From contig CAIWKE010000036.1 in NCBI GenBank assembly GCA_903913215.1, forward strand, positions 62,001 through 126,000: a stretch of 64,000 bases of DNA, given 5' to 3'. The notes beneath the pieces are model-generated. The model was not told where the DNA came from. It worked only from the letters and a program-made list of their open reading frames with translations, and made no database searches. The stretch is from an uncultured Holophagaceae bacterium (GTDB lineage Bacteria; Acidobacteriota; Holophagae; Holophagales; Holophagaceae). Positions 1 through 64,000 of this stretch are shown in pieces; positions within the stretch are counted from its first letter, which is position 1; each line of letters opens with the position of its first letter. The translations under genes and the position numbers were made by a program.

Positions 1-714
1 CGGGTTGCTGCTTCGCCGTTGGTGCCCCGCCCCCGCGCCTACGAACAGGTGCTTGATCGCATCGAGGCCGACCTGGCCGCCCACCGGCTCCGGGTCGGCG
101 ACCGGATGCCGTCTGAGCGCGACCTGGCTCTCGACCTGGGCATCTCCCGGCCTGCGGTCCGCGAGGCGCTGCGCATCATGGAGGCCTGGGGAACCGTCGT
201 CCAGGGCACCGGCTCGGGGCCTGATGCAGGCACGGTGCTCATCGCCTCCCCGGCGTCAGCGCTGACCCGGTTCATCCGGCTGCATGTCCTGCTCGCGAGC
301 ATTGGGGCCACCGACCTGCTGCAGGCCCGCATCGCCCTGGAGCGGGAATCAACCCGGCTGGCGGCCCTGCATGCTACCGCCCAGGACCATGAGCTCATCG
401 CCACGCCCCTCACGGCCATGGATCAGCCGGGACTGGACGCGGACGCCTTCAATGAGCTCGACTCTGCCTTCCATGTGGCCATTGCCCGCGCCGCGGGCAA
501 TCTGCTGGTATCGGAGCTCACCATCGCGCTGCGGGAGGCCATGCGTCCCCGCCTGCTGGCCTCCCTGCAGGCTGCGCTGGATCTCCCGGGCATCACCAGG
601 CGATTGCGGGCCGACCACCACGGCATCTACAAGGCGATCTGCCAGGGCCAACCACAGGCGGCCGCAGACCGGGTCGAGGTCCACATCAATCAGTTCTACG
701 GGCGGGTGGATTAA
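1..714 (+). CDS. FadR/LldR-family GntR transcriptional regulator (5' end at window edge)
   Basis: DNA-binding repressor or activator of the FadR subfamily of GntR proteins. An N-terminal winged helix carries the family signature (GDRMPSERDLALDLGISRPA, about residues 27-46). A helical FCD-type ligand domain follows, with DSAFHVAIARAAGN and the late HHGIYKAI histidines that usually bind a metal and a carboxylate. The frame is open to the window edge. In-frame TTG at 19 or GTG at 22 would give a normal N-terminus just before RAYEQV, but a start upstream of the window is equally possible. It is followed by a 395 nt gap holding a FadR-type operator and then glcD-glcF on the same strand, so it probably controls that 2-hydroxy-acid oxidase and perhaps itself. 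Lactate or glycolate as effector is inference from the neighbours. Confidence 0.85.
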   Translation, partial: RVAASPLVPRPRAYEQVLDRIEADLAAHRLRVGDRMPSERDLALDLGISRPAVREALRIMEAWGTVVQGTGSGPDAGTVLIASPASALTRFIRLHVLLASIGATDLLQARIALERESTRLAALHATAQDHELIATPLTAMDQPGLDADAFNELDSAFHVAIARAAGNLLVSELTIALREAMRPRLLASLQAALDLPGITRRLRADHHGIYKAICQGQPQAAADRVEVHINQFYGRVD

Positions 715-1109
715 GAGGTCGTCACAGCACCCGGCACCCCCGCCGCACCTCCGTCGGGTTTGGTTCGGACCTCTGAAGCGCCCGGCAGCCTCCAGCGCAG
801 CCATAGAGGCTGATTCCAGGCGCAATCAGATTTCAAAAATAGCCATGTAAATCAACGATTTTATGTGGTCTGACCACATGTGATATCCGTCATAGACGAG
901 CAGGTTATCTATGGGCAATCTCTACCTGCACCCCCGCCCCTGAACAGAAGGTGCGAGATCTTTCCAGATCCCCATCGACTTGGTCTCCTGCCCACCTGGA
1001 ACCCGGACCTGGCCACCGGTGTCAGGTCGCGAACCAGCATGGATGAGTGCGCCGCAGGCCCACGATTCACCAACCCTACCAACTGTCCACCCAACCAGAG
1101 GGAGAACTG
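715..1109. other. 395 nt intergenic region upstream of glcDF
   Basis: Apart from the operator at 863-879 I see no gene. The part around 830-865 is AT-richer than its surroundings and is the likely promoter zone, but no clear -35/-10 pair stands out. Short open frames here lack coding character. Confidence 0.5.
863..879. promoter_or_regulatory. FadR-family operator between regulator and glcD
   Basis: A perfect inverted repeat, ATGTGGTC-T-GACCACAT. Its core TGGTCTGACCA (866-876) fits the TNGTNNNACNA consensus of FadR-subfamily GntR regulators. It is the only such palindrome I see in the 715-1109 gap and lies about 230 nt before the glcD start. The neighbouring GntR protein is the obvious binder. 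Confidence 0.75.
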
Positions 1110-2510
1110 ATGCTCGACAAGGCGGTTGTTCTGAAACTCCAAGAATTGGTCGGCAAAGAAAACGTGCTCACGAGCAAGGTTGAGATGCTCGCGTACAGCT
1201 ATGACGCCACCGCGGACATGCCTCGCCAGATGCCCGACGTGGTCGTCATGCCCACGAGCAGCGCGATGGTCCAGCAGGTTGTGGACCTCGCCCGGGCCAA
1301 GCACCTCGCCATCTATCCCCGTGGCGCTGGATCCAACCTGAGCGGCGGCACCATCCCCTACAAGAAGGGCATCGTCCTGTCCTTCCAGCGCATGAACCAG
1401 ATTCTCGAGATCGACCCGGCCAACCTCACGGCCACCGTGCAGCCCGGCGTCGTCATCGCGGCCCTGAACGCCGCCATCGCCAAGCACGGGCTCATCTATC
1501 CCCCGGACCCGGGCACCGTGGCCACGGCCACCATGGGGGGCTCCGCCGCGGAAAACTCCGGCGGGCTGCGGGGCCTCAAGTACGGCGTGACGAAGAACTA
1601 CATCATGGGCATGGAAGTGGTACTGGCCAACGGCAACAAGGTCCGCTTCGGCGGCAAGACCGTGAAGAACGTCACGGCCTATGACTTCTCGAACCTCTTC
1701 GTGGGCTCGGAAGGGACCCTGGGCATCACCACTGAACTGACCTGCAAGCTGATCCCCGCGCCCCGGTTCCGCCGGACCATGATGGGGATTTTCAGCACCA
1801 TCGAAGATGCGGGCAACGCGGTGGCCGGCATCATCGCGGCCCATGTCATCCCCGCGACCCTCGAGATCATGGACAACATGACCATCCGCACCGTGGAGGC
1901 CTTTGCGAACATCGGTCTGCCGGTGGAGGCCAAGGCACTGCTGCTCTGTGAGGTGGATGGGATGTCCCAGGATCTGGTCGATACCGAGGCCGAGGCGGTC
2001 ATCGAAGTCCTGAAGAAGAACAACTGCGAATACAAGGCCGCGAACACCGACGTCGAGCGCGATCAGCTCTGGCTGGCCCGCCGCAACGCCCTGCCGGCCC
2101 TGGCTTCCCTCAACAACACTTGCATCGTGGAAGACGCCACTGTTCCCCGCAGCCGGATCACCGAGATGCTGCTGGCCTGCGAAGCCATCGCGGCCAAGTA
2201 CAACGTCACCATCGGAACCTTCGGCCACGCCGGAGACGGCAACCTGCACCCGACCATCCTCTACGACATGTATGACCAGGACCTGACGACCCGGGTGCAC
2301 ATGGCCATCGATGAAATCTTCTCCACCGCCCTGGCGCTGGGTGGGACGTTGTCCGGCGAGCATGGCATCGGCATGGCCAAGATGAAGTACCTGGGAGACG
2401 AACTGGGCCAGAGCGGGCTCGACCTGATGAGGACCATCAAGGAGGCCCTGGATCCGGACTACCTGCTCAACCCCGGGAAGCTGGTCCCCCTGCAGGAGGT
2501 CCTGGTATGA
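1110..2510 (+). CDS. glcD: GlcD-type FAD-linked lactate/glycolate oxidase subunit
   Basis: FAD-binding oxidase of the VAO/PCMH family, 466 aa, the usual GlcD length. PRGAGSNLSGG (about residues 70-80) is the FAD pyrophosphate-binding loop. The C-terminal FAD-oxidase domain has GTFGHAGDGNLHP and GGTLSGEHGIGMAKM, matching GlcD and D-lactate dehydrogenases. ATG at 1110 is chosen because GAGGGAG lies 8 nt upstream; an in-frame upstream extension lacks conserved sequence. It overlaps glcF by 4 nt (ATGA), so the two are translationally coupled. The pair should oxidise D-lactate or glycolate and pass electrons through GlcF to quinone. The substrate cannot be settled from sequence, but the lactate permease at 60.8 kb favours lactate. 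Confidence 0.88.
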   Translation: MLDKAVVLKLQELVGKENVLTSKVEMLAYSYDATADMPRQMPDVVVMPTSSAMVQQVVDLARAKHLAIYPRGAGSNLSGGTIPYKKGIVLSFQRMNQILEIDPANLTATVQPGVVIAALNAAIAKHGLIYPPDPGTVATATMGGSAAENSGGLRGLKYGVTKNYIMGMEVVLANGNKVRFGGKTVKNVTAYDFSNLFVGSEGTLGITTELTCKLIPAPRFRRTMMGIFSTIEDAGNAVAGIIAAHVIPATLEIMDNMTIRTVEAFANIGLPVEAKALLLCEVDGMSQDLVDTEAEAVIEVLKKNNCEYKAANTDVERDQLWLARRNALPALASLNNTCIVEDATVPRSRITEMLLACEAIAAKYNVTIGTFGHAGDGNLHPTILYDMYDQDLTTRVHMAIDEIFSTALALGGTLSGEHGIGMAKMKYLGDELGQSGLDLMRTIKEALDPDYLLNPGKLVPLQEVLV

Positions 2511-3856
2511 CTCCAGTGACGATGACCAAGGCGGGCTCCGCCACCCAGACCTACCATGACGACCTGCACCTGGTCCGGGACGAGATCGACAAGTGCATGA
2601 AGTGCGGCAACTGCATGGCGGTATGTCCCGTCTACTCCGTGGACAAGGACGAGATGGCCGTCACCCGGTCGAAGATCGCCGTGGCCGATGCGGTTCTGAA
2701 GGGCGACCTCTCGCTTGATGACCCGGAAGTCTCGGAGATGATCTTCAACTGCCTGGTCTGCAAGTCCTGCATGACCAACTGCCCGACCAAGGTCGGCTAC
2801 GACAAGATCGTGCTTGCCTTCAGGGCAGCCCTGGTCCGCAAGAATGGCCTGCCCTGGCTGAAGAAGATGATCTTCTCCACGCTCAAGAACCCCAAGATGT
2901 TTGACGCTGCGATGAAGTTCGGCGCTTCCGTGCAGGGCGTGGCCTTCAAGGGCGACCGCAAGCTCAAGGCCATCTCGCCCAGGTCCCCCTTTGCCCTGGT
3001 GGGCAGCGGCATCGGTTTCGACGCGGACCGGAAGATGCCCGCCCTGACCGTGACGCCCCTCCGGGAACGGGTGGAGGAGGTGGTCACACCCCCGAAGGTC
3101 AAGCTGAAGGTGGCCTTCTTCACCGGCGACTCCCTCAACTATTTCTATCCGGACGCCGGCATGGACCTCATCGAGGTTCTCACAGCCAATGACATTGAAG
3201 TGCACATCCCCAAGGAGCAGTCCTGCTGCGGCATTCCGGTGCTGGTGCATGGCGATACCGAGACGGTCCGATCCCTGGCGAGGAACAACATCGACCAGAT
3301 GGTGGCGACAGGCTGTGAATACCTGGTCACGGGCTGCGGTTCCTGTGGGGGCGCCTGGCAGCACGATTACGTTGACCTCTTTGCCGCCGATCCTGTCTAC
3401 AAGGCCAAGGCCGAATACTGGGCGAAGCGGACCTATGACATCTCCACCTTCCTCACCAAGGTGATCCGGTTCCGCCAGCCCAAGGGCCAAGTGGATGCCG
3501 TTGTCACCTACCACGACTCCTGCCACCTGAAGAAGACCATGAAGGTTTTTGCGGAACCACGCGAGATCCTGAAGAGCATCCCAGGCGTGACCCTCAAGGA
3601 GATGGCGGCCCCGGACACCTGCTGCGGCAGCGGCGGCTCCTACGTCGTGTCGCACTACGACACCTCCTCCTGCCTCGGCAGGAACAAGGCCCAGGACATC
3701 AACCAGACCGGCGCCGACACGGTGTCCGTGGGCTGCCCCGCCTGCATGATGCAGCTCCTGGACAATGTCAGCCGCTTCGGGAAGGAGCAGAAGGTCTCCC
3801 ACTACATCTCTCTTCTGGCGGATTCCTATCGCAAGGAGAAGGAGATCGCACACTAG
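2507..3856 (+). CDS. glcF: GlcF-type iron-sulfur subunit of lactate/glycolate oxidase
   Basis: Iron-sulfur electron-transfer partner of GlcD, 449 aa. Two ferredoxin-like 4Fe-4S motifs are visible, CMKCGNCMAVCP (about residues 30-41) and CLVCKSCMTNCP (about 82-93). Two CCG domains of the heterodisulfide-reductase/LutA type follow: SCCGIPV with TGCGSCGGAW, and DSCHLKK with DTCCGSGGSY and GCPACMMQL. The start overlaps the glcD stop. No third subunit (GlcE) is present, so this is a two-subunit enzyme. Electron delivery to the quinone pool follows from the family. Confidence 0.88.
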   Translation: MTPVTMTKAGSATQTYHDDLHLVRDEIDKCMKCGNCMAVCPVYSVDKDEMAVTRSKIAVADAVLKGDLSLDDPEVSEMIFNCLVCKSCMTNCPTKVGYDKIVLAFRAALVRKNGLPWLKKMIFSTLKNPKMFDAAMKFGASVQGVAFKGDRKLKAISPRSPFALVGSGIGFDADRKMPALTVTPLRERVEEVVTPPKVKLKVAFFTGDSLNYFYPDAGMDLIEVLTANDIEVHIPKEQSCCGIPVLVHGDTETVRSLARNNIDQMVATGCEYLVTGCGSCGGAWQHDYVDLFAADPVYKAKAEYWAKRTYDISTFLTKVIRFRQPKGQVDAVVTYHDSCHLKKTMKVFAEPREILKSIPGVTLKEMAAPDTCCGSGGSYVVSHYDTSSCLGRNKAQDINQTGADTVSVGCPACMMQLLDNVSRFGKEQKVSHYISLLADSYRKEKEIAH

Positions 3857-3859
3857 TTA

Positions 3860-4016
3860 CACGATGGACACGAAGTGCCAAGGCAAGGGCACGAAGGCGC
3901 TCATGGGGGCGCCTTCGAGTTCTGTGCCTTGGCAGCACCCATCGGTTGATTAATCGCAGAGAACGCAGAGAGCGCAGAGGGGCCGGGTCTTTCTGCGTGG
4001 CCTCCGCGGTTGGCGC
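3860..4016. repeat. Intergenic hairpin repeat (cgaagtgcc / cgcagagaa unit types)
   Basis: Two adjacent members of the dispersed family fill the gap between converging genes. The first has GTGCCAAGGCA pairing with TGCCTTGGCA across a GGGGGC-containing loop. The second is a cgcagagaa/cgcagagag 9-nt tandem followed by an imperfect opposite-strand copy (ctgcgtggcctccgcggttggcg). It probably acts as a bidirectional transcript end. Confidence 0.6.
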
Positions 4017-4835
4017 TTATTCCTTGATCACGGGGCCCGACTTTCCTTCGGCCGCGCGGTAGCCCCCCGGGAAGTGCTCGTGGGCGCAGGTGGGGCACAT
4101 GCCATGGGTGAAGGAGAGGTCCGTGCGCTCGGAGAGATACTGCTCCACCTGGGTCCAGAGGCCCTCGTCATCCCGCACCTTTTTGCACCAGCTGCAGATG
4201 GGCAGCAGGCCCTGAAGGGTGCGGATCTCGTCCAGGCTGCGTTTCAGTTCCTGGTTCAGGGCCGCCTGTTGCTTGCGCTCAGCATCATAGCTGGTGAGCA
4301 CCACCAGCAGGATCAGGATGCCGGCCACGACGCTCAACAGGAAGCCCGAGACCAGGTCCCAATAGCGGTCTGAGGGGCTCTTGAAGGCGATAGACCAGCC
4401 TGGATGCAGGTGATCCAGGCTCAGCAGCAGCAGGATGTTGAGGGTGAAGGCTGTGAGCATGGCCCAGCGGAGGCGCCGCCGGAAGAAGATGGCGATGATC
4501 ATGACGCCGGTGTAGAAGAACATGCCGATGCTGCCCTGGGACCCGCCATCTGTGAACCAGGAGAGGTTCAGCACCACCGCCACGGCCAGGGCGAAGGTCT
4601 TCTTGTGGGGATGTCCCGCCACCGAGCGCTGGTACAGGGCCCAGCTGCCAAGGCCGAAGGCGAAGATGATGAGGTTGAAGACCGGCGGCAGGTCCTGGAG
4701 GTAATTGATGGGAATGACCAGGAAGAGGCTCAGCACCGCAGCCGCCAGACTCAGGTGCTGGAAGAGGCGGTCCTCCATGGGCAGGCCTTGGGCCGCAGCA
4801 AACCTGGCCTTGAGCACCTGCAGGGGACGGATCAA
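4017..4835 (-). CDS. Integral membrane protein with C-terminal LPICSWCKK-type cysteine domain
   Basis: Protein of 272 aa. About six hydrophobic segments (residues 25-190) are followed by a short coiled region (AERKQQAALNQELKRSLDEI). The cytosolic tail LQGLLPICSWCKKVRDDEG...FTHGMCPTCAHEH resembles a tail seen on many bacterial PAS, GGDEF and response-regulator proteins. Its four cysteines (CSWC, CPTC) look metal-binding. No kinase, cyclase or phosphodiesterase domain is attached, so output must come from a partner. The start is TTG at 4835 with AGGAG 7 nt upstream; ATG at the MEDRLF position is an alternative. It follows the GCS2-M20 gene on the same strand. The specific function is unknown. 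Confidence 0.6.
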   Translation of the reverse strand: MIRPLQVLKARFAAAQGLPMEDRLFQHLSLAAAVLSLFLVIPINYLQDLPPVFNLIIFAFGLGSWALYQRSVAGHPHKKTFALAVAVVLNLSWFTDGGSQGSIGMFFYTGVMIIAIFFRRRLRWAMLTAFTLNILLLLSLDHLHPGWSIAFKSPSDRYWDLVSGFLLSVVAGILILLVVLTSYDAERKQQAALNQELKRSLDEIRTLQGLLPICSWCKKVRDDEGLWTQVEQYLSERTDLSFTHGMCPTCAHEHFPGGYRAAEGKSGPVIKE

Positions 4836-4839
4836 TGAC

Positions 4840-4877
4840 GACTCCTGGCTCCTGTGGTGGCAGGAGCGACAGGAGTC
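4840..4877. promoter_or_regulatory. Long hairpin covering the RBS of the membrane-protein gene
   Basis: GACTCCTG-GCTCCTG pairs with CAGGAGC-GA-CAGGAGTC around a 6 nt loop, giving 15 bp with a two-base bulge. Read on the minus strand, the 3' arm contains the AGGAG that precedes the TTG start of the membrane-protein gene, so the stem would hide that site. Read on the plus strand it is followed by TTTT, like a weak terminator. Confidence 0.55.
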
Positions 4878-4891
4878 TTTTCGGCCTGGAC

Positions 4892-7702
4892 CTAGGCCTT
4901 GAAAAGTTCTGCGGCAAAAGCGTCCAGGGCCCGGTAGTAGGGGTCGATGCTGGGGATGTAGTGACGCTCCCCGGCGGCGTGGGGGCCGATGCCGGTCTGG
5001 CCCCAGACCACACCCTGGCCCCCGGGGGCGAAGCGGGCCGAGGTGCCCGCGCCCTTGCGACCGATGCGCACGTCACCGCCCGCAGCGCTGATGCCCGCCA
5101 GCAGGGCCTTGAGGTGGGGATTCTCGGGATCGCAGGCGATGCCTGGCTCCCAGGCGGAGGGCAGGAATTCCAGCTGCAGCTCCGCGGCCATGGCTTCGAT
5201 GTCCGCACGCATCTTGGACACATCGTCCTGGGGGATGGGGCGGATCTCCACGCCCAGAGAGCCACGATCCGGGGTGATGTTGTAGATGCCCGGGGTGCCG
5301 ACCTGGATGTAGGCGAAGCGGGCCAGGGACTGCCAGCCCTCGGCGGACTTGAGGGTGAGGTGCCGGGCGAAGAGTTCCCGCAGGGACTCCCGCGCACTGA
5401 GCAGGCGCTCCGTGAGGTCCGCACCGCCCGCTAGGCCACTGTGGCCCCGGGTTCCATGGGCCACCAGCTCGAAGCGCAGCACTCCGCGGTTCTGGGTGCA
5501 GACCTCGCCCCAGAGCTCGGTGCCCTTCTCACCCGTGCGCTCGCCAGCCGCGAAGAAGGCGGGCTCGTAGCCGGACTCCTCCTTGAGAAGCTGAAGCACG
5601 TGGGGCGTGCCCATGGCCTCCAGCTCACCGTTCTCCTCGTTGCCCACCAGCAGCAGGTTCACGGGAGGGTAGGGCGCGCCCTGCTTGAGGCGGTCCTTCA
5701 TCCACACCAGGTAGGTGGAGACCACGGTCTTCATGTCCGCGGCGCCGCGACCCCAGAGGTAGTCACCCTCGATGCGGGGCTCGAACTGGCTATCGTCGGG
5801 CTCGGGCTCCACCACGTCGAAGTGACCGCAGAGCATGACCGGGGCCTGCTCGCCGCCAGGGAAGTGAGCCAGGATGGCAGGGAAGGGACCTGTGTCGAAG
5901 GTACGGACCGGGACGCCGTGGTTTCGCAGGTAGTCGTAAATGAAAGTGGCGGCGCGGTGGACTTCCGGCAGGCGCTCCTCGGGGCAGGCGGTGACGCTGG
6001 GGATCTTCACCAGGCGCTGGGAGAGGGCCAGCACCTCGCTGGTCTTGTCTGCGTAGGCCGTGTCCACGAAGGTCTCGGGCCGGGGCCGGAAGCGGATGGG
6101 GGCTTCGGAGTCGAGGTGCACTTCTTCCCGGGCATGCTGAACGAAGTCCTGGATCTTGCCTTCCTCCTGGCCCAGGTCCGACAGGTGGGCGGTGATGCCC
6201 TCTACCTCAGTGCGAACCTGCTGCTTGCGGGCCTCGGCCAGCTCCACCAGGAGGTCGGGAGGCACGATGTCCGAAGTGCCCAGCTTCTCCTTGAGGCGCA
6301 GGCGGATGCGCTCGGCCGTGCTCGGGGCACCGGCGGCCATGTCCCGCAGGGGCTGGAGGTCGTCCCAGAGGCCCAGGCCTTCGGCCAGGGGGCGCATCTC
6401 CTTGAGGGTCCACTCCAGGAAGGCACGCATGGCGATGGGCTTGGCCGTGAGGGGATTGTCGATGGTTCCGCGCAGGCCCTCTTTGGCGGCCGTATCTTCG
6501 TTGCGCCGGGCCCGCGTGATGTCCTCCGCGTCGTAGCGGAAACCCCGGGCGAAGTCAGGATCCGCGTAGAAGCGGAGGAGGAGGAGGTGCTTAAGCGTGA
6601 GATTGGCGACGTCCAGGGGCAGGTCATGGCAGGGATCGTCCGTGCGGACTTCCACGCGGGCCATGGGCAGGTCGATGCGAGCGAAGAGGTTCTGGCGCTC
6701 GATCTGGGCGGCCATGTCCTCCACGTTGCGGGTCTCGCCAGCGGCGAAGAGGCCGCGGGCGTAGATGTCGTGGAGCTGGTCACTCGTGACCTGGATGAGG
6801 CGCTCCACCGGCTCCGCCTGGGAGCGGGCGCGGACGGGGATCCAGTTGTTGTTGCCGAAGCGCACACCACTGCGCACCAGGTCGTAGGAGAGACGCAGGT
6901 AGTCCGCGTGGCTGCGGTTGAGGTCCGGCACGTCGAGCACCGGCGGGTTCGGGAAGGTGAGGTTGCGCACGGACTCATAGGGCGTGAGCCGCACCACGGG
7001 TTTCCCGTCCTCCTCGGAGGCCTGGAGCGGCGTGCTGGCGCTGGTGGCGATGAAGAGGGCCGCAAAGGCCCGCATGAGCCGGGTGCCCGTGATGTAGACC
7101 TGGTTCTTGTAGTCGTCCAGGTGCGTGTCACCGCGCTCGGCGGCGGGCAGGTGCATGAAGTCCCAGGCGAGCATGGGCTCAGGCAGACTCAAGTTGGAGT
7201 GGGTGCCCGCCGTGGCCAGCTCGGTGCCGTACATGTCCACGCAGCGCTGGAGGTAGCGGCGCTTGGCCAGGTGCCAGGACTCGGGCACGCAGTCCGGGCC
7301 GATCTTGGGCAGCACGAGGAGGTTGCCGTGCCAGTAGTGGAGCGGTTCGCCGAAGCTCTTGCCGACCTTGGCCAGGGCGTTGATGAGGGCCGCCTCCAGC
7401 AGGCGCCCCTCGTACACGGCGCCCTTGGGCGTGTGGTAGGGCCGCGTCACCCACTCGATCATCCAGTGGAAGACCTCCAGCTGGTGGTATTCCTCAGTCC
7501 AAGGCGAGAGCACCTTGGCCCGCAGGTGGTCCACGAAGGACATGCGATCCGGCCCCGTGCCCACCGTTAGCAGGGGGCGGAACTGGGGATCCACCAGGTT
7601 CCACTCCAGCTCCAGCCCGCAGAGGCCGCCCGAAGGCCGGGTCTCCAGCGCCGTCTGTCGCGCCAGCTGGAACTTCTCGACGAAGGCATTCAAATCGAAC
7701 AC
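4892..7702 (-). CDS. Fusion of GCS2-like glutamate-cysteine ligase and M20 metallopeptidase
   Basis: Protein of 936 aa with two enzyme halves. Residues 1 to about 480 are a GCS2/glutamine-synthetase-fold ligase: CGLELEWN, GTHSNLSL, NNNWIPVRAR and RVEVRTDDPCHDLPLD. A charged helical linker follows (about 480-545). Residues about 545-936 are an M20/DapE-like dipeptidase with GHFDVVEPEP, WGRGAADMK, GNEENGE, AAGERTGEKG and a late GPHAAGERHYIPS supplying the usual metal ligands and catalytic acids. GTG at 7702 is chosen because AGGAG lies 6 nt upstream; the in-frame extension beyond it runs into an intergenic repeat. One half may form and the other hydrolyse a gamma-glutamyl or similar amide bond. 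The substrate is unknown. A single long frame makes a sequencing fusion unlikely. Confidence 0.75.
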   Translation of the reverse strand: MFDLNAFVEKFQLARQTALETRPSGGLCGLELEWNLVDPQFRPLLTVGTGPDRMSFVDHLRAKVLSPWTEEYHQLEVFHWMIEWVTRPYHTPKGAVYEGRLLEAALINALAKVGKSFGEPLHYWHGNLLVLPKIGPDCVPESWHLAKRRYLQRCVDMYGTELATAGTHSNLSLPEPMLAWDFMHLPAAERGDTHLDDYKNQVYITGTRLMRAFAALFIATSASTPLQASEEDGKPVVRLTPYESVRNLTFPNPPVLDVPDLNRSHADYLRLSYDLVRSGVRFGNNNWIPVRARSQAEPVERLIQVTSDQLHDIYARGLFAAGETRNVEDMAAQIERQNLFARIDLPMARVEVRTDDPCHDLPLDVANLTLKHLLLLRFYADPDFARGFRYDAEDITRARRNEDTAAKEGLRGTIDNPLTAKPIAMRAFLEWTLKEMRPLAEGLGLWDDLQPLRDMAAGAPSTAERIRLRLKEKLGTSDIVPPDLLVELAEARKQQVRTEVEGITAHLSDLGQEEGKIQDFVQHAREEVHLDSEAPIRFRPRPETFVDTAYADKTSEVLALSQRLVKIPSVTACPEERLPEVHRAATFIYDYLRNHGVPVRTFDTGPFPAILAHFPGGEQAPVMLCGHFDVVEPEPDDSQFEPRIEGDYLWGRGAADMKTVVSTYLVWMKDRLKQGAPYPPVNLLLVGNEENGELEAMGTPHVLQLLKEESGYEPAFFAAGERTGEKGTELWGEVCTQNRGVLRFELVAHGTRGHSGLAGGADLTERLLSARESLRELFARHLTLKSAEGWQSLARFAYIQVGTPGIYNITPDRGSLGVEIRPIPQDDVSKMRADIEAMAAELQLEFLPSAWEPGIACDPENPHLKALLAGISAAGGDVRIGRKGAGTSARFAPGGQGVVWGQTGIGPHAAGERHYIPSIDPYYRALDAFAAELFKA

Positions 7703-7738
7703 GGGTACTCCTGGGACATTCAGAAAGGACAACTGATA

Positions 7739-7818
7739 ACCACCAAGGCGCCAAGACACCAAGAACTTATGACACCGATCTACTGCTTTTATTGGTGCCC
7801 TAGTGTCTTGGTGGTGGT
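7739..7818. repeat. Intergenic hairpin repeat (caccaagac unit type)
   Basis: accaccaaggcgccaagac and further units on the left pair with ttggtgccctagtgtcttgg on the right across about 30 nt. It lies between two co-directional minus-strand genes, just downstream of the aminotransferase stop. Confidence 0.65.
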
Positions 7819-7829
7819 CATTCCTGCTC

Positions 7830-9140
7830 TTATTTTTTCAGGGAGTTCAGCGCCTCGATGAGCCGCTCGGCGGCACCCTGGGTGCGGGCCTGGGGGGTGG
7901 CGTAGGAGAAGCGGAGCCACTCACCGCCATAGGGGCTGAAGAAGGCGCCGGGCACGATGGCCACGCCGTGGTTCTCGGCCAGGTATTGGCCCATGGGTTC
8001 GGTGTCGGCCCAGCCTTTGGCTGCGAGCGTGTCGGCCACCTTGATGAAGGCGTAGTAGCCCTGCCCGATGATGTGGGTGAGGCCCTGCTCCTTGAGGTAG
8101 CCCCGCAGCCAGGCGCGGCTGGCGCGGCAGGGCTCGATGATGGGCGCGGCTGCCACGGCTAGGCCCTTCTCGTAGGCGGCCATGGCCACGGCCAGGCTGA
8201 AGAAGGAGGGGATCACCGTGTGGGAGGCCTGGGCCACGATGGTTTTCACCACCTCGGCATCGGCCAGAAGGTGGCAGTTGCGGATATTGGAACCGCCCAG
8301 GCTCTTGGTGATTCCGTCGAGGACCATGATGCGCTTGCGCAGTTCGGGCTCGAAGGCGCGCAGCAGCACGTTGACGTCATGGGGCTCGCCGTCGCCCACG
8401 GCGTGGTACATCCAGTCGAAGAGGACGTAGGCCATTCCGGATTCCAGGGCGACCCGGGCCAGGGCGATCTGGCGCTCCAGCGTGAGGGTCTGGCCCGTGG
8501 GGTTGTCAGGGCTGGTGATGACCAGGCCCGCCACTTTGCGGCCGGTCTTGGCAGCCTCGGTGACGCAGGCGCGCAGGCCCTCTTCCGTGTAGGCCCAGCC
8601 TTCTTCCGCGCGGCCCGGAGCCCACATGACGTTGGCGCCGATGCCGTAGGGCCCCCAGTTGTAGCTGATCCAAGGCACGCGGCTGACCACCACCACGTCC
8701 CCCTGGCGGCCATGGCCCAGGGCCAGCATGGCCTGATAGGCCTTCACCAGACCGTCGCGGCCACCCTGGGTGCCGATGACATTGGCCGGGCCCCAGCCCG
8801 TGTCCGGAGCCAGCTTCCAGTAGGACTCCGCCACGATCTTGCGGTAGGCATCGGTGCCGAAGGGCATGTCGTAGGCGGTGCCGTGCTGCTTCTGCAACTC
8901 GAAGGCGCGGTCCAGCAGGGCTTCGGGCACGCCGGGCAGGGAGGCGCCACCGTCGCCCTGGCTGGCGTCGAAGATGGGCACGCCCGGCTGCTGCTCCTGG
9001 AAGACCTTCAGGGATTTGTTGATCAGGAACATGCGCGAGGCCGGAATGGCCATCATCTTCCCCAGGTGATCGCTCACCGGGACGAGGTTCCCTTCGGGCA
9101 CTGCGTAGGCCGGGGTCTCAGGGGAAAGTAGGGCGGACAT
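7830..9140 (-). CDS. PLP-dependent class I/II aminotransferase
   Basis: Fold-type I aminotransferase, 436 aa. Visible are the NPTG substrate-binding loop in ITSPDNPTGQTL, the VLFDWMYHAVG segment that orients PLP, and the Schiff-base lysine in GITKSLGGSNIRN. The start is ATG at 9140, preceded by GGGAGG at good spacing; the longer frame adds 18 unsupported residues. A promoter (9201-9228) and a 5' hairpin (9161-9189) precede it. It lies downstream of proBA on the same strand but appears to have its own promoter. Family members act on aspartate, aromatic or branched substrates, and I cannot choose between them. Confidence 0.8.
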   Translation of the reverse strand: MSALLSPETPAYAVPEGNLVPVSDHLGKMMAIPASRMFLINKSLKVFQEQQPGVPIFDASQGDGGASLPGVPEALLDRAFELQKQHGTAYDMPFGTDAYRKIVAESYWKLAPDTGWGPANVIGTQGGRDGLVKAYQAMLALGHGRQGDVVVVSRVPWISYNWGPYGIGANVMWAPGRAEEGWAYTEEGLRACVTEAAKTGRKVAGLVITSPDNPTGQTLTLERQIALARVALESGMAYVLFDWMYHAVGDGEPHDVNVLLRAFEPELRKRIMVLDGITKSLGGSNIRNCHLLADAEVVKTIVAQASHTVIPSFFSLAVAMAAYEKGLAVAAAPIIEPCRASRAWLRGYLKEQGLTHIIGQGYYAFIKVADTLAAKGWADTEPMGQYLAENHGVAIVPGAFFSPYGGEWLRFSYATPQARTQGAAERLIEALNSLKK

Positions 9141-9160
9141 GGAACCTCCCGATACGAAAA

Positions 9161-9189
9161 TGTCGCCCCTGCGGGCGGGCGGGGCGACA
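9161..9189 (-). terminator. Hairpin: proBA terminator or 5' leader stem of the aminotransferase mRNA
   Basis: TGTCGCCCC and GGGGCGACA form a perfect 9 bp stem with an 11 nt loop. On the minus strand it is followed by ATTTTCG, then the GGGAGG of the aminotransferase 15-20 nt later. It would end proBA transcripts weakly and would also sit at the very 5' end of mRNA from the promoter at 9201-9228. Confidence 0.55.
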
Positions 9190-9200
9190 AGCACCCACTA

Positions 9201-9228
9201 AGATTAACAGTTAAGACTATGCGCTCAA
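9201..9228 (-). promoter_or_regulatory. Sigma-70-like promoter of the aminotransferase gene
   Basis: On the minus strand TTGAGC (9223-9228) and TAATCT (9201-9206) are separated by 16 nt. Predicted transcription start is near 9194, immediately before the 9161-9189 hairpin. Confidence 0.5.
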
Positions 9229-9260
9229 GTTATACGGCCTTATGAATCGATTAAAAAAAC

Positions 9261-10562
9261 TTATGAATTACCGGCCAGATCCCGGTGGGTGAAGGGGCGG
9301 GCGGCGGGGCCGCTGTAGTCCTCCACCCGCTGGCCCGTGCCTCGCAGCAGGTAGCGGTGGCTGAGGAGGCCCTCTAGGCCCACGGGGCCCCGGGCGTGGA
9401 TGCGGCCCGTGCTGATGCCCACCTCGGCCCCGAAGCCGTAGCGGAAGCCGTCGGCGAAGCGGGTGGAGGCGTTGTGGAAGACCCCGGCGGCATCCACCTC
9501 CGCCAGGAAACGGGCGGCGGCGGCGGGGTCCTCCGTGACGATGGCCTCGGTGTGGCCGCTGCCGTGGGCGGCGATGTGGGCCAGAGCTGCGTCGAGGTCC
9601 TCCACGATCTTGAGGGCGAGGATGGGCTCGCCGTACTCCGTGTCCCAGTCCGCCTCGGTGGCAGTGCCTAGCCCTGGTGCCAGAGCCCGGCAACGCTCGC
9701 AGCCCCGCAGCTCGACGCCCCGGCCCGCCAGGTCGGCGGCCAGGGCCGGCAGCAGGCGCGGAGCGGCGGCGGCATGGACCAGCACGGTCTCAGCGGCGTT
9801 GCAGGCGGAGGGGTACTGCAGCTTGGCGTCCCGCACCAGGGCCAGGGCCATGGCGGTGTCCGCGGCTGCATCCAGGTACACGTGGCAGATGCCTTCGGCG
9901 TGGCCCAGAACGGGGATGCGGGTGGAGGCCTGGATGTACTGGACCAGGGCATTGGAACCCCGGGGGATGATGAGGTCCACCAGATCCGACAGGCCCAGCA
10001 GGGCCTCCACGGACTCCCGGTCCTCCAGTCCCTGCACGGCGGCCTCGGGCTGGCCGCAGGCGCGCAGAGCTTCCTGCACGACCGCAAGCAGGGCGGCGTT
10101 GGAATGCCGGGCCTCGCGGCCCCCCTTGAGCAGGACGGCGTTGCCGCTCTTGAGGGCCAGGGCGCTGATCTGGATGAGGGCGTCCGGCCGCGACTCGAAG
10201 ACCACACCCAGCACGCCCAGGGGGCAGCTCACGCGGCTCAGCTCCAGGCCCGCGTCCAGCTCCCGGTGCAGCTGCACGACGTTGAGTGGGTCTGGCAAGG
10301 CGGCCACGGCCCCCACGCCGGCAGCCATGTCCCGCAGTTTGGCGGCATCCAGCTTCAGGCGCTGGAAGGCCGAGGGGCTGATGCTGCCTTGGCTCTCGGT
10401 CAGATCCTTGGCATTGGCCTCAATGATCACCGCCTCGTCCCGAAGTAGGTTCGTGGCCAGGGTCTCCAACAGGTGGTTGCGGGTGGCGCTGGGCGTGGTG
10501 GCCAGGCGGCGTGTGGCCGCGCGGGCGGCCACGGCCTGGGCCCGGACGGGCTGGGCACTCAT
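9261..10562 (-). CDS. proA: Glutamate-5-semialdehyde dehydrogenase (gamma-glutamyl phosphate reductase)
   Basis: Second enzyme of proline synthesis: NADPH-dependent reduction of gamma-glutamyl phosphate to glutamate-5-semialdehyde. The 433 aa length is normal for ProA. The aldehyde-dehydrogenase-like fold shows PLGVLGVVFESRPDAL, ALKSGNAVLLKGGREA, DLIIPRGSNALV and the catalytic cysteine in YPSACNAAETVLVH. The ATG at 10562 overlaps the proB stop by 4 nt, so the two form a coupled operon. The order proB-proA is usual. A 9 nt direct repeat CTTATGAAT lies at and after its stop codon. Confidence 0.95.
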   Translation of the reverse strand: MSAQPVRAQAVAARAATRRLATTPSATRNHLLETLATNLLRDEAVIIEANAKDLTESQGSISPSAFQRLKLDAAKLRDMAAGVGAVAALPDPLNVVQLHRELDAGLELSRVSCPLGVLGVVFESRPDALIQISALALKSGNAVLLKGGREARHSNAALLAVVQEALRACGQPEAAVQGLEDRESVEALLGLSDLVDLIIPRGSNALVQYIQASTRIPVLGHAEGICHVYLDAAADTAMALALVRDAKLQYPSACNAAETVLVHAAAAPRLLPALAADLAGRGVELRGCERCRALAPGLGTATEADWDTEYGEPILALKIVEDLDAALAHIAAHGSGHTEAIVTEDPAAAARFLAEVDAAGVFHNASTRFADGFRYGFGAEVGISTGRIHARGPVGLEGLLSHRYLLRGTGQRVEDYSGPAARPFTHRDLAGNS

Positions 10563-11431
10563 GGCTGGCCTGAGGCGCTGGGCGCGAAAAAGGTGCCCAG
10601 GGGCTCACCCTCGAGGATGCGCTCCAGGATGCGGGGGACGAGGCCCGAGGCCAGCACCACGGGCACGCCCTGGGCGGCGGCCAGGCGGGCGGCCTCCAGC
10701 TTGCTGGCCATGCCGCCGCGACCGCGGTCGCTGGTGCCTTCCACCTCCACGGGCGGGCAGGCGTTGAAGGGAACGTCCGTGACAGGGGTCGCCTCGGGAT
10801 ACAGATCCGGGTTCTGCGTGTGCAGCGCCGACACATCCGAAAGCAGCACCAGCAGGTCCGCGTCCAGGTGCATGGCCACCAGAGCCGAAAGATGGTCGTT
10901 GTCGCTGAAGATCGGGGTGCGGTCGGCGGCAGGGCGCTCCAGCTCCAGGGTGGAGACCGTGTCGTTCTCGTTCAGCACGGGGATGGCGTCCAGGCTGAGC
11001 AGGGTCTCCAGGGTGCGGCCCAGGTTGGCGTGGCGCACGGGGTCCGCGAAGTCGTCTTCCGTGAGCAGCACCTGGGCGGCGCAGAGGCCCATGCGGGCGA
11101 AGCCCTCCTGGTAGATGGACATGAGCTGGCCCTGGCCCGCAGCCGCGCAGGCCTGCTTCTGGGAGAGCCCCGAAGGCTGGATGCCCAGCTGCCGGGCGCC
11201 CAGGCCCACGGCCCCGGACGATACCAGCACCGGCTGGGCCCCGCGGCGGCGCAGGACCGCCACGGCCTCCATGAGCCCGTAGAGGCGGCTGAGGGCCGGG
11301 CGGCCCTCCGCGTCCAGTACCACCTGCGTGCCGAACTTCACCACGATGCGGCGGGCTGCGCCCAGCTCAGCGCGGTTGCGGATGTGGGCGCGGGTGAGGC
11401 CGAGCATGTCGGGTAGGGGCTGCGTGTCCAT
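10559..11431 (-). CDS. proB: Glutamate 5-kinase
   Basis: First enzyme of proline synthesis: phosphorylates glutamate using ATP. The amino-acid-kinase fold shows RIVVKFGTQVV, VLVSSGAVGLGARQLG, LNENDTVS, FSDNDHLSALVA and GRGGMASKLEAARLA. ATG at 11431 is chosen because AAAGG lies 6 nt upstream and because a terminator hairpin sits directly before that site. At 290 aa it ends after the kinase domain and lacks the C-terminal PUA domain of E. coli-type ProB. PUA-less versions are known in the family. Feedback inhibition by proline is expected but not visible. Expression appears controlled by leader attenuation. Confidence 0.93.
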   Translation of the reverse strand: MDTQPLPDMLGLTRAHIRNRAELGAARRIVVKFGTQVVLDAEGRPALSRLYGLMEAVAVLRRRGAQPVLVSSGAVGLGARQLGIQPSGLSQKQACAAAGQGQLMSIYQEGFARMGLCAAQVLLTEDDFADPVRHANLGRTLETLLSLDAIPVLNENDTVSTLELERPAADRTPIFSDNDHLSALVAMHLDADLLVLLSDVSALHTQNPDLYPEATPVTDVPFNACPPVEVEGTSDRGRGGMASKLEAARLAAAQGVPVVLASGLVPRILERILEGEPLGTFFAPSASGQP

Positions 11432-11443
11432 GGGTGCCTTTAA

Positions 11444-11473
11444 ACAAAAACCCCCGAGCTCGAGGGTCGGGGG
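11444..11473 (-). terminator. Attenuator-type intrinsic terminator directly upstream of proB
   Basis: On the minus strand CCCCCGA pairs with TCGGGGG around a 9 nt loop, followed by TTTTTGTTT. The proB RBS (AAAGG) begins within a few nucleotides of the T-run and the ATG is at 11431, so no promoter can fit between. Any proB transcript must therefore read through it. Upstream GGT-(GGA)-CGGGG can pair with CCCCGACC of the 5' arm, a possible antiterminator. Confidence 0.75.
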
Positions 11474-11499
11474 CGGGAGTGCGGGAGCCTGTTGTCGAT

Positions 11500-11571
11500 C
11501 TAGATCCCCGTCCACCTCACCACCGGAGTGGCATGGTTAGGGCGAGGGTTGGTGATTTTGGTGAACAACAT
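11500..11571 (-). CDS. Candidate proline-containing leader peptide of proBA
   Basis: A 23-codon frame, ATG at 11571 to TAG at 11500, encodes a peptide with the core NPRPNHATPVVRW. It has three proline codons: CCT, CCT, CCG. The predicted promoter would start transcription within about 3 nt of the ATG, so it could be translated leaderless; no Shine-Dalgarno sequence is visible. The G-rich end of the frame contains the proposed antiterminator strand. A second overlapping frame starting at 11580 also contains proline codons, so which one is used, if either, is uncertain. Confidence 0.4.
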   Translation of the reverse strand: MLFTKITNPRPNHATPVVRWTGI

Positions 11572-11580
11572 GATGTTGCC

Positions 11581-11610
11581 ATTGTGAGGACAAGGCCCCG
11601 CCCGGCGCAA
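11581..11610 (-). promoter_or_regulatory. Predicted proBA promoter
   Basis: On the minus strand TTGCGC (11605-11610) and CACAAT (11581-11586) are spaced by 18 nt, between the decarboxylase terminator and the leader. The match is moderate. Its position is the best support, since a promoter must exist between the two terminators. Confidence 0.4.
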
Positions 11611-11612
11611 GG

Positions 11613-11642
11613 AAAAAATGACCCAGTGGTCGACTGGAGTCA
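11613..11642 (-). terminator. Intrinsic terminator of the decarboxylase gene
   Basis: TGAC-(T)-CCAGT pairs with ACTGG-GTCA around CGACC, 9 bp with one bulge, followed by TTTTTT. The stem begins at the decarboxylase stop codon itself. Confidence 0.75.
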
Positions 11643-13055
11643 GCAGGCTTCGGCTGCAGCCCGCAGAAACTCCCACAGCGCCTCCACATGCCGTCGCTCC
11701 GTGGTCTCGGCGCCGATGCTCACGCGGAGCATCTGGGTGCCCTTGAGGACCGAGGGCGTGAGGTAGGCCTTGCCACCCTCATTGATCCGGCGGGCGAGGT
11801 CGAGGTTGTGGGCGGCGGTGGCGGCTTCGTCCAGACCGGGCTTGATATGGCGGATACACACGGTCTGGAGGGGCACCGGGGCCAGGCGCTCCCAGTCTGG
11901 GTCAGCGTCGATCTGGTCCTTGAACCACTGGGCGTGGTCCAGGTCTCGGCGCAGGCGGGCCTGGAGGCCTTCCACACCCACGTCCATGAGGTAGAACCAG
12001 AGCTTCAGGGCCCGGAAGCGGCGGCCCAGCTGGATGTGCCAGTCCCGGAAGTTGCTGACCTGGCCGTCCTGGGCCGTGCGCAGGTAGCTGGGGTTGGTGC
12101 TCATGACGCGGATGAGGTGCTGGGGATCCCGCACATAGTAGGCGCTGAGGTCGAAGCCCACACCCATCCACTTGTGGGGGTTGAAGACCAGGCTGTCGGC
12201 CCGCTCCACGCCCGCCCACATCCAGCGGCACTCGGGCAGCACCATGGCCGTGCCCGCCAGGGCCGCGTCCACGTGGAGCCACATCCCGTACTGCTCGGCG
12301 AGGTCTGCCATGGCCGCGATGGGATCCAGGGCCGTGGTGCCCGTGGTGCCCACGGCGGCGACCAGGGCGCAGGGGCGCAGGCCGATCTCGATGTCCTTCT
12401 CGATGGCCGCCTGCAGCAGGTCCAGGCGCAGGGCGTGGTTTTCGTCGGTGGGGATGAGGCGCAGGAATCTGCGGCCGAAGCCCGCCAGCAGGGCGGCCTT
12501 CTCGATGGAACTGTGGCCCTGGTCTGTGGCGTAGACCACCATCGGCGACTCACCGCCCTGGAGGCCTTCCTCGTTCTGGCAGTAGCCCGAAACCTTCTCC
12601 CGGGCGCAGAGCAGCGCCGTGAAGGTGGCGGTGCTGGCGGTGTCGTGGATGACCCCCGTGAAGGCGGGGCTGAGACCCACCATCTGGCGAAGCCAGTCCA
12701 TGACCACTTCCTCCACCTCCGTGGCGGCGGGGCTGGTCTGCCAGCTCATGCCCTGGGCGCCGATGCCCGAAGCGGCAAGGTCGCCCAAGATTGAGCTGTA
12801 ACTGGTGTTACTTGGGAAGTAGGCGAAAAAGGATGGATGGTTCCAGTGGGTGATGCCTGGCATCACGTCCCGATCCAGGGCCGCCAGGGCCTGGTCCATG
12901 CGCCCCCCCTGCTGGGGTGGGTGCGCCGGGAAGGCCGCTCGGATCTCGCCGGGCTGGGCCTGGCTCATGACCGGCAGGCGCTCCAGACCCTCGCGGTAGT
13001 CTGCGATCCAGTCCACGAGCTGATATCCAAGGCGGCGGAATTCTTGTGCGTCCAT
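11640..13055 (-). CDS. Group II PLP-dependent aromatic-L-amino-acid decarboxylase
   Basis: Protein of 471 aa, the length of the DDC/TDC family. The PLP-binding lysine is in FNPHKWMGVGFD. GVIHDTASTATFTALLCARE and HVDAALAGTAMVLPE are the substrate and cofactor segments, and VSNFRDWHIQLGRRFRALKLWF is strongly conserved in eukaryotic and bacterial aromatic decarboxylases. It would convert tyrosine, tryptophan, phenylalanine or DOPA to the amine and CO2. It is a single gene with its own terminator overlapping the stop codon. The substrate is undecided. Confidence 0.87.
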   Translation of the reverse strand: MDAQEFRRLGYQLVDWIADYREGLERLPVMSQAQPGEIRAAFPAHPPQQGGRMDQALAALDRDVMPGITHWNHPSFFAYFPSNTSYSSILGDLAASGIGAQGMSWQTSPAATEVEEVVMDWLRQMVGLSPAFTGVIHDTASTATFTALLCAREKVSGYCQNEEGLQGGESPMVVYATDQGHSSIEKAALLAGFGRRFLRLIPTDENHALRLDLLQAAIEKDIEIGLRPCALVAAVGTTGTTALDPIAAMADLAEQYGMWLHVDAALAGTAMVLPECRWMWAGVERADSLVFNPHKWMGVGFDLSAYYVRDPQHLIRVMSTNPSYLRTAQDGQVSNFRDWHIQLGRRFRALKLWFYLMDVGVEGLQARLRRDLDHAQWFKDQIDADPDWERLAPVPLQTVCIRHIKPGLDEAATAAHNLDLARRINEGGKAYLTPSVLKGTQMLRVSIGAETTERRHVEALWEFLRAAAEAC

Positions 13056-13094
13056 CCCACCATTGTGCCGGAAGCCGATCGCTGCGCGGTCTGC

Positions 13095-13319
13095 TCAGGT
13101 GGAAAGATCGCTGGGGTCAGGCTCGTAGCGCAGCAAGTCGCCGGGCTGGCAGTCCAGCTCGCGGCAGAGGGCCTCCAGGGTGGAGAAGCGGATGGCCCTG
13201 GCCTTGCCGGTCTTCAGGATGGAGAGGTTGGGCGGGGTCAGGTCGATGCGCTCCGCCAGTTCGCCCAGTTTGAGCTTCCGCTGGGCCAGCACCACGTCGA
13301 GGGTCACGATGATGGGCAT
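13095..13319 (-). CDS. Small XRE/YozG-type helix-turn-helix regulator
   Basis: A 74 aa protein consisting almost entirely of one Cro/C1-like HTH: VVLAQRKLKLGELAERIDLT, then PPNLSILKTGKARAIRFSTLEALCRELDCQPGDLLRYE. It is of the YozG type. The start is ATG at 13319 with GAGG upstream. It lies 10 nt after the DUF2975 gene on the same strand. This gene pair is common in bacteria, with the regulator probably controlling its own operon. Confidence 0.8.
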   Translation of the reverse strand: MPIIVTLDVVLAQRKLKLGELAERIDLTPPNLSILKTGKARAIRFSTLEALCRELDCQPGDLLRYEPDPSDLST

Positions 13320-13329
13320 GGGGGTGTCC

Positions 13330-13881
13330 TCAGATGACCAGGCCCTGCTCCGCCTCCAGACGGAAGCCTTCTTCCAGCACATAGGCGATCAGCAGGGTCA
13401 GCCCTCCCCAGAAGAGACCGTCCAGGGAGGCTGGTCCTACTTGCTTCCAAGGTTGCACCACAAGCCCAGCAACCTGTTTTGAGACCATGGAGAAACTTCC
13501 GAGCATGAGGAACCAGACGGGTACTTTGGCGATCTGGATCCAGCCAAGGATGCGCACCAGACGGATGCTCTCCAGAGAAAACGCCGTACCCCCTTCGAAC
13601 TGGTGGAGGAGCCGAATGAGAACACTCAAGGTGAGGACGGCGGCGGTGCAACTGATTGCCACCAGGCCCCAGACAAACATTCGAAGCATTCCACTCGAGT
13701 GAGCTGCGGTGAACCGGAATCCATCCATATCCAGTAGCCGGAGCAGGTGGTTGGCTGTGTCTGGCACGAAACCATTGAGGAATACGATCCCTGGCGAAAA
13801 GACCACCAGCAGCACAGAGAGCCAGAGGACACCCGAGGCGAAGCGGCGCAAGGTGCTGCTGAGGTGTTGGGTGTGGCTCAT
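13330..13881 (-). CDS. DUF2975-like four-helix membrane protein
   Basis: A 183 aa protein with four hydrophobic segments (about residues 13-36, 60-85, 108-130 and 152-172) and a short polar N-terminus. This matches DUF2975 proteins, which are habitually encoded next to a YozG-type HTH, as here. ATG at 13881 is chosen for its GGAG 6 nt upstream. Function is unknown; some partner systems have been proposed in stress or development control. Confidence 0.65.
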   Translation of the reverse strand: MSHTQHLSSTLRRFASGVLWLSVLLVVFSPGIVFLNGFVPDTANHLLRLLDMDGFRFTAAHSSGMLRMFVWGLVAISCTAAVLTLSVLIRLLHQFEGGTAFSLESIRLVRILGWIQIAKVPVWFLMLGSFSMVSKQVAGLVVQPWKQVGPASLDGLFWGGLTLLIAYVLEEGFRLEAEQGLVI

Positions 13882-14007
13882 GGGCGCTCCAGTGCCATTC
13901 AAGGGTAAGTTGTACATGTTGGTAGTCAATATAAAAATATTGAAAAACAATAAAAAAATAACGATATACGATTCAGCCTAAATTCGTAAATCAATGCCAT
14001 CATTTTT

Positions 14008-14043
14008 TATAATCTAATATTGAAATCATGAAATGATTTCAAT
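14008..14043 (+). promoter_or_regulatory. mazEF-like promoter and palindromic operator
   Basis: A consensus -10 TATAAT at 14008-14013 is followed by a perfect 11 bp inverted repeat, ATTGAAATCAT-GAA-ATGATTTCAAT (14019-14043). It lies 29 nt upstream of the antitoxin start. Its place suits autorepression by the antitoxin-toxin complex. The surrounding 13900-14045 is strikingly AT-rich against the rest of the window. Confidence 0.65.
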
Positions 14044-14071
14044 GTGTCCCCACCCCAACCAAAGCGAAACC

Positions 14072-14350
14072 ATGACCTTCACCACCACCCTCCGCCTCGA
14101 CGATGACCTGGGCCGCTTCCTGCGGGAGGCGGCGGAGGCCCAGGGCCTGAGCGTGAACGGGTGGCTGGCGGAGTTGGTGCGGCGGGAACAGGTGGCGGCA
14201 GCCCGGCTGCGGCTGGCGGCAGACTGGGCGGCCTACGCCCAGGCGGACGAGGTCCAGGCAGTGGACTTCGCCTGGCCCGCCCTGACCGAGGCGGCGGAAG
14301 CACCCCGTCGTCGCATCTACCGGGCCCGGAAGCCCAAGGGTGTGGAATGA
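14072..14350 (+). CDS. Ribbon-helix-helix-like antitoxin
   Basis: A 92 aa protein. TFTTTLRLDDDLGRFLREAA followed by GLSVNGWLAELVRREQ resembles an RHH/MetJ-Arc DNA-binding domain (about residues 1-42), and the acidic-then-basic C-terminus is suited to neutralising a toxin. The ATG at 14072 puts the strand at the normal N-terminal place; in-frame ATGs at 14033 and 14042 fall inside the operator palindrome. It overlaps the toxin gene by 4 nt. Confidence 0.7.
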   Translation: MTFTTTLRLDDDLGRFLREAAEAQGLSVNGWLAELVRREQVAAARLRLAADWAAYAQADEVQAVDFAWPALTEAAEAPRRRIYRARKPKGVE

Positions 14351-14706
14351 CTGCCGAGCTGCCGCGCTGCAGCCGGGGCGAGATCTGGCAGCTGGACTGG
14401 AACCCCCTCCGGGGCTCGGAGCCGAGCGGCTTCCGGCCCGGCCTCATCGTGCAGTCGGACCTGGGCAACCACGCTCCCGGGGCCCGGACCACCATCCTGG
14501 TACCCCTCAGCCATGAGGGCGGCCCCTACGCCTTCTGCATCCCCATTCCCAGGTCGAAGGAATCCGGCCTCGCTACCGACGCCTGGGCCAACGCCACCCA
14601 GGTCCTCACCGTGGACAAGGACCGGCTCATGAAACGGCTCGGCACAGCCACTCCCGCCCAGATCAAGTCGGTGGCCGTGGCGCTCAGTGCTGTGTTGGAT
14701 CTTTAG
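14347..14706 (+). CDS. MazF/PemK-family toxin
   Basis: A 119 aa protein of PemK/MazF type, normally an mRNA-cleaving endoribonuclease. It has GEIWQLDWNPLRGSEPSGFRPGLIVQSD at the N-terminus (the usual GEIWLVDLNPTRGSEQ...RPALVVQ pattern), VPLS in the core strand, and ANATQVLTVDKDRLMKRLGT (usually the Q-x-R-t-vDk-Rl region). In that last region the arginine expected near QVLTVDK is not seen, so activity may differ. It is coupled to the antitoxin by ATGA overlap. Its last 4 nt overlap the end of the convergent lipoprotein gene. Confidence 0.8.
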   Translation: MTAELPRCSRGEIWQLDWNPLRGSEPSGFRPGLIVQSDLGNHAPGARTTILVPLSHEGGPYAFCIPIPRSKESGLATDAWANATQVLTVDKDRLMKRLGTATPAQIKSVAVALSAVLDL

Positions 14707-15275
14707 TCGCGGTTCCTGGAGAAATCGCTGAAGACTTCGAGGAGGTGGGTGTAGGTCTGGCGATGGGAGTATTCCCGAAATAAATCCATACCAGCCATCC
14801 AGAAGGCCGTGCGGCCCGTGGCGACATGGCTGACCTTGAACCAGTAGGTGTAATGGTTCGTCGGAGGGAAGTAATTCAGATACTCGATGGGGTGGTGTTC
14901 GCGCACCTGGGCAATGGTGATGAAGATCTCGAACTCGGCCTCATTTGGGTTGTCCACGAACTGGAAGTCGGGCTGGACCTTCAGCGTGCGCAGTAGGTGC
15001 GTCTGCAGGGCGCTCTCGATCTCGCTGCGGAAACCCTCGCAGCCTTCTGCACAAAGGAGCTCCAGATCCGGGGGGTGGATGTAGATCCGATGGTGCCTAT
15101 AGTCCTCATAACGCTGCCAAGTCTGGAACCAGCCGAGCTTCTGGTCCTCGATCCGGGCCCAGCGCCGCAATTCCTTCGGCCCGTTCTGGAGACCTACGCG
15201 GCAGATTGGGCTCTTACAGCCCAGGACGAGGAGGAGCAGCAGGGGGAGAAGGCGCTGCAGTCTTGGCGAAACCAT
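14703..15275 (-). CDS. Putative lipoprotein of unknown function
   Basis: Protein of 190 aa with a lipoprotein signal (RLLPLLLLLVLGC, lipobox LVLGC at about residues 16-20), so probably anchored in a membrane facing the periplasm. The mature part shows RIYIHPPDLELLC, alternating strands such as FEIFITIAQVREH and HYTYWFKVSHVATGRTAFWMAGMD. This pattern of a periplasmic alpha/beta domain does not let me name a family. It is encoded convergently with the toxin gene. Confidence 0.55.
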   Translation of the reverse strand: MVSPRLQRLLPLLLLLVLGCKSPICRVGLQNGPKELRRWARIEDQKLGWFQTWQRYEDYRHHRIYIHPPDLELLCAEGCEGFRSEIESALQTHLLRTLKVQPDFQFVDNPNEAEFEIFITIAQVREHHPIEYLNYFPPTNHYTYWFKVSHVATGRTAFWMAGMDLFREYSHRQTYTHLLEVFSDFSRNRD

Positions 15276-15365
15276 GGCGACCCTCGCGGTCAGCCTGCAG
15301 GTCCAGGCGATTCATGGCTCGTCTGACCCGGCCAGGCTGTCGGCATTGTCCCACGGGGACGCTGC

Positions 15366-16256
15366 TCAGTGGTGCGCAGGCGCCGCCGCCACACTCACCG
15401 GCTTGAAGAAGCTCACCTTGCCGCTGGCCAGGTTGTAGATGGCCGGGACGACCCAGACCTTCTCGGCGGCAGCGGCTTCGCGCAGCATCGCAGAGCGGTC
15501 CAGCATGGCCTGGGCCTGGCGCCGCGCATTGGCCTCTTCCAGACGGGTGCCGTAGGCCTTGGTGTCCTCGTTGGGATCCTGAGGCGTACTCTCCAGCAGG
15601 CCCGCCATGCCCGCCTGCAGGGACCAGAGGTTGCCGGGCAGGGCCTTGCCGTTGGCCTCACGCACGGCTTTCACGGCGCCGCAGCTGGTGTGGCCCATGA
15701 GGACGATGAGCTTGGAGCCCAGGTGCTCCACGGCGTACTCGGCGGAGGCGATGCCCTGCAGGTCCGGGGCGTTGCCCGCCTCGCGGATGGTGAAGAGGCG
15801 GCCGGCCTCCTGGTCGAAGAGGAGGGCGTCCGGCACGCGGCTGTCCGAGCAGGTGATGACAATGGCGAAGGGGGCCTGGCCGCCCACCAGGGCCGCGCGC
15901 ATGGCCGCGTCATGACCCGTATCCAGGGTGCGGACCCGCTTGCCGGCCACGAAGCGGAGGTTTCCGGTGCTCAGTTCCGTGAGGGCCGAGCTGGGGCTGT
16001 CCGGGCTGTCCGCTGAGGGGGCTGGTCCGTGGACGGCGGCTTCATGGTTCTCCACCTTGGGTTTCGGCTTGGGCTTGGGAGCGGCCTTGGCCTTGGGAGC
16101 AGCCTCGTGCTCGGCTTCCGCCGGTTCAGCCGCCGGTGCCTTGGTCTTGGCCTTGGCGGCCGGCTCATGGGCTGAGGGCTTGGCAGCGTGTTCGTCATGC
16201 TCCTGGGCCACGAGGCATAGGGAGGTGGCCAGCAGCAGGGTTTTCAGGGCGCGCAT
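15366..16256 (-). CDS. Exported beta-class carbonic anhydrase
   Basis: Interconverts CO2 and bicarbonate. Zinc and active-site residues are visible in CSDSRVPD (about residue 134) and GHTSCGAVKA (about 190). The start is ATG at 16256 with TTGGAG upstream, giving 296 aa. Residues 1-18 look like a signal peptide. Residues about 20-75 are a linker rich in Lys, Ala, Pro and His (KPKPKPKVENHEAAVHG), probably extended. Most bacterial beta enzymes are cytosolic, so the apparent export is notable though not unknown. It could supply or remove bicarbonate in the periplasm. Confidence 0.85.
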   Translation of the reverse strand: MRALKTLLLATSLCLVAQEHDEHAAKPSAHEPAAKAKTKAPAAEPAEAEHEAAPKAKAAPKPKPKPKVENHEAAVHGPAPSADSPDSPSSALTELSTGNLRFVAGKRVRTLDTGHDAAMRAALVGGQAPFAIVITCSDSRVPDALLFDQEAGRLFTIREAGNAPDLQGIASAEYAVEHLGSKLIVLMGHTSCGAVKAVREANGKALPGNLWSLQAGMAGLLESTPQDPNEDTKAYGTRLEEANARRQAQAMLDRSAMLREAAAAEKVWVVPAIYNLASGKVSFFKPVSVAAAPAHH

Positions 16257-16436
16257 GGGGGCTCCAATGGGGACTCCCACTTGATCGGAGGAATGGAGAT
16301 CAGGGATGAATCGGGACGCCTGGGTGGGGGCTCCTGGGTGAAACCAGTCTGCTTGGTGTCAGACTGAAAGCGGTACCCGTGCGCGAGCTGGGGGCCACCT
16401 GGTCCAAGCGAACCCGGCCAGCAACCAAGGGGAAAC

Positions 16437-18053
16437 ATGAAGCTGGTCCTGGTGGCGATCCACATCGAGCCCTCTCCGCGCTCCCTGCCGCTGGGGCCAG
16501 CCATGCTGGCCTCGGTGCTGCAGGATGCCTTCGGTGAGCGGATCGAGACGCGGGTGGTGGATGCCTTTGTGGCTGAGGAGGCCGAGGTCTGCGCGGCCCG
16601 GATCCTGGCGTCGGAGCCCGATCTGGTGGGCTTCTCCTTGTATATCTGGAACCGCCACCTGAGTCTGGCCATCGCTGCCTGCCTCAAGGCGGCTCGGCCT
16701 GGCATCGGCATTTTCGCGGGCGGGGCCGAGGCAACGGCGGATCCGGCGGGCGTCCTGGCGGATCCGGCCATGGACTTGGTGCTGCCCGGCGAAGGCGAGG
16801 AGCTGCTGGTGGCCGCCATGGAGCAGGTGCTGGCGGGAACGTCCCTTGGCGAGTTGGCGGCCTGGGCCCGGCCCCGGCCCGTGGCGGACCTGTCGAAGCT
16901 GCCCTCGCCCTATCTGGATGGCACCCTGCGCCCCGAGGATTACGGCGGTGCCCTCTGGGAGCTGTCCCGGGGCTGTCCTTTCACCTGCGACTTCTGCTAC
17001 GAGGCCCGCGGCGCGGCGGGCACGCGGCGGGTGCCCCTGGCCCGGGTCGAAGCGGAACTGGAGCTCTTCGAGGCCAGGGGCATCCGCGAAGTCTTCGTCC
17101 TGGATCCCACCTTCAACTACCACAAGGGCCAGGCCAAGCAGGTGTTGCGCCTCATCGCCGCCAAAGCGCCCAGTATCCACTTCTTCTTCGAGGCCCGGAG
17201 TGAGTTCCTGGACGCGGAGATGGCGGACCTCTTCGCCGCCGTGCACTGCACCCTGCAGATTGGCCTCCAGAGCGCCCACGACGATGTGCTGAAAAACATA
17301 AGCCGCAGCTTCGACCCGGCCGACTTCGAGGCCAAGATCCTGCTGCTGCACCAGGTCGGTGTGCCCTACGGCTTCGACCTCATCTACGGCCTGCCCGGCG
17401 ACAGCCTGCAGGGCTTCCAGGCCAGCCTGGACTTCGCCATGGGCCTGGTGCCCAACCACCTGGATGTGTTCCGGCTCTCGGTGCTGCCCGGTACCCGGCT
17501 GGCAGAAACCGCCCCGGGCCTGCAGCTGCGCCACCAGGCTCTGAATCCCTACTCTGTAATTGAGTCGCCCACCTTCAGCGCCGGGGACCTGGATCAGGCT
17601 GGGAGGTTGGCAAAGGCCTGCGACTTGCTCTACAACCACGGCAAGGCTGTGCCCTGGTTCGGCATGGTGCTGGAGCCCCTGGGCCTCCGGCCCTCGGAGG
17701 TTTTTGGCGGCTTCGCCGACTGGCTGGATCAGCACGCGAACCAGGCGCCCATCGAGGCTCAGCAGACATTCTTCCTGTCCCTCTTCGAGGCCCAGGACCA
17801 GAGCGCCCTGGGCCACCTGGCCGCCGATGTCATCGCCTGCTTCGGCCACAGCGCCGCCCTCATGGAGGAGGCCGATGAGAACGGCGCCGCACCCCTCCGA
17901 CGAGTCCGGTTCCACCACGACCCCAGGGACCTCATGGCCCTGATCGAGGAAGGTGTGGCGAACCTGGAAGAGCTGGCCTACAGCGTCCAGGCCCATCCCT
18001 GCGAAGCCGAGTTCGCGCTGCTGAACGGAGAACTGGTGCTCACTGTTTCTTAG
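16437..18053 (+). CDS. B12-binding-type radical SAM protein
   Basis: A 538 aa protein. The N-terminus (about 1-150) has a cobalamin-binding-like Rossmann region, with PDLVGFSLYIWNRHLSLAIA and the GIGIFAGGAEATADP loop that ends such domains. The radical SAM domain carries SRGCPFTCDFCYEA (CxxxCxxC) at about residue 180 for the 4Fe-4S cluster, and YGLPGDSLQGF later. A C-terminal extension (about 390-538) of the DUF4080 type follows. The start has AAGGGG 5 nt upstream. These proteins methylate or rearrange unreactive carbons. The substrate is unknown, and the gene is not in an informative operon. Confidence 0.82.
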   Translation: MKLVLVAIHIEPSPRSLPLGPAMLASVLQDAFGERIETRVVDAFVAEEAEVCAARILASEPDLVGFSLYIWNRHLSLAIAACLKAARPGIGIFAGGAEATADPAGVLADPAMDLVLPGEGEELLVAAMEQVLAGTSLGELAAWARPRPVADLSKLPSPYLDGTLRPEDYGGALWELSRGCPFTCDFCYEARGAAGTRRVPLARVEAELELFEARGIREVFVLDPTFNYHKGQAKQVLRLIAAKAPSIHFFFEARSEFLDAEMADLFAAVHCTLQIGLQSAHDDVLKNISRSFDPADFEAKILLLHQVGVPYGFDLIYGLPGDSLQGFQASLDFAMGLVPNHLDVFRLSVLPGTRLAETAPGLQLRHQALNPYSVIESPTFSAGDLDQAGRLAKACDLLYNHGKAVPWFGMVLEPLGLRPSEVFGGFADWLDQHANQAPIEAQQTFFLSLFEAQDQSALGHLAADVIACFGHSAALMEEADENGAAPLRRVRFHHDPRDLMALIEEGVANLEELAYSVQAHPCEAEFALLNGELVLTVS

Positions 18054-18069
18054 GGAAGCCCCAGAAAGA

Positions 18070-18152
18070 ATAAACACCAATAAAAGAATGATGAGCACCG
18101 CGTGTGGTCTATCGGCGTTTACCAGCTTTGATCGGCGTTCATCGGTGTTCTA
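18070..18152. repeat. Intergenic hairpin repeat (atcggcgtt unit type)
   Basis: aaacaccaataaaagaatgatgagcacc on the left is followed by tatcggcgttt...gatcggcgttcatcggtgttc, a 9-10 nt tandem whose complement resembles the left side. It fills the gap between converging genes. Confidence 0.5.
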
Positions 18153-18167
18153 CTTTTTGAGACCAGC

Positions 18168-19463
<1,296 letters not shown>

Positions 19464-19471
19464 GGCTCCTC

Positions 19472-20701
<1,230 letters not shown>

Positions 20702-20706
20702 GGGGG

Positions 20707-21930
20707 CTAGGCCTTCTTCTCTTCCTTCTTCTTGTTCTTGTCCTCATGGACCAGCTCGCCGCCCTTGAGGTCCCGCAGGACGCGGAAGGGGCCGATGACC
20801 ACGGTCTCATCGCCCTTCAGGCCGCTGAGGATCTCCACATCCAGGTCGCCCAGGAGGCCCGTGGTGACGGGCAGGAACTTGACCTTGTTGTCCTTGTCCA
20901 GGGTCCAGACGCCCTCCTCGTCCCGGGGGGCGCCGGGCTTGAGGGTCTCGCCGGGCTTGGCCTTGATCTCGCGGGTCACGAGGGACTGGATGGGGATGGC
21001 GATGACCTGATCGCGGCTGCCGGTGTAGATGTCCGCCTGGGCTGAGAGGCCGGGCTTGATGGTGAGGGGGGGGTTCTTGATCCAGACCTTCACCTTGAAC
21101 TTGATGGCCTCGTTGGCGCTGGCCTTGAGGATGGGGCTGCCGCCCACTTCCGTGACCTCGCCGTCATAGGTCTGGTTGGGGTAGGCGTCGATGCGGACCT
21201 GGGCCTTCTGGCCCAGTTTCACCGTGGGAATGGAGGCCTCGTCCACCTCCATCTCGGCCTCCACCTTGCTCATGTCGGACACCGTGACCAGCACAGTGCC
21301 GGCCTGGTTCTGGATGCCGGGAACCGCAGTCTCGCCCAACTCGATACGGCGGGCCGTGACCACGCCATCCATGGGGGCCCGCAGCGTGGCGTAGCCGAGG
21401 CCGACGCTGGCCTGGGCCATGGTGGAGCGAGCCTGCTCCATGCGGAGTCGGAAGCTTTCCTCGGCGGCCCTGGCTGTCTCGAAGGCCGTGCGGGCCCGTT
21501 CGAAATCCGCCGTGGCGATGATGCCGGCCTCGCGGTTGACCTTGGCCCGCTCGAAATCGGACTTGGCCTGCGCGAGGTTGGCGGTGGCCGAGGCCAGGTC
21601 CGACTTGGCGGCCTGCATGGCGGCCTGCAGGGCATTGGTACTGGCCTGGGCGCTCCGGGGATCGATCTCCAGGAGGAACTGGCCCTTGGTGACCTTGTCG
21701 CCCTCCTTCACGGCCAGCCGCGTGACCTGGCCGATGAGGTTGGCGGAGATATCGGCCTTGGTGACCGCCTGGACCTTGCCGTTGGCACTCACCTTGGCCT
21801 GGATGTTCTGGCGGCCCACTTTGGCGATCTGCACGCCGAGTCCCTTGTCCTGCATGCTGGCGGCAGCCACGCCGATGACCACCAGGGCCACCAGGGCTCC
21901 ACCCAGAATCCACACTTGCTTGCGCTTCAT
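20707..21930 (-). CDS. MacA/HlyD-type periplasmic adaptor protein
   Basis: A 407 aa membrane-fusion protein. It has an N-terminal anchor (VWILGGALVALVVIGVAAA), a split biotinyl/lipoyl domain (QAVTKADISANLIGQVTRLAVKEGDKVTKG and ATLRAPMDGVVTARRIELGE), a long alpha-hairpin between them (about 100-190), then beta-barrel and membrane-proximal domains, and a lysine-rich tail. ATG at 21930 has GGAGG 8 nt upstream. It is first in the operon with the two permeases, and the whole resembles MacAB without the ATPase and TolC genes. Confidence 0.85.
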   Translation of the reverse strand: MKRKQVWILGGALVALVVIGVAAASMQDKGLGVQIAKVGRQNIQAKVSANGKVQAVTKADISANLIGQVTRLAVKEGDKVTKGQFLLEIDPRSAQASTNALQAAMQAAKSDLASATANLAQAKSDFERAKVNREAGIIATADFERARTAFETARAAEESFRLRMEQARSTMAQASVGLGYATLRAPMDGVVTARRIELGETAVPGIQNQAGTVLVTVSDMSKVEAEMEVDEASIPTVKLGQKAQVRIDAYPNQTYDGEVTEVGGSPILKASANEAIKFKVKVWIKNPPLTIKPGLSAQADIYTGSRDQVIAIPIQSLVTREIKAKPGETLKPGAPRDEEGVWTLDKDNKVKFLPVTTGLLGDLDVEILSGLKGDETVVIGPFRVLRDLKGGELVHEDKNKKKEEKKA

Positions 21931-21990
21931 GTCAAAGGCCTCCACAACCCATAGATTGATAGGCTTCGCCCAGCGCCGCACTGGGTTTAG

Positions 21991-22059
21991 GGGCCGTTAC
22001 GGAATATTCCACGCTTTGTTCGCCATTCCGTAAGGCCCTTAAGGTCGCCCATACCTTAA
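21991..22059. promoter_or_regulatory. Two adjacent inverted repeats between divergent operons
   Basis: GGGCC-(G)-TTACGGAAT (21991-22005) pairs with ATTCCGTAA-GGCCC (22025-22038), 14 bp with one bulge across 19 nt. Immediately next to it TTAAGGT (22039-22045) pairs with ACCTTAA (22053-22059). They lie between the adaptor start (21930) and the porin start (22175), as operators or mRNA leader structures. Confidence 0.5.
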
Positions 22060-22107
22060 AATGAAAGGGTTATTTGGCCCAGCGACTTAGCCCACATCTG
22101 GATCATA

Positions 22108-22162
22108 AATGGAAATAATTTCTATTGACCATGTATGAATTAGATGGAAAATAATTCTATCT
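22108..22162 (+). promoter_or_regulatory. Two Fur/Zur-like boxes upstream of the zinc/manganese import locus
   Basis: AATGGAAATAATTTCTATT (22108-22126) contains the perfect palindrome GAAATAATTTC. A second copy, AGATGGAAAATAATTCTATCT (22142-22162), is imperfect but shares the ATGGAAA...TTCTAT pattern. The spacing and AT-rich dyad suit a Fur-superfamily repressor (Zur or Mur). They end just before the porin RBS. Confidence 0.65.
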
Positions 22163-22174
22163 GGAGCCTGAACC

Positions 22175-23383
22175 GTGCCCAAGTTCTACCTGCGCGCCTC
22201 CCTGCTGACACTGGCCACCCTCGGGCTGGCCCAGGCGCAGTCCGCTCCCGCTCCGAAAGATCCGACCCCGGCGGCGAGTGAGGACCCGGCGAAGGCCCAG
22301 GAGGAGCGGATCCGCAAGCTGGAGGAGGAGGTCCAGGCCCTGAAGGCGGCCCAGGCGGCGGTGCCTGCGGTTCAGCCCCAGCCCCTCCAAATCGGCGGGG
22401 CAGGGGGCTCCGCTGCCAAGGCCCTGAACCCCGACATCAGCCTCAACGGCGACTTCCTGGGCGCTATGGGGCGCAACACCGTCCGGCCCGTGCCCGGCCT
22501 GGAGATGCATGAGGCGGAGCTGGGCATCCAGTCCGTCATCGATCCCTATGCTCGGGGTGACGTGTTCCTGTCCTTTGGGGATAGCGGCGTCAGCGTCGAA
22601 GAGGCCTTCGTCACCTTCACGGCCCTGCCCGGTGAATTCGTGGCCAAGGTGGGCAAGTTCCGGGCGGCCTTCGGCAAGGTGAATGCCACCCATAATCACG
22701 CTCTCTCCTGGACGGACCGGCCCCTGGTGACGGAAAACCTGGTCAATGGCGAGGATGGCCTCGACGACATGGGCCTCTCCCTGACTCGAATCCTGCCCGC
22801 CCCGGGCGACCTCTTTCTGGAAGCCACGGCCCAGGTCTTCAAGGGCGATTCCGGTGCCCTCTTTAAGTCCAGCCAGAACAACGACCTCAGCTACGTGGGT
22901 CACCTGCGCGGCTACGAAGACCTGAACGAGAACACCAATGTGGAGCTGGGCTACTCCTTCGCCCAGGGCCACAACGAGCTGGGCCACGCTTTCCTCACGA
23001 AGCTCCATGGGGTCGATCTGAGCCTGCGCTGGAAGCCCCTGCGGCGCTCCATCTACAATTCCCTGCTCTGGCGAACCGAGGCGGTGTGGAGCCAGCGGGA
23101 TCAGCTGCCCACCACCCAAAAGGCCTTCGGCTGGTACTCCAGCCTGGACTACCGCCTGGATGAGCGCTGGACCGTGGGCACCCGGTACGACTGGTCCCAG
23201 CGGGCCACCCTGGCCAGCCAGGTGGACAAGGGCGGCTCCCTCCTGGCCACCTACTGGATGAGCGAGTTCAGCCAGCTGCGCGCCCAGTACCGCCTGGCCG
23301 ACTACCAGGGCCAGGGCCGGGCCAACGAGTTGCGGCTGCAGCTGATCTTCGTCATGGGCGCCCATGGGGCGCATGCTTTCTGA
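22175..23383 (+). CDS. Outer-membrane porin-like protein of the metal-import locus
   Basis: A 402 aa protein with a signal peptide (RASLLTLATLGLAQAQ), a short coiled coil (EERIRKLEEEVQALKAAQAA, about 43-62), then a beta-rich domain of alternating strands. It ends with an aromatic residue (HAF), as in outer-membrane barrels. A conserved segment is GEFVAKVGKFRAAFGKVNATHNH. The start is GTG at 22175 with GGAG 8 nt upstream. It is first in an operon with a TroA-like binding protein and an ABC-3 permease, under two Zur-like boxes, so it probably moves zinc or manganese across the outer membrane. Confidence 0.65.
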   Translation: MPKFYLRASLLTLATLGLAQAQSAPAPKDPTPAASEDPAKAQEERIRKLEEEVQALKAAQAAVPAVQPQPLQIGGAGGSAAKALNPDISLNGDFLGAMGRNTVRPVPGLEMHEAELGIQSVIDPYARGDVFLSFGDSGVSVEEAFVTFTALPGEFVAKVGKFRAAFGKVNATHNHALSWTDRPLVTENLVNGEDGLDDMGLSLTRILPAPGDLFLEATAQVFKGDSGALFKSSQNNDLSYVGHLRGYEDLNENTNVELGYSFAQGHNELGHAFLTKLHGVDLSLRWKPLRRSIYNSLLWRTEAVWSQRDQLPTTQKAFGWYSSLDYRLDERWTVGTRYDWSQRATLASQVDKGGSLLATYWMSEFSQLRAQYRLADYQGQGRANELRLQLIFVMGAHGAHAF

Positions 23384-23431
23384 GGCCGCTTTGACCGCAC
23401 CTGTCGCATCGCTCCACTCCGGGGGAATCTC

Positions 23432-24370
23432 ATGAAGTTCCAAGCGCGCCTTCGCCCCATCCTGCTTGCCCTGGCGGGACTGCTGTTCCTGGGTGTCCGG
23501 CCCGCCCTGGCCGCTGGGAAACTCAACATCGTCACGGCCACGCAGGACCTGGGCGCCCTCGTGACGGAAGTGGGCGGGGACAAGGTGAACGTCCTCGCCA
23601 TCGCGAAGGGCTACCAGGATCCCCACTTCGTGGAGGCCAAGCCCAGTTTCCTGCTGAACCTGCGCCGGGCGGACCTGCTGGTGGTGGTGGGCCTGGAGCT
23701 GGAGATCGGCTGGCTGCCTCCCCTCATCAACCAGTGCGGCAACCCCAAGATCCAGCCCGCCTCTGTGGGCTACTTCGACGCCTCCCGCTATGCGGAGATC
23801 CTGGAGATACCCACGGCCCAGGTGTCCCGGGCCATGGGTGACGTGCATCCCCAGGGCAATCCCCACTACTGGCTGGATCCGCAGAACGGCCTCCGGGTGG
23901 CCCAGGGGCTCGCGCAGAAGCTGAGCCAGATGAGCCCCGGCGACGCCGGGTATTTCAACCAGCGCCTGGAGGATTTCCGCAAGCGCCTCACGGTGGCTGA
24001 GCGGCGCTGGGATGAGCAGATGAAGCCCTATCGCGGCCGCAAGATCATCACCTACCACCAGAGCTGGCCCAACTTCGTGAAGCGCTTCGGCCTCCAGGTC
24101 GCGGACTACGTGGAGCCCCGCCCCGGGATTCCGCCCAGCCCCGCCCACGTGGTGGAGCTCATAACCCTCATGAAGCGCCAGAACGTGAAGCTCATCCTGG
24201 TGGAGCCCTACTTCGATCTGAAGACCCCCCAGAGCGTGGCCCGGGAGACCGGCGGCCAGGTGGTGGTGCTCATGCCATCGGTGGGCGGCAACAAGGAGTC
24301 CGGGGATTACATCCAGCTCTTCGACTATGACGTGAACCAGCTGGTGAAGGCCTTCCAGCAGACCCGCTAA
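23432..24370 (+). CDS. Zinc/manganese ABC transporter substrate-binding protein (ZnuA/TroA family)
   Basis: A 312 aa periplasmic binding protein. The signal peptide is LLALAGLLFLGVRPALA. Cluster A-1 metal ligands appear as histidines in QDPHFVEAKPS (about residue 65), DVHPQGNPHYWLDP (about 140) and ITYHQSWPNF (about 208), with an acidic residue near the C-terminus. It lacks the long His-rich loop of E. coli ZnuA. It follows the porin gene and precedes the permease by 24 nt. Whether zinc or manganese is bound cannot be told. Confidence 0.85.
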   Translation: MKFQARLRPILLALAGLLFLGVRPALAAGKLNIVTATQDLGALVTEVGGDKVNVLAIAKGYQDPHFVEAKPSFLLNLRRADLLVVVGLELEIGWLPPLINQCGNPKIQPASVGYFDASRYAEILEIPTAQVSRAMGDVHPQGNPHYWLDPQNGLRVAQGLAQKLSQMSPGDAGYFNQRLEDFRKRLTVAERRWDEQMKPYRGRKIITYHQSWPNFVKRFGLQVADYVEPRPGIPPSPAHVVELITLMKRQNVKLILVEPYFDLKTPQSVARETGGQVVVLMPSVGGNKESGDYIQLFDYDVNQLVKAFQQTR

Positions 24371-24394
24371 GACCAGAAAAAGGAAGACCGGACC

Positions 24395-25279
24395 ATGGAT
24401 ATTTTTCTATTCCTCTTGGCGCCCCTGGCGGCGAGCCTCATCCTCACGGGCATCCACGCCTACCTGGGCGTGCACGTGGTGGAGCGGGGCGTGATCTTCG
24501 TGGACCTGGCCCTGGCGCAGATCGCGGCTCTGGGCGCCATCGTGGCCCTCATCATGGGCTTGGATCCGCACGGCGCCTATGCCTACTGGATCAGTCTGGG
24601 CTTCACCTTTTTCGGCGCCTTCATCTTCTCCATGGCCAAGTCAAAGCGAGGCCACATCCCCCAGGAGGCCTTCATTGGCATCGCCTATGCCGTGGCTTCG
24701 GCGGCGGCCATCCTGGCCATGAGCAAGGCCACGGGCGAGACCGAGCACCTGAAGGACATGCTGGTGGGCAACATCCTGGCCGTGTCCTGGCGCGAAGTGG
24801 CCAAGACCGCCGGGCTCTACGGCGTCATCGGCATTTTCCACTACATCTTCCGCAAGCGCTTCCTGCTCATCTCCATGAACCCCAAGGAGGCCGAAGCCCA
24901 GGGCGTGTCCGTGCGTTTCTGGGACTTCCTGTTCTACGCCTCCTTCGGCCTCGTGGTCACCTCCAGCGTGGCCATCGCCGGGGTTCTCCTGGTCTTCTGC
25001 TACCTCATCGTGCCCTCCGTGGGCGCCATGCTCTTCACGGACCGCATCGGACCCCGCCTGGCCATTGGCTGGACCATGGGCACCCTGGTGTCGGCCCTGG
25101 GCGTGGTGCTGTCGGTGAAGATGGACACCCCCACCGGCGCCACCATCGTCTGCACCTTCGGCGGCGTGCTGGTGCTCATGTTCCTGGTGCACCTGGTGAT
25201 CTACCACAAGCGTGGCGGCGGCGCGCAGCCCCAGCTCAAGGGCGCCGGGGAGCGGGCCTACGAGGCGGAGACCAGGTAG
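24395..25279 (+). CDS. Zinc/manganese ABC transporter permease (ABC-3 family)
   Basis: A 294 aa membrane protein with about eight hydrophobic helices. It matches the ZnuB/TroC type: LTGIHAYLGVHVVERGVIFVDLALAQIAALGA at the N-terminus and VAIAGVLLVFCYLIVPSVGAMLF later. The C-terminus is polar. Normally an ATPase gene lies between binding protein and permease; here the two are adjacent and no ATPase gene is found in the operon. AAGGAAG precedes the start. Confidence 0.83.
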   Translation: MDIFLFLLAPLAASLILTGIHAYLGVHVVERGVIFVDLALAQIAALGAIVALIMGLDPHGAYAYWISLGFTFFGAFIFSMAKSKRGHIPQEAFIGIAYAVASAAAILAMSKATGETEHLKDMLVGNILAVSWREVAKTAGLYGVIGIFHYIFRKRFLLISMNPKEAEAQGVSVRFWDFLFYASFGLVVTSSVAIAGVLLVFCYLIVPSVGAMLFTDRIGPRLAIGWTMGTLVSALGVVLSVKMDTPTGATIVCTFGGVLVLMFLVHLVIYHKRGGGAQPQLKGAGERAYEAETR

Positions 25280-25297
25280 GCCCGCACCCAACGGCGC

Positions 25298-26149
25298 CTA
25301 CTTCACCTTCATGAACGGGTGCTCGAAGCTGAGATAAAGGAAGATGGCCTTCTCGCCCCGGCTGGAGCCCACGCCCAGGGGCACGGCGATGCCGGGCACG
25401 ATCTGGAGGCCACTGGGGAAGTTGTAGGCCCAGCGGATGCCCGGGGAGATGAAGGTGCTGTTCTGGTTCTGGACCTGGCCCGGGGCCAGCACCGCCTCAC
25501 CGCGGGTGTGGACGGCCTCCAGCATGACGTTGAAACGGGAGTTCACCAGCCAGATGAAGCTCTGGCCCAGGGTCAAGTCGTGGGTGGTGGCCTTGTCCCC
25601 GGCCTGGTTCTTGGCACTGGGCGTGAGGGTGAAGCCCACATTGCTGTGGGCCACAAGGGACTCGCTGAGCACCCAGCTGACCGGCACCATGGCCTGGTAG
25701 CCCACGGCACCCTTGCCGTAGCCCAGGCTCTCCTTGCCCGTGGGAAGGATCACAGAGAAGCGGGGCGAGATGGCCACCTTGGCCTCCCCATCGCCCAGGA
25801 GCTGGTAGCGGTAATTGACCAGCACATCGCCGAAGGCAGGGGAGCCATTCAGGGAGCGGAGCTGCTGCCAGGGCAGGGTGTAGCTCAGCTGGTGCGTGAT
25901 GCCGCCCACGGGCCATTCCTGAGTGAAGGTGTAGACCCAGTCCTTGGAGTCCTGATTTCGGCTGAAGGTGCTGATGTGCTGCACCACGCCAGCTTCCTGG
26001 TTGTAGGCTTCCTCCACGAGGAAGGAGTTGTCCTGGATAGGGCCCTCTTTCTTGTCCTGGGCCAGCAGGGCCGGGGACAGAAGCAACAGGGCGAGAAGGG
26101 CGCGGAGGGGGAGATTGGGTGTTTGCATAAAAATGATATTGAGTCTCAT
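25298..26149 (-). CDS. Fur-box-controlled outer-membrane beta-barrel protein
   Basis: A 283 aa protein with a signal peptide (LPLRALLALLLLSPALLAQ) followed by repeating amphipathic strands (HQLSYTLPWQQL, VLVNYRYQLLGDGEAKVAISPRFSVILPTG, RFNVMLEAVHTRG, LYLSFEHPF). This resembles the MetA-pathway/transporter-type barrels. ATG at 26149 has GGAG upstream. The ATG at 26128 would give a tidier signal peptide but no RBS. A Fur-like box overlaps the start, so expression is probably iron-repressed. The cargo is unknown. Confidence 0.6.
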   Translation of the reverse strand: MRLNIIFMQTPNLPLRALLALLLLSPALLAQDKKEGPIQDNSFLVEEAYNQEAGVVQHISTFSRNQDSKDWVYTFTQEWPVGGITHQLSYTLPWQQLRSLNGSPAFGDVLVNYRYQLLGDGEAKVAISPRFSVILPTGKESLGYGKGAVGYQAMVPVSWVLSESLVAHSNVGFTLTPSAKNQAGDKATTHDLTLGQSFIWLVNSRFNVMLEAVHTRGEAVLAPGQVQNQNSTFISPGIRWAYNFPSGLQIVPGIAVPLGVGSSRGEKAIFLYLSFEHPFMKVK

Positions 26150-26150
26150 T
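26132..26150 (-). promoter_or_regulatory. Fur box at the start of the outer-membrane protein gene
   Basis: On the minus strand AATGAGACTCAATATCATT matches the well-known AATGAGAATCATTATCATT arrangement at 17 of 19 positions. It overlaps the likely start codon, a position that would block initiation. Confidence 0.65.
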
Positions 26151-26337
26151 AAGGCTCCATACAAGACCCAGAGGGCCTGAAGTGACCCGCATCACCAAGC
26201 GGGACAGAGGACTGACCTGTTATCTATCGTTCCGCCAGCCGTTCCCATGATTCCCGGTGCTTTTGCAGCCTGCCAGGGGAAGGGCCAAAGATACTTAGTG
26301 ATACGATGGTCCGACCTTTTCAGTCCCTGGAGTGTGC

Positions 26338-28416
26338 ATGAAAACCCGTTCCATAGTCCTATCCCTCCTTGCCCTCGGCCTCGTGGGTTCTGCGCTCCGG
26401 GCGGAGGAGGGCATGTGGACCTTCGACAACCTGCCCACCAAACAAATTCAGGCCAAGTATGGCTGGGCCCCGGACCAGGCCTGGCTGGACCATGTGCGGC
26501 TGTCGGCGCTGCGCTTTCCCGGGGGGTCCGGGTCCTTCGTAAGCAAGGATGGGCTGGTCTTGACCAACCACCATGTGGGCCGCAGCTGGATCCAGCGCGT
26601 GAGCAGCAAGGAAGCCGACTACGTGAAGAACGGCTTCGCCGCCGCCACCCGGGAGCGGGAGCTCAAGGTGCCCGGCCTCGAGGTGATGACCCTCATGGGC
26701 ATGGAGAACGTCACAGAGCACCTGGCCAAGGCTGTGAAGGCGGGGCTGCCCGAAAAGGAGGCACAGAAGGCCCGCGAGACCGAGATCGAGAAGCTCAAGA
26801 AGGCGATGCAGGAGAAGAGCGGCCTCATCTGTGAGCACGTCAACCTCTACCAGGGCGGCGAGCACTGGATCTACAGCTACAAGCGGCACACGGACGTACG
26901 CCTGGTCTTCGCACCCGAGCAGCAGATCGCCTTCTTCGGCGGGGATTTCGACAATTTCACCTACCCCCGCCACAACCTGGACTTCTCCATCTTCCGGGTC
27001 TATGAGAACGGCCAGCCCTACCAGCCCAAGGAGTTCCTGCGCTGGACCCAGGGCGGCGTGAAGGCCGGCGACCTGACCTTCGTCACGGGGCATCCAGGCA
27101 GGACCAACCGCCAGGACACCCTGGCCCAGATGATCTATTCCCGCGACTTCGCCATCCCCGCCCGGCTGAAATCCTTTGAGCGCCGCAAGGCGGCCCTGGT
27201 GGCCTACGGCCAGACTTCCCCCGAGGCCATGCGTCAGGTGAACACCCAGATCTTCGGCATCGAGAACGGCATCAAGGCCACCACGGGCAACTGGTCCGGC
27301 CTGAAGGATGTGGCGGCCATGAAGCGCATCGCCGATGCGGAAAAGGACCTCCGCGCCAAGGTCGCCAAGGATCCCAAGCTGGCCTCCGTCAGTGAGAGCT
27401 GGGCGAAGATCGAGCAGGCCACGGTCGTGGCCAAGGGGCTTACCAAGGAGAGCCTGAACGTGGGCACCGCCAACTCCACGCTGCTGGGCTATGGCCTGGG
27501 CCTGGTCCGCATCGCCGACGAGGAGGCCAAGCCCAGTGAGCAGCGCCTGCCGGAATTCAGCGACGCGAACCTGAAGACCGCCAAGGCCCGCCTCGGCGTT
27601 CCCGCCCCCTACTACCAGGCCCAGGAGATCTTCCTGTTCACGAAGGGCCTGGAAGAGGCCGCCAAGGAGCTGGGGCCCAACCACAAGTTCGTGAAGGCCA
27701 TGCTGGGCGGCAAGGCCCCGGCCGAGGTGGCCAAGGCCGCCGTCGAGGGCTCCAAGCTCGCGGATCCCGAGGCCCGCAAGGCCTTGCTGGCCGGGGGCAA
27801 GGCGGCCATCGCCGCCAGCACGGATCCCATGATCCTGCTGGCCCGCAAGCTGGACCCCATCTCCCGAGAATTGCGCAAGAAGCAGGAGGACCAGGTCACC
27901 AGCGTCATCAGCGAGCACGGCACCCGCATCGCCAAGGCCCGCTTTGCCATCTACGGCAAGAACACCTACCCGGACGCCACCTTCACACTGCGCCTCTCCT
28001 ACGGAGCCGTGGCCGAATACAAAGGCAATGGCACCCTCATCCAGCCCTTCACCACCTTCGGCGGACTCTTCGACCGCTACGACGCCTGGGGCGGCAATGA
28101 GGCCAAGGCCCACGATGGCTCCTGGACCCTGCCCCAGCGCTGGCTCGACAAGCGCAGCGGTCTGAGCCCCGCCATGCCCTTCAACTTCGTGCACAAGGTG
28201 GACATCATCGGCGGTAACTCCGGCTCCCCCGTGGTGGACCAGAAGGGCGAGCTGGTGGGCCTCATCTTCGACGGCAACATCGAGATGCTGCCCGGCAACT
28301 ACTTCTACGACGAGGCCGTCAATCGCGGCGTCTCCGTGGATGCCCGAGCCATCACCCACGCCCTCGACAAGGTCTACGGCGCCACCGCCCTTGCCGCCGA
28401 GCTGACGGATAAGTAG
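26338..28416 (+). CDS. S46 family dipeptidyl-peptidase, copy 1
   Basis: Exported serine exopeptidase of the DPP7/DPP11 family, 692 aa, normal length. Signal peptide: RSIVLSLLALGLVGSALRA. The mature end EEGMWTFDNLP is a family signature. The triad is His in LTNHHVGRSW, Asp in HTDVRLVFAPE and Ser in GGNSGSPVVD. The residue 18 after the catalytic Ser is Gly (LIFDGNIE), as in DPP7-type enzymes that favour hydrophobic P1 residues, not the Arg of DPP11. It is the first of three tandem paralogues. ATG at 26338 has GGAG upstream. Confidence 0.93.
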   Translation: MKTRSIVLSLLALGLVGSALRAEEGMWTFDNLPTKQIQAKYGWAPDQAWLDHVRLSALRFPGGSGSFVSKDGLVLTNHHVGRSWIQRVSSKEADYVKNGFAAATRERELKVPGLEVMTLMGMENVTEHLAKAVKAGLPEKEAQKARETEIEKLKKAMQEKSGLICEHVNLYQGGEHWIYSYKRHTDVRLVFAPEQQIAFFGGDFDNFTYPRHNLDFSIFRVYENGQPYQPKEFLRWTQGGVKAGDLTFVTGHPGRTNRQDTLAQMIYSRDFAIPARLKSFERRKAALVAYGQTSPEAMRQVNTQIFGIENGIKATTGNWSGLKDVAAMKRIADAEKDLRAKVAKDPKLASVSESWAKIEQATVVAKGLTKESLNVGTANSTLLGYGLGLVRIADEEAKPSEQRLPEFSDANLKTAKARLGVPAPYYQAQEIFLFTKGLEEAAKELGPNHKFVKAMLGGKAPAEVAKAAVEGSKLADPEARKALLAGGKAAIAASTDPMILLARKLDPISRELRKKQEDQVTSVISEHGTRIAKARFAIYGKNTYPDATFTLRLSYGAVAEYKGNGTLIQPFTTFGGLFDRYDAWGGNEAKAHDGSWTLPQRWLDKRSGLSPAMPFNFVHKVDIIGGNSGSPVVDQKGELVGLIFDGNIEMLPGNYFYDEAVNRGVSVDARAITHALDKVYGATALAAELTDK

Positions 28417-28426
28417 AGGTTTCTAA

Positions 28427-28500
28427 CGACGAAGACCACGAGGACCACGAAGAAAAACACGAAGAGCTGCCTCCATGGCCTGTCTTCGTGGACCTTGTTT
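28427..28500. repeat. Intergenic hairpin repeat (gaccacgag unit type)
   Basis: gacgaagaccacgaggaccacgaag units on the left and a right-hand inverted copy ctgtcttcgtggaccttg enclose a short loop. It lies between the first and second S46 genes. Confidence 0.6.
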
Positions 28501-28514
28501 CCCTTGGAGTCCCC

Positions 28515-30596
28515 ATGCGCCTGTCCGCCCTTGCTCTGCTGCTTGTCCTGCCGGTCCTCCGGGCCGAGGAGGGCATGTGGACCTTCGACAACCTGCCCCT
28601 CAAGCAGCTGAAGGAGAAATACGCCTTCGAGCCCAGCAAGGACTGGATCGAGCATGTGCGCCTTTCGACCCTCACCCTCGGTGGCTGCACGGGCTCCTTC
28701 GTGAGCGCCGATGGCCTGGTGCTCACCAACCACCACTGCACCCGCGGCTCCATCCAGCGCGTCTCCACCAAGGAGCGCGACTTGGTGAAGAACGGCTTCG
28801 TGGCCACCAGCCGCGATCAGGAGATCAAGCTGCCGGGCCAGACCTACCGCACCCTCATGGCCATGGAGAACGTCACGGAGCGTTTGGCGAAGGCTGTGAA
28901 GCCGGGCTTGACGGAAAAGGCCGCCAGCGAGGCCCGCGCCAAGGAAGTGGAAATCCTCAAGGCTGAGCTGGAGAAGCAGACCGGCCTCAGCTATGACGCC
29001 GTGAATCTCTACCAGGGCGGCGAGACCTGGATGTACGGCTTCAAGGTCTTCAAGGATGTGCGCCTGGTGGCCGCCCCCGAGATCGCAGTGGCGGCCTTTG
29101 GTGGCGACTACGACAACTTCACCTATCCCCGCCACGACCTGGACTTCAGCATGGTCCGCGTCTATGAGAACGATCAGCCCTACCACCCCGCCCACCACCT
29201 GACCTGGAGCACCGAGGGCCTGAAGACCGGCGACCTCACCTTTGTCGTGGGCCACCCGGGTCGCACCAGCCGCCTGCAGACCTACGCCCAGATGAAGTAC
29301 GACCGGGACCTGGGCATCCCCACGGGGCTGCGCTCCTCGGATCGGTTGCGGGGCATCCTCGAGGAATACGGTCAGCGCAGCCCCGAGCACGCGCGGCAGG
29401 TCCAGACCCTCATCCTCGGCGTGAACAATGGCACCAAGGCCAACGAGGGCGCCCTGGTGGGCCTCAAGGACATGGAAGCCATGAAGCGCGTCGAAGACGC
29501 GGAAAAGGCCCTCCGGGCCGCCGTGGCCAAGGATCCCAAGCTGGCTGCCAGCACCGGCCAGAGCTGGGCGCGCATCGAGCAGGCCCTCAAGCAGCAGACC
29601 GCCATCCTCCAGGAATCCCAGTACGTGGGCTCGGCCCGGTCCACCACCCTGGGGCAGGCCCAGAGCCTTGTGCGCCTGGCCAGTCAGCTGGACCTGCCGG
29701 TTGAGAAGCGGCTCACGGAGTACAAATCCGAAGCCAGCCTCAAGACCCTGAAGACCCGCCTGGCGGGCCCTGCTTTCGGGATGATGGGCGCCACCTTCAC
29801 CAAGGAGCAGGAGACCCTGATGTTCACCCGGGGGCTCGAGGATGCGGTCAGGGCCCTGGGGCCCAAGCACCCCTACGTGGTCGCCATCCTGGGGGGCAAG
29901 CAGCCCGCCGAGGTGGTGAAGGCCACCCTGGACGGCACCAAGCTCAGCGATGCCGCCGTGCGCAAGGCTCTGGTGGAAGGCGGCAAGCAGGCCGTGGAGG
30001 CCAGCACCGATCCCATGATCCTGCTGGCCCGGAAGCTGGAGCCCACACTGCTGGCCCTCCGTAAGAAGCAGGACGAGGTCCGGGCCATCTTCGAGGAGCA
30101 CGGAGCCCGCATTGCCAAGGCCCGCTTCGCTGTCTATGGCAAGACCCTGCCCCCGGATGCCACGGGCAGTCTGCGCCTCACCTACGGCGCCGTGGCCACC
30201 TATCCCGCCAATGGCACCCTCATCCAGCCCTTCACCACGTTCCTGGGCCTCTATGACCGGAACCTGGGCTGGGGCGGCAACGGCGCCAAGGACAACAGCG
30301 ACTGGAACCTGCCCCAGCGCTGGCTGGATCGCATGAGCCAGCTGGACCTGAAGACCCCCCTCAACTTCTCCCACACCGTGGACACCACAGGGGGCAACTC
30401 CGGTAGCCCCGTCGTGAACCGCAAGGGTGAGCTGGTAGGGCTGCTCTTCGATGGCAACATCGAGGGCAATGCCGGCCGCTACTTCTACGACCCCAAGGTG
30501 AACCGCAGCGTCTCCGTGGACGCCCGCGCCATCCTGGAATCCCTGAAGAAAATCTACGACGCCCCGAACCTAGTGGCTGAGCTCACCGCCAAGTAG
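28515..30596 (+). CDS. S46 family dipeptidyl-peptidase, copy 2
   Basis: A 693 aa paralogue of the preceding gene. Signal peptide LSALALLLVLPVLRA, then EEGMWTFDNLP. Catalytic His is in LTNHHCTRGS, Asp in FKDVRLVAAPE and Ser in GGNSGSPVVN. The S1 specificity position is again Gly (LLFDGNIEG). A cysteine replaces the usual Val after the catalytic His region. ATG at 28515 has GGAG upstream. The third copy follows 13 nt after its stop, so these two are probably co-transcribed. Confidence 0.93.
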   Translation: MRLSALALLLVLPVLRAEEGMWTFDNLPLKQLKEKYAFEPSKDWIEHVRLSTLTLGGCTGSFVSADGLVLTNHHCTRGSIQRVSTKERDLVKNGFVATSRDQEIKLPGQTYRTLMAMENVTERLAKAVKPGLTEKAASEARAKEVEILKAELEKQTGLSYDAVNLYQGGETWMYGFKVFKDVRLVAAPEIAVAAFGGDYDNFTYPRHDLDFSMVRVYENDQPYHPAHHLTWSTEGLKTGDLTFVVGHPGRTSRLQTYAQMKYDRDLGIPTGLRSSDRLRGILEEYGQRSPEHARQVQTLILGVNNGTKANEGALVGLKDMEAMKRVEDAEKALRAAVAKDPKLAASTGQSWARIEQALKQQTAILQESQYVGSARSTTLGQAQSLVRLASQLDLPVEKRLTEYKSEASLKTLKTRLAGPAFGMMGATFTKEQETLMFTRGLEDAVRALGPKHPYVVAILGGKQPAEVVKATLDGTKLSDAAVRKALVEGGKQAVEASTDPMILLARKLEPTLLALRKKQDEVRAIFEEHGARIAKARFAVYGKTLPPDATGSLRLTYGAVATYPANGTLIQPFTTFLGLYDRNLGWGGNGAKDNSDWNLPQRWLDRMSQLDLKTPLNFSHTVDTTGGNSGSPVVNRKGELVGLLFDGNIEGNAGRYFYDPKVNRSVSVDARAILESLKKIYDAPNLVAELTAK

Positions 30597-30609
30597 CCCT
30601 GGAGTCCCC

Positions 30610-32679
30610 ATGCGCCTCACCGCCTTAGCCCTCCTGCTCGCCCTGCCCGCGCTGCGCGCGGATGAGGGGATGTGGACCTTCGACAACATCCCGGTGCAGA
30701 AGATCAAGGCCAAGTACGGTGTGGAGCTGGACGGGGCCTGGCTGAAGAAGCTGCAGCTGGCCACGGTGCGCTTCCCCGGGGGCACCGGCGCCTTCGTGAG
30801 CGGAGACGGGCTGGTCGTGACGAACCACCATGTGGGCCGGGGCAGCATCGCCCAGGTCTCCAGCACCCATGCGGACCTGGTGCGAAATGGCTTCACTGCG
30901 GCCAGCCGTGCTCAGGAGATCCCAGTGCCGGGCCTGGAGCTCATGATGCTGGTGGCCAGCGAAAACATCACTGCCAAGGTGAATGCCGCCGTGCCCAAGG
31001 GCATGGCGGACAAGGATGCCCTCACGGCCCGACGCACCGTGCTGGCGGAGCTGCGCAAGGCGGAGGAGGCCCGCACCGGCCTCACCTGCGAGCCCGTGAC
31101 CCTCTACCAGGGCGGCGAGTATTGGCTTTACAGCTACCGCAAGTTCACGGATGTGCGCCTGGCTGCCGCGCCGGAGCTGCAGGTGGCGGCCTTCGGTGGC
31201 GACCCGGACAACTACACCTACCCCCGCCACAACCTGGATTTCTCTCTGTTCCGGGTCTATGAAAACGGCCAGCCCTATCATCCCGAGGCCTTCCTGCCCT
31301 TCAGCGCCAAAGGGGTGGCGATGGGCGAGCTGACCTTCATCTCCGGCCATCCGGGTGTCACCTTCCGCCAGCAGACCCATGCGCAGATGGTCTACGCCCG
31401 GGACATCGGCATCCCCCATCAGCTCCAGACCCTGAACCGCCAGAAGGCCGCCCTGCTGGCCCTTTCCGCGACGTCGCCCGAGGCCCGCCGCCTGGCCGCT
31501 GAAACCATCTACTCGATCGAAAATGGCCACAAGCGCATGAGTGGCCAGCTGCTGGGCTTGGCCAAGCCCGAGAACCTCAAGCAGGTGGAGCAGGCCGAGG
31601 CGGCCCTCATGGCCGCCGTGGCCAAGAATCCGGCGCTCCAAGCCCGCGTGGGTGGCAGCTGGAAGCAGGTGGCTCAGGCCGTGGCGCGGCAGCAGGCCCT
31701 GCTCAAGGAGACCACCTGCATCAGTGCTGGCCGAGTGGGGTTGCTGGGCCACGCCCTCACCCTGGTGCGCCTGGCCGACGAGGAGGCCAAGCCCTCCGCC
31801 CAGCGCCTCACGGAATTCAGCGATGGCAACCTCAAGGCCGCCAAGGCCCGATTGCTCTCACCCCGTCCGGCCCAAAAGCCCGTGGACGAGGCCCTGCTGG
31901 CCGAAGGGCTGCGAGAGGCTCTGGCGGAGCTGGGCGCTGACCATCCCTACGTGAAGGCCATGCTCGGAGGCCAGAGCCCCGAGGCCGTGGCCAAGACGGC
32001 GGTGGGTGGCACCCAGCTGGGTGATCCCGCCCTGCGCAAGCAGCTGGCCGAGGGCGGGAAGGCGGCCCTGGCCGCCAGCTCGGACCCCATGATCGTGCTG
32101 GCGCGAAAGCTGGATCCCTTCAACCGCGCCATCCGCAAGCAGGTGGAAGACGAGGTCACCAGCATCATCGCCGAGCAGGGTGGTCGCATTGCCGAGGCGC
32201 GCTTCAAGGCCTTTGGCAAGACACTCTACCCCGATGCGACCTTCACCCTGCGTCTGGGCTACGGCCCCGTCCAGACCTACCACAACGGCACTGGCACCTT
32301 GGCCCAGCCCTTCACCACCTTCATGGGCATGTATGACCGCCACCTGGGCTGGGGCGGCAACGCCTCGGCCGCCGAGGGCGGCGTCTGGACCCTGCCCCAG
32401 CGCTGGCTGGATCGTCAGGCCAAGCTGGACCTCAGCACCCCCTTCAACTTCATCTACGCCTGCGACACCGTGGGCGGCAACAGCGGCAGCCCCGTGGTGA
32501 ACGTGCAGGGCCAGTTCGTGGGCATCAACTTCGACAGCGTGTATGAAGGGCAGGGCGGCTACTACGTCTACGACCCCGACACCAAGCGCGCCGTGGCCAC
32601 CGATGGGCGGGCCATCCTGGAGACCCTCCGCAAAATCATGGATGCTGGATACCTTGCTGACGAATTACTGGGGAAGTAG
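30610..32679 (+). CDS. S46 family dipeptidyl-peptidase, copy 3 (Ser at S1 position)
   Basis: A 689 aa S46 peptidase with signal peptide LTALALLLALPALRA and mature start DEGMWTFDNIP. The triad is in VTNHHVGRGS, FTDVRLAAAPE and GGNSGSPVVN. The residue 18 after the catalytic Ser is Ser (INFDSVYEG), neither the Gly of DPP7 nor the Arg of DPP11, so its P1 preference may differ from the two upstream copies. The next gene starts 4 nt after its stop. Confidence 0.92.
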   Translation: MRLTALALLLALPALRADEGMWTFDNIPVQKIKAKYGVELDGAWLKKLQLATVRFPGGTGAFVSGDGLVVTNHHVGRGSIAQVSSTHADLVRNGFTAASRAQEIPVPGLELMMLVASENITAKVNAAVPKGMADKDALTARRTVLAELRKAEEARTGLTCEPVTLYQGGEYWLYSYRKFTDVRLAAAPELQVAAFGGDPDNYTYPRHNLDFSLFRVYENGQPYHPEAFLPFSAKGVAMGELTFISGHPGVTFRQQTHAQMVYARDIGIPHQLQTLNRQKAALLALSATSPEARRLAAETIYSIENGHKRMSGQLLGLAKPENLKQVEQAEAALMAAVAKNPALQARVGGSWKQVAQAVARQQALLKETTCISAGRVGLLGHALTLVRLADEEAKPSAQRLTEFSDGNLKAAKARLLSPRPAQKPVDEALLAEGLREALAELGADHPYVKAMLGGQSPEAVAKTAVGGTQLGDPALRKQLAEGGKAALAASSDPMIVLARKLDPFNRAIRKQVEDEVTSIIAEQGGRIAEARFKAFGKTLYPDATFTLRLGYGPVQTYHNGTGTLAQPFTTFMGMYDRHLGWGGNASAAEGGVWTLPQRWLDRQAKLDLSTPFNFIYACDTVGGNSGSPVVNVQGQFVGINFDSVYEGQGGYYVYDPDTKRAVATDGRAILETLRKIMDAGYLADELLGK

Positions 32680-32683
32680 ATCC

Positions 32684-33100
32684 ATGGACCTCTACTTTTC
32701 TTGTTCGTTGACCGGCGGTCGCCAGGACCAGCCTGTATATGCGGCTCTTGTGGCACATCTTGAGAGTCTGGGGCACTGCGTGCTGACGGCCCACTTGGCG
32801 GCCCCCTCCGTCATGGCCGATGATGCGGACCACAGCGAAACGACGGTCTATGACCGGGACACGGCCTGGCTGCGCCAGTCCGAGGCGGTCATTGCGGAAG
32901 TGAGCACGCCTTCCCATGGGGTGGGCTACGAGATCGCCTATGCCCTGGAGCGGGGCAAGCCTGTGCTCTGCCTGGCCCGGGAGGGCGTCCGCGTCAGCAA
33001 GATGCTCACGGGGATTCGCCAGGCGGGCTTTGACTTCCAGACCTATGCCAGTGCCCAGGAGGCCCAGGTGCACGTGGAGGCATTCCTGGCGCAATACTAG
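32684..33100 (+). CDS. Nucleoside 2-deoxyribosyltransferase/RCL-like protein
   Basis: A 138 aa protein. MDLYFSCSLTGGRQD, DRDTAWLRQSEAVIAEVSTPSHGVGYEIAYALERGKPVLCL and the acidic VSTPSHGVGYEIA segment match the fold of nucleoside 2-deoxyribosyltransferases and DNPH1/RCL hydrolases, which cleave the glycosidic bond of (deoxy)nucleotides. It begins 4 nt after the third S46 stop, so it is co-transcribed, although no functional link to peptidases is evident. Substrate and direction are not known. Confidence 0.75.
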   Translation: MDLYFSCSLTGGRQDQPVYAALVAHLESLGHCVLTAHLAAPSVMADDADHSETTVYDRDTAWLRQSEAVIAEVSTPSHGVGYEIAYALERGKPVLCLAREGVRVSKMLTGIRQAGFDFQTYASAQEAQVHVEAFLAQY

Positions 33101-33122
33101 GGCTCGATCACAGGAGGACGCC

Positions 33123-34205
33123 ATGACCGCAGAGGGCACCACCCGTCGGGATCTCTTCAAGTTGGGAGCCGCCGCTGCGGCGGGCCTGGTAGCCACCCGC
33201 CTGGGCGCCTCGGAATACCTGGACCTGACCCCCGCTGAACCGAACTTGAAGGCTGGGGTCACGCCCTTCAACCCGAGGACTGCCACGGCCATGCCCACCC
33301 GGAACCTAGGCCGCACGGGGCACCTGGTGGGCCTCTTCAGCCTGGGCGGCCAGGCCGCCATCGAGCAGCCCAACAACGAAAAGGTGGCCGTGCCCCTCAT
33401 CGAGCGGGCCCTGGACCTGGGTGTGAACTACCTGGACACCTCCGCTCGCTACGGCGGTGAGGCCCGCTGGAGCGAGCAGTATTTCGGGCAGGTCATGAAG
33501 CGGCGCCGGAAGGAGGCCTTCCTGGCCTCCAAGACCCACGACCGCACGGCGGAGGGCTCCCTGCGTCTGCTGGAGACCTCCCTGAAGCTTCTCCAGACGG
33601 ACCACCTGGACCTCTGGCAGCTCCACGCCATGAGCAGCATGGACGACGTGGAGCGCATCTGCGCCAAGGGCGGTGCCCTGGAGGCCTTCGTCAAGGCCCG
33701 TGACCAGAAGCTGGTGCGCTTCCTGGGGCTCAGCGGTCACACGGATCCAGAGGTGCTGGCGGAAGCCATCCGCCGCTTCCCCTTCGACACGGTGCTCATG
33801 GCCTTCAATGCGGCCGACAATTGGCACCTTCCCTTCCAGAAGACCCTGCTCCCTCTGGCCGTGGAGAAGGAGATGGGCATCATCGGCATGAAGATCCCGG
33901 CCCGGGGCCGCATCCTCGAGGGTGTCCCGCCCCCGTCACCGGAGCAGCAGCGGGGCACCGCCAAGCATGACCGCCCCGGCACCCTCACCATGCGCGAGGC
34001 CATCCGCTACTCCCTGAGCCACCCCGTGAGCACGGTCATCATCGGCGTGGACACCATCGCCCAGCTCGAAGAGAACGTGGGTCTGGCCCGGGACTTCCGA
34101 CCCCTCAGCGCCGCCCAGCTCAAGGCCCTGGAGGAAAAGGTGAAGCCCGTCTATGGCCAAGCCTCCTGGTTCAAGCGGGACACGCCAGCGAACCCGCCGA
34201 AGTAG
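33123..34205 (+). CDS. Tat-exported aldo/keto reductase
   Basis: A 360 aa protein. The N-terminal TTRRDLFKLGAAAAAGLVATRLGA is a twin-arginine signal, implying export after folding. The AKR barrel shows LGVNYLDTSARYGG (catalytic Asp and Tyr region), FLASKTHDR (Lys), LWQLHAMSS (His) and a C-terminal VIIGVDTIAQLEENV cofactor segment. AKRs use NAD(P)H, which is scarce in the periplasm, so the enzyme may bind its cofactor tightly or act on something else. AGGAGG precedes the ATG. It is probably in the operon of the S46 genes. Confidence 0.85.
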   Translation: MTAEGTTRRDLFKLGAAAAAGLVATRLGASEYLDLTPAEPNLKAGVTPFNPRTATAMPTRNLGRTGHLVGLFSLGGQAAIEQPNNEKVAVPLIERALDLGVNYLDTSARYGGEARWSEQYFGQVMKRRRKEAFLASKTHDRTAEGSLRLLETSLKLLQTDHLDLWQLHAMSSMDDVERICAKGGALEAFVKARDQKLVRFLGLSGHTDPEVLAEAIRRFPFDTVLMAFNAADNWHLPFQKTLLPLAVEKEMGIIGMKIPARGRILEGVPPPSPEQQRGTAKHDRPGTLTMREAIRYSLSHPVSTVIIGVDTIAQLEENVGLARDFRPLSAAQLKALEEKVKPVYGQASWFKRDTPANPPK

Positions 34206-34208
34206 GGT

Positions 34209-35462
34209 CTAGCTCTCCTGCCGTGCCGCCTCTTCCGCTTGGAACAGAGCATGAGATTCCCGCCTCCAGATGGGCAGGCGTAAGGTGAAGGCCAGCCCCG
34301 CCAGCACACAGCCCCCGCCGCCCAGGGCCACGGTGAGAGGTGCGCCAAACCTATGCGCCAGCGTGCCGCCTAGGAGGGCGCCGATGGGGGCCATGCCCAT
34401 GAACATCATGGAGTAGACGGACATCACCCGGCCCCGAAGCGAATCGGGGATCATCATCTGGATGAGCGTGTTGGTGGCGGCCATCTGCACCATGAAGCAG
34501 AAGCCCACGGGCACCATGAGCAGCACCGAGAGCGGAAAGCTCCGGGAGAACGAGAAGGCCAGGAGGCTGAGGCCGAATCCCGATGCGGCGGCGGCGATCC
34601 ACTCACCCAGGCCCCGGGGGCTGCGGCGCAGGGCCAGGCTGAAGGCCCCGGCCAGGGCGCCCAGGCCCGAAATACCCATGAGCAGGCCCAGGGCCTTGGC
34701 GCCGCCGTGGAGGATCTGGTCCGCGAAGATGGGCATGAGCACCGAGTAGGGCATGCCCAGGAGACTCATGAGGCCCAGCAGCACCATGAGGTCCCGCACA
34801 GGATGCGCCCGCGCCACGAAGCGGAAGCCCTCCAGGATGGACTGGCCCCGGGCGGCCCGCCGGGTGTGGGCCGCGTCCAGGCGCATGGCCAGGAGGCCGC
34901 CGATGACGGCCACGTAGCTCACGCTGTTCAGCAGGAAGCACCAGCCCTCTCCCACGGAGGCCACCAGGATGCCCGCCACGGCCGGGCCCACGATGCGGGC
35001 CCCGTTGAACATGGAGGAATTCAGGGCGATGGCGTTCATGAGGTCCGGCCGGTCCACGGTCTGGGCCACGAAGACTTGGCGCGCCGGGATGTCGAAGGCG
35101 TTCACGACCCCCAGCAGCACGGAGGTGGTCACGATGTGCCAGATGTGGACATGGCCCGTGAGGGTCAGCAGGGCCAGCACCAGGGTCAGCACCAGGGAAG
35201 TGGACTGGGTGATGACGATGAGGGTGTGGGGCCGCAGGCGATCTGCGGCCATGCCGCCCAGCGTGGCCAGGAGGAAGATGGGGATCTGCCCCGAGAAGGC
35301 CACCAGGCCCAGCATGGAGGCCTGGCCCGTGAGCCGGTAGACCAGCCAGGACTGGGCCACGGTCTGCATCCAGGTGCCGATGAGCGAGATGAGCTGGCCC
35401 GAGAAGAACAGGCGGTAGTTGCGGTAGCGCAGCGCGCGCAGGGCTTCCGGGAGCTTCGGCAT
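34209..35462 (-). CDS. MFS transporter of the MFS_3/enterobactin-exporter type
   Basis: A 417 aa protein with about 12 TM helices. The N-terminus ALRYRNYRLFFSGQLISLIGTWMQTVAQSWLVYRLTG is typical of this family of efflux carriers. Motif A-like LGGMAADRLRPHTL follows helix 2. The C-terminal half begins near DLMVLLGLMSLLGMPYSVLM. The likely role is export of a small molecule, substrate unknown. It converges with the aldo/keto reductase gene with a 3 nt gap. Confidence 0.82.
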   Translation of the reverse strand: MPKLPEALRALRYRNYRLFFSGQLISLIGTWMQTVAQSWLVYRLTGQASMLGLVAFSGQIPIFLLATLGGMAADRLRPHTLIVITQSTSLVLTLVLALLTLTGHVHIWHIVTTSVLLGVVNAFDIPARQVFVAQTVDRPDLMNAIALNSSMFNGARIVGPAVAGILVASVGEGWCFLLNSVSYVAVIGGLLAMRLDAAHTRRAARGQSILEGFRFVARAHPVRDLMVLLGLMSLLGMPYSVLMPIFADQILHGGAKALGLLMGISGLGALAGAFSLALRRSPRGLGEWIAAAASGFGLSLLAFSFSRSFPLSVLLMVPVGFCFMVQMAATNTLIQMMIPDSLRGRVMSVYSMMFMGMAPIGALLGGTLAHRFGAPLTVALGGGGCVLAGLAFTLRLPIWRRESHALFQAEEAARQES

Positions 35463-35519
35463 GCGTCAAGTCTAGCGGACAGAAGGCAATGACCCGATGG
35501 GGGGGGCGCGGCAGCAACC

Positions 35520-35645
35520 ATCGGTTGATTAACCGCAGAGAGCGCAGAGAGCGCAGAGGAGGCCAGGTATTTCTCTGCGCTCTCTGCGGCCTCTGCGGTT
35601 GATTGCTTTTCCTCCGCGTTCTCAGCGTTCTCTGCGGTTGGCGTT
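35520..35645. repeat. Intergenic hairpin repeat (cgcagagag unit type) running into a gene end
   Basis: ttgattaaccgcagagagcgcagag on the left faces tctctgcgctctctgcggcctctgcggttgatt on the right, then another partial unit (ctccgcgttctcagcgttctctgcggttg). The last unit overlaps the 3' end of the nitrilase-family gene and supplies its stop codon. Confidence 0.7.
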
Positions 35646-36449
35646 TGCATTCTCCAGCGAAGCGTAGACCTCCGGCCGCCGGTCCTTCAGGGCGGGGAAG
35701 CGCTCCCGCCAGGCCCGGAGCTGGTCCAGGTCCAGGTCGCCCACGACCAGTTCCTCGCCGTCACTGCCCAGGGCCACCACTTCGCCAAAGGCGTCGTGGA
35801 TGGCGGAGGCGCCGGGGTAGTCGAGGCCCAGGGCGTCCTGCCCTACGCGGTTGACGCCGCAGATGGCCATCTGGTTCTCGATGGCCCGGGCGGCCAGGAG
35901 GGTGGACCAGGCCGAGATCCGTCGCCTCGGCCAGTTGGCGGGTACGAAGACCACCTCGGCGCCCCGGGCCGCCAGGGCACGGAAGGGCTCCGGGAAGCGC
36001 AGGTCGTAGCAGATCTGCAGGCCACAGGGGATGCCATCCACTTCGAACAGGGGGCAGTCCTCACCGCCACTGTAGTGCCGGTTCTCCTCGCCGTAGGAGA
36101 AGGGGTGGAGCTTCCGGTAGGTGGCCACCAGGCTGCCGTCCGGGCCGGTGACGAAGGCCGCGTTACGGGGATGGGGCGTGTGGGCTTCCACGGCCGTGCC
36201 CACGAGGTAGATGCCGAATTCCCGGGAGAGAGCTCCGACGACTTCGGTGGTGGGGCCTGGCAGGGGCTCCGCAAAGGGCTCCGGGGCCATGGTGAACCCC
36301 AGGGTGAAGAGTTCTGGGAAGACCGCGATGCGGGCCCCGGCTTCGGCGGCGCGGGCCACCCACGTTCGGGCGCGGGCCAGGTTCGCCTCCGGGTCCTGCC
36401 AGAGGGTGGCCTGCTGAATGAGAGCGACGCGAAGCCGGGAGGGGGCCAT
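35622..36449 (-). CDS. Carbon-nitrogen hydrolase (nitrilase superfamily, omega-amidase-like)
   Basis: A 275 aa enzyme hydrolysing an amide or nitrile C-N bond. The catalytic triad is visible: Glu in FPELFTLGF, Lys in TYRKLHPFSYGEE and Cys in QICYDLRFPEPF. YRKLHPF and the closing VVGDLDLDQL resemble omega-amidase/YafV members. The last residues (ANANRRER) and the stop lie inside a dispersed intergenic repeat, so the natural C-terminus has probably been altered by the repeat. Confidence 0.85.
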   Translation of the reverse strand: MAPSRLRVALIQQATLWQDPEANLARARTWVARAAEAGARIAVFPELFTLGFTMAPEPFAEPLPGPTTEVVGALSREFGIYLVGTAVEAHTPHPRNAAFVTGPDGSLVATYRKLHPFSYGEENRHYSGGEDCPLFEVDGIPCGLQICYDLRFPEPFRALAARGAEVVFVPANWPRRRISAWSTLLAARAIENQMAICGVNRVGQDALGLDYPGASAIHDAFGEVVALGSDGEELVVGDLDLDQLRAWRERFPALKDRRPEVYASLENANANRRER

Positions 36450-36532
36450 GCGATGATCCTACCTGGGCGGTCCCGCTCCTGCCATCGCCCCGGGCTTTCT
36501 AACGCAGTGGCCCCCTTGCAAGGCTCCTGGAC

Positions 36533-38140
36533 ATGTCCTGGCATCACCCCTTCCTCCACCTGCGGGCCCGGATCACCCTCCTGGTGGCAACGGTGCTGGC
36601 CCTGGTGCTGGTGGTGACAGGGGTCAGCGTCAACTGGAAGATCGAGCAGGAGACCCGCGAGAACCTCACGCAGCGCCTGGTGCTGCTGTCCCGCGCCACG
36701 GCGGACTCGGACGCGGTGATCCGCGGGCTCCAGGGCAAGAGCCCCGCCACCGAGGTGCAGACCTATGCGGAGCGCCTGCGGGCGGATACCCTGGTGGACT
36801 ACATCACCGTCATGGACATGAGTGGGATCCGGCTCTCCCACCCGAATCCTGCCCAGATCGGGGCCCGCTTCGCCGGAGGCGACGAGGCGGAGGTGTTCCA
36901 GGGTCGTTCCTATGTCTCTGAGGCCAGGGGCACCCTGGGGCTTTCCTTGCGGGCCTTCACACCCGTCCGGGAGCCCGGCACCGGGCACCAGATCGGCGCC
37001 GTGGCCGTGGGCATCCTGGTGACGGGCCTGGACCACACGGTCCTGAGTGTCCGGAAGCGCGTGGGCCTGGGCGTCCTCATCGGCTTCGCCGCCGGGATGC
37101 TGGGCGCCATGTATGTGGCTGGGCGGATCAAGCGGATCCTCCTGGGAATGGAACCTCAGGAGATCTCCACCATGCTGCAGCAGCGCAACGCCATGCTGCA
37201 CTCAGTGCGGGAGGGCATCATCGGCGTGAACCGGGACCTGGTGGTCACCCTCGTCAACGAGGAGGCCCTCCGCCTCTTCGCCCTGGCGGGCAGCCAGGGG
37301 GAACTGGTGGGCCGGAACGTGGAGGAGGTCCTGCCCAGCTCCCGGCTCCGTGGTGTGGTGGAGAGCGGCATGGCGGAATACGACCAGGAGGGGGACATCC
37401 TCGGGCTGCCCATCCTCACGAATCGGGTGCCGGTCTTTGTGGAGGGGCGCATCTCCGGGGCCGTGGCCACTTTCAGGGATAAGACCCAGGTGAACCTGCT
37501 GGCAGAGCAGCTCACGGGGGTCCGTTTCTACGCTGACGCCCTGCGGGCCCAGACCCACGAGTTCATGAACAAGCTCCACGTGATCCTCGGCCTGGTTCGC
37601 CTGGAGGAATATGAGCGGCTGAACACCTTCATCACGGGGGTGGCCGGACGCTACGACGACGAGGTGGGCTTCGTGGTGCAGCGCATCAAGGATCCCGTGG
37701 TGGCAGGTTTCCTCCTGGCCCGCTTCGCCTCGGCCCGGGAGCAGAACATCCTCATGCACCTGGCCTCGGAGTCCTCGCTGCCACCCGGTGCCAACGAAAC
37801 GCTTTCCCACGACCTCATCACCGTGCTGGGCAACCTGCTGGAGAACGCGGTGGAGGCCATCGGGGCCGGGGCCCCTCGGGAGATCGAGGTTTCCCTCCGG
37901 CCCGAGGGGAACCGCCTGCATCTGTCTGTGGTGGATTCGGGGCCTGGCCTGCCCGAGGATCTGCTGGCCCAGGCCTTCAGCCGGGGCTTCTCAACCAAGG
38001 GCGAGAACCGGGGCTTTGGGCTCTGGCAGGCCGCCCGCACCGTGGAGGCCCGGGGTGGTCAGCTGCTGGGTACCAACCTGGAGGGGGGCGGCGCCGCCTT
38101 CAGGGCTACCCTTGTCCTGGAACCGGGGGAGGAACCATGA
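36533..38140 (+). CDS. DcuS/CitA-type sensor histidine kinase
   Basis: A 535 aa membrane sensor. TM1 is at about 14-35. An extracytoplasmic PAS-like/Cache sensor (about 36-175) has the carboxylate-binding pattern SHPNPAQIGARF followed by EARGTLGLSLRAFTPV. TM2 is at about 178-200, with a cytosolic PAS at about 220-330. The phospho-acceptor His lies in RAQTHEFMNKLHVILGL (about 342), and the HATPase has NLLENAVEAI, DSGPGLP and FSTKGENRGFGL. It is coupled to the response regulator by a 4 nt overlap and precedes dctA, so it probably senses C4-dicarboxylates or citrate. Confidence 0.9.
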   Translation: MSWHHPFLHLRARITLLVATVLALVLVVTGVSVNWKIEQETRENLTQRLVLLSRATADSDAVIRGLQGKSPATEVQTYAERLRADTLVDYITVMDMSGIRLSHPNPAQIGARFAGGDEAEVFQGRSYVSEARGTLGLSLRAFTPVREPGTGHQIGAVAVGILVTGLDHTVLSVRKRVGLGVLIGFAAGMLGAMYVAGRIKRILLGMEPQEISTMLQQRNAMLHSVREGIIGVNRDLVVTLVNEEALRLFALAGSQGELVGRNVEEVLPSSRLRGVVESGMAEYDQEGDILGLPILTNRVPVFVEGRISGAVATFRDKTQVNLLAEQLTGVRFYADALRAQTHEFMNKLHVILGLVRLEEYERLNTFITGVAGRYDDEVGFVVQRIKDPVVAGFLLARFASAREQNILMHLASESSLPPGANETLSHDLITVLGNLLENAVEAIGAGAPREIEVSLRPEGNRLHLSVVDSGPGLPEDLLAQAFSRGFSTKGENRGFGLWQAARTVEARGGQLLGTNLEGGGAAFRATLVLEPGEEP

Positions 38141-38853
38141 TCCGTGTCCTGCTGGTCGAGGATGACCCCATGGTGGCCGAGCTGAACCGGATCTACCTGG
38201 GTCGGGTGGCGGGCTTCGAGACCGTGGCCTCCGTGCGCAGCGCACCCGAGGCCCTGGACCTGCTCCAGTCGCAGAATGTGGACCTGCTCCTGCTGGACAT
38301 CTTCATGCCCGGCCAGAGCGGACTGGACCTCATGAGCGAACTGCGCCGCCTGGAAGTAGATGTGGATGTGATCTTCGTGACTGCGGCGCGGGACACGGCC
38401 ACCATCGATCGGGCTCTGAAGCTGGGGGCCGTCGACTATCTCATCAAACCCTTCGAGTTCGAGCGCCTGGAGCAGGCCCTGGAGCGCTACCGCCAGACCC
38501 ACCACATGATCCGTGGCGGGCAGGTTCTGGACCAGGCGGAGCTGGATCGGCGCCTAGCCCCCAAGCCTCCCGAGGAGCGCAAGCCGGAGGGTCTACCCAA
38601 GGGCTTGGACCGCAACACCCTGGACAAGCTCCTGCAGGCCATCAGCGCCTGGCCTGAGGACTCGCCTTGGTTTACCTCGGAAGAAATCGGCCAGCAGGTG
38701 GGGATCTCCCGGGTCTCGGTGCGGAAGTACTTCGAGTTCCTATGTTCGCTCAAGGTGCTGCGCATGGAACCTGGCTATGGCACGGGGGGCCGCCCAGTAC
38801 ATCGATTCCTCCTTCAGCGGGCCTATCTGTTTGGAGCCCAGCGCAATCTGTGA
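38137..38853 (+). CDS. DcuR/CitB-type response regulator
   Basis: A 238 aa regulator. The receiver domain has acidic residues LLVEDD, phospho-acceptor Asp in [10 protein letters not shown] (about residue 53), FVTAA and [12 protein letters not shown] Pro/Glu-rich linker is followed by a C-terminal HTH ([31 protein letters not shown]) of the CitB/DcuR kind. It overlaps the kinase gene by 4 nt and should activate the dctA gene about 100 nt downstream. Confidence 0.9.
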
Positions 38854-38960
38854 CCTGCGTGCGCTGGGTCGATTACAGAAGTTTCAAAAGGTGGAATCAA
38901 GTTCCAGAACGTGACAACGGGAGCGGCCCAGGCCAGGATATTGAAAACCACCCGAGGGTC

Positions 38961-40235
38961 ATGATGATTAAACGTGCTGCAGGCAAGCTGTACAACTGGG
39001 TCGCGCTCATGATTATTCTGGGCGCCATATTGGGGCACTTCTACCCCGTTGTGGCCGTGAAGATGCAGCCCTTGGCGGATGGCTTCATCGGCCTCATCAA
39101 GATGCTCATCCCGCCCGTGATCCTCTGCAGCGTGGTGCTGGGCATCGCCGGCTCCGGCAGCATCAAGAAGGCCGGCCGCGTGGGCGGCAAGGCCCTCCTC
39201 TACTTTGAGGTGGTGAGCACCTTCGCCCTGGTCGTGGGCTTGGTGATGGCCAACGTCTTCGGCCCCGGTCGCAGCTTCCACGCCGACCCCTCCAAGCTCG
39301 ATCCCAAGCTGGTGGCGGGCTATGTCAGCCAAGCCCAGCACATGACCCTTTCCGAGCACTTGCTGAAGATGATCCCCAAGACCATGTTCAGCGCCTTCAC
39401 GGATGGCGACATCCTTCAGGTGCTGCTCATCTCGGTGCTGCTGGGCTTCTCCGTGGCCGCCATGCCCGAGAAATACAAGGCACCGCTCATTTCCTTCCTG
39501 GAAGGCGTGAGCAAGATGTTCTTCGGCGTCATGCACCAAATCCTCTACCTCGCCCCCCTGGGCGCCGGTGCCGCCATCGCCTTCACCATCGGCAAGTTCG
39601 GCCTCAAGTCCCTGGTGCCCATGGCCCAGTTGATCCTGCTCTTCTACGCCACCTGCGCCGTATTCGTCATCGTGGTTCTGGGCGGTATCGCCCGCATCGC
39701 CGGCTTCAACATCTTCCGGGTGCTGAACTACATCAAGAGCGAGCTGCTGCTGGTTCTGGCCACCAGTTCCTCCGAGTCGGCCCTCATCCCGCTCATGGAG
39801 AAGATGGAGAAACTGGGGCTCTCCAAGTCCATCGTGGGCCTGGTCATTCCCACGGGCTACTCCTTCAACCTGGACGGCACGAACATCTACATGACCCTGG
39901 CTTCGCTCTTCATCGCGCAGGCCCTGGGCATCGAGCTCACCCTCGGCCAGCAGATGGGCATCCTCGTGGTCGCCATGATCACCAGCAAGGGCGCCGCGGG
40001 CGTCACGGGCTCCGGCTTCATCACCCTGGCGGCCACCCTGGCCGTGGTGCCCGGCATCCCCGTGGCGGGCATGGCCCTCATCCTCGGCATTGACAAGTTC
40101 ATGTCCGAAGCCCGCGCCATCACCAACCACATCGGCAACTGCCTGGCGGCCGTGGTGCTGGCCATCTGGGAGAAGGAACTGGACTGGGACAAGTTCCGCA
40201 AGGGCCTGGCCGAGGGAAGCGTTTCCGACATCTAA
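38961..40235 (+). CDS. dctA: C4-dicarboxylate:cation symporter
   Basis: A 424 aa DAACS-family carrier importing succinate, fumarate or malate with Na+ or H+. The signatures are a serine-rich re-entrant loop ([18 protein letters not shown]) and the [19 protein letters not shown] motif, plus [19 protein letters not shown]. The start is ATG at 38961 with a second ATG at 38964; GAGGG precedes. Its placement after the DcuSR-type pair makes dicarboxylate induction likely. The 38854-38960 leader has the small dyad GGAA-TCAAG-TTCC, but no recognised site. Confidence 0.92.
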
Positions 40236-40289
40236 GCTGCGAGGCTCGCGCCTGAAGGCGCGAAATGGAAAGCAGGTAAAGAAAAAATC

Positions 40290-40375
40290 TCACCACCAAG
40301 ACACCAAGACACCAAGACACCAAGGCACCAAGGCACCAAGAGCAGCGGTTCTTGGTGCCTTGGTGTCTTGGGGCT
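40290..40375. repeat. Intergenic hairpin repeat (acaccaag unit type)
   Basis: Six nearly identical 8 nt units (acaccaag, later gcaccaag) are followed after agcagcggt by the inverted copy tcttggtgccttggtgtcttgg. The stem exceeds 20 bp. It is the most regular member of the family, between converging genes. Confidence 0.75.
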
Positions 40376-40407
40376 GATCCGTTCTGCTTTGCGTGGGTCC
40401 AGCTTGT

Positions 40408-41484
40408 TCAGTCCTTGAATCGCGCTGGATCCAGCAGTCCCCCGGCGGCGCGGCGCAGGAAGCGCTCGGCGGCGAAGGCACCCACAGCCAGGCCGGTGGT
40501 CATGCCGTGGCCGCCCAGGCCTGCGGACCAGAAGAGACGGGGGATCCAGGGATCCCAGCCCAGGGCGAAGCGGCGGTCCGGGGCGAAGGTGCGCAGGCCG
40601 GTCCAGTACCGGGTGACTGGGCGCTCCGCCAGACGGGGGGCCAGCTCCCGGAGGCTGATGAAGAGTCCCTCCAGCACGGCGGGGTCCGTATCGGGCTGGC
40701 GACCCCGCACCGGCAGGGGCACGGAAACTTCTTCGCAGGGGCACATGAGCAGGCCGCCGCTTTCGGGGCGCAGATAGAAGGGACGATCCACCCACCAGGT
40801 CCAGGGCTCCTGGTACGGGTAGGGGGCTCCACTGAAGACCAGGCTGCGCCGCAAAGGCGTGAGGGCCAGGGGGGAGCCTGCCTGGTGGCCCAGTTCTCCA
40901 GCCCAGGCGCCGGCGGCAATGACGAGGCTCTGGGTTCGCAGGGAGCCCCGGTCGGTATCCAGGTCGAAGCCCTCGGCCGTCGGCCGCAGCCCCGTCACGG
41001 CACAGCCGAAGCGCAGCTCCGCGCCCCCGGCCCGAGCCCCTTCGGCGCAATGGGCCAGGAGGCCGGCGATATCAATGACGCCATCACCGGGGATGGCCAG
41101 GTGCTCTGCGGCACGCAGGTCGGGCCCCACCGCTGAGGGCAGACCCTCACCGCGATGGACTTCGATGCCGTGGCGCGCGGCCTCAGCCTCGAAAGCATCC
41201 AGCGGACCCGGTTCCAGGCTGGCCAGGAGGCCCCCGGTGACCGAGAGCAGGCCCGCCTCGGCCAGACGGCGGCGCCCCTCCAGGGCCAGGGCCGTGTGCT
41301 CGTCGCGGCCCGTGAGGGTCCGGGCGATGGCGGCGTTGTGGCCACTGGCGTAGGTGCCGGGCTGGTCCTCGCGGTCCAGGAGGACGATGCCGGTCTGCCC
41401 TGCTCGGGCCAGGTGGTAGGCCAGGCTCAGGCCCGCAATCCCCCCGCCCACGATCACGACCTCGGCCAGCTCAACGTCACCCAT
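40408..41484 (-). CDS. FAD-dependent oxidoreductase (DAO family)
   Basis: A 358 aa protein. The N-terminal dinucleotide-binding motif VVIVGGGIAGLSLAYHLARAG binds FAD. SGHNAAIART is the loop after the first strand, VIAAGAWAGELG is typical of the D-amino-acid oxidase/glycine oxidase family, and the C-terminal WSAGLGGHGMTTGLAVG closes the FAD site. It may oxidise an amino acid, sarcosine or 2-hydroxy acid. No partner genes narrow this down. Confidence 0.82.
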   Translation of the reverse strand: MGDVELAEVVIVGGGIAGLSLAYHLARAGQTGIVLLDREDQPGTYASGHNAAIARTLTGRDEHTALALEGRRRLAEAGLLSVTGGLLASLEPGPLDAFEAEAARHGIEVHRGEGLPSAVGPDLRAAEHLAIPGDGVIDIAGLLAHCAEGARAGGAELRFGCAVTGLRPTAEGFDLDTDRGSLRTQSLVIAAGAWAGELGHQAGSPLALTPLRRSLVFSGAPYPYQEPWTWWVDRPFYLRPESGGLLMCPCEEVSVPLPVRGRQPDTDPAVLEGLFISLRELAPRLAERPVTRYWTGLRTFAPDRRFALGWDPWIPRLFWSAGLGGHGMTTGLAVGAFAAERFLRRAAGGLLDPARFKD

Positions 41485-41605
41485 ACCTTATCCTAGCGTT
41501 GAAAGCCGCGCCGATGCTGAGGCTCCCGCCCGCCCCTGTGATCCCCGTCAAGGTCCGTGTTGCCACAGGAGCGCTGGGCCTATACTGTTGCCTCCGGAGG
41601 TCTCT

Positions 41606-42007
41606 TTGCGGTCGATCCTGCGCGCCATCCTGGCTGTCGCGCTGCTCCTGGGCAGCGGGCTGGGGGACTGGACGCTCGGCACCGCGCAGAGTCCTGCTCA
41701 TGAGTCCTGCTGCTGCGGCATGGCCGCAGATGCGGAAGATACCTGCCCCTGTCCCAAGCCTGAGAACGCACCCCAGAATCAGCGTGGCTCGCAGAATGCC
41801 TGCGCCAATCGCCTAGCCGCCGCAGCCCTGGCCGTCCCCCGCCGGACCGCCCAGGCCCAGCGGCGCGTCGAGCCCCGGCCTGAGCCCGCCCCATGGGCCC
41901 GGGCTGCCTGCGATCAGAGCGACGAGAAGCAGGCGGTTCCCGCGCCCCAAGGCCGCGACCCGGACCTGGGCCGCCACCTGGCTGGCCTGAGCACGTACCG
42001 GATCTGA
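41606..42007 (+). CDS. Small exported cysteine-rich protein at head of the Cus cluster
   Basis: A 133 aa protein. A signal peptide (RSILRAILAVALLLGSGLGDWTLG) is followed by a metal-binding-looking ESCCCGMAADAEDTCPCPKP (six Cys and one Met) and a low-complexity Ala/Pro/Arg tail. The start is TTG at 41606, chosen because GGAGG lies 6 nt upstream. TATACT at 41581 could be its -10. It leads into tolC/cusB/cusA-like genes 70 nt later. I know no named family. A role in periplasmic copper or silver binding is inference. Confidence 0.55.
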   Translation: MRSILRAILAVALLLGSGLGDWTLGTAQSPAHESCCCGMAADAEDTCPCPKPENAPQNQRGSQNACANRLAAAALAVPRRTAQAQRRVEPRPEPAPWARAACDQSDEKQAVPAPQGRDPDLGRHLAGLSTYRI

Positions 42008-42076
42008 TCTGGCTGTGAAGCGAAGCCCTGCCCGCTCATGGGAGCGGGCCTGACCTTGTTTCCTGCGGAGTGATCC

Positions 42077-43450
42077 ATGTCCAGCCCCCTGCGGCTGGTC
42101 CCGGCCCTGGTGCTTGTCGCACCGGTCCTGGCCCAGGCCCCCATTGCCACTTCCTCTGCGGACCCCGTCCTCGCCGCCCTCCTGCAGGAGGCCCTGGCGG
42201 AGTTCCCGGACCTCCAGAAGGCCGACGCCGCCGTGCGCATGGACCAGGAGCGCGTGCCCCAGGCGGGCGTGCTGCCGGATCCCTCGCTGTCCTTCGGCAT
42301 CCAGAACGATGGTTTCCAGAAGCTGCAGATCGGGCGGATGGAGACCAGCTTCTACAGCGTGGCCTTCACCCAGCCTCTGCCCTGGCCCGGCAAGCGCGGC
42401 CTCCGCAAAGACGTGGCGGCCCTGAACGTGGACCTCTCGAAGGCCACCCAGTCCCGGGTGCGCCTGGGCCTGGAGGCCGATGTGCGCCGGGCCTACGCGG
42501 CCCTGCTCCTGGTGCGGGGCCAGCAGGCCCTCCAGGCCCAGCAGAGCCTGTTCCTGGAGCAGGCGGAGCAGCTGGCCCGCACCCGCTACGAAGTGGGGCA
42601 GGGCAGTCAGAGCGAGCTCCTGCGGGCTCAGCTGGAGCGCACCCGCCTGCAGCAGGCCGCCTGGGCCCTGGAGGCCGAGGAACGGACTACCCTGGCGGCC
42701 CTCAACCGCCTGCGTCAGCATGACCCCGCCGATCCCTTCCCCACCACCGCCTCGCTGCTGGACTCGCCAGAACCGGAGCTGCTCAGCCGCGAGGCCCTGG
42801 AGACCCGCAGCCCTGAGCTGGCCGGCGCCCGGGCCAGCGTGCAGCAGACTGAGCGGCAGCTTGAGCTGGCGAAGCTGGACCGCCGTCCCGACTTCGCCAT
42901 CACGGCTGGGCTCATGCCCCGCGGCGGCTTCGACCCCATGTGGCAGGTGGGCGTCAGCATCTCCCTGCCCATCTGGGGCAAGCAGAAGCAGCAGCGGGCC
43001 GTGGCCGAGCACGAGCACCACCGCCAGGGGCAGGGGGCCGAGGTGGCCTCCGTGCGCAGCCTGCTGCGCCAGCGCACCGAGGAGCGGCTCCTCCAGATCC
43101 AATCCCTGCGCCGCAGCCGGGCCCTCTACCAGCAGGGCCTGCTGGTGCAGAGCGAGGCCAGCTTCAAGGCCACCCTGGCCCAGTTCGAGGCGGGGCGCGT
43201 GTCCTTCCTGGGGGCCCTGGAGGCCCTGAATGGCTGGGTGGGGGACCAGGGCGCCTACCTGCAGACTCTGGCCCAGCTTCAGGCCCAACACATCGCCCTG
43301 GCCGAGGCGGGCCTGGGCCCCGCGCCGGGCATCGCGGGCGGCTCCCTGGGCGCCGCCAGCATCGCCGCCAGCTCGGGCACCCCAGCACCCAAGGCTCCCT
43401 CCAAGGCCGCCAAGGCCCAGGACAGCGCCCCTGCTTCCATGAAGATGTAG
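42077..43450 (+). CDS. cusC: CusC-like TolC-family outer-membrane efflux channel
   Basis: A 457 aa protein with a signal peptide (LVPALVLVAPVLAQA) and two OEP repeats. Long alpha-helical stretches are rich in Gln, Glu and Ala, e.g. LEADVRRAYAALLLVRGQQALQAQQSLFLEQAEQLARTRYEVGQGSQSELLRAQ, and the parallel second-half segment contains FKATLAQFEAGRVSFLGALEALNGW. Ends Ala/Lys/Pro-rich. It supplies the exit duct of the tripartite pump encoded with the next two genes. Confidence 0.85.
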   Translation: MSSPLRLVPALVLVAPVLAQAPIATSSADPVLAALLQEALAEFPDLQKADAAVRMDQERVPQAGVLPDPSLSFGIQNDGFQKLQIGRMETSFYSVAFTQPLPWPGKRGLRKDVAALNVDLSKATQSRVRLGLEADVRRAYAALLLVRGQQALQAQQSLFLEQAEQLARTRYEVGQGSQSELLRAQLERTRLQQAAWALEAEERTTLAALNRLRQHDPADPFPTTASLLDSPEPELLSREALETRSPELAGARASVQQTERQLELAKLDRRPDFAITAGLMPRGGFDPMWQVGVSISLPIWGKQKQQRAVAEHEHHRQGQGAEVASVRSLLRQRTEERLLQIQSLRRSRALYQQGLLVQSEASFKATLAQFEAGRVSFLGALEALNGWVGDQGAYLQTLAQLQAQHIALAEAGLGPAPGIAGGSLGAASIAASSGTPAPKAPSKAAKAQDSAPASMKM

Positions 43451-43458
43451 GAGAGACC

Positions 43459-44787
43459 ATGACCCTCGAACAGCCCACCTTCGATGCTAATCAGCCTGCC
43501 GCGTCCCGTTCCAGCTCACCCTTGCGCTCCCTGGCCCTGCTTAGCCTGGGCCTGGTGGCCGGAGCTGGCGGCGTCCTGCTGCTGCGCCGCCCCGCGCCGG
43601 CCGTAGCCGGACAGCCCGAAGCCAAGAAGCAGATGTACCAGTGCCCCATGCACCTCCAGATCATCCAGGACCACCTGGGCACCTGCCCCATCTGCGCCAT
43701 GGACCTGGTGCCCATCGAGCAGGTCCAGGGCGGTGCTTCGGACGTGGCGGGCCTGGCCACGGTCACCATCGATCCGGCGCGCCAGCAGCTCATCGGACTG
43801 CGCACCGCCAAGGTCAGCGAAGGCCCCACGGGCGGCGAGCTCCGCGCCACGGTGCGCCTCGCCGCAGATGAGACCCGGGTGCGCAAGATCAACGTGAAGG
43901 TGGAGGGCTTCGTGGAGAAGCTCTACGCAGACTTCGTGGGGAAGCCCGTAGCCAAGGGGCAACCGCTGTTCAGTGTCTACAGCCCCGACTTCGTGAGCGC
44001 CCAGCGGGAATACCAGCTGGCCCTGAAAACGCAGAAGGCCCTGAGCGGCGGCTCCCTGCACCAGTCTGGCGGGGACCTGCTGGACTCCGCCCGGCGGCGC
44101 CTGCTGCTCTGGGACATTCCCCAGGAGACCCTGGACCGCCTGGAACAGGGCGGAGAGCCGCAAAAGACCCTGGTGTTGCGCTCCCCGATCTCGGGCGTGG
44201 TGACGGCCAAGACCATCGTCGAAGGGGGCCGGGTCTCGCCCGGCGAGGCGCCTCTGGAGATCACGGAACTGGGTCACCTCTGGGCCCTGGCGGACGTCTA
44301 TGAGGCTGAGCTCGCCCGGGTCAAGGTGGGCATGGCCACGGAACTGCGGATGCAGGGCCTGGAGGGGCGCAGCTTCCCGGGCCGGGTGACCTTCATCGAC
44401 GCGGTGCTGGACCCCAAGACCCGTACGGCCAAGGTGCGCATCGAGGTGGCCAACCCCAAGGGCGAGCTGAAGCCTGAGATGTTTGGCGACGCGATCCTGA
44501 AGTCTGGCGCCCGCAAGGGTCTGCTGGTCCCACTGGACGCGGTGCTGGACTCGGGCACCCGCAAGGTGGTCTTCCTGGCCCTGGGCGATGGCAAGTTCGA
44601 GCCCCGAGAGGTGGAGACGGGCCCCGCCGCAGGCGATCAGGTGGAGATCCGCAAGGGCCTCAGCGCCGGGGACGAGGTGGTCACCGGCGCCTCCTTCCTG
44701 GTGGACTCCGAGTCCCGCCTGCGGGCCGCGCTGGCGCAGATGAGCGCCAAGCCTGATGCCCAGCCGGCCACCGGCCACAAGCACTAG
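43459..44787 (+). CDS. cusB: CusB-like RND periplasmic adaptor with heavy-metal-binding N-domain
   Basis: A 442 aa membrane-fusion protein. The N-terminal anchor (SLALLSLGLVAGAGGVLLL) is followed by a heavy-metal-binding motif MYQCPMHLQIIQDHLGTCPICAMDLVP (about residues 61-88, four Cys and several Met/His). Then come lipoyl segments (VNVKVEGFVEKLYADFVGKPVAKG and VLRSPISGVVTAKTIVEGGRVSPG) and the barrel/MP domains, ending in HKH. It starts 8 nt after the channel gene and should hand Cu(I)/Ag(I) to CusA. Confidence 0.9.
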   Translation: MTLEQPTFDANQPAASRSSSPLRSLALLSLGLVAGAGGVLLLRRPAPAVAGQPEAKKQMYQCPMHLQIIQDHLGTCPICAMDLVPIEQVQGGASDVAGLATVTIDPARQQLIGLRTAKVSEGPTGGELRATVRLAADETRVRKINVKVEGFVEKLYADFVGKPVAKGQPLFSVYSPDFVSAQREYQLALKTQKALSGGSLHQSGGDLLDSARRRLLLWDIPQETLDRLEQGGEPQKTLVLRSPISGVVTAKTIVEGGRVSPGEAPLEITELGHLWALADVYEAELARVKVGMATELRMQGLEGRSFPGRVTFIDAVLDPKTRTAKVRIEVANPKGELKPEMFGDAILKSGARKGLLVPLDAVLDSGTRKVVFLALGDGKFEPREVETGPAAGDQVEIRKGLSAGDEVVTGASFLVDSESRLRAALAQMSAKPDAQPATGHKH

Positions 44788-44796
44788 GCGGCCACC

Positions 44797-47700
44797 ATGA
44801 TCCCGCGCATCATCCGCTTTTCCGCCGAGAACCGCTTCCTGGTGCTGGCCGTCAGTGTCCTGCTGCTGGCCCTGTCCTTCTGGTCCATGCAGCGCATCCC
44901 GCTGGATGCCCTGCCGGACCTCAGCGATACCCAGGTCATCGTCTACTCCAAGTGGGACCGTAGCCCGGACCTGGTGGAGGACCAGGTCACCTACCCCATC
45001 GTCACCAGCCTCCTGGGAGCCCCCAAGGTCAAGGCCGTGCGCGGCCTCTCGGACTTCGGCTACTCCTACGTCTACGTGATTTTCGAGGATGGCACCGACA
45101 TCTACTGGGCCCGCAGCCGAGTGCTCGAATACCTCAGCAAGATCACTGCGAACCTGCCCCAGGGCGTGAAGACCGAGCTCGGCCCGGATGCTACCTCCGT
45201 AGGCTGGGTGTTCCAGTACGCCTTGGCGGACCGCACGGGCAAGCACCGCAGCGATGAGCTGCGCAGCCACCAGGACTGGTTCCTCCGCTACGCGCTCCAG
45301 AGCGTGCCCGGCGTGGCCGAGGTGGCCACCGTGGGCGGCCAGGCCCGACAGTTCCAGGTGGAGGTGAATCCCAACCGTCTGGCTTCGTACAAACTCTCCA
45401 TCGAATCCGTCATCGCGGCCGTGAAGGCCGCCAACAGCGAGGCAGGTGGGCGCCTGGTGGAGGTCGCGGGCCGCGAGTACATGGTGCGGGGTCGGGGCTA
45501 CGTGAAAACACCCGAGGACCTGGCGGAGGCCACCCTGCGCTCGGAGAACGGCACCCCTGTACGCCTGGGTGACGTGGCCAAGGTGAGCCTCGGGCCTGAT
45601 ATTCGGCGCGGCCTGGCAGATCTGGATGGGCAGGGGGATGCGGTGGGCGGCATCGTCATCATGCGTCAGGGCGAGAACGCCCTGAACGTCATCAACGCCG
45701 TGAAGGAGAAGCTGAAGGAGCTGAAGCCCTCCCTTCCCGAGGGCGTGGAGGTGCTCACCACCTACGACCGGTCCACGCTCATCGAGCAGGCCATCCACAC
45801 CGTGTCCTGGAAGCTCGTCGAGGAGATGCTCATCGTCTCCCTGGTGATCCTGGTCTTTCTCTGGCACATCCCCTCAGCCATCGTGCCCATCGTCACCATT
45901 CCCGTGAGCGTGGCCCTGGCCTTCATCCCCATGCAGGCGGCGGGCCTCAATGCCAACCTCATGTCTCTGGCCGGCATCGCCATTTCCATCGGCGTGCTGG
46001 TGGACGGCGCCATCGTGGAGGTGGAGAACGCTTACAAGAAGCTGGAGGAATGGAACAGCTCCGGGCGTCCCGGTGACTTCCACAAGGTGCGGCTGGACGC
46101 CCTGTTGGAGGTGGGGCCCTCGGTCTTCTTCAGCCTGCTGGTGGTGGCCGTGGCCTTCATGCCCGTGTTCACCCTGGTGGACCAGGAGGGCCGCCTGTTC
46201 AAGCCCCTGGCCTACTCCAAGAACCTGGCCATGGCCATCGCGGCGCTGCTGGCCATCACCCTGGATCCAGCCCTGCGCATGATGTTCGCCCGCATGGATC
46301 CCTTCACCTTCAAGCCCAAGTGGCTGGCGAAGCTGGGCAGCCATGCCCTGGTGGGCACCTACTATCCGGAAGAGAAACACCCCATCTCGGTGTTCCTGCA
46401 TCGGCTCTACGAGCCCCCCTGCCGCTTCGTGCTGAAACACGCGAAAGCCACCATTTGCGTGGCCTTCCTCATGGTGGCCATCACGATTCCCGTATTCCTG
46501 AAGCTGGGCAGTGAGTTCATGCCCCCCCTGAACGAGGGCACCCTGCTCTACATGCCCTCCACCCTGCCGGGCCTCAGCCAAACCGAGGCCCAGCGCCTGC
46601 TGCAGGTGCAGGATCGGCTCATCCGCACGGTACCTGAAGTGGCGAGGGTCTACGGCAAGGCGGGCCGCGCCGACACGGCAACGGATCCTGCGCCCTTCTC
46701 CATGATGGAGACGGTCATCGTGCTCAGGCCCGAGGACCAGTGGCGTAGCAAAGACCGCTGGTTCTCCGCCTGGGCGCCGGATTGGCTGAAGGGGCTGCTG
46801 CGGCCCTTCTGGCGGGACCGCCTCACCCAAGAGGACATCGTGCGGGACCTGGACCATGCCGTGCGCCTGCCCGCCATGCCCAATGCCTGGACCATGCCCA
46901 TAAAGGCCCGGCTCGACATGCTCAGCACGGGCATCCGCACACCCGTGGGCCTGAAGGTGAATGGCCCTGACCTGGCGGTCATCGAGAAGATCGCCATCGA
47001 GGCGGAAGCCCTGCTGGGCAAAGTTCCCGGCACCCGCAGCGCCTTCGCCGAGCGCACCAACCAGGGCTACTTCCTGGACTTCGTGCTGAAGCGGGAGCGC
47101 CTGGCCCGCTATGGCCTCAGCGTGGAGCAGGCCAACATGCTGGTGATGACCGCCATTGGCGGCGATCCCCAGGGCACGGTCTTCGACGGCCGGGCCCGTT
47201 ACCCCGTGAACGTTCGCTACCAGCGGGACTATCGGGAGTCTCCGGCGGCCCTGGCCCGGGTCCTGGTCCCCCTGCCGGGTGGAGGCATGGTCACCATGGA
47301 GGACATCGCGGACCTGAAGTGGACCACGGGTCCCGCCATGATCCGCGACGAGAACGGGCTCATGAACGGGTATGTGCTTCTGGACTTCGATACCAGCCTG
47401 GTGGATGTGGGCACCTACGTGGGCCAGGCCAAGGCCGCCGTGGCGGCCCTTAAACTGCCCCCTGGCTACAGCCTCACCTGGAGTGGCCAGTACGAGAACA
47501 TGCTGCGGGTGAAGGAGCGGCTGAAGGTGATCCTGCCCATCACGCTGGTGCTCATTTTCGGGCTGCTCTACGCCAACACCAAGTCGGCCTTCAAGGCGGG
47601 CATCGTGATGCTGGCGGTGCCCTTCAGCGCCATCGGGGCCTTCTGGCTGCTCTGGGCCCTGGGCTACAACATGAGCATCGCCGTCTGGGTGGGCCTCATC

Positions 47701-48060
47701 GCCCTCATGGGCCTGGATGCGGAAACCGGTGTCTTCATGCTGCTCTTCCTGGACCTCAGCCACGACGAGGCGGAAAGGAAGGGGCTGCTGAAGACCGACG
47801 GCGACCTCATCGAGGCCATCATCCACGGCGCTGTGAAGCGGGTGCGGCCCAAGGCCATGACCGTGGCCGCAGCCTTCATGGGGCTCCTGCCCATCATGTG
47901 GAGCACCGGCTCCGGGGCCGACCTCATGAAACGCATCGCCGCGCCCATGGTGGGCGGCCTGGCGACCAGCTTCCTGCTCGAATTATTGGTGTACCCGGCG
48001 ATCTACTACCTCTGGAAGAAGCGTTCTCTCCCGACGGCTCAGGTTTCTGTCGAAGCCTGA
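44797..48060 (+). CDS. cusA: CusA-like heavy-metal RND efflux pump
   Basis: A 1087 aa inner-membrane pump with 12 TM helices and two large periplasmic loops, of HME-RND size. The N-terminus IPRIIRFSAENRFLVLAVSVLLLALSFWSMQRIPLDALPDLSDTQV is typical of CusA. TM4 reads AISIGVLVDGAIVEVENAYKKL, closer to the monovalent-cation pattern than to CzcA. MPPLNEGTLLYMPSTLPG and MGLDAETGVFMLLFLDL are further hallmarks. Several Met residues could form the export path. Proton-driven Cu(I)/Ag(I) export is inferred from family and neighbours. Confidence 0.92.
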   Translation: MIPRIIRFSAENRFLVLAVSVLLLALSFWSMQRIPLDALPDLSDTQVIVYSKWDRSPDLVEDQVTYPIVTSLLGAPKVKAVRGLSDFGYSYVYVIFEDGTDIYWARSRVLEYLSKITANLPQGVKTELGPDATSVGWVFQYALADRTGKHRSDELRSHQDWFLRYALQSVPGVAEVATVGGQARQFQVEVNPNRLASYKLSIESVIAAVKAANSEAGGRLVEVAGREYMVRGRGYVKTPEDLAEATLRSENGTPVRLGDVAKVSLGPDIRRGLADLDGQGDAVGGIVIMRQGENALNVINAVKEKLKELKPSLPEGVEVLTTYDRSTLIEQAIHTVSWKLVEEMLIVSLVILVFLWHIPSAIVPIVTIPVSVALAFIPMQAAGLNANLMSLAGIAISIGVLVDGAIVEVENAYKKLEEWNSSGRPGDFHKVRLDALLEVGPSVFFSLLVVAVAFMPVFTLVDQEGRLFKPLAYSKNLAMAIAALLAITLDPALRMMFARMDPFTFKPKWLAKLGSHALVGTYYPEEKHPISVFLHRLYEPPCRFVLKHAKATICVAFLMVAITIPVFLKLGSEFMPPLNEGTLLYMPSTLPGLSQTEAQRLLQVQDRLIRTVPEVARVYGKAGRADTATDPAPFSMMETVIVLRPEDQWRSKDRWFSAWAPDWLKGLLRPFWRDRLTQEDIVRDLDHAVRLPAMPNAWTMPIKARLDMLSTGIRTPVGLKVNGPDLAVIEKIAIEAEALLGKVPGTRSAFAERTNQGYFLDFVLKRERLARYGLSVEQANMLVMTAIGGDPQGTVFDGRARYPVNVRYQRDYRESPAALARVLVPLPGGGMVTMEDIADLKWTTGPAMIRDENGLMNGYVLLDFDTSLVDVGTYVGQAKAAVAALKLPPGYSLTWSGQYENMLRVKERLKVILPITLVLIFGLLYANTKSAFKAGIVMLAVPFSAIGAFWLLWALGYNMSIAVWVGLIALMGLDAETGVFMLLFLDLSHDEAERKGLLKTDGDLIEAIIHGAVKRVRPKAMTVAAAFMGLLPIMWSTGSGADLMKRIAAPMVGGLATSFLLELLVYPAIYYLWKKRSLPTAQVSVEA

Positions 48061-48092
48061 GTTAATAAAAAACAACCAACTCACAAGGAGCC

Positions 48093-48329
48093 ATGATGCT
48101 CGCACCTTTCCTTTCCCTGATGATCCTGGCCGCGCCGGCGGCCAAGCCCCTTCCGGCCAACAACACCGTCTGCCCCGTCCTCGGTGGCAAGGTCACTGAG
48201 AAGTCCAAGACGGTGGCCGTGCGTGGGCGCGAGTACCGCATCTGCTGCGCTGGCTGCGACACGACCCTCCTGAAGAACCCCGACAAGTACCTCGAGAAGG
48301 ACGGCACGCCCAAGAACGCCAAGAAGTAG
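48093..48329 (+). CDS. Small exported YHS-like metal protein 1
   Basis: A 78 aa protein. A signal peptide (LAPFLSLMILAAPAA) precedes a YHS-type domain: VCPVLGGKV..KSKTVAVRGREYRICCAGCDTTLLKNPDKYLEKDG, with Cys at the usual ligand positions and an extra vicinal CC. The tail is Lys-rich. AAGGAG precedes the ATG. It sits 32 nt after cusA and probably belongs to the operon as a periplasmic metal sponge or carrier. Confidence 0.7.
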   Translation: MMLAPFLSLMILAAPAAKPLPANNTVCPVLGGKVTEKSKTVAVRGREYRICCAGCDTTLLKNPDKYLEKDGTPKNAKK

Positions 48330-48343
48330 GCGGGTGGGGAACC

Positions 48344-48372
48344 GGGAGGCGGTGCCGAAGGTGCCGCCTCCC
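48344..48372 (+). terminator. GC-rich hairpin between the two YHS-like genes
   Basis: GGGAGGCGG and CCGCCTCCC form a perfect 9 bp stem around an 11 nt loop. No T-run follows, so it is either a weak terminator or an mRNA-stabilising stem setting the ratio of the flanking genes. Confidence 0.45.
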
Positions 48373-48403
48373 GCTACACTGGGGGCCGCTCTCGGAGGGC
48401 CCC

Positions 48404-48643
48404 ATGTTCCACGCCACCCTGCTCTGCCTCGCCGTCCTGGCAGCTCCCGCCCCGGCTGATAAACCCGCTGTGAACGTCAAAGATCCCGTCTGCGGCATGG
48501 CCGTCAGCGCCAAGTCGCAAAGTGTGGCTGTGGGGGGCCAGGGCTACCGGGTCTGCAACAAGCACTGCGGCGAGGCCCTCCAGAAGGACCCCGACAAGTT
48601 CCTGGACAAGGACGGTTCCGTAAAGGCCGAGAAGAAGAAGTAG
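48404..48643 (+). CDS. Small exported YHS-like metal protein 2
   Basis: A 79 aa paralogue of the preceding protein: signal peptide (ATLLCLAVLAAPAPA), then VKDPVCGMAVSAKSQSVAVGGQGYRVCNKHCGEALQKDPDKFLDKDG and a Lys-rich tail. DPVCGM is the classic YHS opening found in copper proteins. The ligands here are C..C/H-C rather than the CC..C of copy 1, so metal preferences may differ. GGAGG precedes the start. Confidence 0.72.
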   Translation: MFHATLLCLAVLAAPAPADKPAVNVKDPVCGMAVSAKSQSVAVGGQGYRVCNKHCGEALQKDPDKFLDKDGSVKAEKKK

Positions 48644-48660
48644 GCTCGGCCCAGCAGCGT

Positions 48661-49290
48661 TCAGGGGCAGTCCGCCAGCACATCCAGCCAGTGCTTGAAT
48701 ACGAAGGCCGTGGCACCCCAGAGGGGGGCCGCCCAGGCGCCCAGGTCCAGCTCCAGGCGGGGCACGTCCAGGGCCAGGCCATGTCGGTCGATGCGCTCGA
48801 TGGTCCAGGGCGCATCCAGGAGGGGCCGCAGGGGAAGCATCAGCACGCGGTGCAGCTCCGGGTCCACCTGAAAGCTGGGCTCTGGCGCCTCCCAGCGGAA
48901 GAAGACCGGCGTGAAGCGCACCTGGGCCTTGGCCACGCCGTCGGGGAAGCAGCCCAGTTCCCAGAGGCCGTCGGCGAGGCCAAGCTCCTCGGCCACCTCG
49001 CGGCGGGCCGTGGCGGTGAGGTCCCGATCCGCAGGCTCCACCATGCCACCGGGAAATGCGATCTCGCCTGGATGGGCCGGAGCGCCGAAGCCCCGTTGCA
49101 CCAGCACCACCTTGCGGGCGCCCGTCTCATCCCCCCAGAGGATCACACCCACGGCGGCGCGGCGGGGGTTCTCGGGAATGCGGGGGCTGAGCTTGAACGG
49201 GCTGGGCCAGAGCTGAGGGCGACGCAGGCTCTCGGCGATTCGGGACCAGGGGATGGCCGGTGCCTCTCGGGGCGGACGCCAGGCGCTCAT
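48661..49290 (-). CDS. NUDIX hydrolase, CoA-pyrophosphatase-like
   Basis: A 209 aa protein. The Nudix box is GGMVEPADRDLTATARREVAEELGL (GX5EX7REVAEEXGX) at about residues 86-110. The preceding VLVQRGFGAPAHPGEIAFPGG matches the CoA-specific extension of NudL/YeaB enzymes, which split CoA to 4'-phosphopantetheine and 3',5'-ADP. ATG at 49290 is chosen because the frame upstream is a hydrophobic run derived from an intergenic repeat. It lies downstream of rel on the same strand. Confidence 0.85.
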   Translation of the reverse strand: MSAWRPPREAPAIPWSRIAESLRRPQLWPSPFKLSPRIPENPRRAAVGVILWGDETGARKVVLVQRGFGAPAHPGEIAFPGGMVEPADRDLTATARREVAEELGLADGLWELGCFPDGVAKAQVRFTPVFFRWEAPEPSFQVDPELHRVLMLPLRPLLDAPWTIERIDRHGLALDVPRLELDLGAWAAPLWGATAFVFKHWLDVLADCP

Positions 49291-49351
49291 CCCCAGGCCC
49301 CAAAAGGATTCACCGTAGGGAGAAACCTCAGCGATAAGGGAAAAGAAAAAG

Positions 49352-49507
49352 ATAAAGAAATTGGCCACAAAGAACACAAGGAACACAAAGAAGGGACCAG
49401 GACCTTCAGAACCGCACGGCCCCCTCTGTGCCCTTGGTGTTCCTTGTGGCTGAAGTCTTTTCCTTCGTGGCCTTTCATGGCTCTTCCTTCGTGTCCTTCG
49501 TGGTGAT
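49352..49507. repeat. Intergenic hairpin repeat (gaacacaag unit type)
   Basis: ccacaaagaacacaaggaacacaaag on the left faces tgtgcccttggtgttccttgtgg on the right. Further ccttcgtggcc...ccttcgtgtccttcgtgg units, of the acgaagg kind seen at 28.4 kb, follow. Two unit types are thus joined in one locus, between the rel 3' end and the NUDIX gene. Confidence 0.65.
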
Positions 49508-49521
49508 CTTTTCGATGGTTT

Positions 49522-51747
49522 CTACTTCACCTTCCCGAACACGGACCCCTTCACGCGCTCGACGGTATAGACACCGCGGGTGCGGCGGAGGCTGCCCATG
49601 AGTTCCACCAGGTGGGCGCGGTCCCGCACGCGCAGGGCGATGTGGAAGAGGCCCGCGCCTTCTTCAGTCGCAGAGCCGTGGAAGCGTTGCACGTTGATGC
49701 CCACCCGCTGGATGTTCTCGGAGATGGATGCCACCATGCCGGGCCGGTCCTCGGTGGTGAGGGAGACCTCGGTGTCGTAGAGCTCGGTGCCGTGCTTGCC
49801 CCAGGCCACGTTCACGCGGCGCTCAGGGTGCATGGTGCCCGTGGTGAGCTGGGCGCAGTCGGCCCGGTGGATGGCGGTGCCACGGCTGCGGGTGATGTAG
49901 CCCACCACCTCATCGCCCCAGATGGGCTTGCAGCAGGCGGCCAGGGTGTAGAGGATGCCCGTGGTGTCGCCCACCACCACGGAGTCCATGAGGTTCGAGG
50001 TGTTCTCCTTGGGCTTGGCCCGCTCGGGTTCGGGAATCAGGGGCTCGATGAGCTTGTGCACCGTGAGACGGCCGAAGCCCAGGGCCGCGTGAGTCGCGTC
50101 CCAGCCGGCTAGGCCCAGCTCCGCGATGCGGGCCGTGAGCTTGGCTTGGGCCTCGGGGTCATCCAGTCGCACGCCCATGTTGCGGGCATCGCGCTCCAGA
50201 CGCTCGCGACCCAGGGTGATGGCGTGGGCGCGCTCCTCCTCGCGGATGAAGGCTTGGATGCGGCTCTTGGCCCCGGCGGACTTGACGAAGCCGAGCCAGT
50301 CACGGCTGGGCTTGTGGTCCGGGCGGGTGAGGATCTCCACCCGGTCGCCGTTCTGGAGGGTGTGCTTGAGGGGCACGATGCGGCCGTTCACCTTGGCGCC
50401 CACGCAGCGGTGGCCCACCTGGGTGTGGATGGCGTAGGCGAAGTCCACGGGGGTGCTGTTCTCCACGAGGCTGCGCAGGTCGCCCTTGGGCGTGAAGACC
50501 TGGATGCGGTTGAAGGTCAGCTCGCCGCGCAGGTTGGCCACGAGGTCCCGACTGTCCTGGGCGTCCTGGTGCAGCTCCACCATGCGTCGCAGGAAGGAGA
50601 CCTGGTTGATCTCCGAGCGGTTGGCGATGCGGCCGTCCTTGTAGGTCCAGTGGCTGGCGATGCCCGCCTCGGCGTGGAGGTGCATCTCGTCCGTGCGGAT
50701 CTGCACCTCGAAGAGGTCGCCCGAGCCCATGAGCACCGTGGTGTGGATGCTCTGGTAGCCGTTCTCCTTGGGGAGGCTGATGTAGTCCTTGAACTTGCCG
50801 GGCACGGGCTTGTAGAGGCCATGGACCAGGCCCAGGGCCGTGTAGCAGCTGGCCCGGTCCGGGCAGATGATGCGGTAGGCCAGCCAGTCGTGGATATCCT
50901 CGAAGCCCTTGGCCTGGGTGCCCATTTTCTTCCAGATGCCGTAGAGGTGCTTGATGCGCCCGGTGACATGGGCGGCGATGCCCTGCTGGCGGAGGATGGC
51001 CTGGAGGGAGCCCTGGATCTCCTGGATGGTGTCCGAGAGCTTGGCCCGCTTGCGCTCCACGGCGTTGAGCAATTCGGTGTGCTGCTCCGGCTCCAGCTGG
51101 CGGAAGGCCAGATCTTCCAGTTCCAGGCGCACCATGCCCATGCCCAGGCGGTTGGCCAAGGGGGCATAGAGCTCCAGCGTCTCCCGGGAGATGCGGCGCC
51201 GCTTCTCCTCTTCCATGACGCCCAGGGTCTTCATGTTGTGGAGCCGGTCCGCCAGCTTCACCAGCAGCACGCGTACGTCCTTGCCCATGGCCACCAGCAG
51301 CTTGCGGACGTTCTCGGCGTTGAGCAGGTGCTTGTCCGTGAAGGCCAGCTTGCTCATCTTGGTGAGGCCGTCAACGATCTCCGAGATCTCGTCCCCGAAC
51401 TGGGCCTTCACTTGGGCCTGGGTCATGAGGGTGTCTTCCACCACGTCATGGAGCATCCCGCAGGCCACGCTCACGGCGTCCAGGCGCCAGTCGGCCAGGC
51501 TCTGGGCCACGGCCAGGGGATGGAAGAAGTAGAGCTCCCCGCTCTTGCGCAGCTGGGTGGCGTGCATCTCCCGACCCACCGTGAAGGCCCGGTTCAGGAG
51601 GGCCAGGTCCCCGTTGGGATGGTGCTGGACGAAGGCCGCCTTCACCCGCTCAAAGGCCCCCTCCAGGCTGAGGAAACTGCCCTCGTCACAGGCAGATCCT
51701 TCCCCCTCGCGGAGGATCGGTTCCGGGGCTTTCCCAGACGCAGCCAT
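49522..51747 (-). CDS. rel: RelA/SpoT homologue, (p)ppGpp synthetase/hydrolase
   Basis: A 741 aa bifunctional stringent-response enzyme. The HD hydrolase domain has an intact metal site (FHPLAVAQSLAD, LHDVVEDT at about residue 99, KLADRLHNM). The synthetase domain has GRIKHLYGIWKKM and KFKDYISLPKENGYQSIHTTV with EVQIRT. A TGS domain (IQVFTPKGDLRSLVENSTPVDFAYAIHT), a helical/conserved-Cys region (CCKPIWGDEVVGYITRSRGTAIHRADC) and a C-terminal ACT domain follow. As no second RelA/SpoT gene is visible here, it may be the only one, but the rest of the genome is unseen. Confidence 0.95.
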   Translation of the reverse strand: MAASGKAPEPILREGEGSACDEGSFLSLEGAFERVKAAFVQHHPNGDLALLNRAFTVGREMHATQLRKSGELYFFHPLAVAQSLADWRLDAVSVACGMLHDVVEDTLMTQAQVKAQFGDEISEIVDGLTKMSKLAFTDKHLLNAENVRKLLVAMGKDVRVLLVKLADRLHNMKTLGVMEEEKRRRISRETLELYAPLANRLGMGMVRLELEDLAFRQLEPEQHTELLNAVERKRAKLSDTIQEIQGSLQAILRQQGIAAHVTGRIKHLYGIWKKMGTQAKGFEDIHDWLAYRIICPDRASCYTALGLVHGLYKPVPGKFKDYISLPKENGYQSIHTTVLMGSGDLFEVQIRTDEMHLHAEAGIASHWTYKDGRIANRSEINQVSFLRRMVELHQDAQDSRDLVANLRGELTFNRIQVFTPKGDLRSLVENSTPVDFAYAIHTQVGHRCVGAKVNGRIVPLKHTLQNGDRVEILTRPDHKPSRDWLGFVKSAGAKSRIQAFIREEERAHAITLGRERLERDARNMGVRLDDPEAQAKLTARIAELGLAGWDATHAALGFGRLTVHKLIEPLIPEPERAKPKENTSNLMDSVVVGDTTGILYTLAACCKPIWGDEVVGYITRSRGTAIHRADCAQLTTGTMHPERRVNVAWGKHGTELYDTEVSLTTEDRPGMVASISENIQRVGINVQRFHGSATEEGAGLFHIALRVRDRAHLVELMGSLRRTRGVYTVERVKGSVFGKVK

Positions 51748-51810
51748 GTTTGAGTGTCGCGCAGAGGGGCAGCGGACGCCAGACGGAACCGCAGAAAACA
51801 GGAGGGAAGA

Positions 51811-51940
51811 GCAACCGCGGAAGGGCGCGAAAGGTCGCGAAATCAGATGTTGCGGCCACTTGGCTCCTGGACAGATGGGGAAGGTGGCCGGTTGTTTCCG
51901 CGTACCCGAAGGGCGTTTCGCGTCTTTCGTTGTTTCAGTT
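51811..51940. repeat. Intergenic repeat (ggcgcgaaa unit type) between divergent genes
   Basis: aaccgcggaagggcgcgaaaggtcgcgaaa on the left faces gtttccgcgtacccgaagggcgtttcgcgtctttcg on the right across about 60 nt. The unit sequence differs from other loci but the 9 nt period and inverted layout are the same. It occupies the shared promoter space of rel and the methyltransferase gene. Confidence 0.5.
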
Positions 51941-51977
51941 GGTCCCTGGTTTCCGAGGTCTACTTCACAATGGATGG

Positions 51978-52838
51978 ATGTCGCGCCGCCCCACTCCCGC
52001 CCCCGGTCCCGCCTTCAAGGGCTGGACCCGCCCCGGCCCCGTGCCGCCGGGTGGGGTGGACCTGGAAGAGGGCGAGACCCTGGACGGACTCTGTGGGCAC
52101 TGGCGCATCTTCCAGTTGGCCAAGGGGAACCGCTTCAGCGTGGATGACCTGGTGACCGCCTGGTACGGCACCACCTGGTGCCCCCGGGCTGGGCGCATCG
52201 CGGACCTGGGCTCGGGCATCGGCAGCGTGGCCCTCCTGGCGGCTTGGCGCTGCCCCGGCGCCGAGGTCCACACAGTGGAAGCCCAGGAGCAGAGCCTGCG
52301 CCTGGCCCGGAAGTCCATCCGCTACAACGGCCAGGAGGGCCGCGTCTTTCCCCGCCTGGGGGACCTCAGGGACCCGGAGCTCTTCTCCGATCAGGCCCCC
52401 TTCGACCTGGTCCTGGGCACACCCCCCTACTGGCCTGAAGGCCAGCGCCTGGCCGCCGCCCACTCCCAGTCCGTGCCTGCGCGCCTGGAGGTGCGAGGCA
52501 GCATCGCGGACTATGCCCAGGCCGCCAGCCGTCTGCTGGCCCCCGGTGGGCTCTTCGCCTGCGTGTTTCCCAACGACCAGCGGGAGCGGGCCCTGGCGGC
52601 CCTGGCCGAGGCGGGCCTCCTCTGCCTGCACCGCCGCGAGATCATCTTCAAAGAGGGGGAACTCTACGGCCTGGACGTGTTCGCCGCCGTGAGGCGCGAG
52701 GATCTGCCCGAGGGCTTCGAGGCCCTGGCCCAGTGCCCCGAGGCCGAGGCCCCCATCCTCATCCGCCGCGCCGATGGCAGCGTGGACCCCGCCATCGCTT
52801 GCGTGAGGCTCGCCCTGGGCTTCCCCCCGGGGCTGTGA
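51978..52838 (+). CDS. TrmN6-like tRNA (adenine) methyltransferase
   Basis: A 286 aa class I SAM methyltransferase. Motif I is ADLGSGIGSVALLAAW, followed by VHTVEAQEQSLRLARKSIRYNG. The catalytic motif is GTPPYWPEG, a TPPY variant of the usual NPPY/NPPF of adenine-N6 enzymes. FSVDDLVTAWY resembles the FkfsvDsilLa segment of TrmN6 (YfiC), which methylates A37 of tRNA(Val). Start ATG at 51978 lacks a strong RBS. The substrate assignment is moderate because the motif residue differs. Confidence 0.7.
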   Translation: MSRRPTPAPGPAFKGWTRPGPVPPGGVDLEEGETLDGLCGHWRIFQLAKGNRFSVDDLVTAWYGTTWCPRAGRIADLGSGIGSVALLAAWRCPGAEVHTVEAQEQSLRLARKSIRYNGQEGRVFPRLGDLRDPELFSDQAPFDLVLGTPPYWPEGQRLAAAHSQSVPARLEVRGSIADYAQAASRLLAPGGLFACVFPNDQRERALAALAEAGLLCLHRREIIFKEGELYGLDVFAAVRREDLPEGFEALAQCPEAEAPILIRRADGSVDPAIACVRLALGFPPGL

Positions 52839-52876
52839 GCTGATTCGACAGAGGGGTCCAGTTCCATCTGTTGCTT

Positions 52877-53058
52877 CACCGCTGAGAACGCTGAGGAAAT
52901 ACATTCAACCGCAGAGGTCGCAAAGAGCGCAGAGAGAACACTGGATTTGAGTCGGATTCTGCGCCATTTTTAGCACTTTTAAGATGGTTGGCGGGGGCAG
53001 GGCAATGGGCAGGAAACCCGACTCCCTCTGCGCTCTCTGCGTCCTCTGTGGTGAATTA
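52877..53058. repeat. Intergenic hairpin repeat (cgcagagag unit type) with long loop
   Basis: caccgctgagaacgctgagg and aaccgcagaggtcgcaaagagcgcagagag on the left face ctctgcgctctctgcgtcctctgtggtgaatt on the right, separated by about 85 nt of unrelated sequence. The right arm touches the stop codon of the kinase remnant. Confidence 0.65.
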
Positions 53059-53210
53059 ACTCTTGAAATGGGCCAAGCTGCCTGGCTTTAGCGGTTCCAC
53101 CCGCTGAAATCGGATCCGGAAGCAGGTGCCACCCCTTTCCACGTCGCTGGCTTCGATGCGCTCTCCATCGGCTTCCAGGATGGCGCGGGGGGTGCCCGCC
53201 GCAGAGGCTT
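53056..53210 (-). pseudogene. C-terminal remnant of a histidine-kinase-like gene
   Basis: On the minus strand about 51 codons read AGTPRAILEADGERIEASDV then GGTCFRIRFQRVEPLKPGSL and a TAA stop at 53056. This resembles the last strands of a HATPase domain (GRGTTFRLRFP pattern). A stop codon immediately precedes it in frame and there is no start, so it is a decayed gene end. Confidence 0.45.
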
Positions 53211-53381
53211 AGAAAATTTTCGAAATATGATCCAAATTTACCAATTCAGGATGCAAGTGTATGCAATTTTGCCTATGGACGGACCGGTTCCGGAACCGCC
53301 AGCGGGCCCATGCCACAGGGGTTTGAGCCATTTCTGGGCGATTCTGACCCGGGTGCCGATAGGTCAGGTTGAGGTCGGATC
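53211..53381. other. AT-richer leader of motAB with a 14 bp palindrome
   Basis: 53211-53270 is AT-rich against the window average and may hold the motAB promoter. CGGTTCCGGAACCG at 53285-53298 is a perfect 14 bp palindrome about 85 nt before the motA start, possibly an operator. I see no gene in this stretch. Confidence 0.4.
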
Positions 53382-54149
53382 ATGGATCGAGGCAGTTTCC
53401 TGGGCTTGTTGCTGGGCATCACCTTGTTGGCGGTGGCCATCTGGTTGGGCGGCAACGCCCGCATCTTCTTCCACCCGGCGAGCGCCATCGTGGTGGTCGG
53501 CGGCGTGCTGTCGGCCACCCTGATCCGCTTTCCCCTCGAGCACGTGAGCTATGCCTTTTCCATCGCCTCCAGGGCCTTCTTCACCCGGGCCCCGGCCACC
53601 CAGGATCTGGTGGGCCAGATCGTGAGCCTCTCCCAGCGGGCCCGGCGCGACGGCCTGCTGAACATGGAGAAGTACATGGACGTGGAAGGCTTCCTGGCCA
53701 AGGGCCTGCGCATGGTGGTGGACCAGGCCGAGCGGGACCACATTCATGGTGTGCTGGCCCAGGAACTGCGCGCCACTCAGGATCGCCACCACCAGGGCCA
53801 GGAGATCTTCCGCTTCATCGCCATGAGCGCCCCCTCCTTCGGCATGGTGGGCACCCTCATCGGCATGGTGCAGCTCTTCGCCAGCCTCAAGGATCCCTCT
53901 GGGGTGGGCGGGGCCATGGCTCTCTGCCTGCTGTCCACGCTCTACGGCGCTGTCATCGCCTACCTGCTGGCCATTCCCATCGCCGGCAAGCTGGAGCTGC
54001 GCAGCAAGGAAGAGCTCCAGCTCAAGCAGATCATGCTGGAAGGCGTGCTGGGCATCCAGGCTGAGCTGCATCCCATGGCCCTGGAGGCGCAGCTGAACGC
54101 CTTCCTGGCCCCCAAGGAGCGGGCGACGGACCGGAGGGGGCGTGGCTAG
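53382..54149 (+). CDS. motA: MotA-family stator protein
   Basis: A 255 aa protein with four TM helices: LLLGITLLAVAIWLGG, AIVVVGGVLSATLIRF, and the C-terminal pair MSAPSFGMVGTLIGMVQLFASL and ALCLLSTLYGAVIAYLLAIPIAGKL carrying the MotA/TolQ/ExbB signature. A cytosolic loop (about 65-145) with charged residues would contact FliG. It forms the cation channel of the flagellar stator with MotB. ATG at 53382 is preceded by GAGG. No other flagellar gene is in the window. Confidence 0.88.
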   Translation: MDRGSFLGLLLGITLLAVAIWLGGNARIFFHPASAIVVVGGVLSATLIRFPLEHVSYAFSIASRAFFTRAPATQDLVGQIVSLSQRARRDGLLNMEKYMDVEGFLAKGLRMVVDQAERDHIHGVLAQELRATQDRHHQGQEIFRFIAMSAPSFGMVGTLIGMVQLFASLKDPSGVGGAMALCLLSTLYGAVIAYLLAIPIAGKLELRSKEELQLKQIMLEGVLGIQAELHPMALEAQLNAFLAPKERATDRRGRG

Positions 54150-54831
54150 GAGCTTCCAGCTCCGGTTCAGCCGCCGGAAGTCGGACCTGGAGTCCCTCTG
54201 GCTCCTGACCTTTGCGGACCTCATGGTCCAGCTCATGGCCTTCTTCGCCCTGCTGTACTCCTTTTCCGCCACGGACCAGGCCAAGCTGGCCATCGCCCTG
54301 AATTCCGTTCGGAAGGCCCTGGGCGTCCAGGCCCAGATCGCCATGCCCCAAGGCGGAGACGGCATCCTGCCAGGCAGCCTGGGCCTGGACCCGACCAAGG
54401 CCGAGGACCTGGAGAAACTGCTCAACGCCGCCCAGGCCGCAGATGGCCGCGAGGTGGGCACCCATCTGCGTTTCGTGGCCTTCCGCGGGGCCCTCCTTTT
54501 CGACGAAGGCTCCGCCGTTCTGACCCCGGGCAGTGATGTCCTCCTCACGCGGCTCTCGGCCCTGTCCTTGCGCTACAAGGGCTTCACCCTGGTCTGCGAG
54601 GGCCATGCGGCGCCCCGGGAGCGGGGCCGTAATGGTGCCGACGCGCTGGAGCTGAGCGCCCTGCGAGCCCTCTCCGCCGAGCGCTATCTGGTGGGTGTCG
54701 GCCTCCCCCCTGAGATGGTCACCGCCGAGGCCCGGGGCGACTCCCAGCCCGAGGGGGATGGCCGCAGCGCTGAAGGCCGGGCCCTCCAGCGGCAGGTGGT
54801 GTTCCGGTTCCAGCGGGTGGCAGAGCGCTGA
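54142..54831 (+). CDS. motB: MotB-like stator protein with divergent OmpA domain
   Basis: A 229 aa protein. The single TM helix LTFADLMVQLMAFFALLYSFS contains the Asp (FADLM) that carries protons or sodium. A linker (about 50-105) and an OmpA-like domain follow. In the peptidoglycan-binding loop the usual GHTD reads GHAA and an Arg-rich insert (PRERGRNGADALELS) follows, so wall binding may be altered. GTG at 54142 has GGAGG 5 nt upstream and overlaps motA by 8 nt. Confidence 0.8.
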   Translation: MARSFQLRFSRRKSDLESLWLLTFADLMVQLMAFFALLYSFSATDQAKLAIALNSVRKALGVQAQIAMPQGGDGILPGSLGLDPTKAEDLEKLLNAAQAADGREVGTHLRFVAFRGALLFDEGSAVLTPGSDVLLTRLSALSLRYKGFTLVCEGHAAPRERGRNGADALELSALRALSAERYLVGVGLPPEMVTAEARGDSQPEGDGRSAEGRALQRQVVFRFQRVAER

Positions 54832-54899
54832 GGGAGTCTGGAGTCTGGGGACCTGGGCAGGCGTTGGTCCGCTAGAATCAGGTCAGGACAGGGGTGGCC

Positions 54900-56585
54900 A
54901 TGCGATCTGACACCGTGAAGAAGGGCATCGAGAGGGCCGGGCACCGCAGCCTGCTGAGGGCCGCTGGCCTGAAGGACGAGGACTTTGCCAAGCCCTTCAT
55001 CGGCATCTCCAACTCCTACACGGATGTGGTGCCAGGCCATACCCACCTGCACGAGTTCGCCGCAGTGGTGAAGCAGGCCGTGCGCGAAGCCGGGGGTGTG
55101 CCCTTCGAGTTCAACACCATCGCCGTGGACGACGGCATCGCCATGGGCCATCTGGGCATGCGCTATTCCCTGCCCAGCCGGGAACTCATCGCCGACGCGG
55201 TGGAGACCATGACCATGGCCCACTGCTTTGACGCCCTCATCTGCATCTCCAACTGCGACAAGATCACGCCCGGCATGGTCATGGGGGCGGTCCGCATCAA
55301 CGTGCCCACCATCTTCGTCACGGGCGGCCCCATGCTGAAGGGGCAGCAGCCCGACGGCAAGCCCAGCGACCTCATCACCGTGTTCGAGGGCGTGGGCAAG
55401 GTACAGAGCGGCCAGATGACCGAGGCCGAGCTGCTGGCCATCGAGGCCAACGCCTGCCCCACCTGTGGCTCCTGCTCGGGCATGTTCACGGCCAATTCCA
55501 TGAACTGCCTCCTGGAGGCCATTGGCCTGGCCCTCCCGGGCAACGGCACCATCCCCGCCGTGGATCCGCGCCGCCTGGACCTGGCCAAGGCCGCCGCGAA
55601 GCAGATCTTCCATCTGATCGAAAAGGACCTCAAGCCCCGGGACATCGTCACCCTGGCCAGCCTCGACAACGCCTTCGCCCTGGACATGGCCATGGGCGGC
55701 TCCACCAACACCGTGCTGCACGGCCTGGCCATCGCCCATGAGGCGGGCTTGGACTACGACCTGGAGCGCCTCAACGAGATCTCCGCCAAGACGCCCTGCA
55801 TCTGCAAGGTCTCGCCCTCCGTGCCCGACGTGCACATCCAGGATGTGGACCGCGCCGGCGGCATCGGGGCGATCCTCAAGGAGCTCTCCCGGCGACCGGG
55901 GCTGCTGACCCTGGACACACCCACGGTGACCGGCAGCACCCTGGGGCAGACCATCGCCAAGGCGGACATCATGGATCCGACCATCATCCGCACCCTGGAG
56001 CGCCCCTTCTCTGAAGACGGCGGTTTGGCGGTCCTCTTCGGCAACATCGCGCCCAACGGCAGCATCGTGAAGAGTGCCGGTGTCGATTCCAGCTGCCTGA
56101 TCTTCGAGGGTGAGGCCGTGGTCTATGAAAGCCAGGACGAGTGCCTAGCCGCCCTGGCCCTGCGGCAGGTGCAGGCGGGCCAGGTGGTGGTCATCCGCTA
56201 CGAGGGCCCCAAGGGCGGCCCCGGCATGCCGGAGATGCTGTCTCCTACTTCCATGATCAAAGGACAGGGCCTGGGCAAGCAGGTGGCCCTGCTCACGGAT
56301 GGCCGCTTCAGCGGCGGCACCGCGGGCCTCTGCATCGGGCACATCAGCCCCGAGGCCGCGGAGGGCGGTCCCATCGCCCTCGTGCACAACGGCGACCGCA
56401 TCCGCATCGACATCCCGGCGCGGAAGATGGAACTGCTGGTGGAGCCAGCCGAGCTGGCGCGGCGCCAGGCCTCCTGGAAAAAGCCCAAGCCAAAGATCAG
56501 CACCGGCTGGCTGGGCCGCTACTCCCGCCTGGTCACCAGCGCCAACCGGGGGGCCGTGCTGGCCCTGCCGGAGGAGCTGGGTTAG
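54900..56585 (+). CDS. ilvD: Dihydroxy-acid dehydratase
   Basis: A 561 aa enzyme of isoleucine/valine synthesis that dehydrates 2,3-dihydroxy-3-methyl acids to 2-keto acids. Cluster cysteines are in [11 protein letters not shown] and [27 protein letters not shown] and [24 protein letters not shown] are family signatures. ATG at 54900 is taken as start, with GTG at 54894 as alternative. It stands alone, without other ilv genes. TAGAAT shortly upstream could be its -10. Confidence 0.96.
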
Positions 56586-56661
56586 GTTCTCACACGCAGA
56601 ACCTAGGTACCGCTGTCGACGAGCGGCCAATTGACACACCCTTTCCGAATGGAGATGAACG

Positions 56662-58380
56662 ATGCGCGTAGGAACTTTGCTTACCGCCTGCCTCGCGGGG
56701 GGCATGGCCATCCAAGCCGCCCCATCCAAGGATGCCAGCTTCCAATCCTTGGCTCGGCTCGTGGTGGAGGAGACTCTCCGCTTCTCCCCGGAAACCGCTA
56801 CTCAGATGGGGGACCATCGGTGGGATGACCGCCTCTCGGACATGAGCGCCCAGGGCATCGAGAAACAAATCCTATGGGCCAGGCACATGTCCGGCCTTGT
56901 GCGAAGAATTCAGCCCGGTCAACTCTCCCCTGACCAGCGTGTGGATCGGAAAATTCTCCTGGACAATCTGGATGCGACCCTTCAGGACCTGACGGAATTG
57001 CAGACCTGGCGATGGGACCCCTTGGGCTATAACCCCGGTGGTGCCCTTGACCAGTTGCTGTCCAGAGACTTCGCCCCCCTTGGTCAGCGCCTTGCCAGTG
57101 TGAAGGGACGCCTCCTCCTGGTTCCGGCCCTGTTGGCCTCAGCCCGCGCCAACCTGGCCAATCCTCCAAAAATCTACACTGAAACAGCAATCCAGCAGTT
57201 CCAGGGCACCCTGGCCTTGGTGAAGGATGGCGTGACTGAGGCCGCCGCATCCGTGGGGATGAAGGACGACCTTTCGCCCGCTCAGGCCGTGGCTGCCAAG
57301 GCCCTGGAGGAATTCATCGCTTGGATGAAGGCAGACCTCCTCCCCCGGTCTGGAGGCAACTTCCGGATCGGAAGGACTGCTTACCGCAAGAAGCTCCGAA
57401 CCACCCTGAGTTCGGACCTCAGCCCCGAAGCCATCCTTGCCAGGGCCGAGAAGAGCATCAAGACCCTCCATGGAGAAATGGCTGAAGCTGCTAAGCCCCT
57501 CTTCCGTGCCTGGTTTCCTGACCAGAAGGAGCCTGCTCCGCCAGTCCTTGTCAAGGCAGTGCTGGACCGTATCGCAGATCGACATCCGGACAACGGGACC
57601 ATGGTCGAACAGGCCACCCGCGACCTGGAGGAGGCGACTACCTTTGTCCGGACCCATGATCTTTTGACCCTCCCCAATACCCCCGTTCGGGTTAAGGTCA
57701 CGCCAGAGTATGCCAGGGGCATCGCCGGAGCATACTGCGAGGCAACTGGTCCCCTGGAGAAGGACGGGACCACCTTCTACTGCATTGACCCGACGCCTTC
57801 AGATTGGACCCCCACACGGGTCGCCTCCTACTTCCGGGAATACAATGACGCAATGCTCAGGGATCTGACCGTCCACGAGGCGATGCCTGGACATTACGTT
57901 CAGTTGGCCCTTTCCAACCGGTACCAGGGTGCCACCATGGTGCGCGCAGTCTTCTCTAGTGGACTCTTCGCCGAGGGTTGGGCAGTCTACAGCGAACAAC
58001 TCATGGCCCGGGCGGGCTACGGTGGACGGGAAGTGCACCTCCAGCAGCTCAAGATGCGCCTTCGAGTGGCCATCAACGCCATTCTCGATCAGAAAATCCA
58101 GGCTGGGAGCATGACAGAGGCTCAGGCCATGGCCCTCATGATGGAGCAGGGCTTCCAGGAAGAGGGAGAAGCAGCGGGTAAGTGGAAGCGGGCCTGCCTG
58201 TCCTCCACCCAGCTCAGCACCTACTTTGTCGGCGCTTCTGAAATGGATGACCTTCGTGCAGCGTCGGAGGCCAAAGCGAAACGGGCGGGAAAGGGCTTCG
58301 ACTTGAAGGCACATCACGACGCGCTTCTTAGCCACGGCACACTGGCGCCGAAATACGCTCGCATGTTGATGGGTCTCTAG
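56662..58380 (+). CDS. DUF885-family putative metallopeptidase, exported
   Basis: A 572 aa protein. A signal peptide (RVGTLLTACLAGGMAIQAA) precedes a mostly helical domain. The DUF885 hallmark HEAMPGHYVQL (about residue 408) resembles an HExxPGH zinc site, followed by EGWAVYSEQLM. YCIDPTPSDWTPTR is another conserved block. A peptidase role is generally assumed for the family. Its G+C and third-position G+C look lower than those of its neighbours, which could mean more recent arrival. GGAG precedes the ATG. Confidence 0.8.
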   Translation: MRVGTLLTACLAGGMAIQAAPSKDASFQSLARLVVEETLRFSPETATQMGDHRWDDRLSDMSAQGIEKQILWARHMSGLVRRIQPGQLSPDQRVDRKILLDNLDATLQDLTELQTWRWDPLGYNPGGALDQLLSRDFAPLGQRLASVKGRLLLVPALLASARANLANPPKIYTETAIQQFQGTLALVKDGVTEAAASVGMKDDLSPAQAVAAKALEEFIAWMKADLLPRSGGNFRIGRTAYRKKLRTTLSSDLSPEAILARAEKSIKTLHGEMAEAAKPLFRAWFPDQKEPAPPVLVKAVLDRIADRHPDNGTMVEQATRDLEEATTFVRTHDLLTLPNTPVRVKVTPEYARGIAGAYCEATGPLEKDGTTFYCIDPTPSDWTPTRVASYFREYNDAMLRDLTVHEAMPGHYVQLALSNRYQGATMVRAVFSSGLFAEGWAVYSEQLMARAGYGGREVHLQQLKMRLRVAINAILDQKIQAGSMTEAQAMALMMEQGFQEEGEAAGKWKRACLSSTQLSTYFVGASEMDDLRAASEAKAKRAGKGFDLKAHHDALLSHGTLAPKYARMLMGL

Positions 58381-58570
58381 TCGATTGAAGCCCATGCACA
58401 TGCTGAAGGGGGTGCTACGAATCCGTCCTCTCGGTGGAGGTCCCGACTTGCACCAATCCTGGTAAGGGGCTGCGCAGGGTCTTGATCAACGACCAGATGG
58501 TTTGACACATGAGACTACAAGGAGTTGTTGAGAAGGAGATTGAAATGGACTCCTGGGCCAGGGCGGCCTT

Positions 58571-59950
58571 CTACTGAAACCGAACGTCCGACTGCGCCAG
58601 CGCATAGGCGAAGCTGGCGAGGGCCGCCGAACTGAAGGCCAGATCCTCCTTGACCACCTTGTCGAAGGTGTCCGCCTGGGTGTGGTGGATGTCGAAGTAG
58701 TGGGTGCCCGCATGCTCTACGCCGATGCCCGGCACGCCCTCGGCCACCATGGGGCTCACGTCCGCCCCTGAGTGCCCCAGCTGGAACGTGACCTTGAAGC
58801 AAGCCAATCCCTCGCCGAGCTTTTTCATCGAGGCCAAAGCGTCAGCTTTGGCCTGGGGTGAGGCCTTGCGGAGTTCCAGCTGGAAACTCTTGATGGGCTC
58901 GCTGCCGGAGTCCGTTTCCAGGGCCGCAATGATGTTCTTGAACTCAGCGCGATGGGCGTCGCGGTAGGCCTTGCCACCGCGCAGGCCGTTCTCCTCGTTG
59001 GTCCAGAGCACCACGCGGATGGTGCGGCGGGGCTTCAAGCCCAGGCTCTGGATGAGGCGCGCGGCCTCCATGGCGACGACGGTGCCCGTGCCATCATCCT
59101 GGGCGCCCTGGCCCACATCCCAGCTGTCCAGGTGCCCGCTGAGGAGGACCACTTCCTCGGGCTTTTCGGTGCCGCGGATCTCGGCCACCACGTTGGCGGA
59201 AGGGGCGTCAGGTAGCGTCTGCGCACCCATCTCCAGGCGCAGCTGGATGCGCTCACCGCGCTCCTGCATGCGCCGCATCTGCGTGGAGGCTTCGAGGGTC
59301 ACGCTGGCGGTGGGGATCTTCGGAAAGCCAGGATCGTAGTCCATGGCGCCGGTGTGGGGGGTGTCCAGGCTCACGGGGCCCACGGAGCGCACCAGAGCAG
59401 CCACGGCGCCGAACTTCGCGGCGCGGGCGGCGCCGTCATGGCGGTAGACCACCGTGTGGCCATAGCCGGCGTAGGGCACGTCGAAGAGGACGATCTTCCC
59501 CTTCAGGGCCGGCCCGAGCTTCTCTAGTTCGTCGAAGGAGCCCACCACCACCACATCCGCTGTGAGGCCCCCCTTGGGCGTGCCCACGCTGCCACCCAGG
59601 CCCAGGATGTTCACGCGATGGTGCGTCGGCAGCAGCAGTTCCGCGGCTTCGTATCCCCGCACCCAGTGCGGCACCATGGCAGCCTCCGTGTGCACGTTCA
59701 CAAGGCCTGCGGCCTTGAGCCGCCCCTGGGCCCACTCAATGGCTTGGTCCAGCTGAGGCGAGCCTGACAGCCGGTGGCCGATTCGGTCGCAGAGCCAGGC
59801 CAGGTCCGCATAGGCGCCGTTGGTGCGCGAGGCCTCCGTGCGCAGTCGCTCGGCCGTGCTGGTGAGGGCCTCGGGAGCGGTTTGGGCCACCAGGTGGGAA
59901 CCGAGGCTCGAAGCCAGGAGCAGGGAGAGGAGGCAGTGGGATGAGGTCAT
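58571..59950 (-). CDS. Exported M28-family aminopeptidase with PA domain
   Basis: A 459 aa protein. A signal peptide (LLSLLLASSLGSHLVAQ) precedes a PA-like insert (about 120-230) and an M28 two-zinc domain: His/Asp in LSGHLDSWDVGQGAQDDGTG, Glu-Glu in WTNEENGLRGG, Asp in LETDSGSEP and His in YFDIHHTQADTFDKV. It removes N-terminal amino acids or dipeptides from peptides outside the cytoplasm, complementing the S46 enzymes. The 58381-58570 gap before it shows no gene. Confidence 0.9.
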   Translation of the reverse strand: MTSSHCLLSLLLASSLGSHLVAQTAPEALTSTAERLRTEASRTNGAYADLAWLCDRIGHRLSGSPQLDQAIEWAQGRLKAAGLVNVHTEAAMVPHWVRGYEAAELLLPTHHRVNILGLGGSVGTPKGGLTADVVVVGSFDELEKLGPALKGKIVLFDVPYAGYGHTVVYRHDGAARAAKFGAVAALVRSVGPVSLDTPHTGAMDYDPGFPKIPTASVTLEASTQMRRMQERGERIQLRLEMGAQTLPDAPSANVVAEIRGTEKPEEVVLLSGHLDSWDVGQGAQDDGTGTVVAMEAARLIQSLGLKPRRTIRVVLWTNEENGLRGGKAYRDAHRAEFKNIIAALETDSGSEPIKSFQLELRKASPQAKADALASMKKLGEGLACFKVTFQLGHSGADVSPMVAEGVPGIGVEHAGTHYFDIHHTQADTFDKVVKEDLAFSSAALASFAYALAQSDVRFQ

Positions 59951-60038
59951 GCCTCATGTTACTTGGTAAGCCTTTGAATGTTCAGCATTCTTGAATTCAC
60001 AGCCCAAAAGGAGGACCCCGCCATTGTTGCGGGGAGCT

Positions 60039-60509
60039 TCATTTCGGGGTCTTCCCCGCCGCCTCGATTTGGGCCGTCACGCTCTTCATCAGCGCATTGG
60101 GGATGGGCACGCTGAGGCTGTACTGTTCGATGAGCCATCGGTCCTTATCGCGGCTGAGGACGCCGGTGCCGCGGGCGGGCCCCAGGTTGGGGGTTGCCAG
60201 GTCCTCGTCGAACCAGGCGCTGCGGCCGTCCTTTGCCACGGTGATGGCGCGCCGGGTGGCCTTGAAGGTCCAGGCCTTGCCGCGCTGGAAGATGGGGTGG
60301 GCCCAGGCCTGGAAGGCGGCCTTGGGCCAGCGCTCCTTGGGGTCGGTGCCCAGGAACACGGCGCCCTCGGCAAGGTGGCCGAAGTAGCGGGCCTCATCCA
60401 CCTGGGCCGCCGCCAGGTGCCAGTCATCCAGGGCCGTGGCGATGACTTTCTCCGCCGGGGACTGGGCGCTCAGGGCGAGTGTGGCGCAGAAGAGCAGGGC
60501 AAGGCGCAT
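60039..60509 (-). CDS. Exported SnoaL/NTF2-like protein
   Basis: A 156 aa protein. A short signal peptide (RLALLFCATLALSA) precedes one NTF2-like domain: VIATALDDWHLAAAQVDEARYFGHLAEGAVFLGTDPKERWPKAAF, then AWTFKATRRAITVAKDGRSAWFDEDL and LSRDKDRWLIEQYSLSVPIPN. It is the SnoaL_3/DUF4440 pattern of small binding or enzymatic barrels. ATG at 60509 has GGGAG upstream. Ligand unknown. Confidence 0.75.
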   Translation of the reverse strand: MRLALLFCATLALSAQSPAEKVIATALDDWHLAAAQVDEARYFGHLAEGAVFLGTDPKERWPKAAFQAWAHPIFQRGKAWTFKATRRAITVAKDGRSAWFDEDLATPNLGPARGTGVLSRDKDRWLIEQYSLSVPIPNALMKSVTAQIEAAGKTPK

Positions 60510-60829
60510 GAAGACTCCCAAGACAGACATCATCGCCGATCCCCAGATCTGGGGCACCAGGAAGGCCGATGAAAATCCAATCACGCTGGTTGTTGATTTA
60601 CTTCGGGCCTGAATCAAGAATTCGGCTTTTGGCCATTCGATCGATAGCTGAAATAGCCCGTTGAGTGCCAATGGAAGTTCGCGATCAGGGGCACCAGGGA
60701 TGAGGAATTCCGCCAAAAGCTGCTGTGACAGGCTTCAGGCGGATGGGTATATTGACCCATAGGTAGTCATTAAAAATATTGCTCAGCCTGGCTCTCAGCA
60801 CCGAAAACCCAGCCACTGGAGACATTCAA
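60510..60829. other. 320 nt divergent regulatory region before the lactate permease fusion
   Basis: No gene is seen. It contains the inverted repeat ATGGGT-atattg-ACCCAT (60743-60760), about 70 nt before the permease start, and a distant pair GCTTTTGGC (60625-60633)/GCCAAAAGC (60712-60720). No TNGTNNNACNA site of the FadR type is present, so the permease is probably not under the same operator as glcDF. Confidence 0.45.
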
Positions 60830-63193
60830 ATGGATCTCAAGGCGCTCAGACATTTCTTTATGTCGTTGACGATGCTGCTGGCTCTGTTCGCGCCGCGGCT
60901 CTGCGGGGCCGCTGAGCCTGCGCCCGCCCCGAGAGACGCCATCCGCGATGCCGAAGTCATCGCCAAGGTCGAGCAGGCCAGGGCCTACATCAAGGCCAAT
61001 GGCAAGGAGAAGGCGCTGGCAGAGTTCAACAACCCCAAAGGGGCCTTCGTCGATCGCGATCTCTACGTGTTTGCCTACGACTTCTTCGGCGTCAACAAGG
61101 CCCTGGCCACCAACCCTGGTCTGGTCGGCAAGAACCTCATCGACATGAAGGATGCCGATGGCAAGGACATGATCAAGGACCTGATCAGAATCGCCAATCA
61201 AGGCGGGGGTTGGTACGACTACAAGTGGGATGGCAAGGCCAAGTCCTCCTATGTCACCAAGGTGGATGACACGCTCTGGATCGGCTGCGGCGCCTACAAG
61301 CACGAGGCGGTCGAAATGGTGGAGCGGGCCCTGGAGTACCTCCGCACCAACGGCAAGGACAAGGCCCTGAAGGAGTTCAACAAGCCCAAAGGGCTGTTCT
61401 CGGAGCGGGATCTCTATGTCTTCGCCTATGACTTCAACGGCGTCAACCTGGCCCTGGCTTCCAATCCCTCCCTGGTGGGCAAAGACCTCATCGACTACAA
61501 GGATGCGGAAGGGAAGTACGTCATCAAGGATCTGATCGCCCTGGCCAGCAGGGGCGGTGGCTGGTACGACTACACCTGGGACGGGAAACCGAAAACCTCC
61601 TATGTTGTCAAAGTGGATGATGGGCTTTGGATCGGCTGTGGCGAGTACCAGGTTCCGAAGTCCCAGGCCTGGTTCCTGTTCGGCATGGCGCTGATCCCGA
61701 TCGTGTGGCTGATCATTTCCCTGGGCGTGCTGAAGATGCCGGCCCACATCTCCACCACCGTCGCGCTTGGCATCACCTTCCTGCTCGGGCTCTTCACCTT
61801 CAAGATGCCCCTGCTGCTGGCCTTCACCGCCGCCCTGGAAGGCGCCGCCCTGGGTCTCCTGCCCATCATGCTCGTGATCATCGCGGCCATCTTCACCTAC
61901 AACATGGCGCTCCACACCAAGAGCATGGACACGATCAAGACCATGCTCGCCAACATCACCACGGACCGCAGGATCCAGGTCCTGATCCTGGCTTGGGGCT
62001 TTGGTGGGTTTCTTGAAGGCGTCGCCGGCTATGGCACCGCGGTGGCAATTCCTGCGAGCATTCTGGCCGCGCTGGGCTGCGACCCCTTTTTCGCGGCACT
62101 GATCTGCCTGGTCGCCAACACTGTGCCCACGGCCTTTGGCGCCATCGGCATCCCCGTCATCACCCTCGCGCAGCTGACCAACCTGAATGTCAACCAGCTG
62201 AGCTACCAGGTGGCCCTGCAGCTGACCCTCTTCATCGTGGTGATCCCCTTCCTGCTGGTGGTGATGACCACTAAGAGCCTCAAGGGCCTGAAGGGCGTAT
62301 TCGGCATCACCCTGGCCTCCGGGCTGGCCTTCGCCATTCCCGAAATGCTGGTGGCCAAGTATCTGGGCGCCGAGCTGCCTGCCCTGGTTGGCAGCGTCTG
62401 CAGCATGCTGACCACGATCCTCATCGCGAAGCTCTTCTACAAGGAGGACAAGGCCGCGCAGAGCAAGCAGGAAAGCGTCTCCCTCAAGGCGGGGCTGCTG
62501 GCCTGGCTGCCCTACATCCTGGTCCTGGTCTTCATCGTGGCCAGCAGTCCCCTGGTGAAGCCCGTGAACCAGGCCCTGGGCCACATCAAGTCCGCCCTGC
62601 CCATCTACCAGGGGACTGGAGCGCAGCCCTTCGTATTCAAGTGGGTGGCGACCCCGGGCACCCTGATCATCATCGCCACTGTCATCGGGGGCCTGATCCA
62701 GGGCGCCAAGATTGCGGCCATCGTGACGGTGTTCTTCCAGACTGTCGTCAAGCTGGCCAAGTCCGCGCTCACGGTGGTCAGCATCGTGGCCATGTCGAAG
62801 ATCATGGCCTACAGCGGCATGATTTCGGCCATCGCCGTGGTCCTCGTGAGGATCTCCGGCTCCTTCTTCCCGCTCATCGCGCCCTTCATCGGCGCCCTGG
62901 GGACCTTCCTCACCGGCAGCGACACGTCTTCCAATGTCCTGTTCGGCAAGCTGCAGGTGGAGGTGGCCGTGAAGACCGGCACCAACCCCTACTGGCTGGC
63001 CGCCGCCAACACTGCTGGAGCCACCGGCGGGAAGATGATCTCCCCCCAGAGCATCGCGGTGGCCACGGCGGCCACGGGGCTCACCGGCATGGAAGGCAAG
63101 CTCCTGGGCCAGACGATCAAGTACTGCTTGGTCTACGTGATCCTGCTGGGCCTCTTCGTCTACTTCGGGAGCCGACTGCCCTTCCTGAACTGA
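60830..63193 (+). CDS. lctP: Lactate permease (LctP family) fused to two tandem extracytoplasmic Cache domains
   Basis: A 787 aa protein. A hydrophobic N-terminal segment (residues 8-26) is followed by two homologous single-Cache (sCache_2-like) domains at about 38-156 and 157-273. Each has EFNxPKG, RDLYVFAYDF, NPxLVGKxLIDxKDAxGK, a GGGWYDYxWDGK block and a closing KVDDxLWIGCGxY. From residue 280 a standard LctP transporter follows, with many TM helices and GFLEGVAGYGTAVAIPASILAALG, TVPTAFGAIGIPVITLAQL and GTFLTGSDTSSNVLFGKLQ. Cache domains of this type bind small carboxylates in chemoreceptors and kinases, so the protein may sense or capture its own substrate outside the membrane. GGAG lies 8 nt before the ATG. 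Its last 34 nt overlap the convergent gene. Confidence 0.9.
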   Translation: MDLKALRHFFMSLTMLLALFAPRLCGAAEPAPAPRDAIRDAEVIAKVEQARAYIKANGKEKALAEFNNPKGAFVDRDLYVFAYDFFGVNKALATNPGLVGKNLIDMKDADGKDMIKDLIRIANQGGGWYDYKWDGKAKSSYVTKVDDTLWIGCGAYKHEAVEMVERALEYLRTNGKDKALKEFNKPKGLFSERDLYVFAYDFNGVNLALASNPSLVGKDLIDYKDAEGKYVIKDLIALASRGGGWYDYTWDGKPKTSYVVKVDDGLWIGCGEYQVPKSQAWFLFGMALIPIVWLIISLGVLKMPAHISTTVALGITFLLGLFTFKMPLLLAFTAALEGAALGLLPIMLVIIAAIFTYNMALHTKSMDTIKTMLANITTDRRIQVLILAWGFGGFLEGVAGYGTAVAIPASILAALGCDPFFAALICLVANTVPTAFGAIGIPVITLAQLTNLNVNQLSYQVALQLTLFIVVIPFLLVVMTTKSLKGLKGVFGITLASGLAFAIPEMLVAKYLGAELPALVGSVCSMLTTILIAKLFYKEDKAAQSKQESVSLKAGLLAWLPYILVLVFIVASSPLVKPVNQALGHIKSALPIYQGTGAQPFVFKWVATPGTLIIIATVIGGLIQGAKIAAIVTVFFQTVVKLAKSALTVVSIVAMSKIMAYSGMISAIAVVLVRISGSFFPLIAPFIGALGTFLTGSDTSSNVLFGKLQVEVAVKTGTNPYWLAAANTAGATGGKMISPQSIAVATAATGLTGMEGKLLGQTIKYCLVYVILLGLFVYFGSRLPFLN

Positions 63194-64000
63194 GGCCGGT
63201 CCAGCGCCACGCGTACCTTCATACGCCCGCTGGCGTCGGTCTCCAGAACTTCCCAGGCGAGGGCTCCACTCCGGCCCTTGGGGTTCTCGCCTGGGCCCAG
63301 GTTGAAGGCCGCGTCATCCAGTTGCCAAAGCTTGAGGGGCAGGCGGGGCTTGGGCGGCTCGGGGCTACCTGGGTGGGCGTCCACCACGCGCACGGGGCCG
63401 CGGGGCGTGCCGTGGGTCAGCTGGCTGGGATCGATGCGGGCTATCACCAGGCCCTCGTGGCCGGGGCCGCTCCGGCCACCGATGCGGCCCCGCTCGAAGC
63501 CCCAGGGACGGCGCACCTCAAAACTGAAGAAGGCGCCCTGCTTCGCGGGATCGGGCACCGTGAGCCACTGGGGCTCGGCGCCGGGGGCGCGGCTGACCGG
63601 GGCCAGCCAGCCTTCCCAGTGGGAGCCGCGCAGGTTCAGGTGCTTCACCTGGGAGCGGAAGCGACCCTGGTACCAGAGCTCGGAGCGCACCCAGGCCAGG
63701 GGATGGGAGGGGCTGTAGCCCATGTCCTCCACCCAGGGGCCCTGCTCCGGGTGGTTGCGGTCCCAGCCCCGGTACTGGCCGCCGTCCATGAGGTCCCAGA
63801 TGCCCGCCGTGAGGGCCGAGCCGTCCTCCAAGTAGAGGTCATCCACGCGGTGCTCGCCCATGCTGTGGAAGGCCTCGTGGACGATGTTCCCCAGGGGCAC
63901 CTCCTCCGTGAGGAAGAGCAGGGGCAGGCGGCTGCGCCGCCAGGGCAGGAGCAGGCTCAGGGCTTTAATGTGGGTCTCGTCACCCGTGACAGACTGCGGG
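63160..64000 (-). CDS. M6-like metalloprotease, C-terminal part (runs off window)
   Basis: The frame is open to the window end, so the N-terminus is missing; about 280 residues are present. IVHEAFHSMG is an HExxH zinc motif, and DLYLEDGSALTAGIWDLMDGG resembles the downstream Asp/WDLM segment of M6 (immune-inhibitor-A-like) peptidases. The remainder is a beta-rich C-terminal region (GLVIARIDPSQLTHGTPRGPVRVVDA, typical of M6 endings). Probably a secreted protease; an internal GTG at 63900 is unlikely to be the true start. Confidence 0.65.
   Translation of the reverse strand, partial: PQSVTGDETHIKALSLLLPWRRSRLPLLFLTEEVPLGNIVHEAFHSMGEHRVDDLYLEDGSALTAGIWDLMDGGQYRGWDRNHPEQGPWVEDMGYSPSHPLAWVRSELWYQGRFRSQVKHLNLRGSHWEGWLAPVSRAPGAEPQWLTVPDPAKQGAFFSFEVRRPWGFERGRIGGRSGPGHEGLVIARIDPSQLTHGTPRGPVRVVDAHPGSPEPPKPRLPLKLWQLDDAAFNLGPGENPKGRSGALAWEVLETDASGRMKVRVALDRPQFRKGSRLPK

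Follow-up and report, generated by a model that had tools for sequence, protein, structure and literature searches.

LysX is an ATP-grasp enzyme, LysJ and ArgD are class III aminotransferases, and the M20 enzymes include dipeptidases that cleave gamma-glutamyl and beta-alanyl bonds. The M20 deacylases of the diaminopimelate, arginine, and LysW routes are homologous, and LysX links to the gamma-carboxyl group of glutamate (PMC10433800). LysX-LysJ-LysK and DapD-DapC-DapE each combine three reaction classes, namely attachment of an acyl group or formation of an amide, transamination, and hydrolysis by an M20 enzyme (PMC10433800). The superfamily that holds the PafA/Pup ligase and several orphan carboxylate-amine ligases forms amides by way of a carboxyl phosphate. 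Its members carry a GhExE motif in core strand 1, acidic residues in strands 2 and 3, [HD]x[NH] in strand 4, Ex[RK]x2D in core strand 6, and two active-site arginines (PMC2588565). One orphan family of this superfamily is encoded beside amide-cleaving enzymes; these are thiol peptidases or gamma-glutamyl cyclotransferases with genes of their own, and an aminotransferase is not mentioned (PMC2588565). The locus described here belongs, by its ligase, to the same superfamily and, as far as its genes tell, matches LysX-LysJ-LysK and DapD-DapC-DapE in all three reaction classes. In contrast to these systems, it employs a GS/GCS-fold ligase and a class I aminotransferase, and its ligase is fused to the M20 hydrolase in place of the separate partners of the orphan ligases. 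Unlike in the LysX-LysJ-LysK pathway, no kinase or reductase genes of the LysZ/LysY kind are kept beside the unit.

The locus lies in a stretch of 64,000 nucleotides (the window) from a Geothrix-group bacterium of soil and sediment. Its central gene encodes an N-terminal carboxylate-amine ligase followed by a C-terminal M20 metallohydrolase (Table 1). The long open reading frame covers positions 4892-7762 of the minus strand and runs for 956 residues from a TTG at 7762. Residue 21 corresponds to a GTG at 7702, which would yield a protein of about 936 amino acids; this start, adopted in the preliminary description, is borne out by the relatives, which begin at the equivalent position, and by one frame (L056) with a stop codon immediately 5′ of it. 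Residue numbers below are those of the 956-residue frame. An AlphaFold model of the fusion has a mean pLDDT of 81.6, with the lowest values at about residues 286-325 of the model. The same fusion is found in about 30 genomes of the same genus, at 83-90 % identity; the fusions of Chloroflexota share about 58-69 % and those of other Acidobacteriota about 50 %. The arrangement is therefore a product neither of chance nor of mis-assembly. Among 60 relatives, the full fusion extends throughout the genus. A search of the open-licence literature returned neither a report of the ligase-plus-M20 architecture nor a characterized homologue, in agreement with the preliminary description, which recognized no described enzyme with this order. 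Searches of plasmids with the fusion gave weak M20 matches only, and an Rfam search of the window gave no match.

Table 1. Features of the ligase-M20 locus, in window coordinates
Feature	Position	Strand	Evidence
Ligase + M20 fusion gene	4892..7702	minus	Open reading frame, starts of relatives, Pfam/NCBIfam, AlphaFold model, PDB matches
Ligase domain (residues ~21-528 of the 956-residue frame)	6178..7702	minus	Conserved motifs, YbdK-type fold, hhalign
M20 hydrolase domain (residues 573-956, ~384)	4895..6046	minus	Pfam, residue alignment, fold
Fold-type I PLP aminotransferase (class I), upstream gene of the two-gene unit	7830..9140	minus	Pfam, neighbourhood, co-occurrence, fold

The ligase domain, about 510 residues long, is too divergent to be named by single-sequence models. 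A Pfam search with the N-terminal half alone finds no match, GCS2 (PF04107, curated cut-off 21 bits) being absent even at an E-value of 10, and a PF04107 search of the whole genome finds none either. Among 35 diverse relatives aligned for this half, 7 weakly touch PF04107 (best E 1e-4), 33 touch a cyanobacterial GshA model, and all 35 touch a YbdK-type carboxylate-amine ligase model (best E 8e-8). YbdK is also the top, albeit weak, match in a profile search of PDB sequences (E 0.012), and hhalign aligns the N-terminal half with a GCS2/YbdK profile built for this study at a probability of 96.9 (E 1.7e-10). The predicted fold superposes on 1tt4 (Z 28.8) and 1r8g (Z 27.8), in both cases with an rmsd of about 3 over about 340 residues. 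The complete motif set of the superfamily is recognizable. GhExE reads G49-L-E51-L-E53 (GLELE), with the glycine and both glutamates invariant in the 35 sequences; E96 and E103 are equally invariant and represent the acidic residues of strands 2 and 3, an assignment made by motif rather than by superposed coordinates. [HD]x[NH] reads H188-S-N190, its histidine and asparagine being invariant, and hhalign pairs it with GVHYNFSLP of Escherichia coli GshA. Ex[RK]x2D reads E371-V-R373-T-D375-D376; E371, R373, and D375 are invariant, and D376 is aspartate in 21 sequences and glutamate in 14. R311, R313, and R362 are invariant as well and are equated with the two active-site arginines by motif order. 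At one position where E. coli YbdK and GshA have a glutamate, an alignment by eye places His99. The common fold, the GhExE/acidic/HxN/ExR motif set, and a similar C-terminal region tie the domain to YbdK and GCS2 proteins; it nevertheless differs from these by being well over 100 residues longer, by a structural identity of 17-18 %, by its fusion to M20, and by falling below the Pfam cut-off and remaining unmatched in the search of its own genome. The N-terminal half is thus a member of the ligase superfamily and constitutes a new, unnamed family beside GCS2. The preliminary description of a GCS2 ligase fused to an M20 dipeptidase was right about the single polypeptide and the ligase-then-M20 order, while the GCS2 label does not stand by Pfam's rule. 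Like YbdK/GCS2 ligases, the domain may transfer gamma-glutamyl groups to an amino acid at the expense of ATP.

The C-terminal half matches PF01546 (58.1 bits against a cut-off of 24.6). Its metal ligands (H647, D676, E710, E741, and H928), the catalytic E709, and D649 are present, and the lid and dimer residues H774, N828, and R841 are kept. They correspond to residues of E. coli DapE and ArgE, and in an alignment of 86 relatives with these two enzymes every residue assigned to a column is invariant; the EE pair is shifted by one column there, the motif NEENGE holding both glutamates. The intact active-site motifs reported earlier for both halves are accordingly upheld across 35 (ligase) and 86 (M20) aligned relatives. 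The best structural match of the predicted fold is 2rb7, a structural-genomics entry (Z 36.5, rmsd 3.3, 350 residues), and the nearest named families are DapE-type N-acyl-amino-acid deacylases. With the DapE/ArgE/LysK branch (2rb7, 5vo3, 8uw6, 5xoy), the domain shares the fold (Z 31-36), all metal ligands, the catalytic glutamate, and the lid His/Asn/Arg; it differs in its position behind a ligase and in its low identity (18-27 %), and none of the named DapE, ArgE, or LysK equivalog models is reached at cut-off, the best being PRK13009 with 86 against 284 bits. A second, separate M20-family match lies in the window at 58610-59113 (minus strand), within a 460-aa frame.

Directly upstream of the fusion lies the gene for a fold-type I aminotransferase, a partner that the preliminary description overlooked. 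It starts with an ATG at 9140, within a longer frame that reaches a GTG at 9194. The protein matches PF00155 (E 1e-24, 87.7 bits against a cut-off of 19.7), its model shows the standard aminotransferase fold (Z 37.8 with 1o4s), and the PLP lysine (K279 in alignment numbering) is invariant within DGITKSLG. A GntC-like function, suggested by the top NCBIfam match, was dropped since an ordinary DapC-like gene matches the same model more strongly. The aminotransferase adjoins the fusion co-directionally in nearly all loci long enough to judge. Of 70 loci with a measured gap, 58 have fewer than 320 bp between the two genes, which are often less than 30 bp apart or overlap. In one genome (G267), aminotransferase, ligase, and M20 form a single frame of 1390 aa, a triple fusion likewise missed before. 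Some Anaerolineales carry unrelated genes between aminotransferase and fusion (L070/L075 at 7180-7983, L095, L101); no conserved gene occurs in these long gaps, the inserts being common to close relatives only and otherwise unrelated.

A scan of a genome collection, keyed on exact short peptides that distant members would escape, returned 80 loci, which belong to Holophagaceae, to Anaerolineales-type Chloroflexota, and in one case to a record labelled Aminicenantes. All loci with complete ends hold a single fusion frame except one Chloroflexota contig (L100:7995-10831), where the ligase and M20 parts occupy two overlapping frames; a frameshift or assembly error is the likely cause, although the split is possibly natural. 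Two phyla were sampled in depth and evenly, and the aminotransferase was searched for independently of the ligase. Among 297 Acidobacteriota genomes, the ligase occurs in 31 and the aminotransferase in those 31 plus one more (G326), 32 in all; among 301 Chloroflexota genomes, the ligase occurs in 9 and the aminotransferase in those 9 plus two more (G406 and G574), 11 in all. A stand-alone ligase domain was not seen in these 297 and 301 genomes, all frames being of fusion length apart from fragments in broken assemblies. The trio of aminotransferase, ligase, and M20 is conserved across two phyla. Because ligase and aminotransferase co-occur and are joined in the triple fusion, the fusion and its upstream neighbour point to one small-molecule pathway. 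Three genomes are exceptions; their assemblies may be incomplete, but the direct neighbours were read in each. In G326 the aminotransferase is closely followed by a free-standing M20 (57 % identity) and the ligase is missing, whereas G406 and G574 possess the aminotransferase without ligase and without this M20. In an M20 tree whose root is unreliable owing to very long outgroup branches, the G326 protein groups with the fused Acidobacteriota proteins (100/100). The ligase was therefore probably lost secondarily in this genome, subject to the uncertain root. The persistence of M20 and aminotransferase without the ligase also argues that the hydrolase is not a simple trimmer of the ligase product in every lineage.

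No third gene is conserved beside the two-gene unit across the loci, and the unit therefore looks self-contained. In the window, proA and proB (9261-11515, minus strand) lie directly upstream of the aminotransferase; proBA is found near the unit in many Geothrix-like loci and not in Chloroflexota, while tatD and a polyprenyl synthase gene occur near it in some Chloroflexota only. Further upstream, a PLP-dependent decarboxylase gene (11640-13055, minus strand) has diaminobutyrate decarboxylase as its nearest model, far below cut-off, and frequently accompanies the unit in Geothrix. Immediately downstream of the fusion (4017-4835, minus strand), a predicted membrane protein ends in a short WCKKVRDDEGLW...CPTCAHEHF segment; since it is limited to some Geothrix loci (L045, L048, L052, L076), it is not counted as part of the unit.

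Tentatively, and by analogy with the known pathways, the single most likely reading is that the unit protects, transaminates, and deprotects its substrate. First, the ligase would use ATP to activate a carboxylate and would join the activated acid to an amino group of the substrate; judged by the best known relatives of the ligase, the donor is most likely glutamate with its gamma-carboxylate. In a second step, the aminotransferase would convert a keto or aldehyde group of the protected intermediate by transamination. Hydrolysis of the amide by the M20 domain would then yield the finished amino compound and the protecting acid. The latter would diffuse freely, with protector and deprotector residing in one chain. 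We infer the glutamate donor, the cooperation between the active sites, and the order of the steps, the last by analogy only. The co-occurrence of ligase and aminotransferase in both phyla (31/297 and 9/301 genomes), the close and co-directional arrangement culminating in the 1390-aa frame, and the kinship of the M20 domain to DapE-type deacylases—the deprotection class of the diaminopimelate, arginine, and LysW pathways—are consistent with this scheme. However, the genomes G326, G406, and G574 weaken the case for an obligatory cycle, which should keep its protector unless another acylating enzyme substitutes for it. Furthermore, a ligase and a hydrolase acting on one bond would waste ATP unless the hydrolase refuses the untransaminated intermediate. 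The fuller proposal is doubtful but conceivable: an undescribed pathway whose temporary amino-protecting group is a small free acid, probably glutamate bound via its gamma-carboxyl group, with one polypeptide supplying both the GCS-fold ligase that attaches the group and the M20 hydrolase that removes it, and with the aminotransferase at times belonging to this polypeptide as well.

Two alternatives are serious rivals to the protection scheme. Possibly, though this is on the unlikely side, the product of the ligase is a dipeptide or amide of the gamma-glutamyl or a similar type, to be edited or recycled by the M20 domain, and the aminotransferase merely supplies or removes the amino-acid partner; the preliminary description had offered the making and trimming of a gamma-glutamyl compound as an example. 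Two intact active sites, a ligase of YbdK/GCS2 fold, the fusion of ligase and M20 in almost every lineage, and the existence of M20 enzymes acting on gamma-glutamyl and beta-alanyl dipeptides would all suit such a cycle; by itself, it leaves unexplained the near-perfect pairing with the aminotransferase, the triple fusion, and the survival of M20 and aminotransferase without the ligase in G326. A role in breakdown or salvage appears rather unlikely. Here, the M20 domain would act on an acylated or peptidic precursor to release an amino acid for oxidation by the aminotransferase, and the ligase would be an accessory for conjugating or storing the product. Genomes with aminotransferase and M20 only, or with the aminotransferase only, make the aminotransferase the most persistent part and speak for this view, but the well-supported position of the G326 M20 among the fused Acidobacteriota forms makes the loss of the ligase look secondary, with the reservation about the root given above.

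That one half is catalytically dead and acts as a scaffold or regulator of the other is improbable. The divergence of the ligase domain, single members of which escape Pfam, and His99 at a glutamate position of YbdK and GshA (alignment by eye) could be taken in its favour; against it, none of the 35 ligase sequences varies in its GhExE, acidic, HxN, and ExR residues and none of the 86 M20 sequences in its metal ligands, across two phyla.

The known lysine and arginine routes were considered as targets. A place in the diaminopimelate route of Geothrix was rejected in view of a separate cluster with dapA, dapB, dapD, a dapC-like gene, an M20 gene, a lysA-like gene, and lysC/asd; in the genome of the window (G000, contig C20) it reads M20, asd, lysC, dapB (243 aa, below the cut-off of its model), dapA, dapD, aminotransferase, lysA-like (L135:6459-14834). 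The arginine route was likewise rejected, argD, argF′, argB, an argE-like M20 gene, and argG occurring together in the same genome (L198:3348-10250, contig C34); this cluster contains an N-acetylornithine rather than an ornithine carbamoyltransferase, marking a route through acetylated citrulline. ArgJ is absent from the fusion genomes tested, but also from the fusion-less G143 and G160. Since the genome encodes the standard enzymes at other sites, diaminopimelate and arginine synthesis are unlikely targets, and the substrate is unlikely to be diaminopimelate or ornithine. A missing step supplied by the fusion to a variant of either route is highly improbable: the enzyme classes match DapD/C/E and ArgA/D/E, one unit (L063) lies near genes for aspartokinase, aspartate-semialdehyde dehydrogenase, and a LysE-like exporter, and proBA is upstream in many Geothrix, but neither proBA nor lysine genes are kept beside the unit in most lineages, strong DapL-like genes are present in the genomes of L063, L071, and L105, and the standard dap and arg sets of the host leave no gap to fill.

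The fusion marks a new family of ligases. Family models applied to single sequences miss the ligase half, and the protein is therefore likely annotated in databases as an M20 peptidase only. Through the pairing with the aminotransferase and the triple fusion, the locus offers a three-enzyme pathway open to direct testing in bacteria that are poorly understood, the Geothrix relatives and Anaerolineae. If the substrate is indeed protected and deprotected as proposed, the unit would represent a further kind of temporary protection in amino-acid metabolism, next to protection by acyl groups and by the LysW carrier protein.
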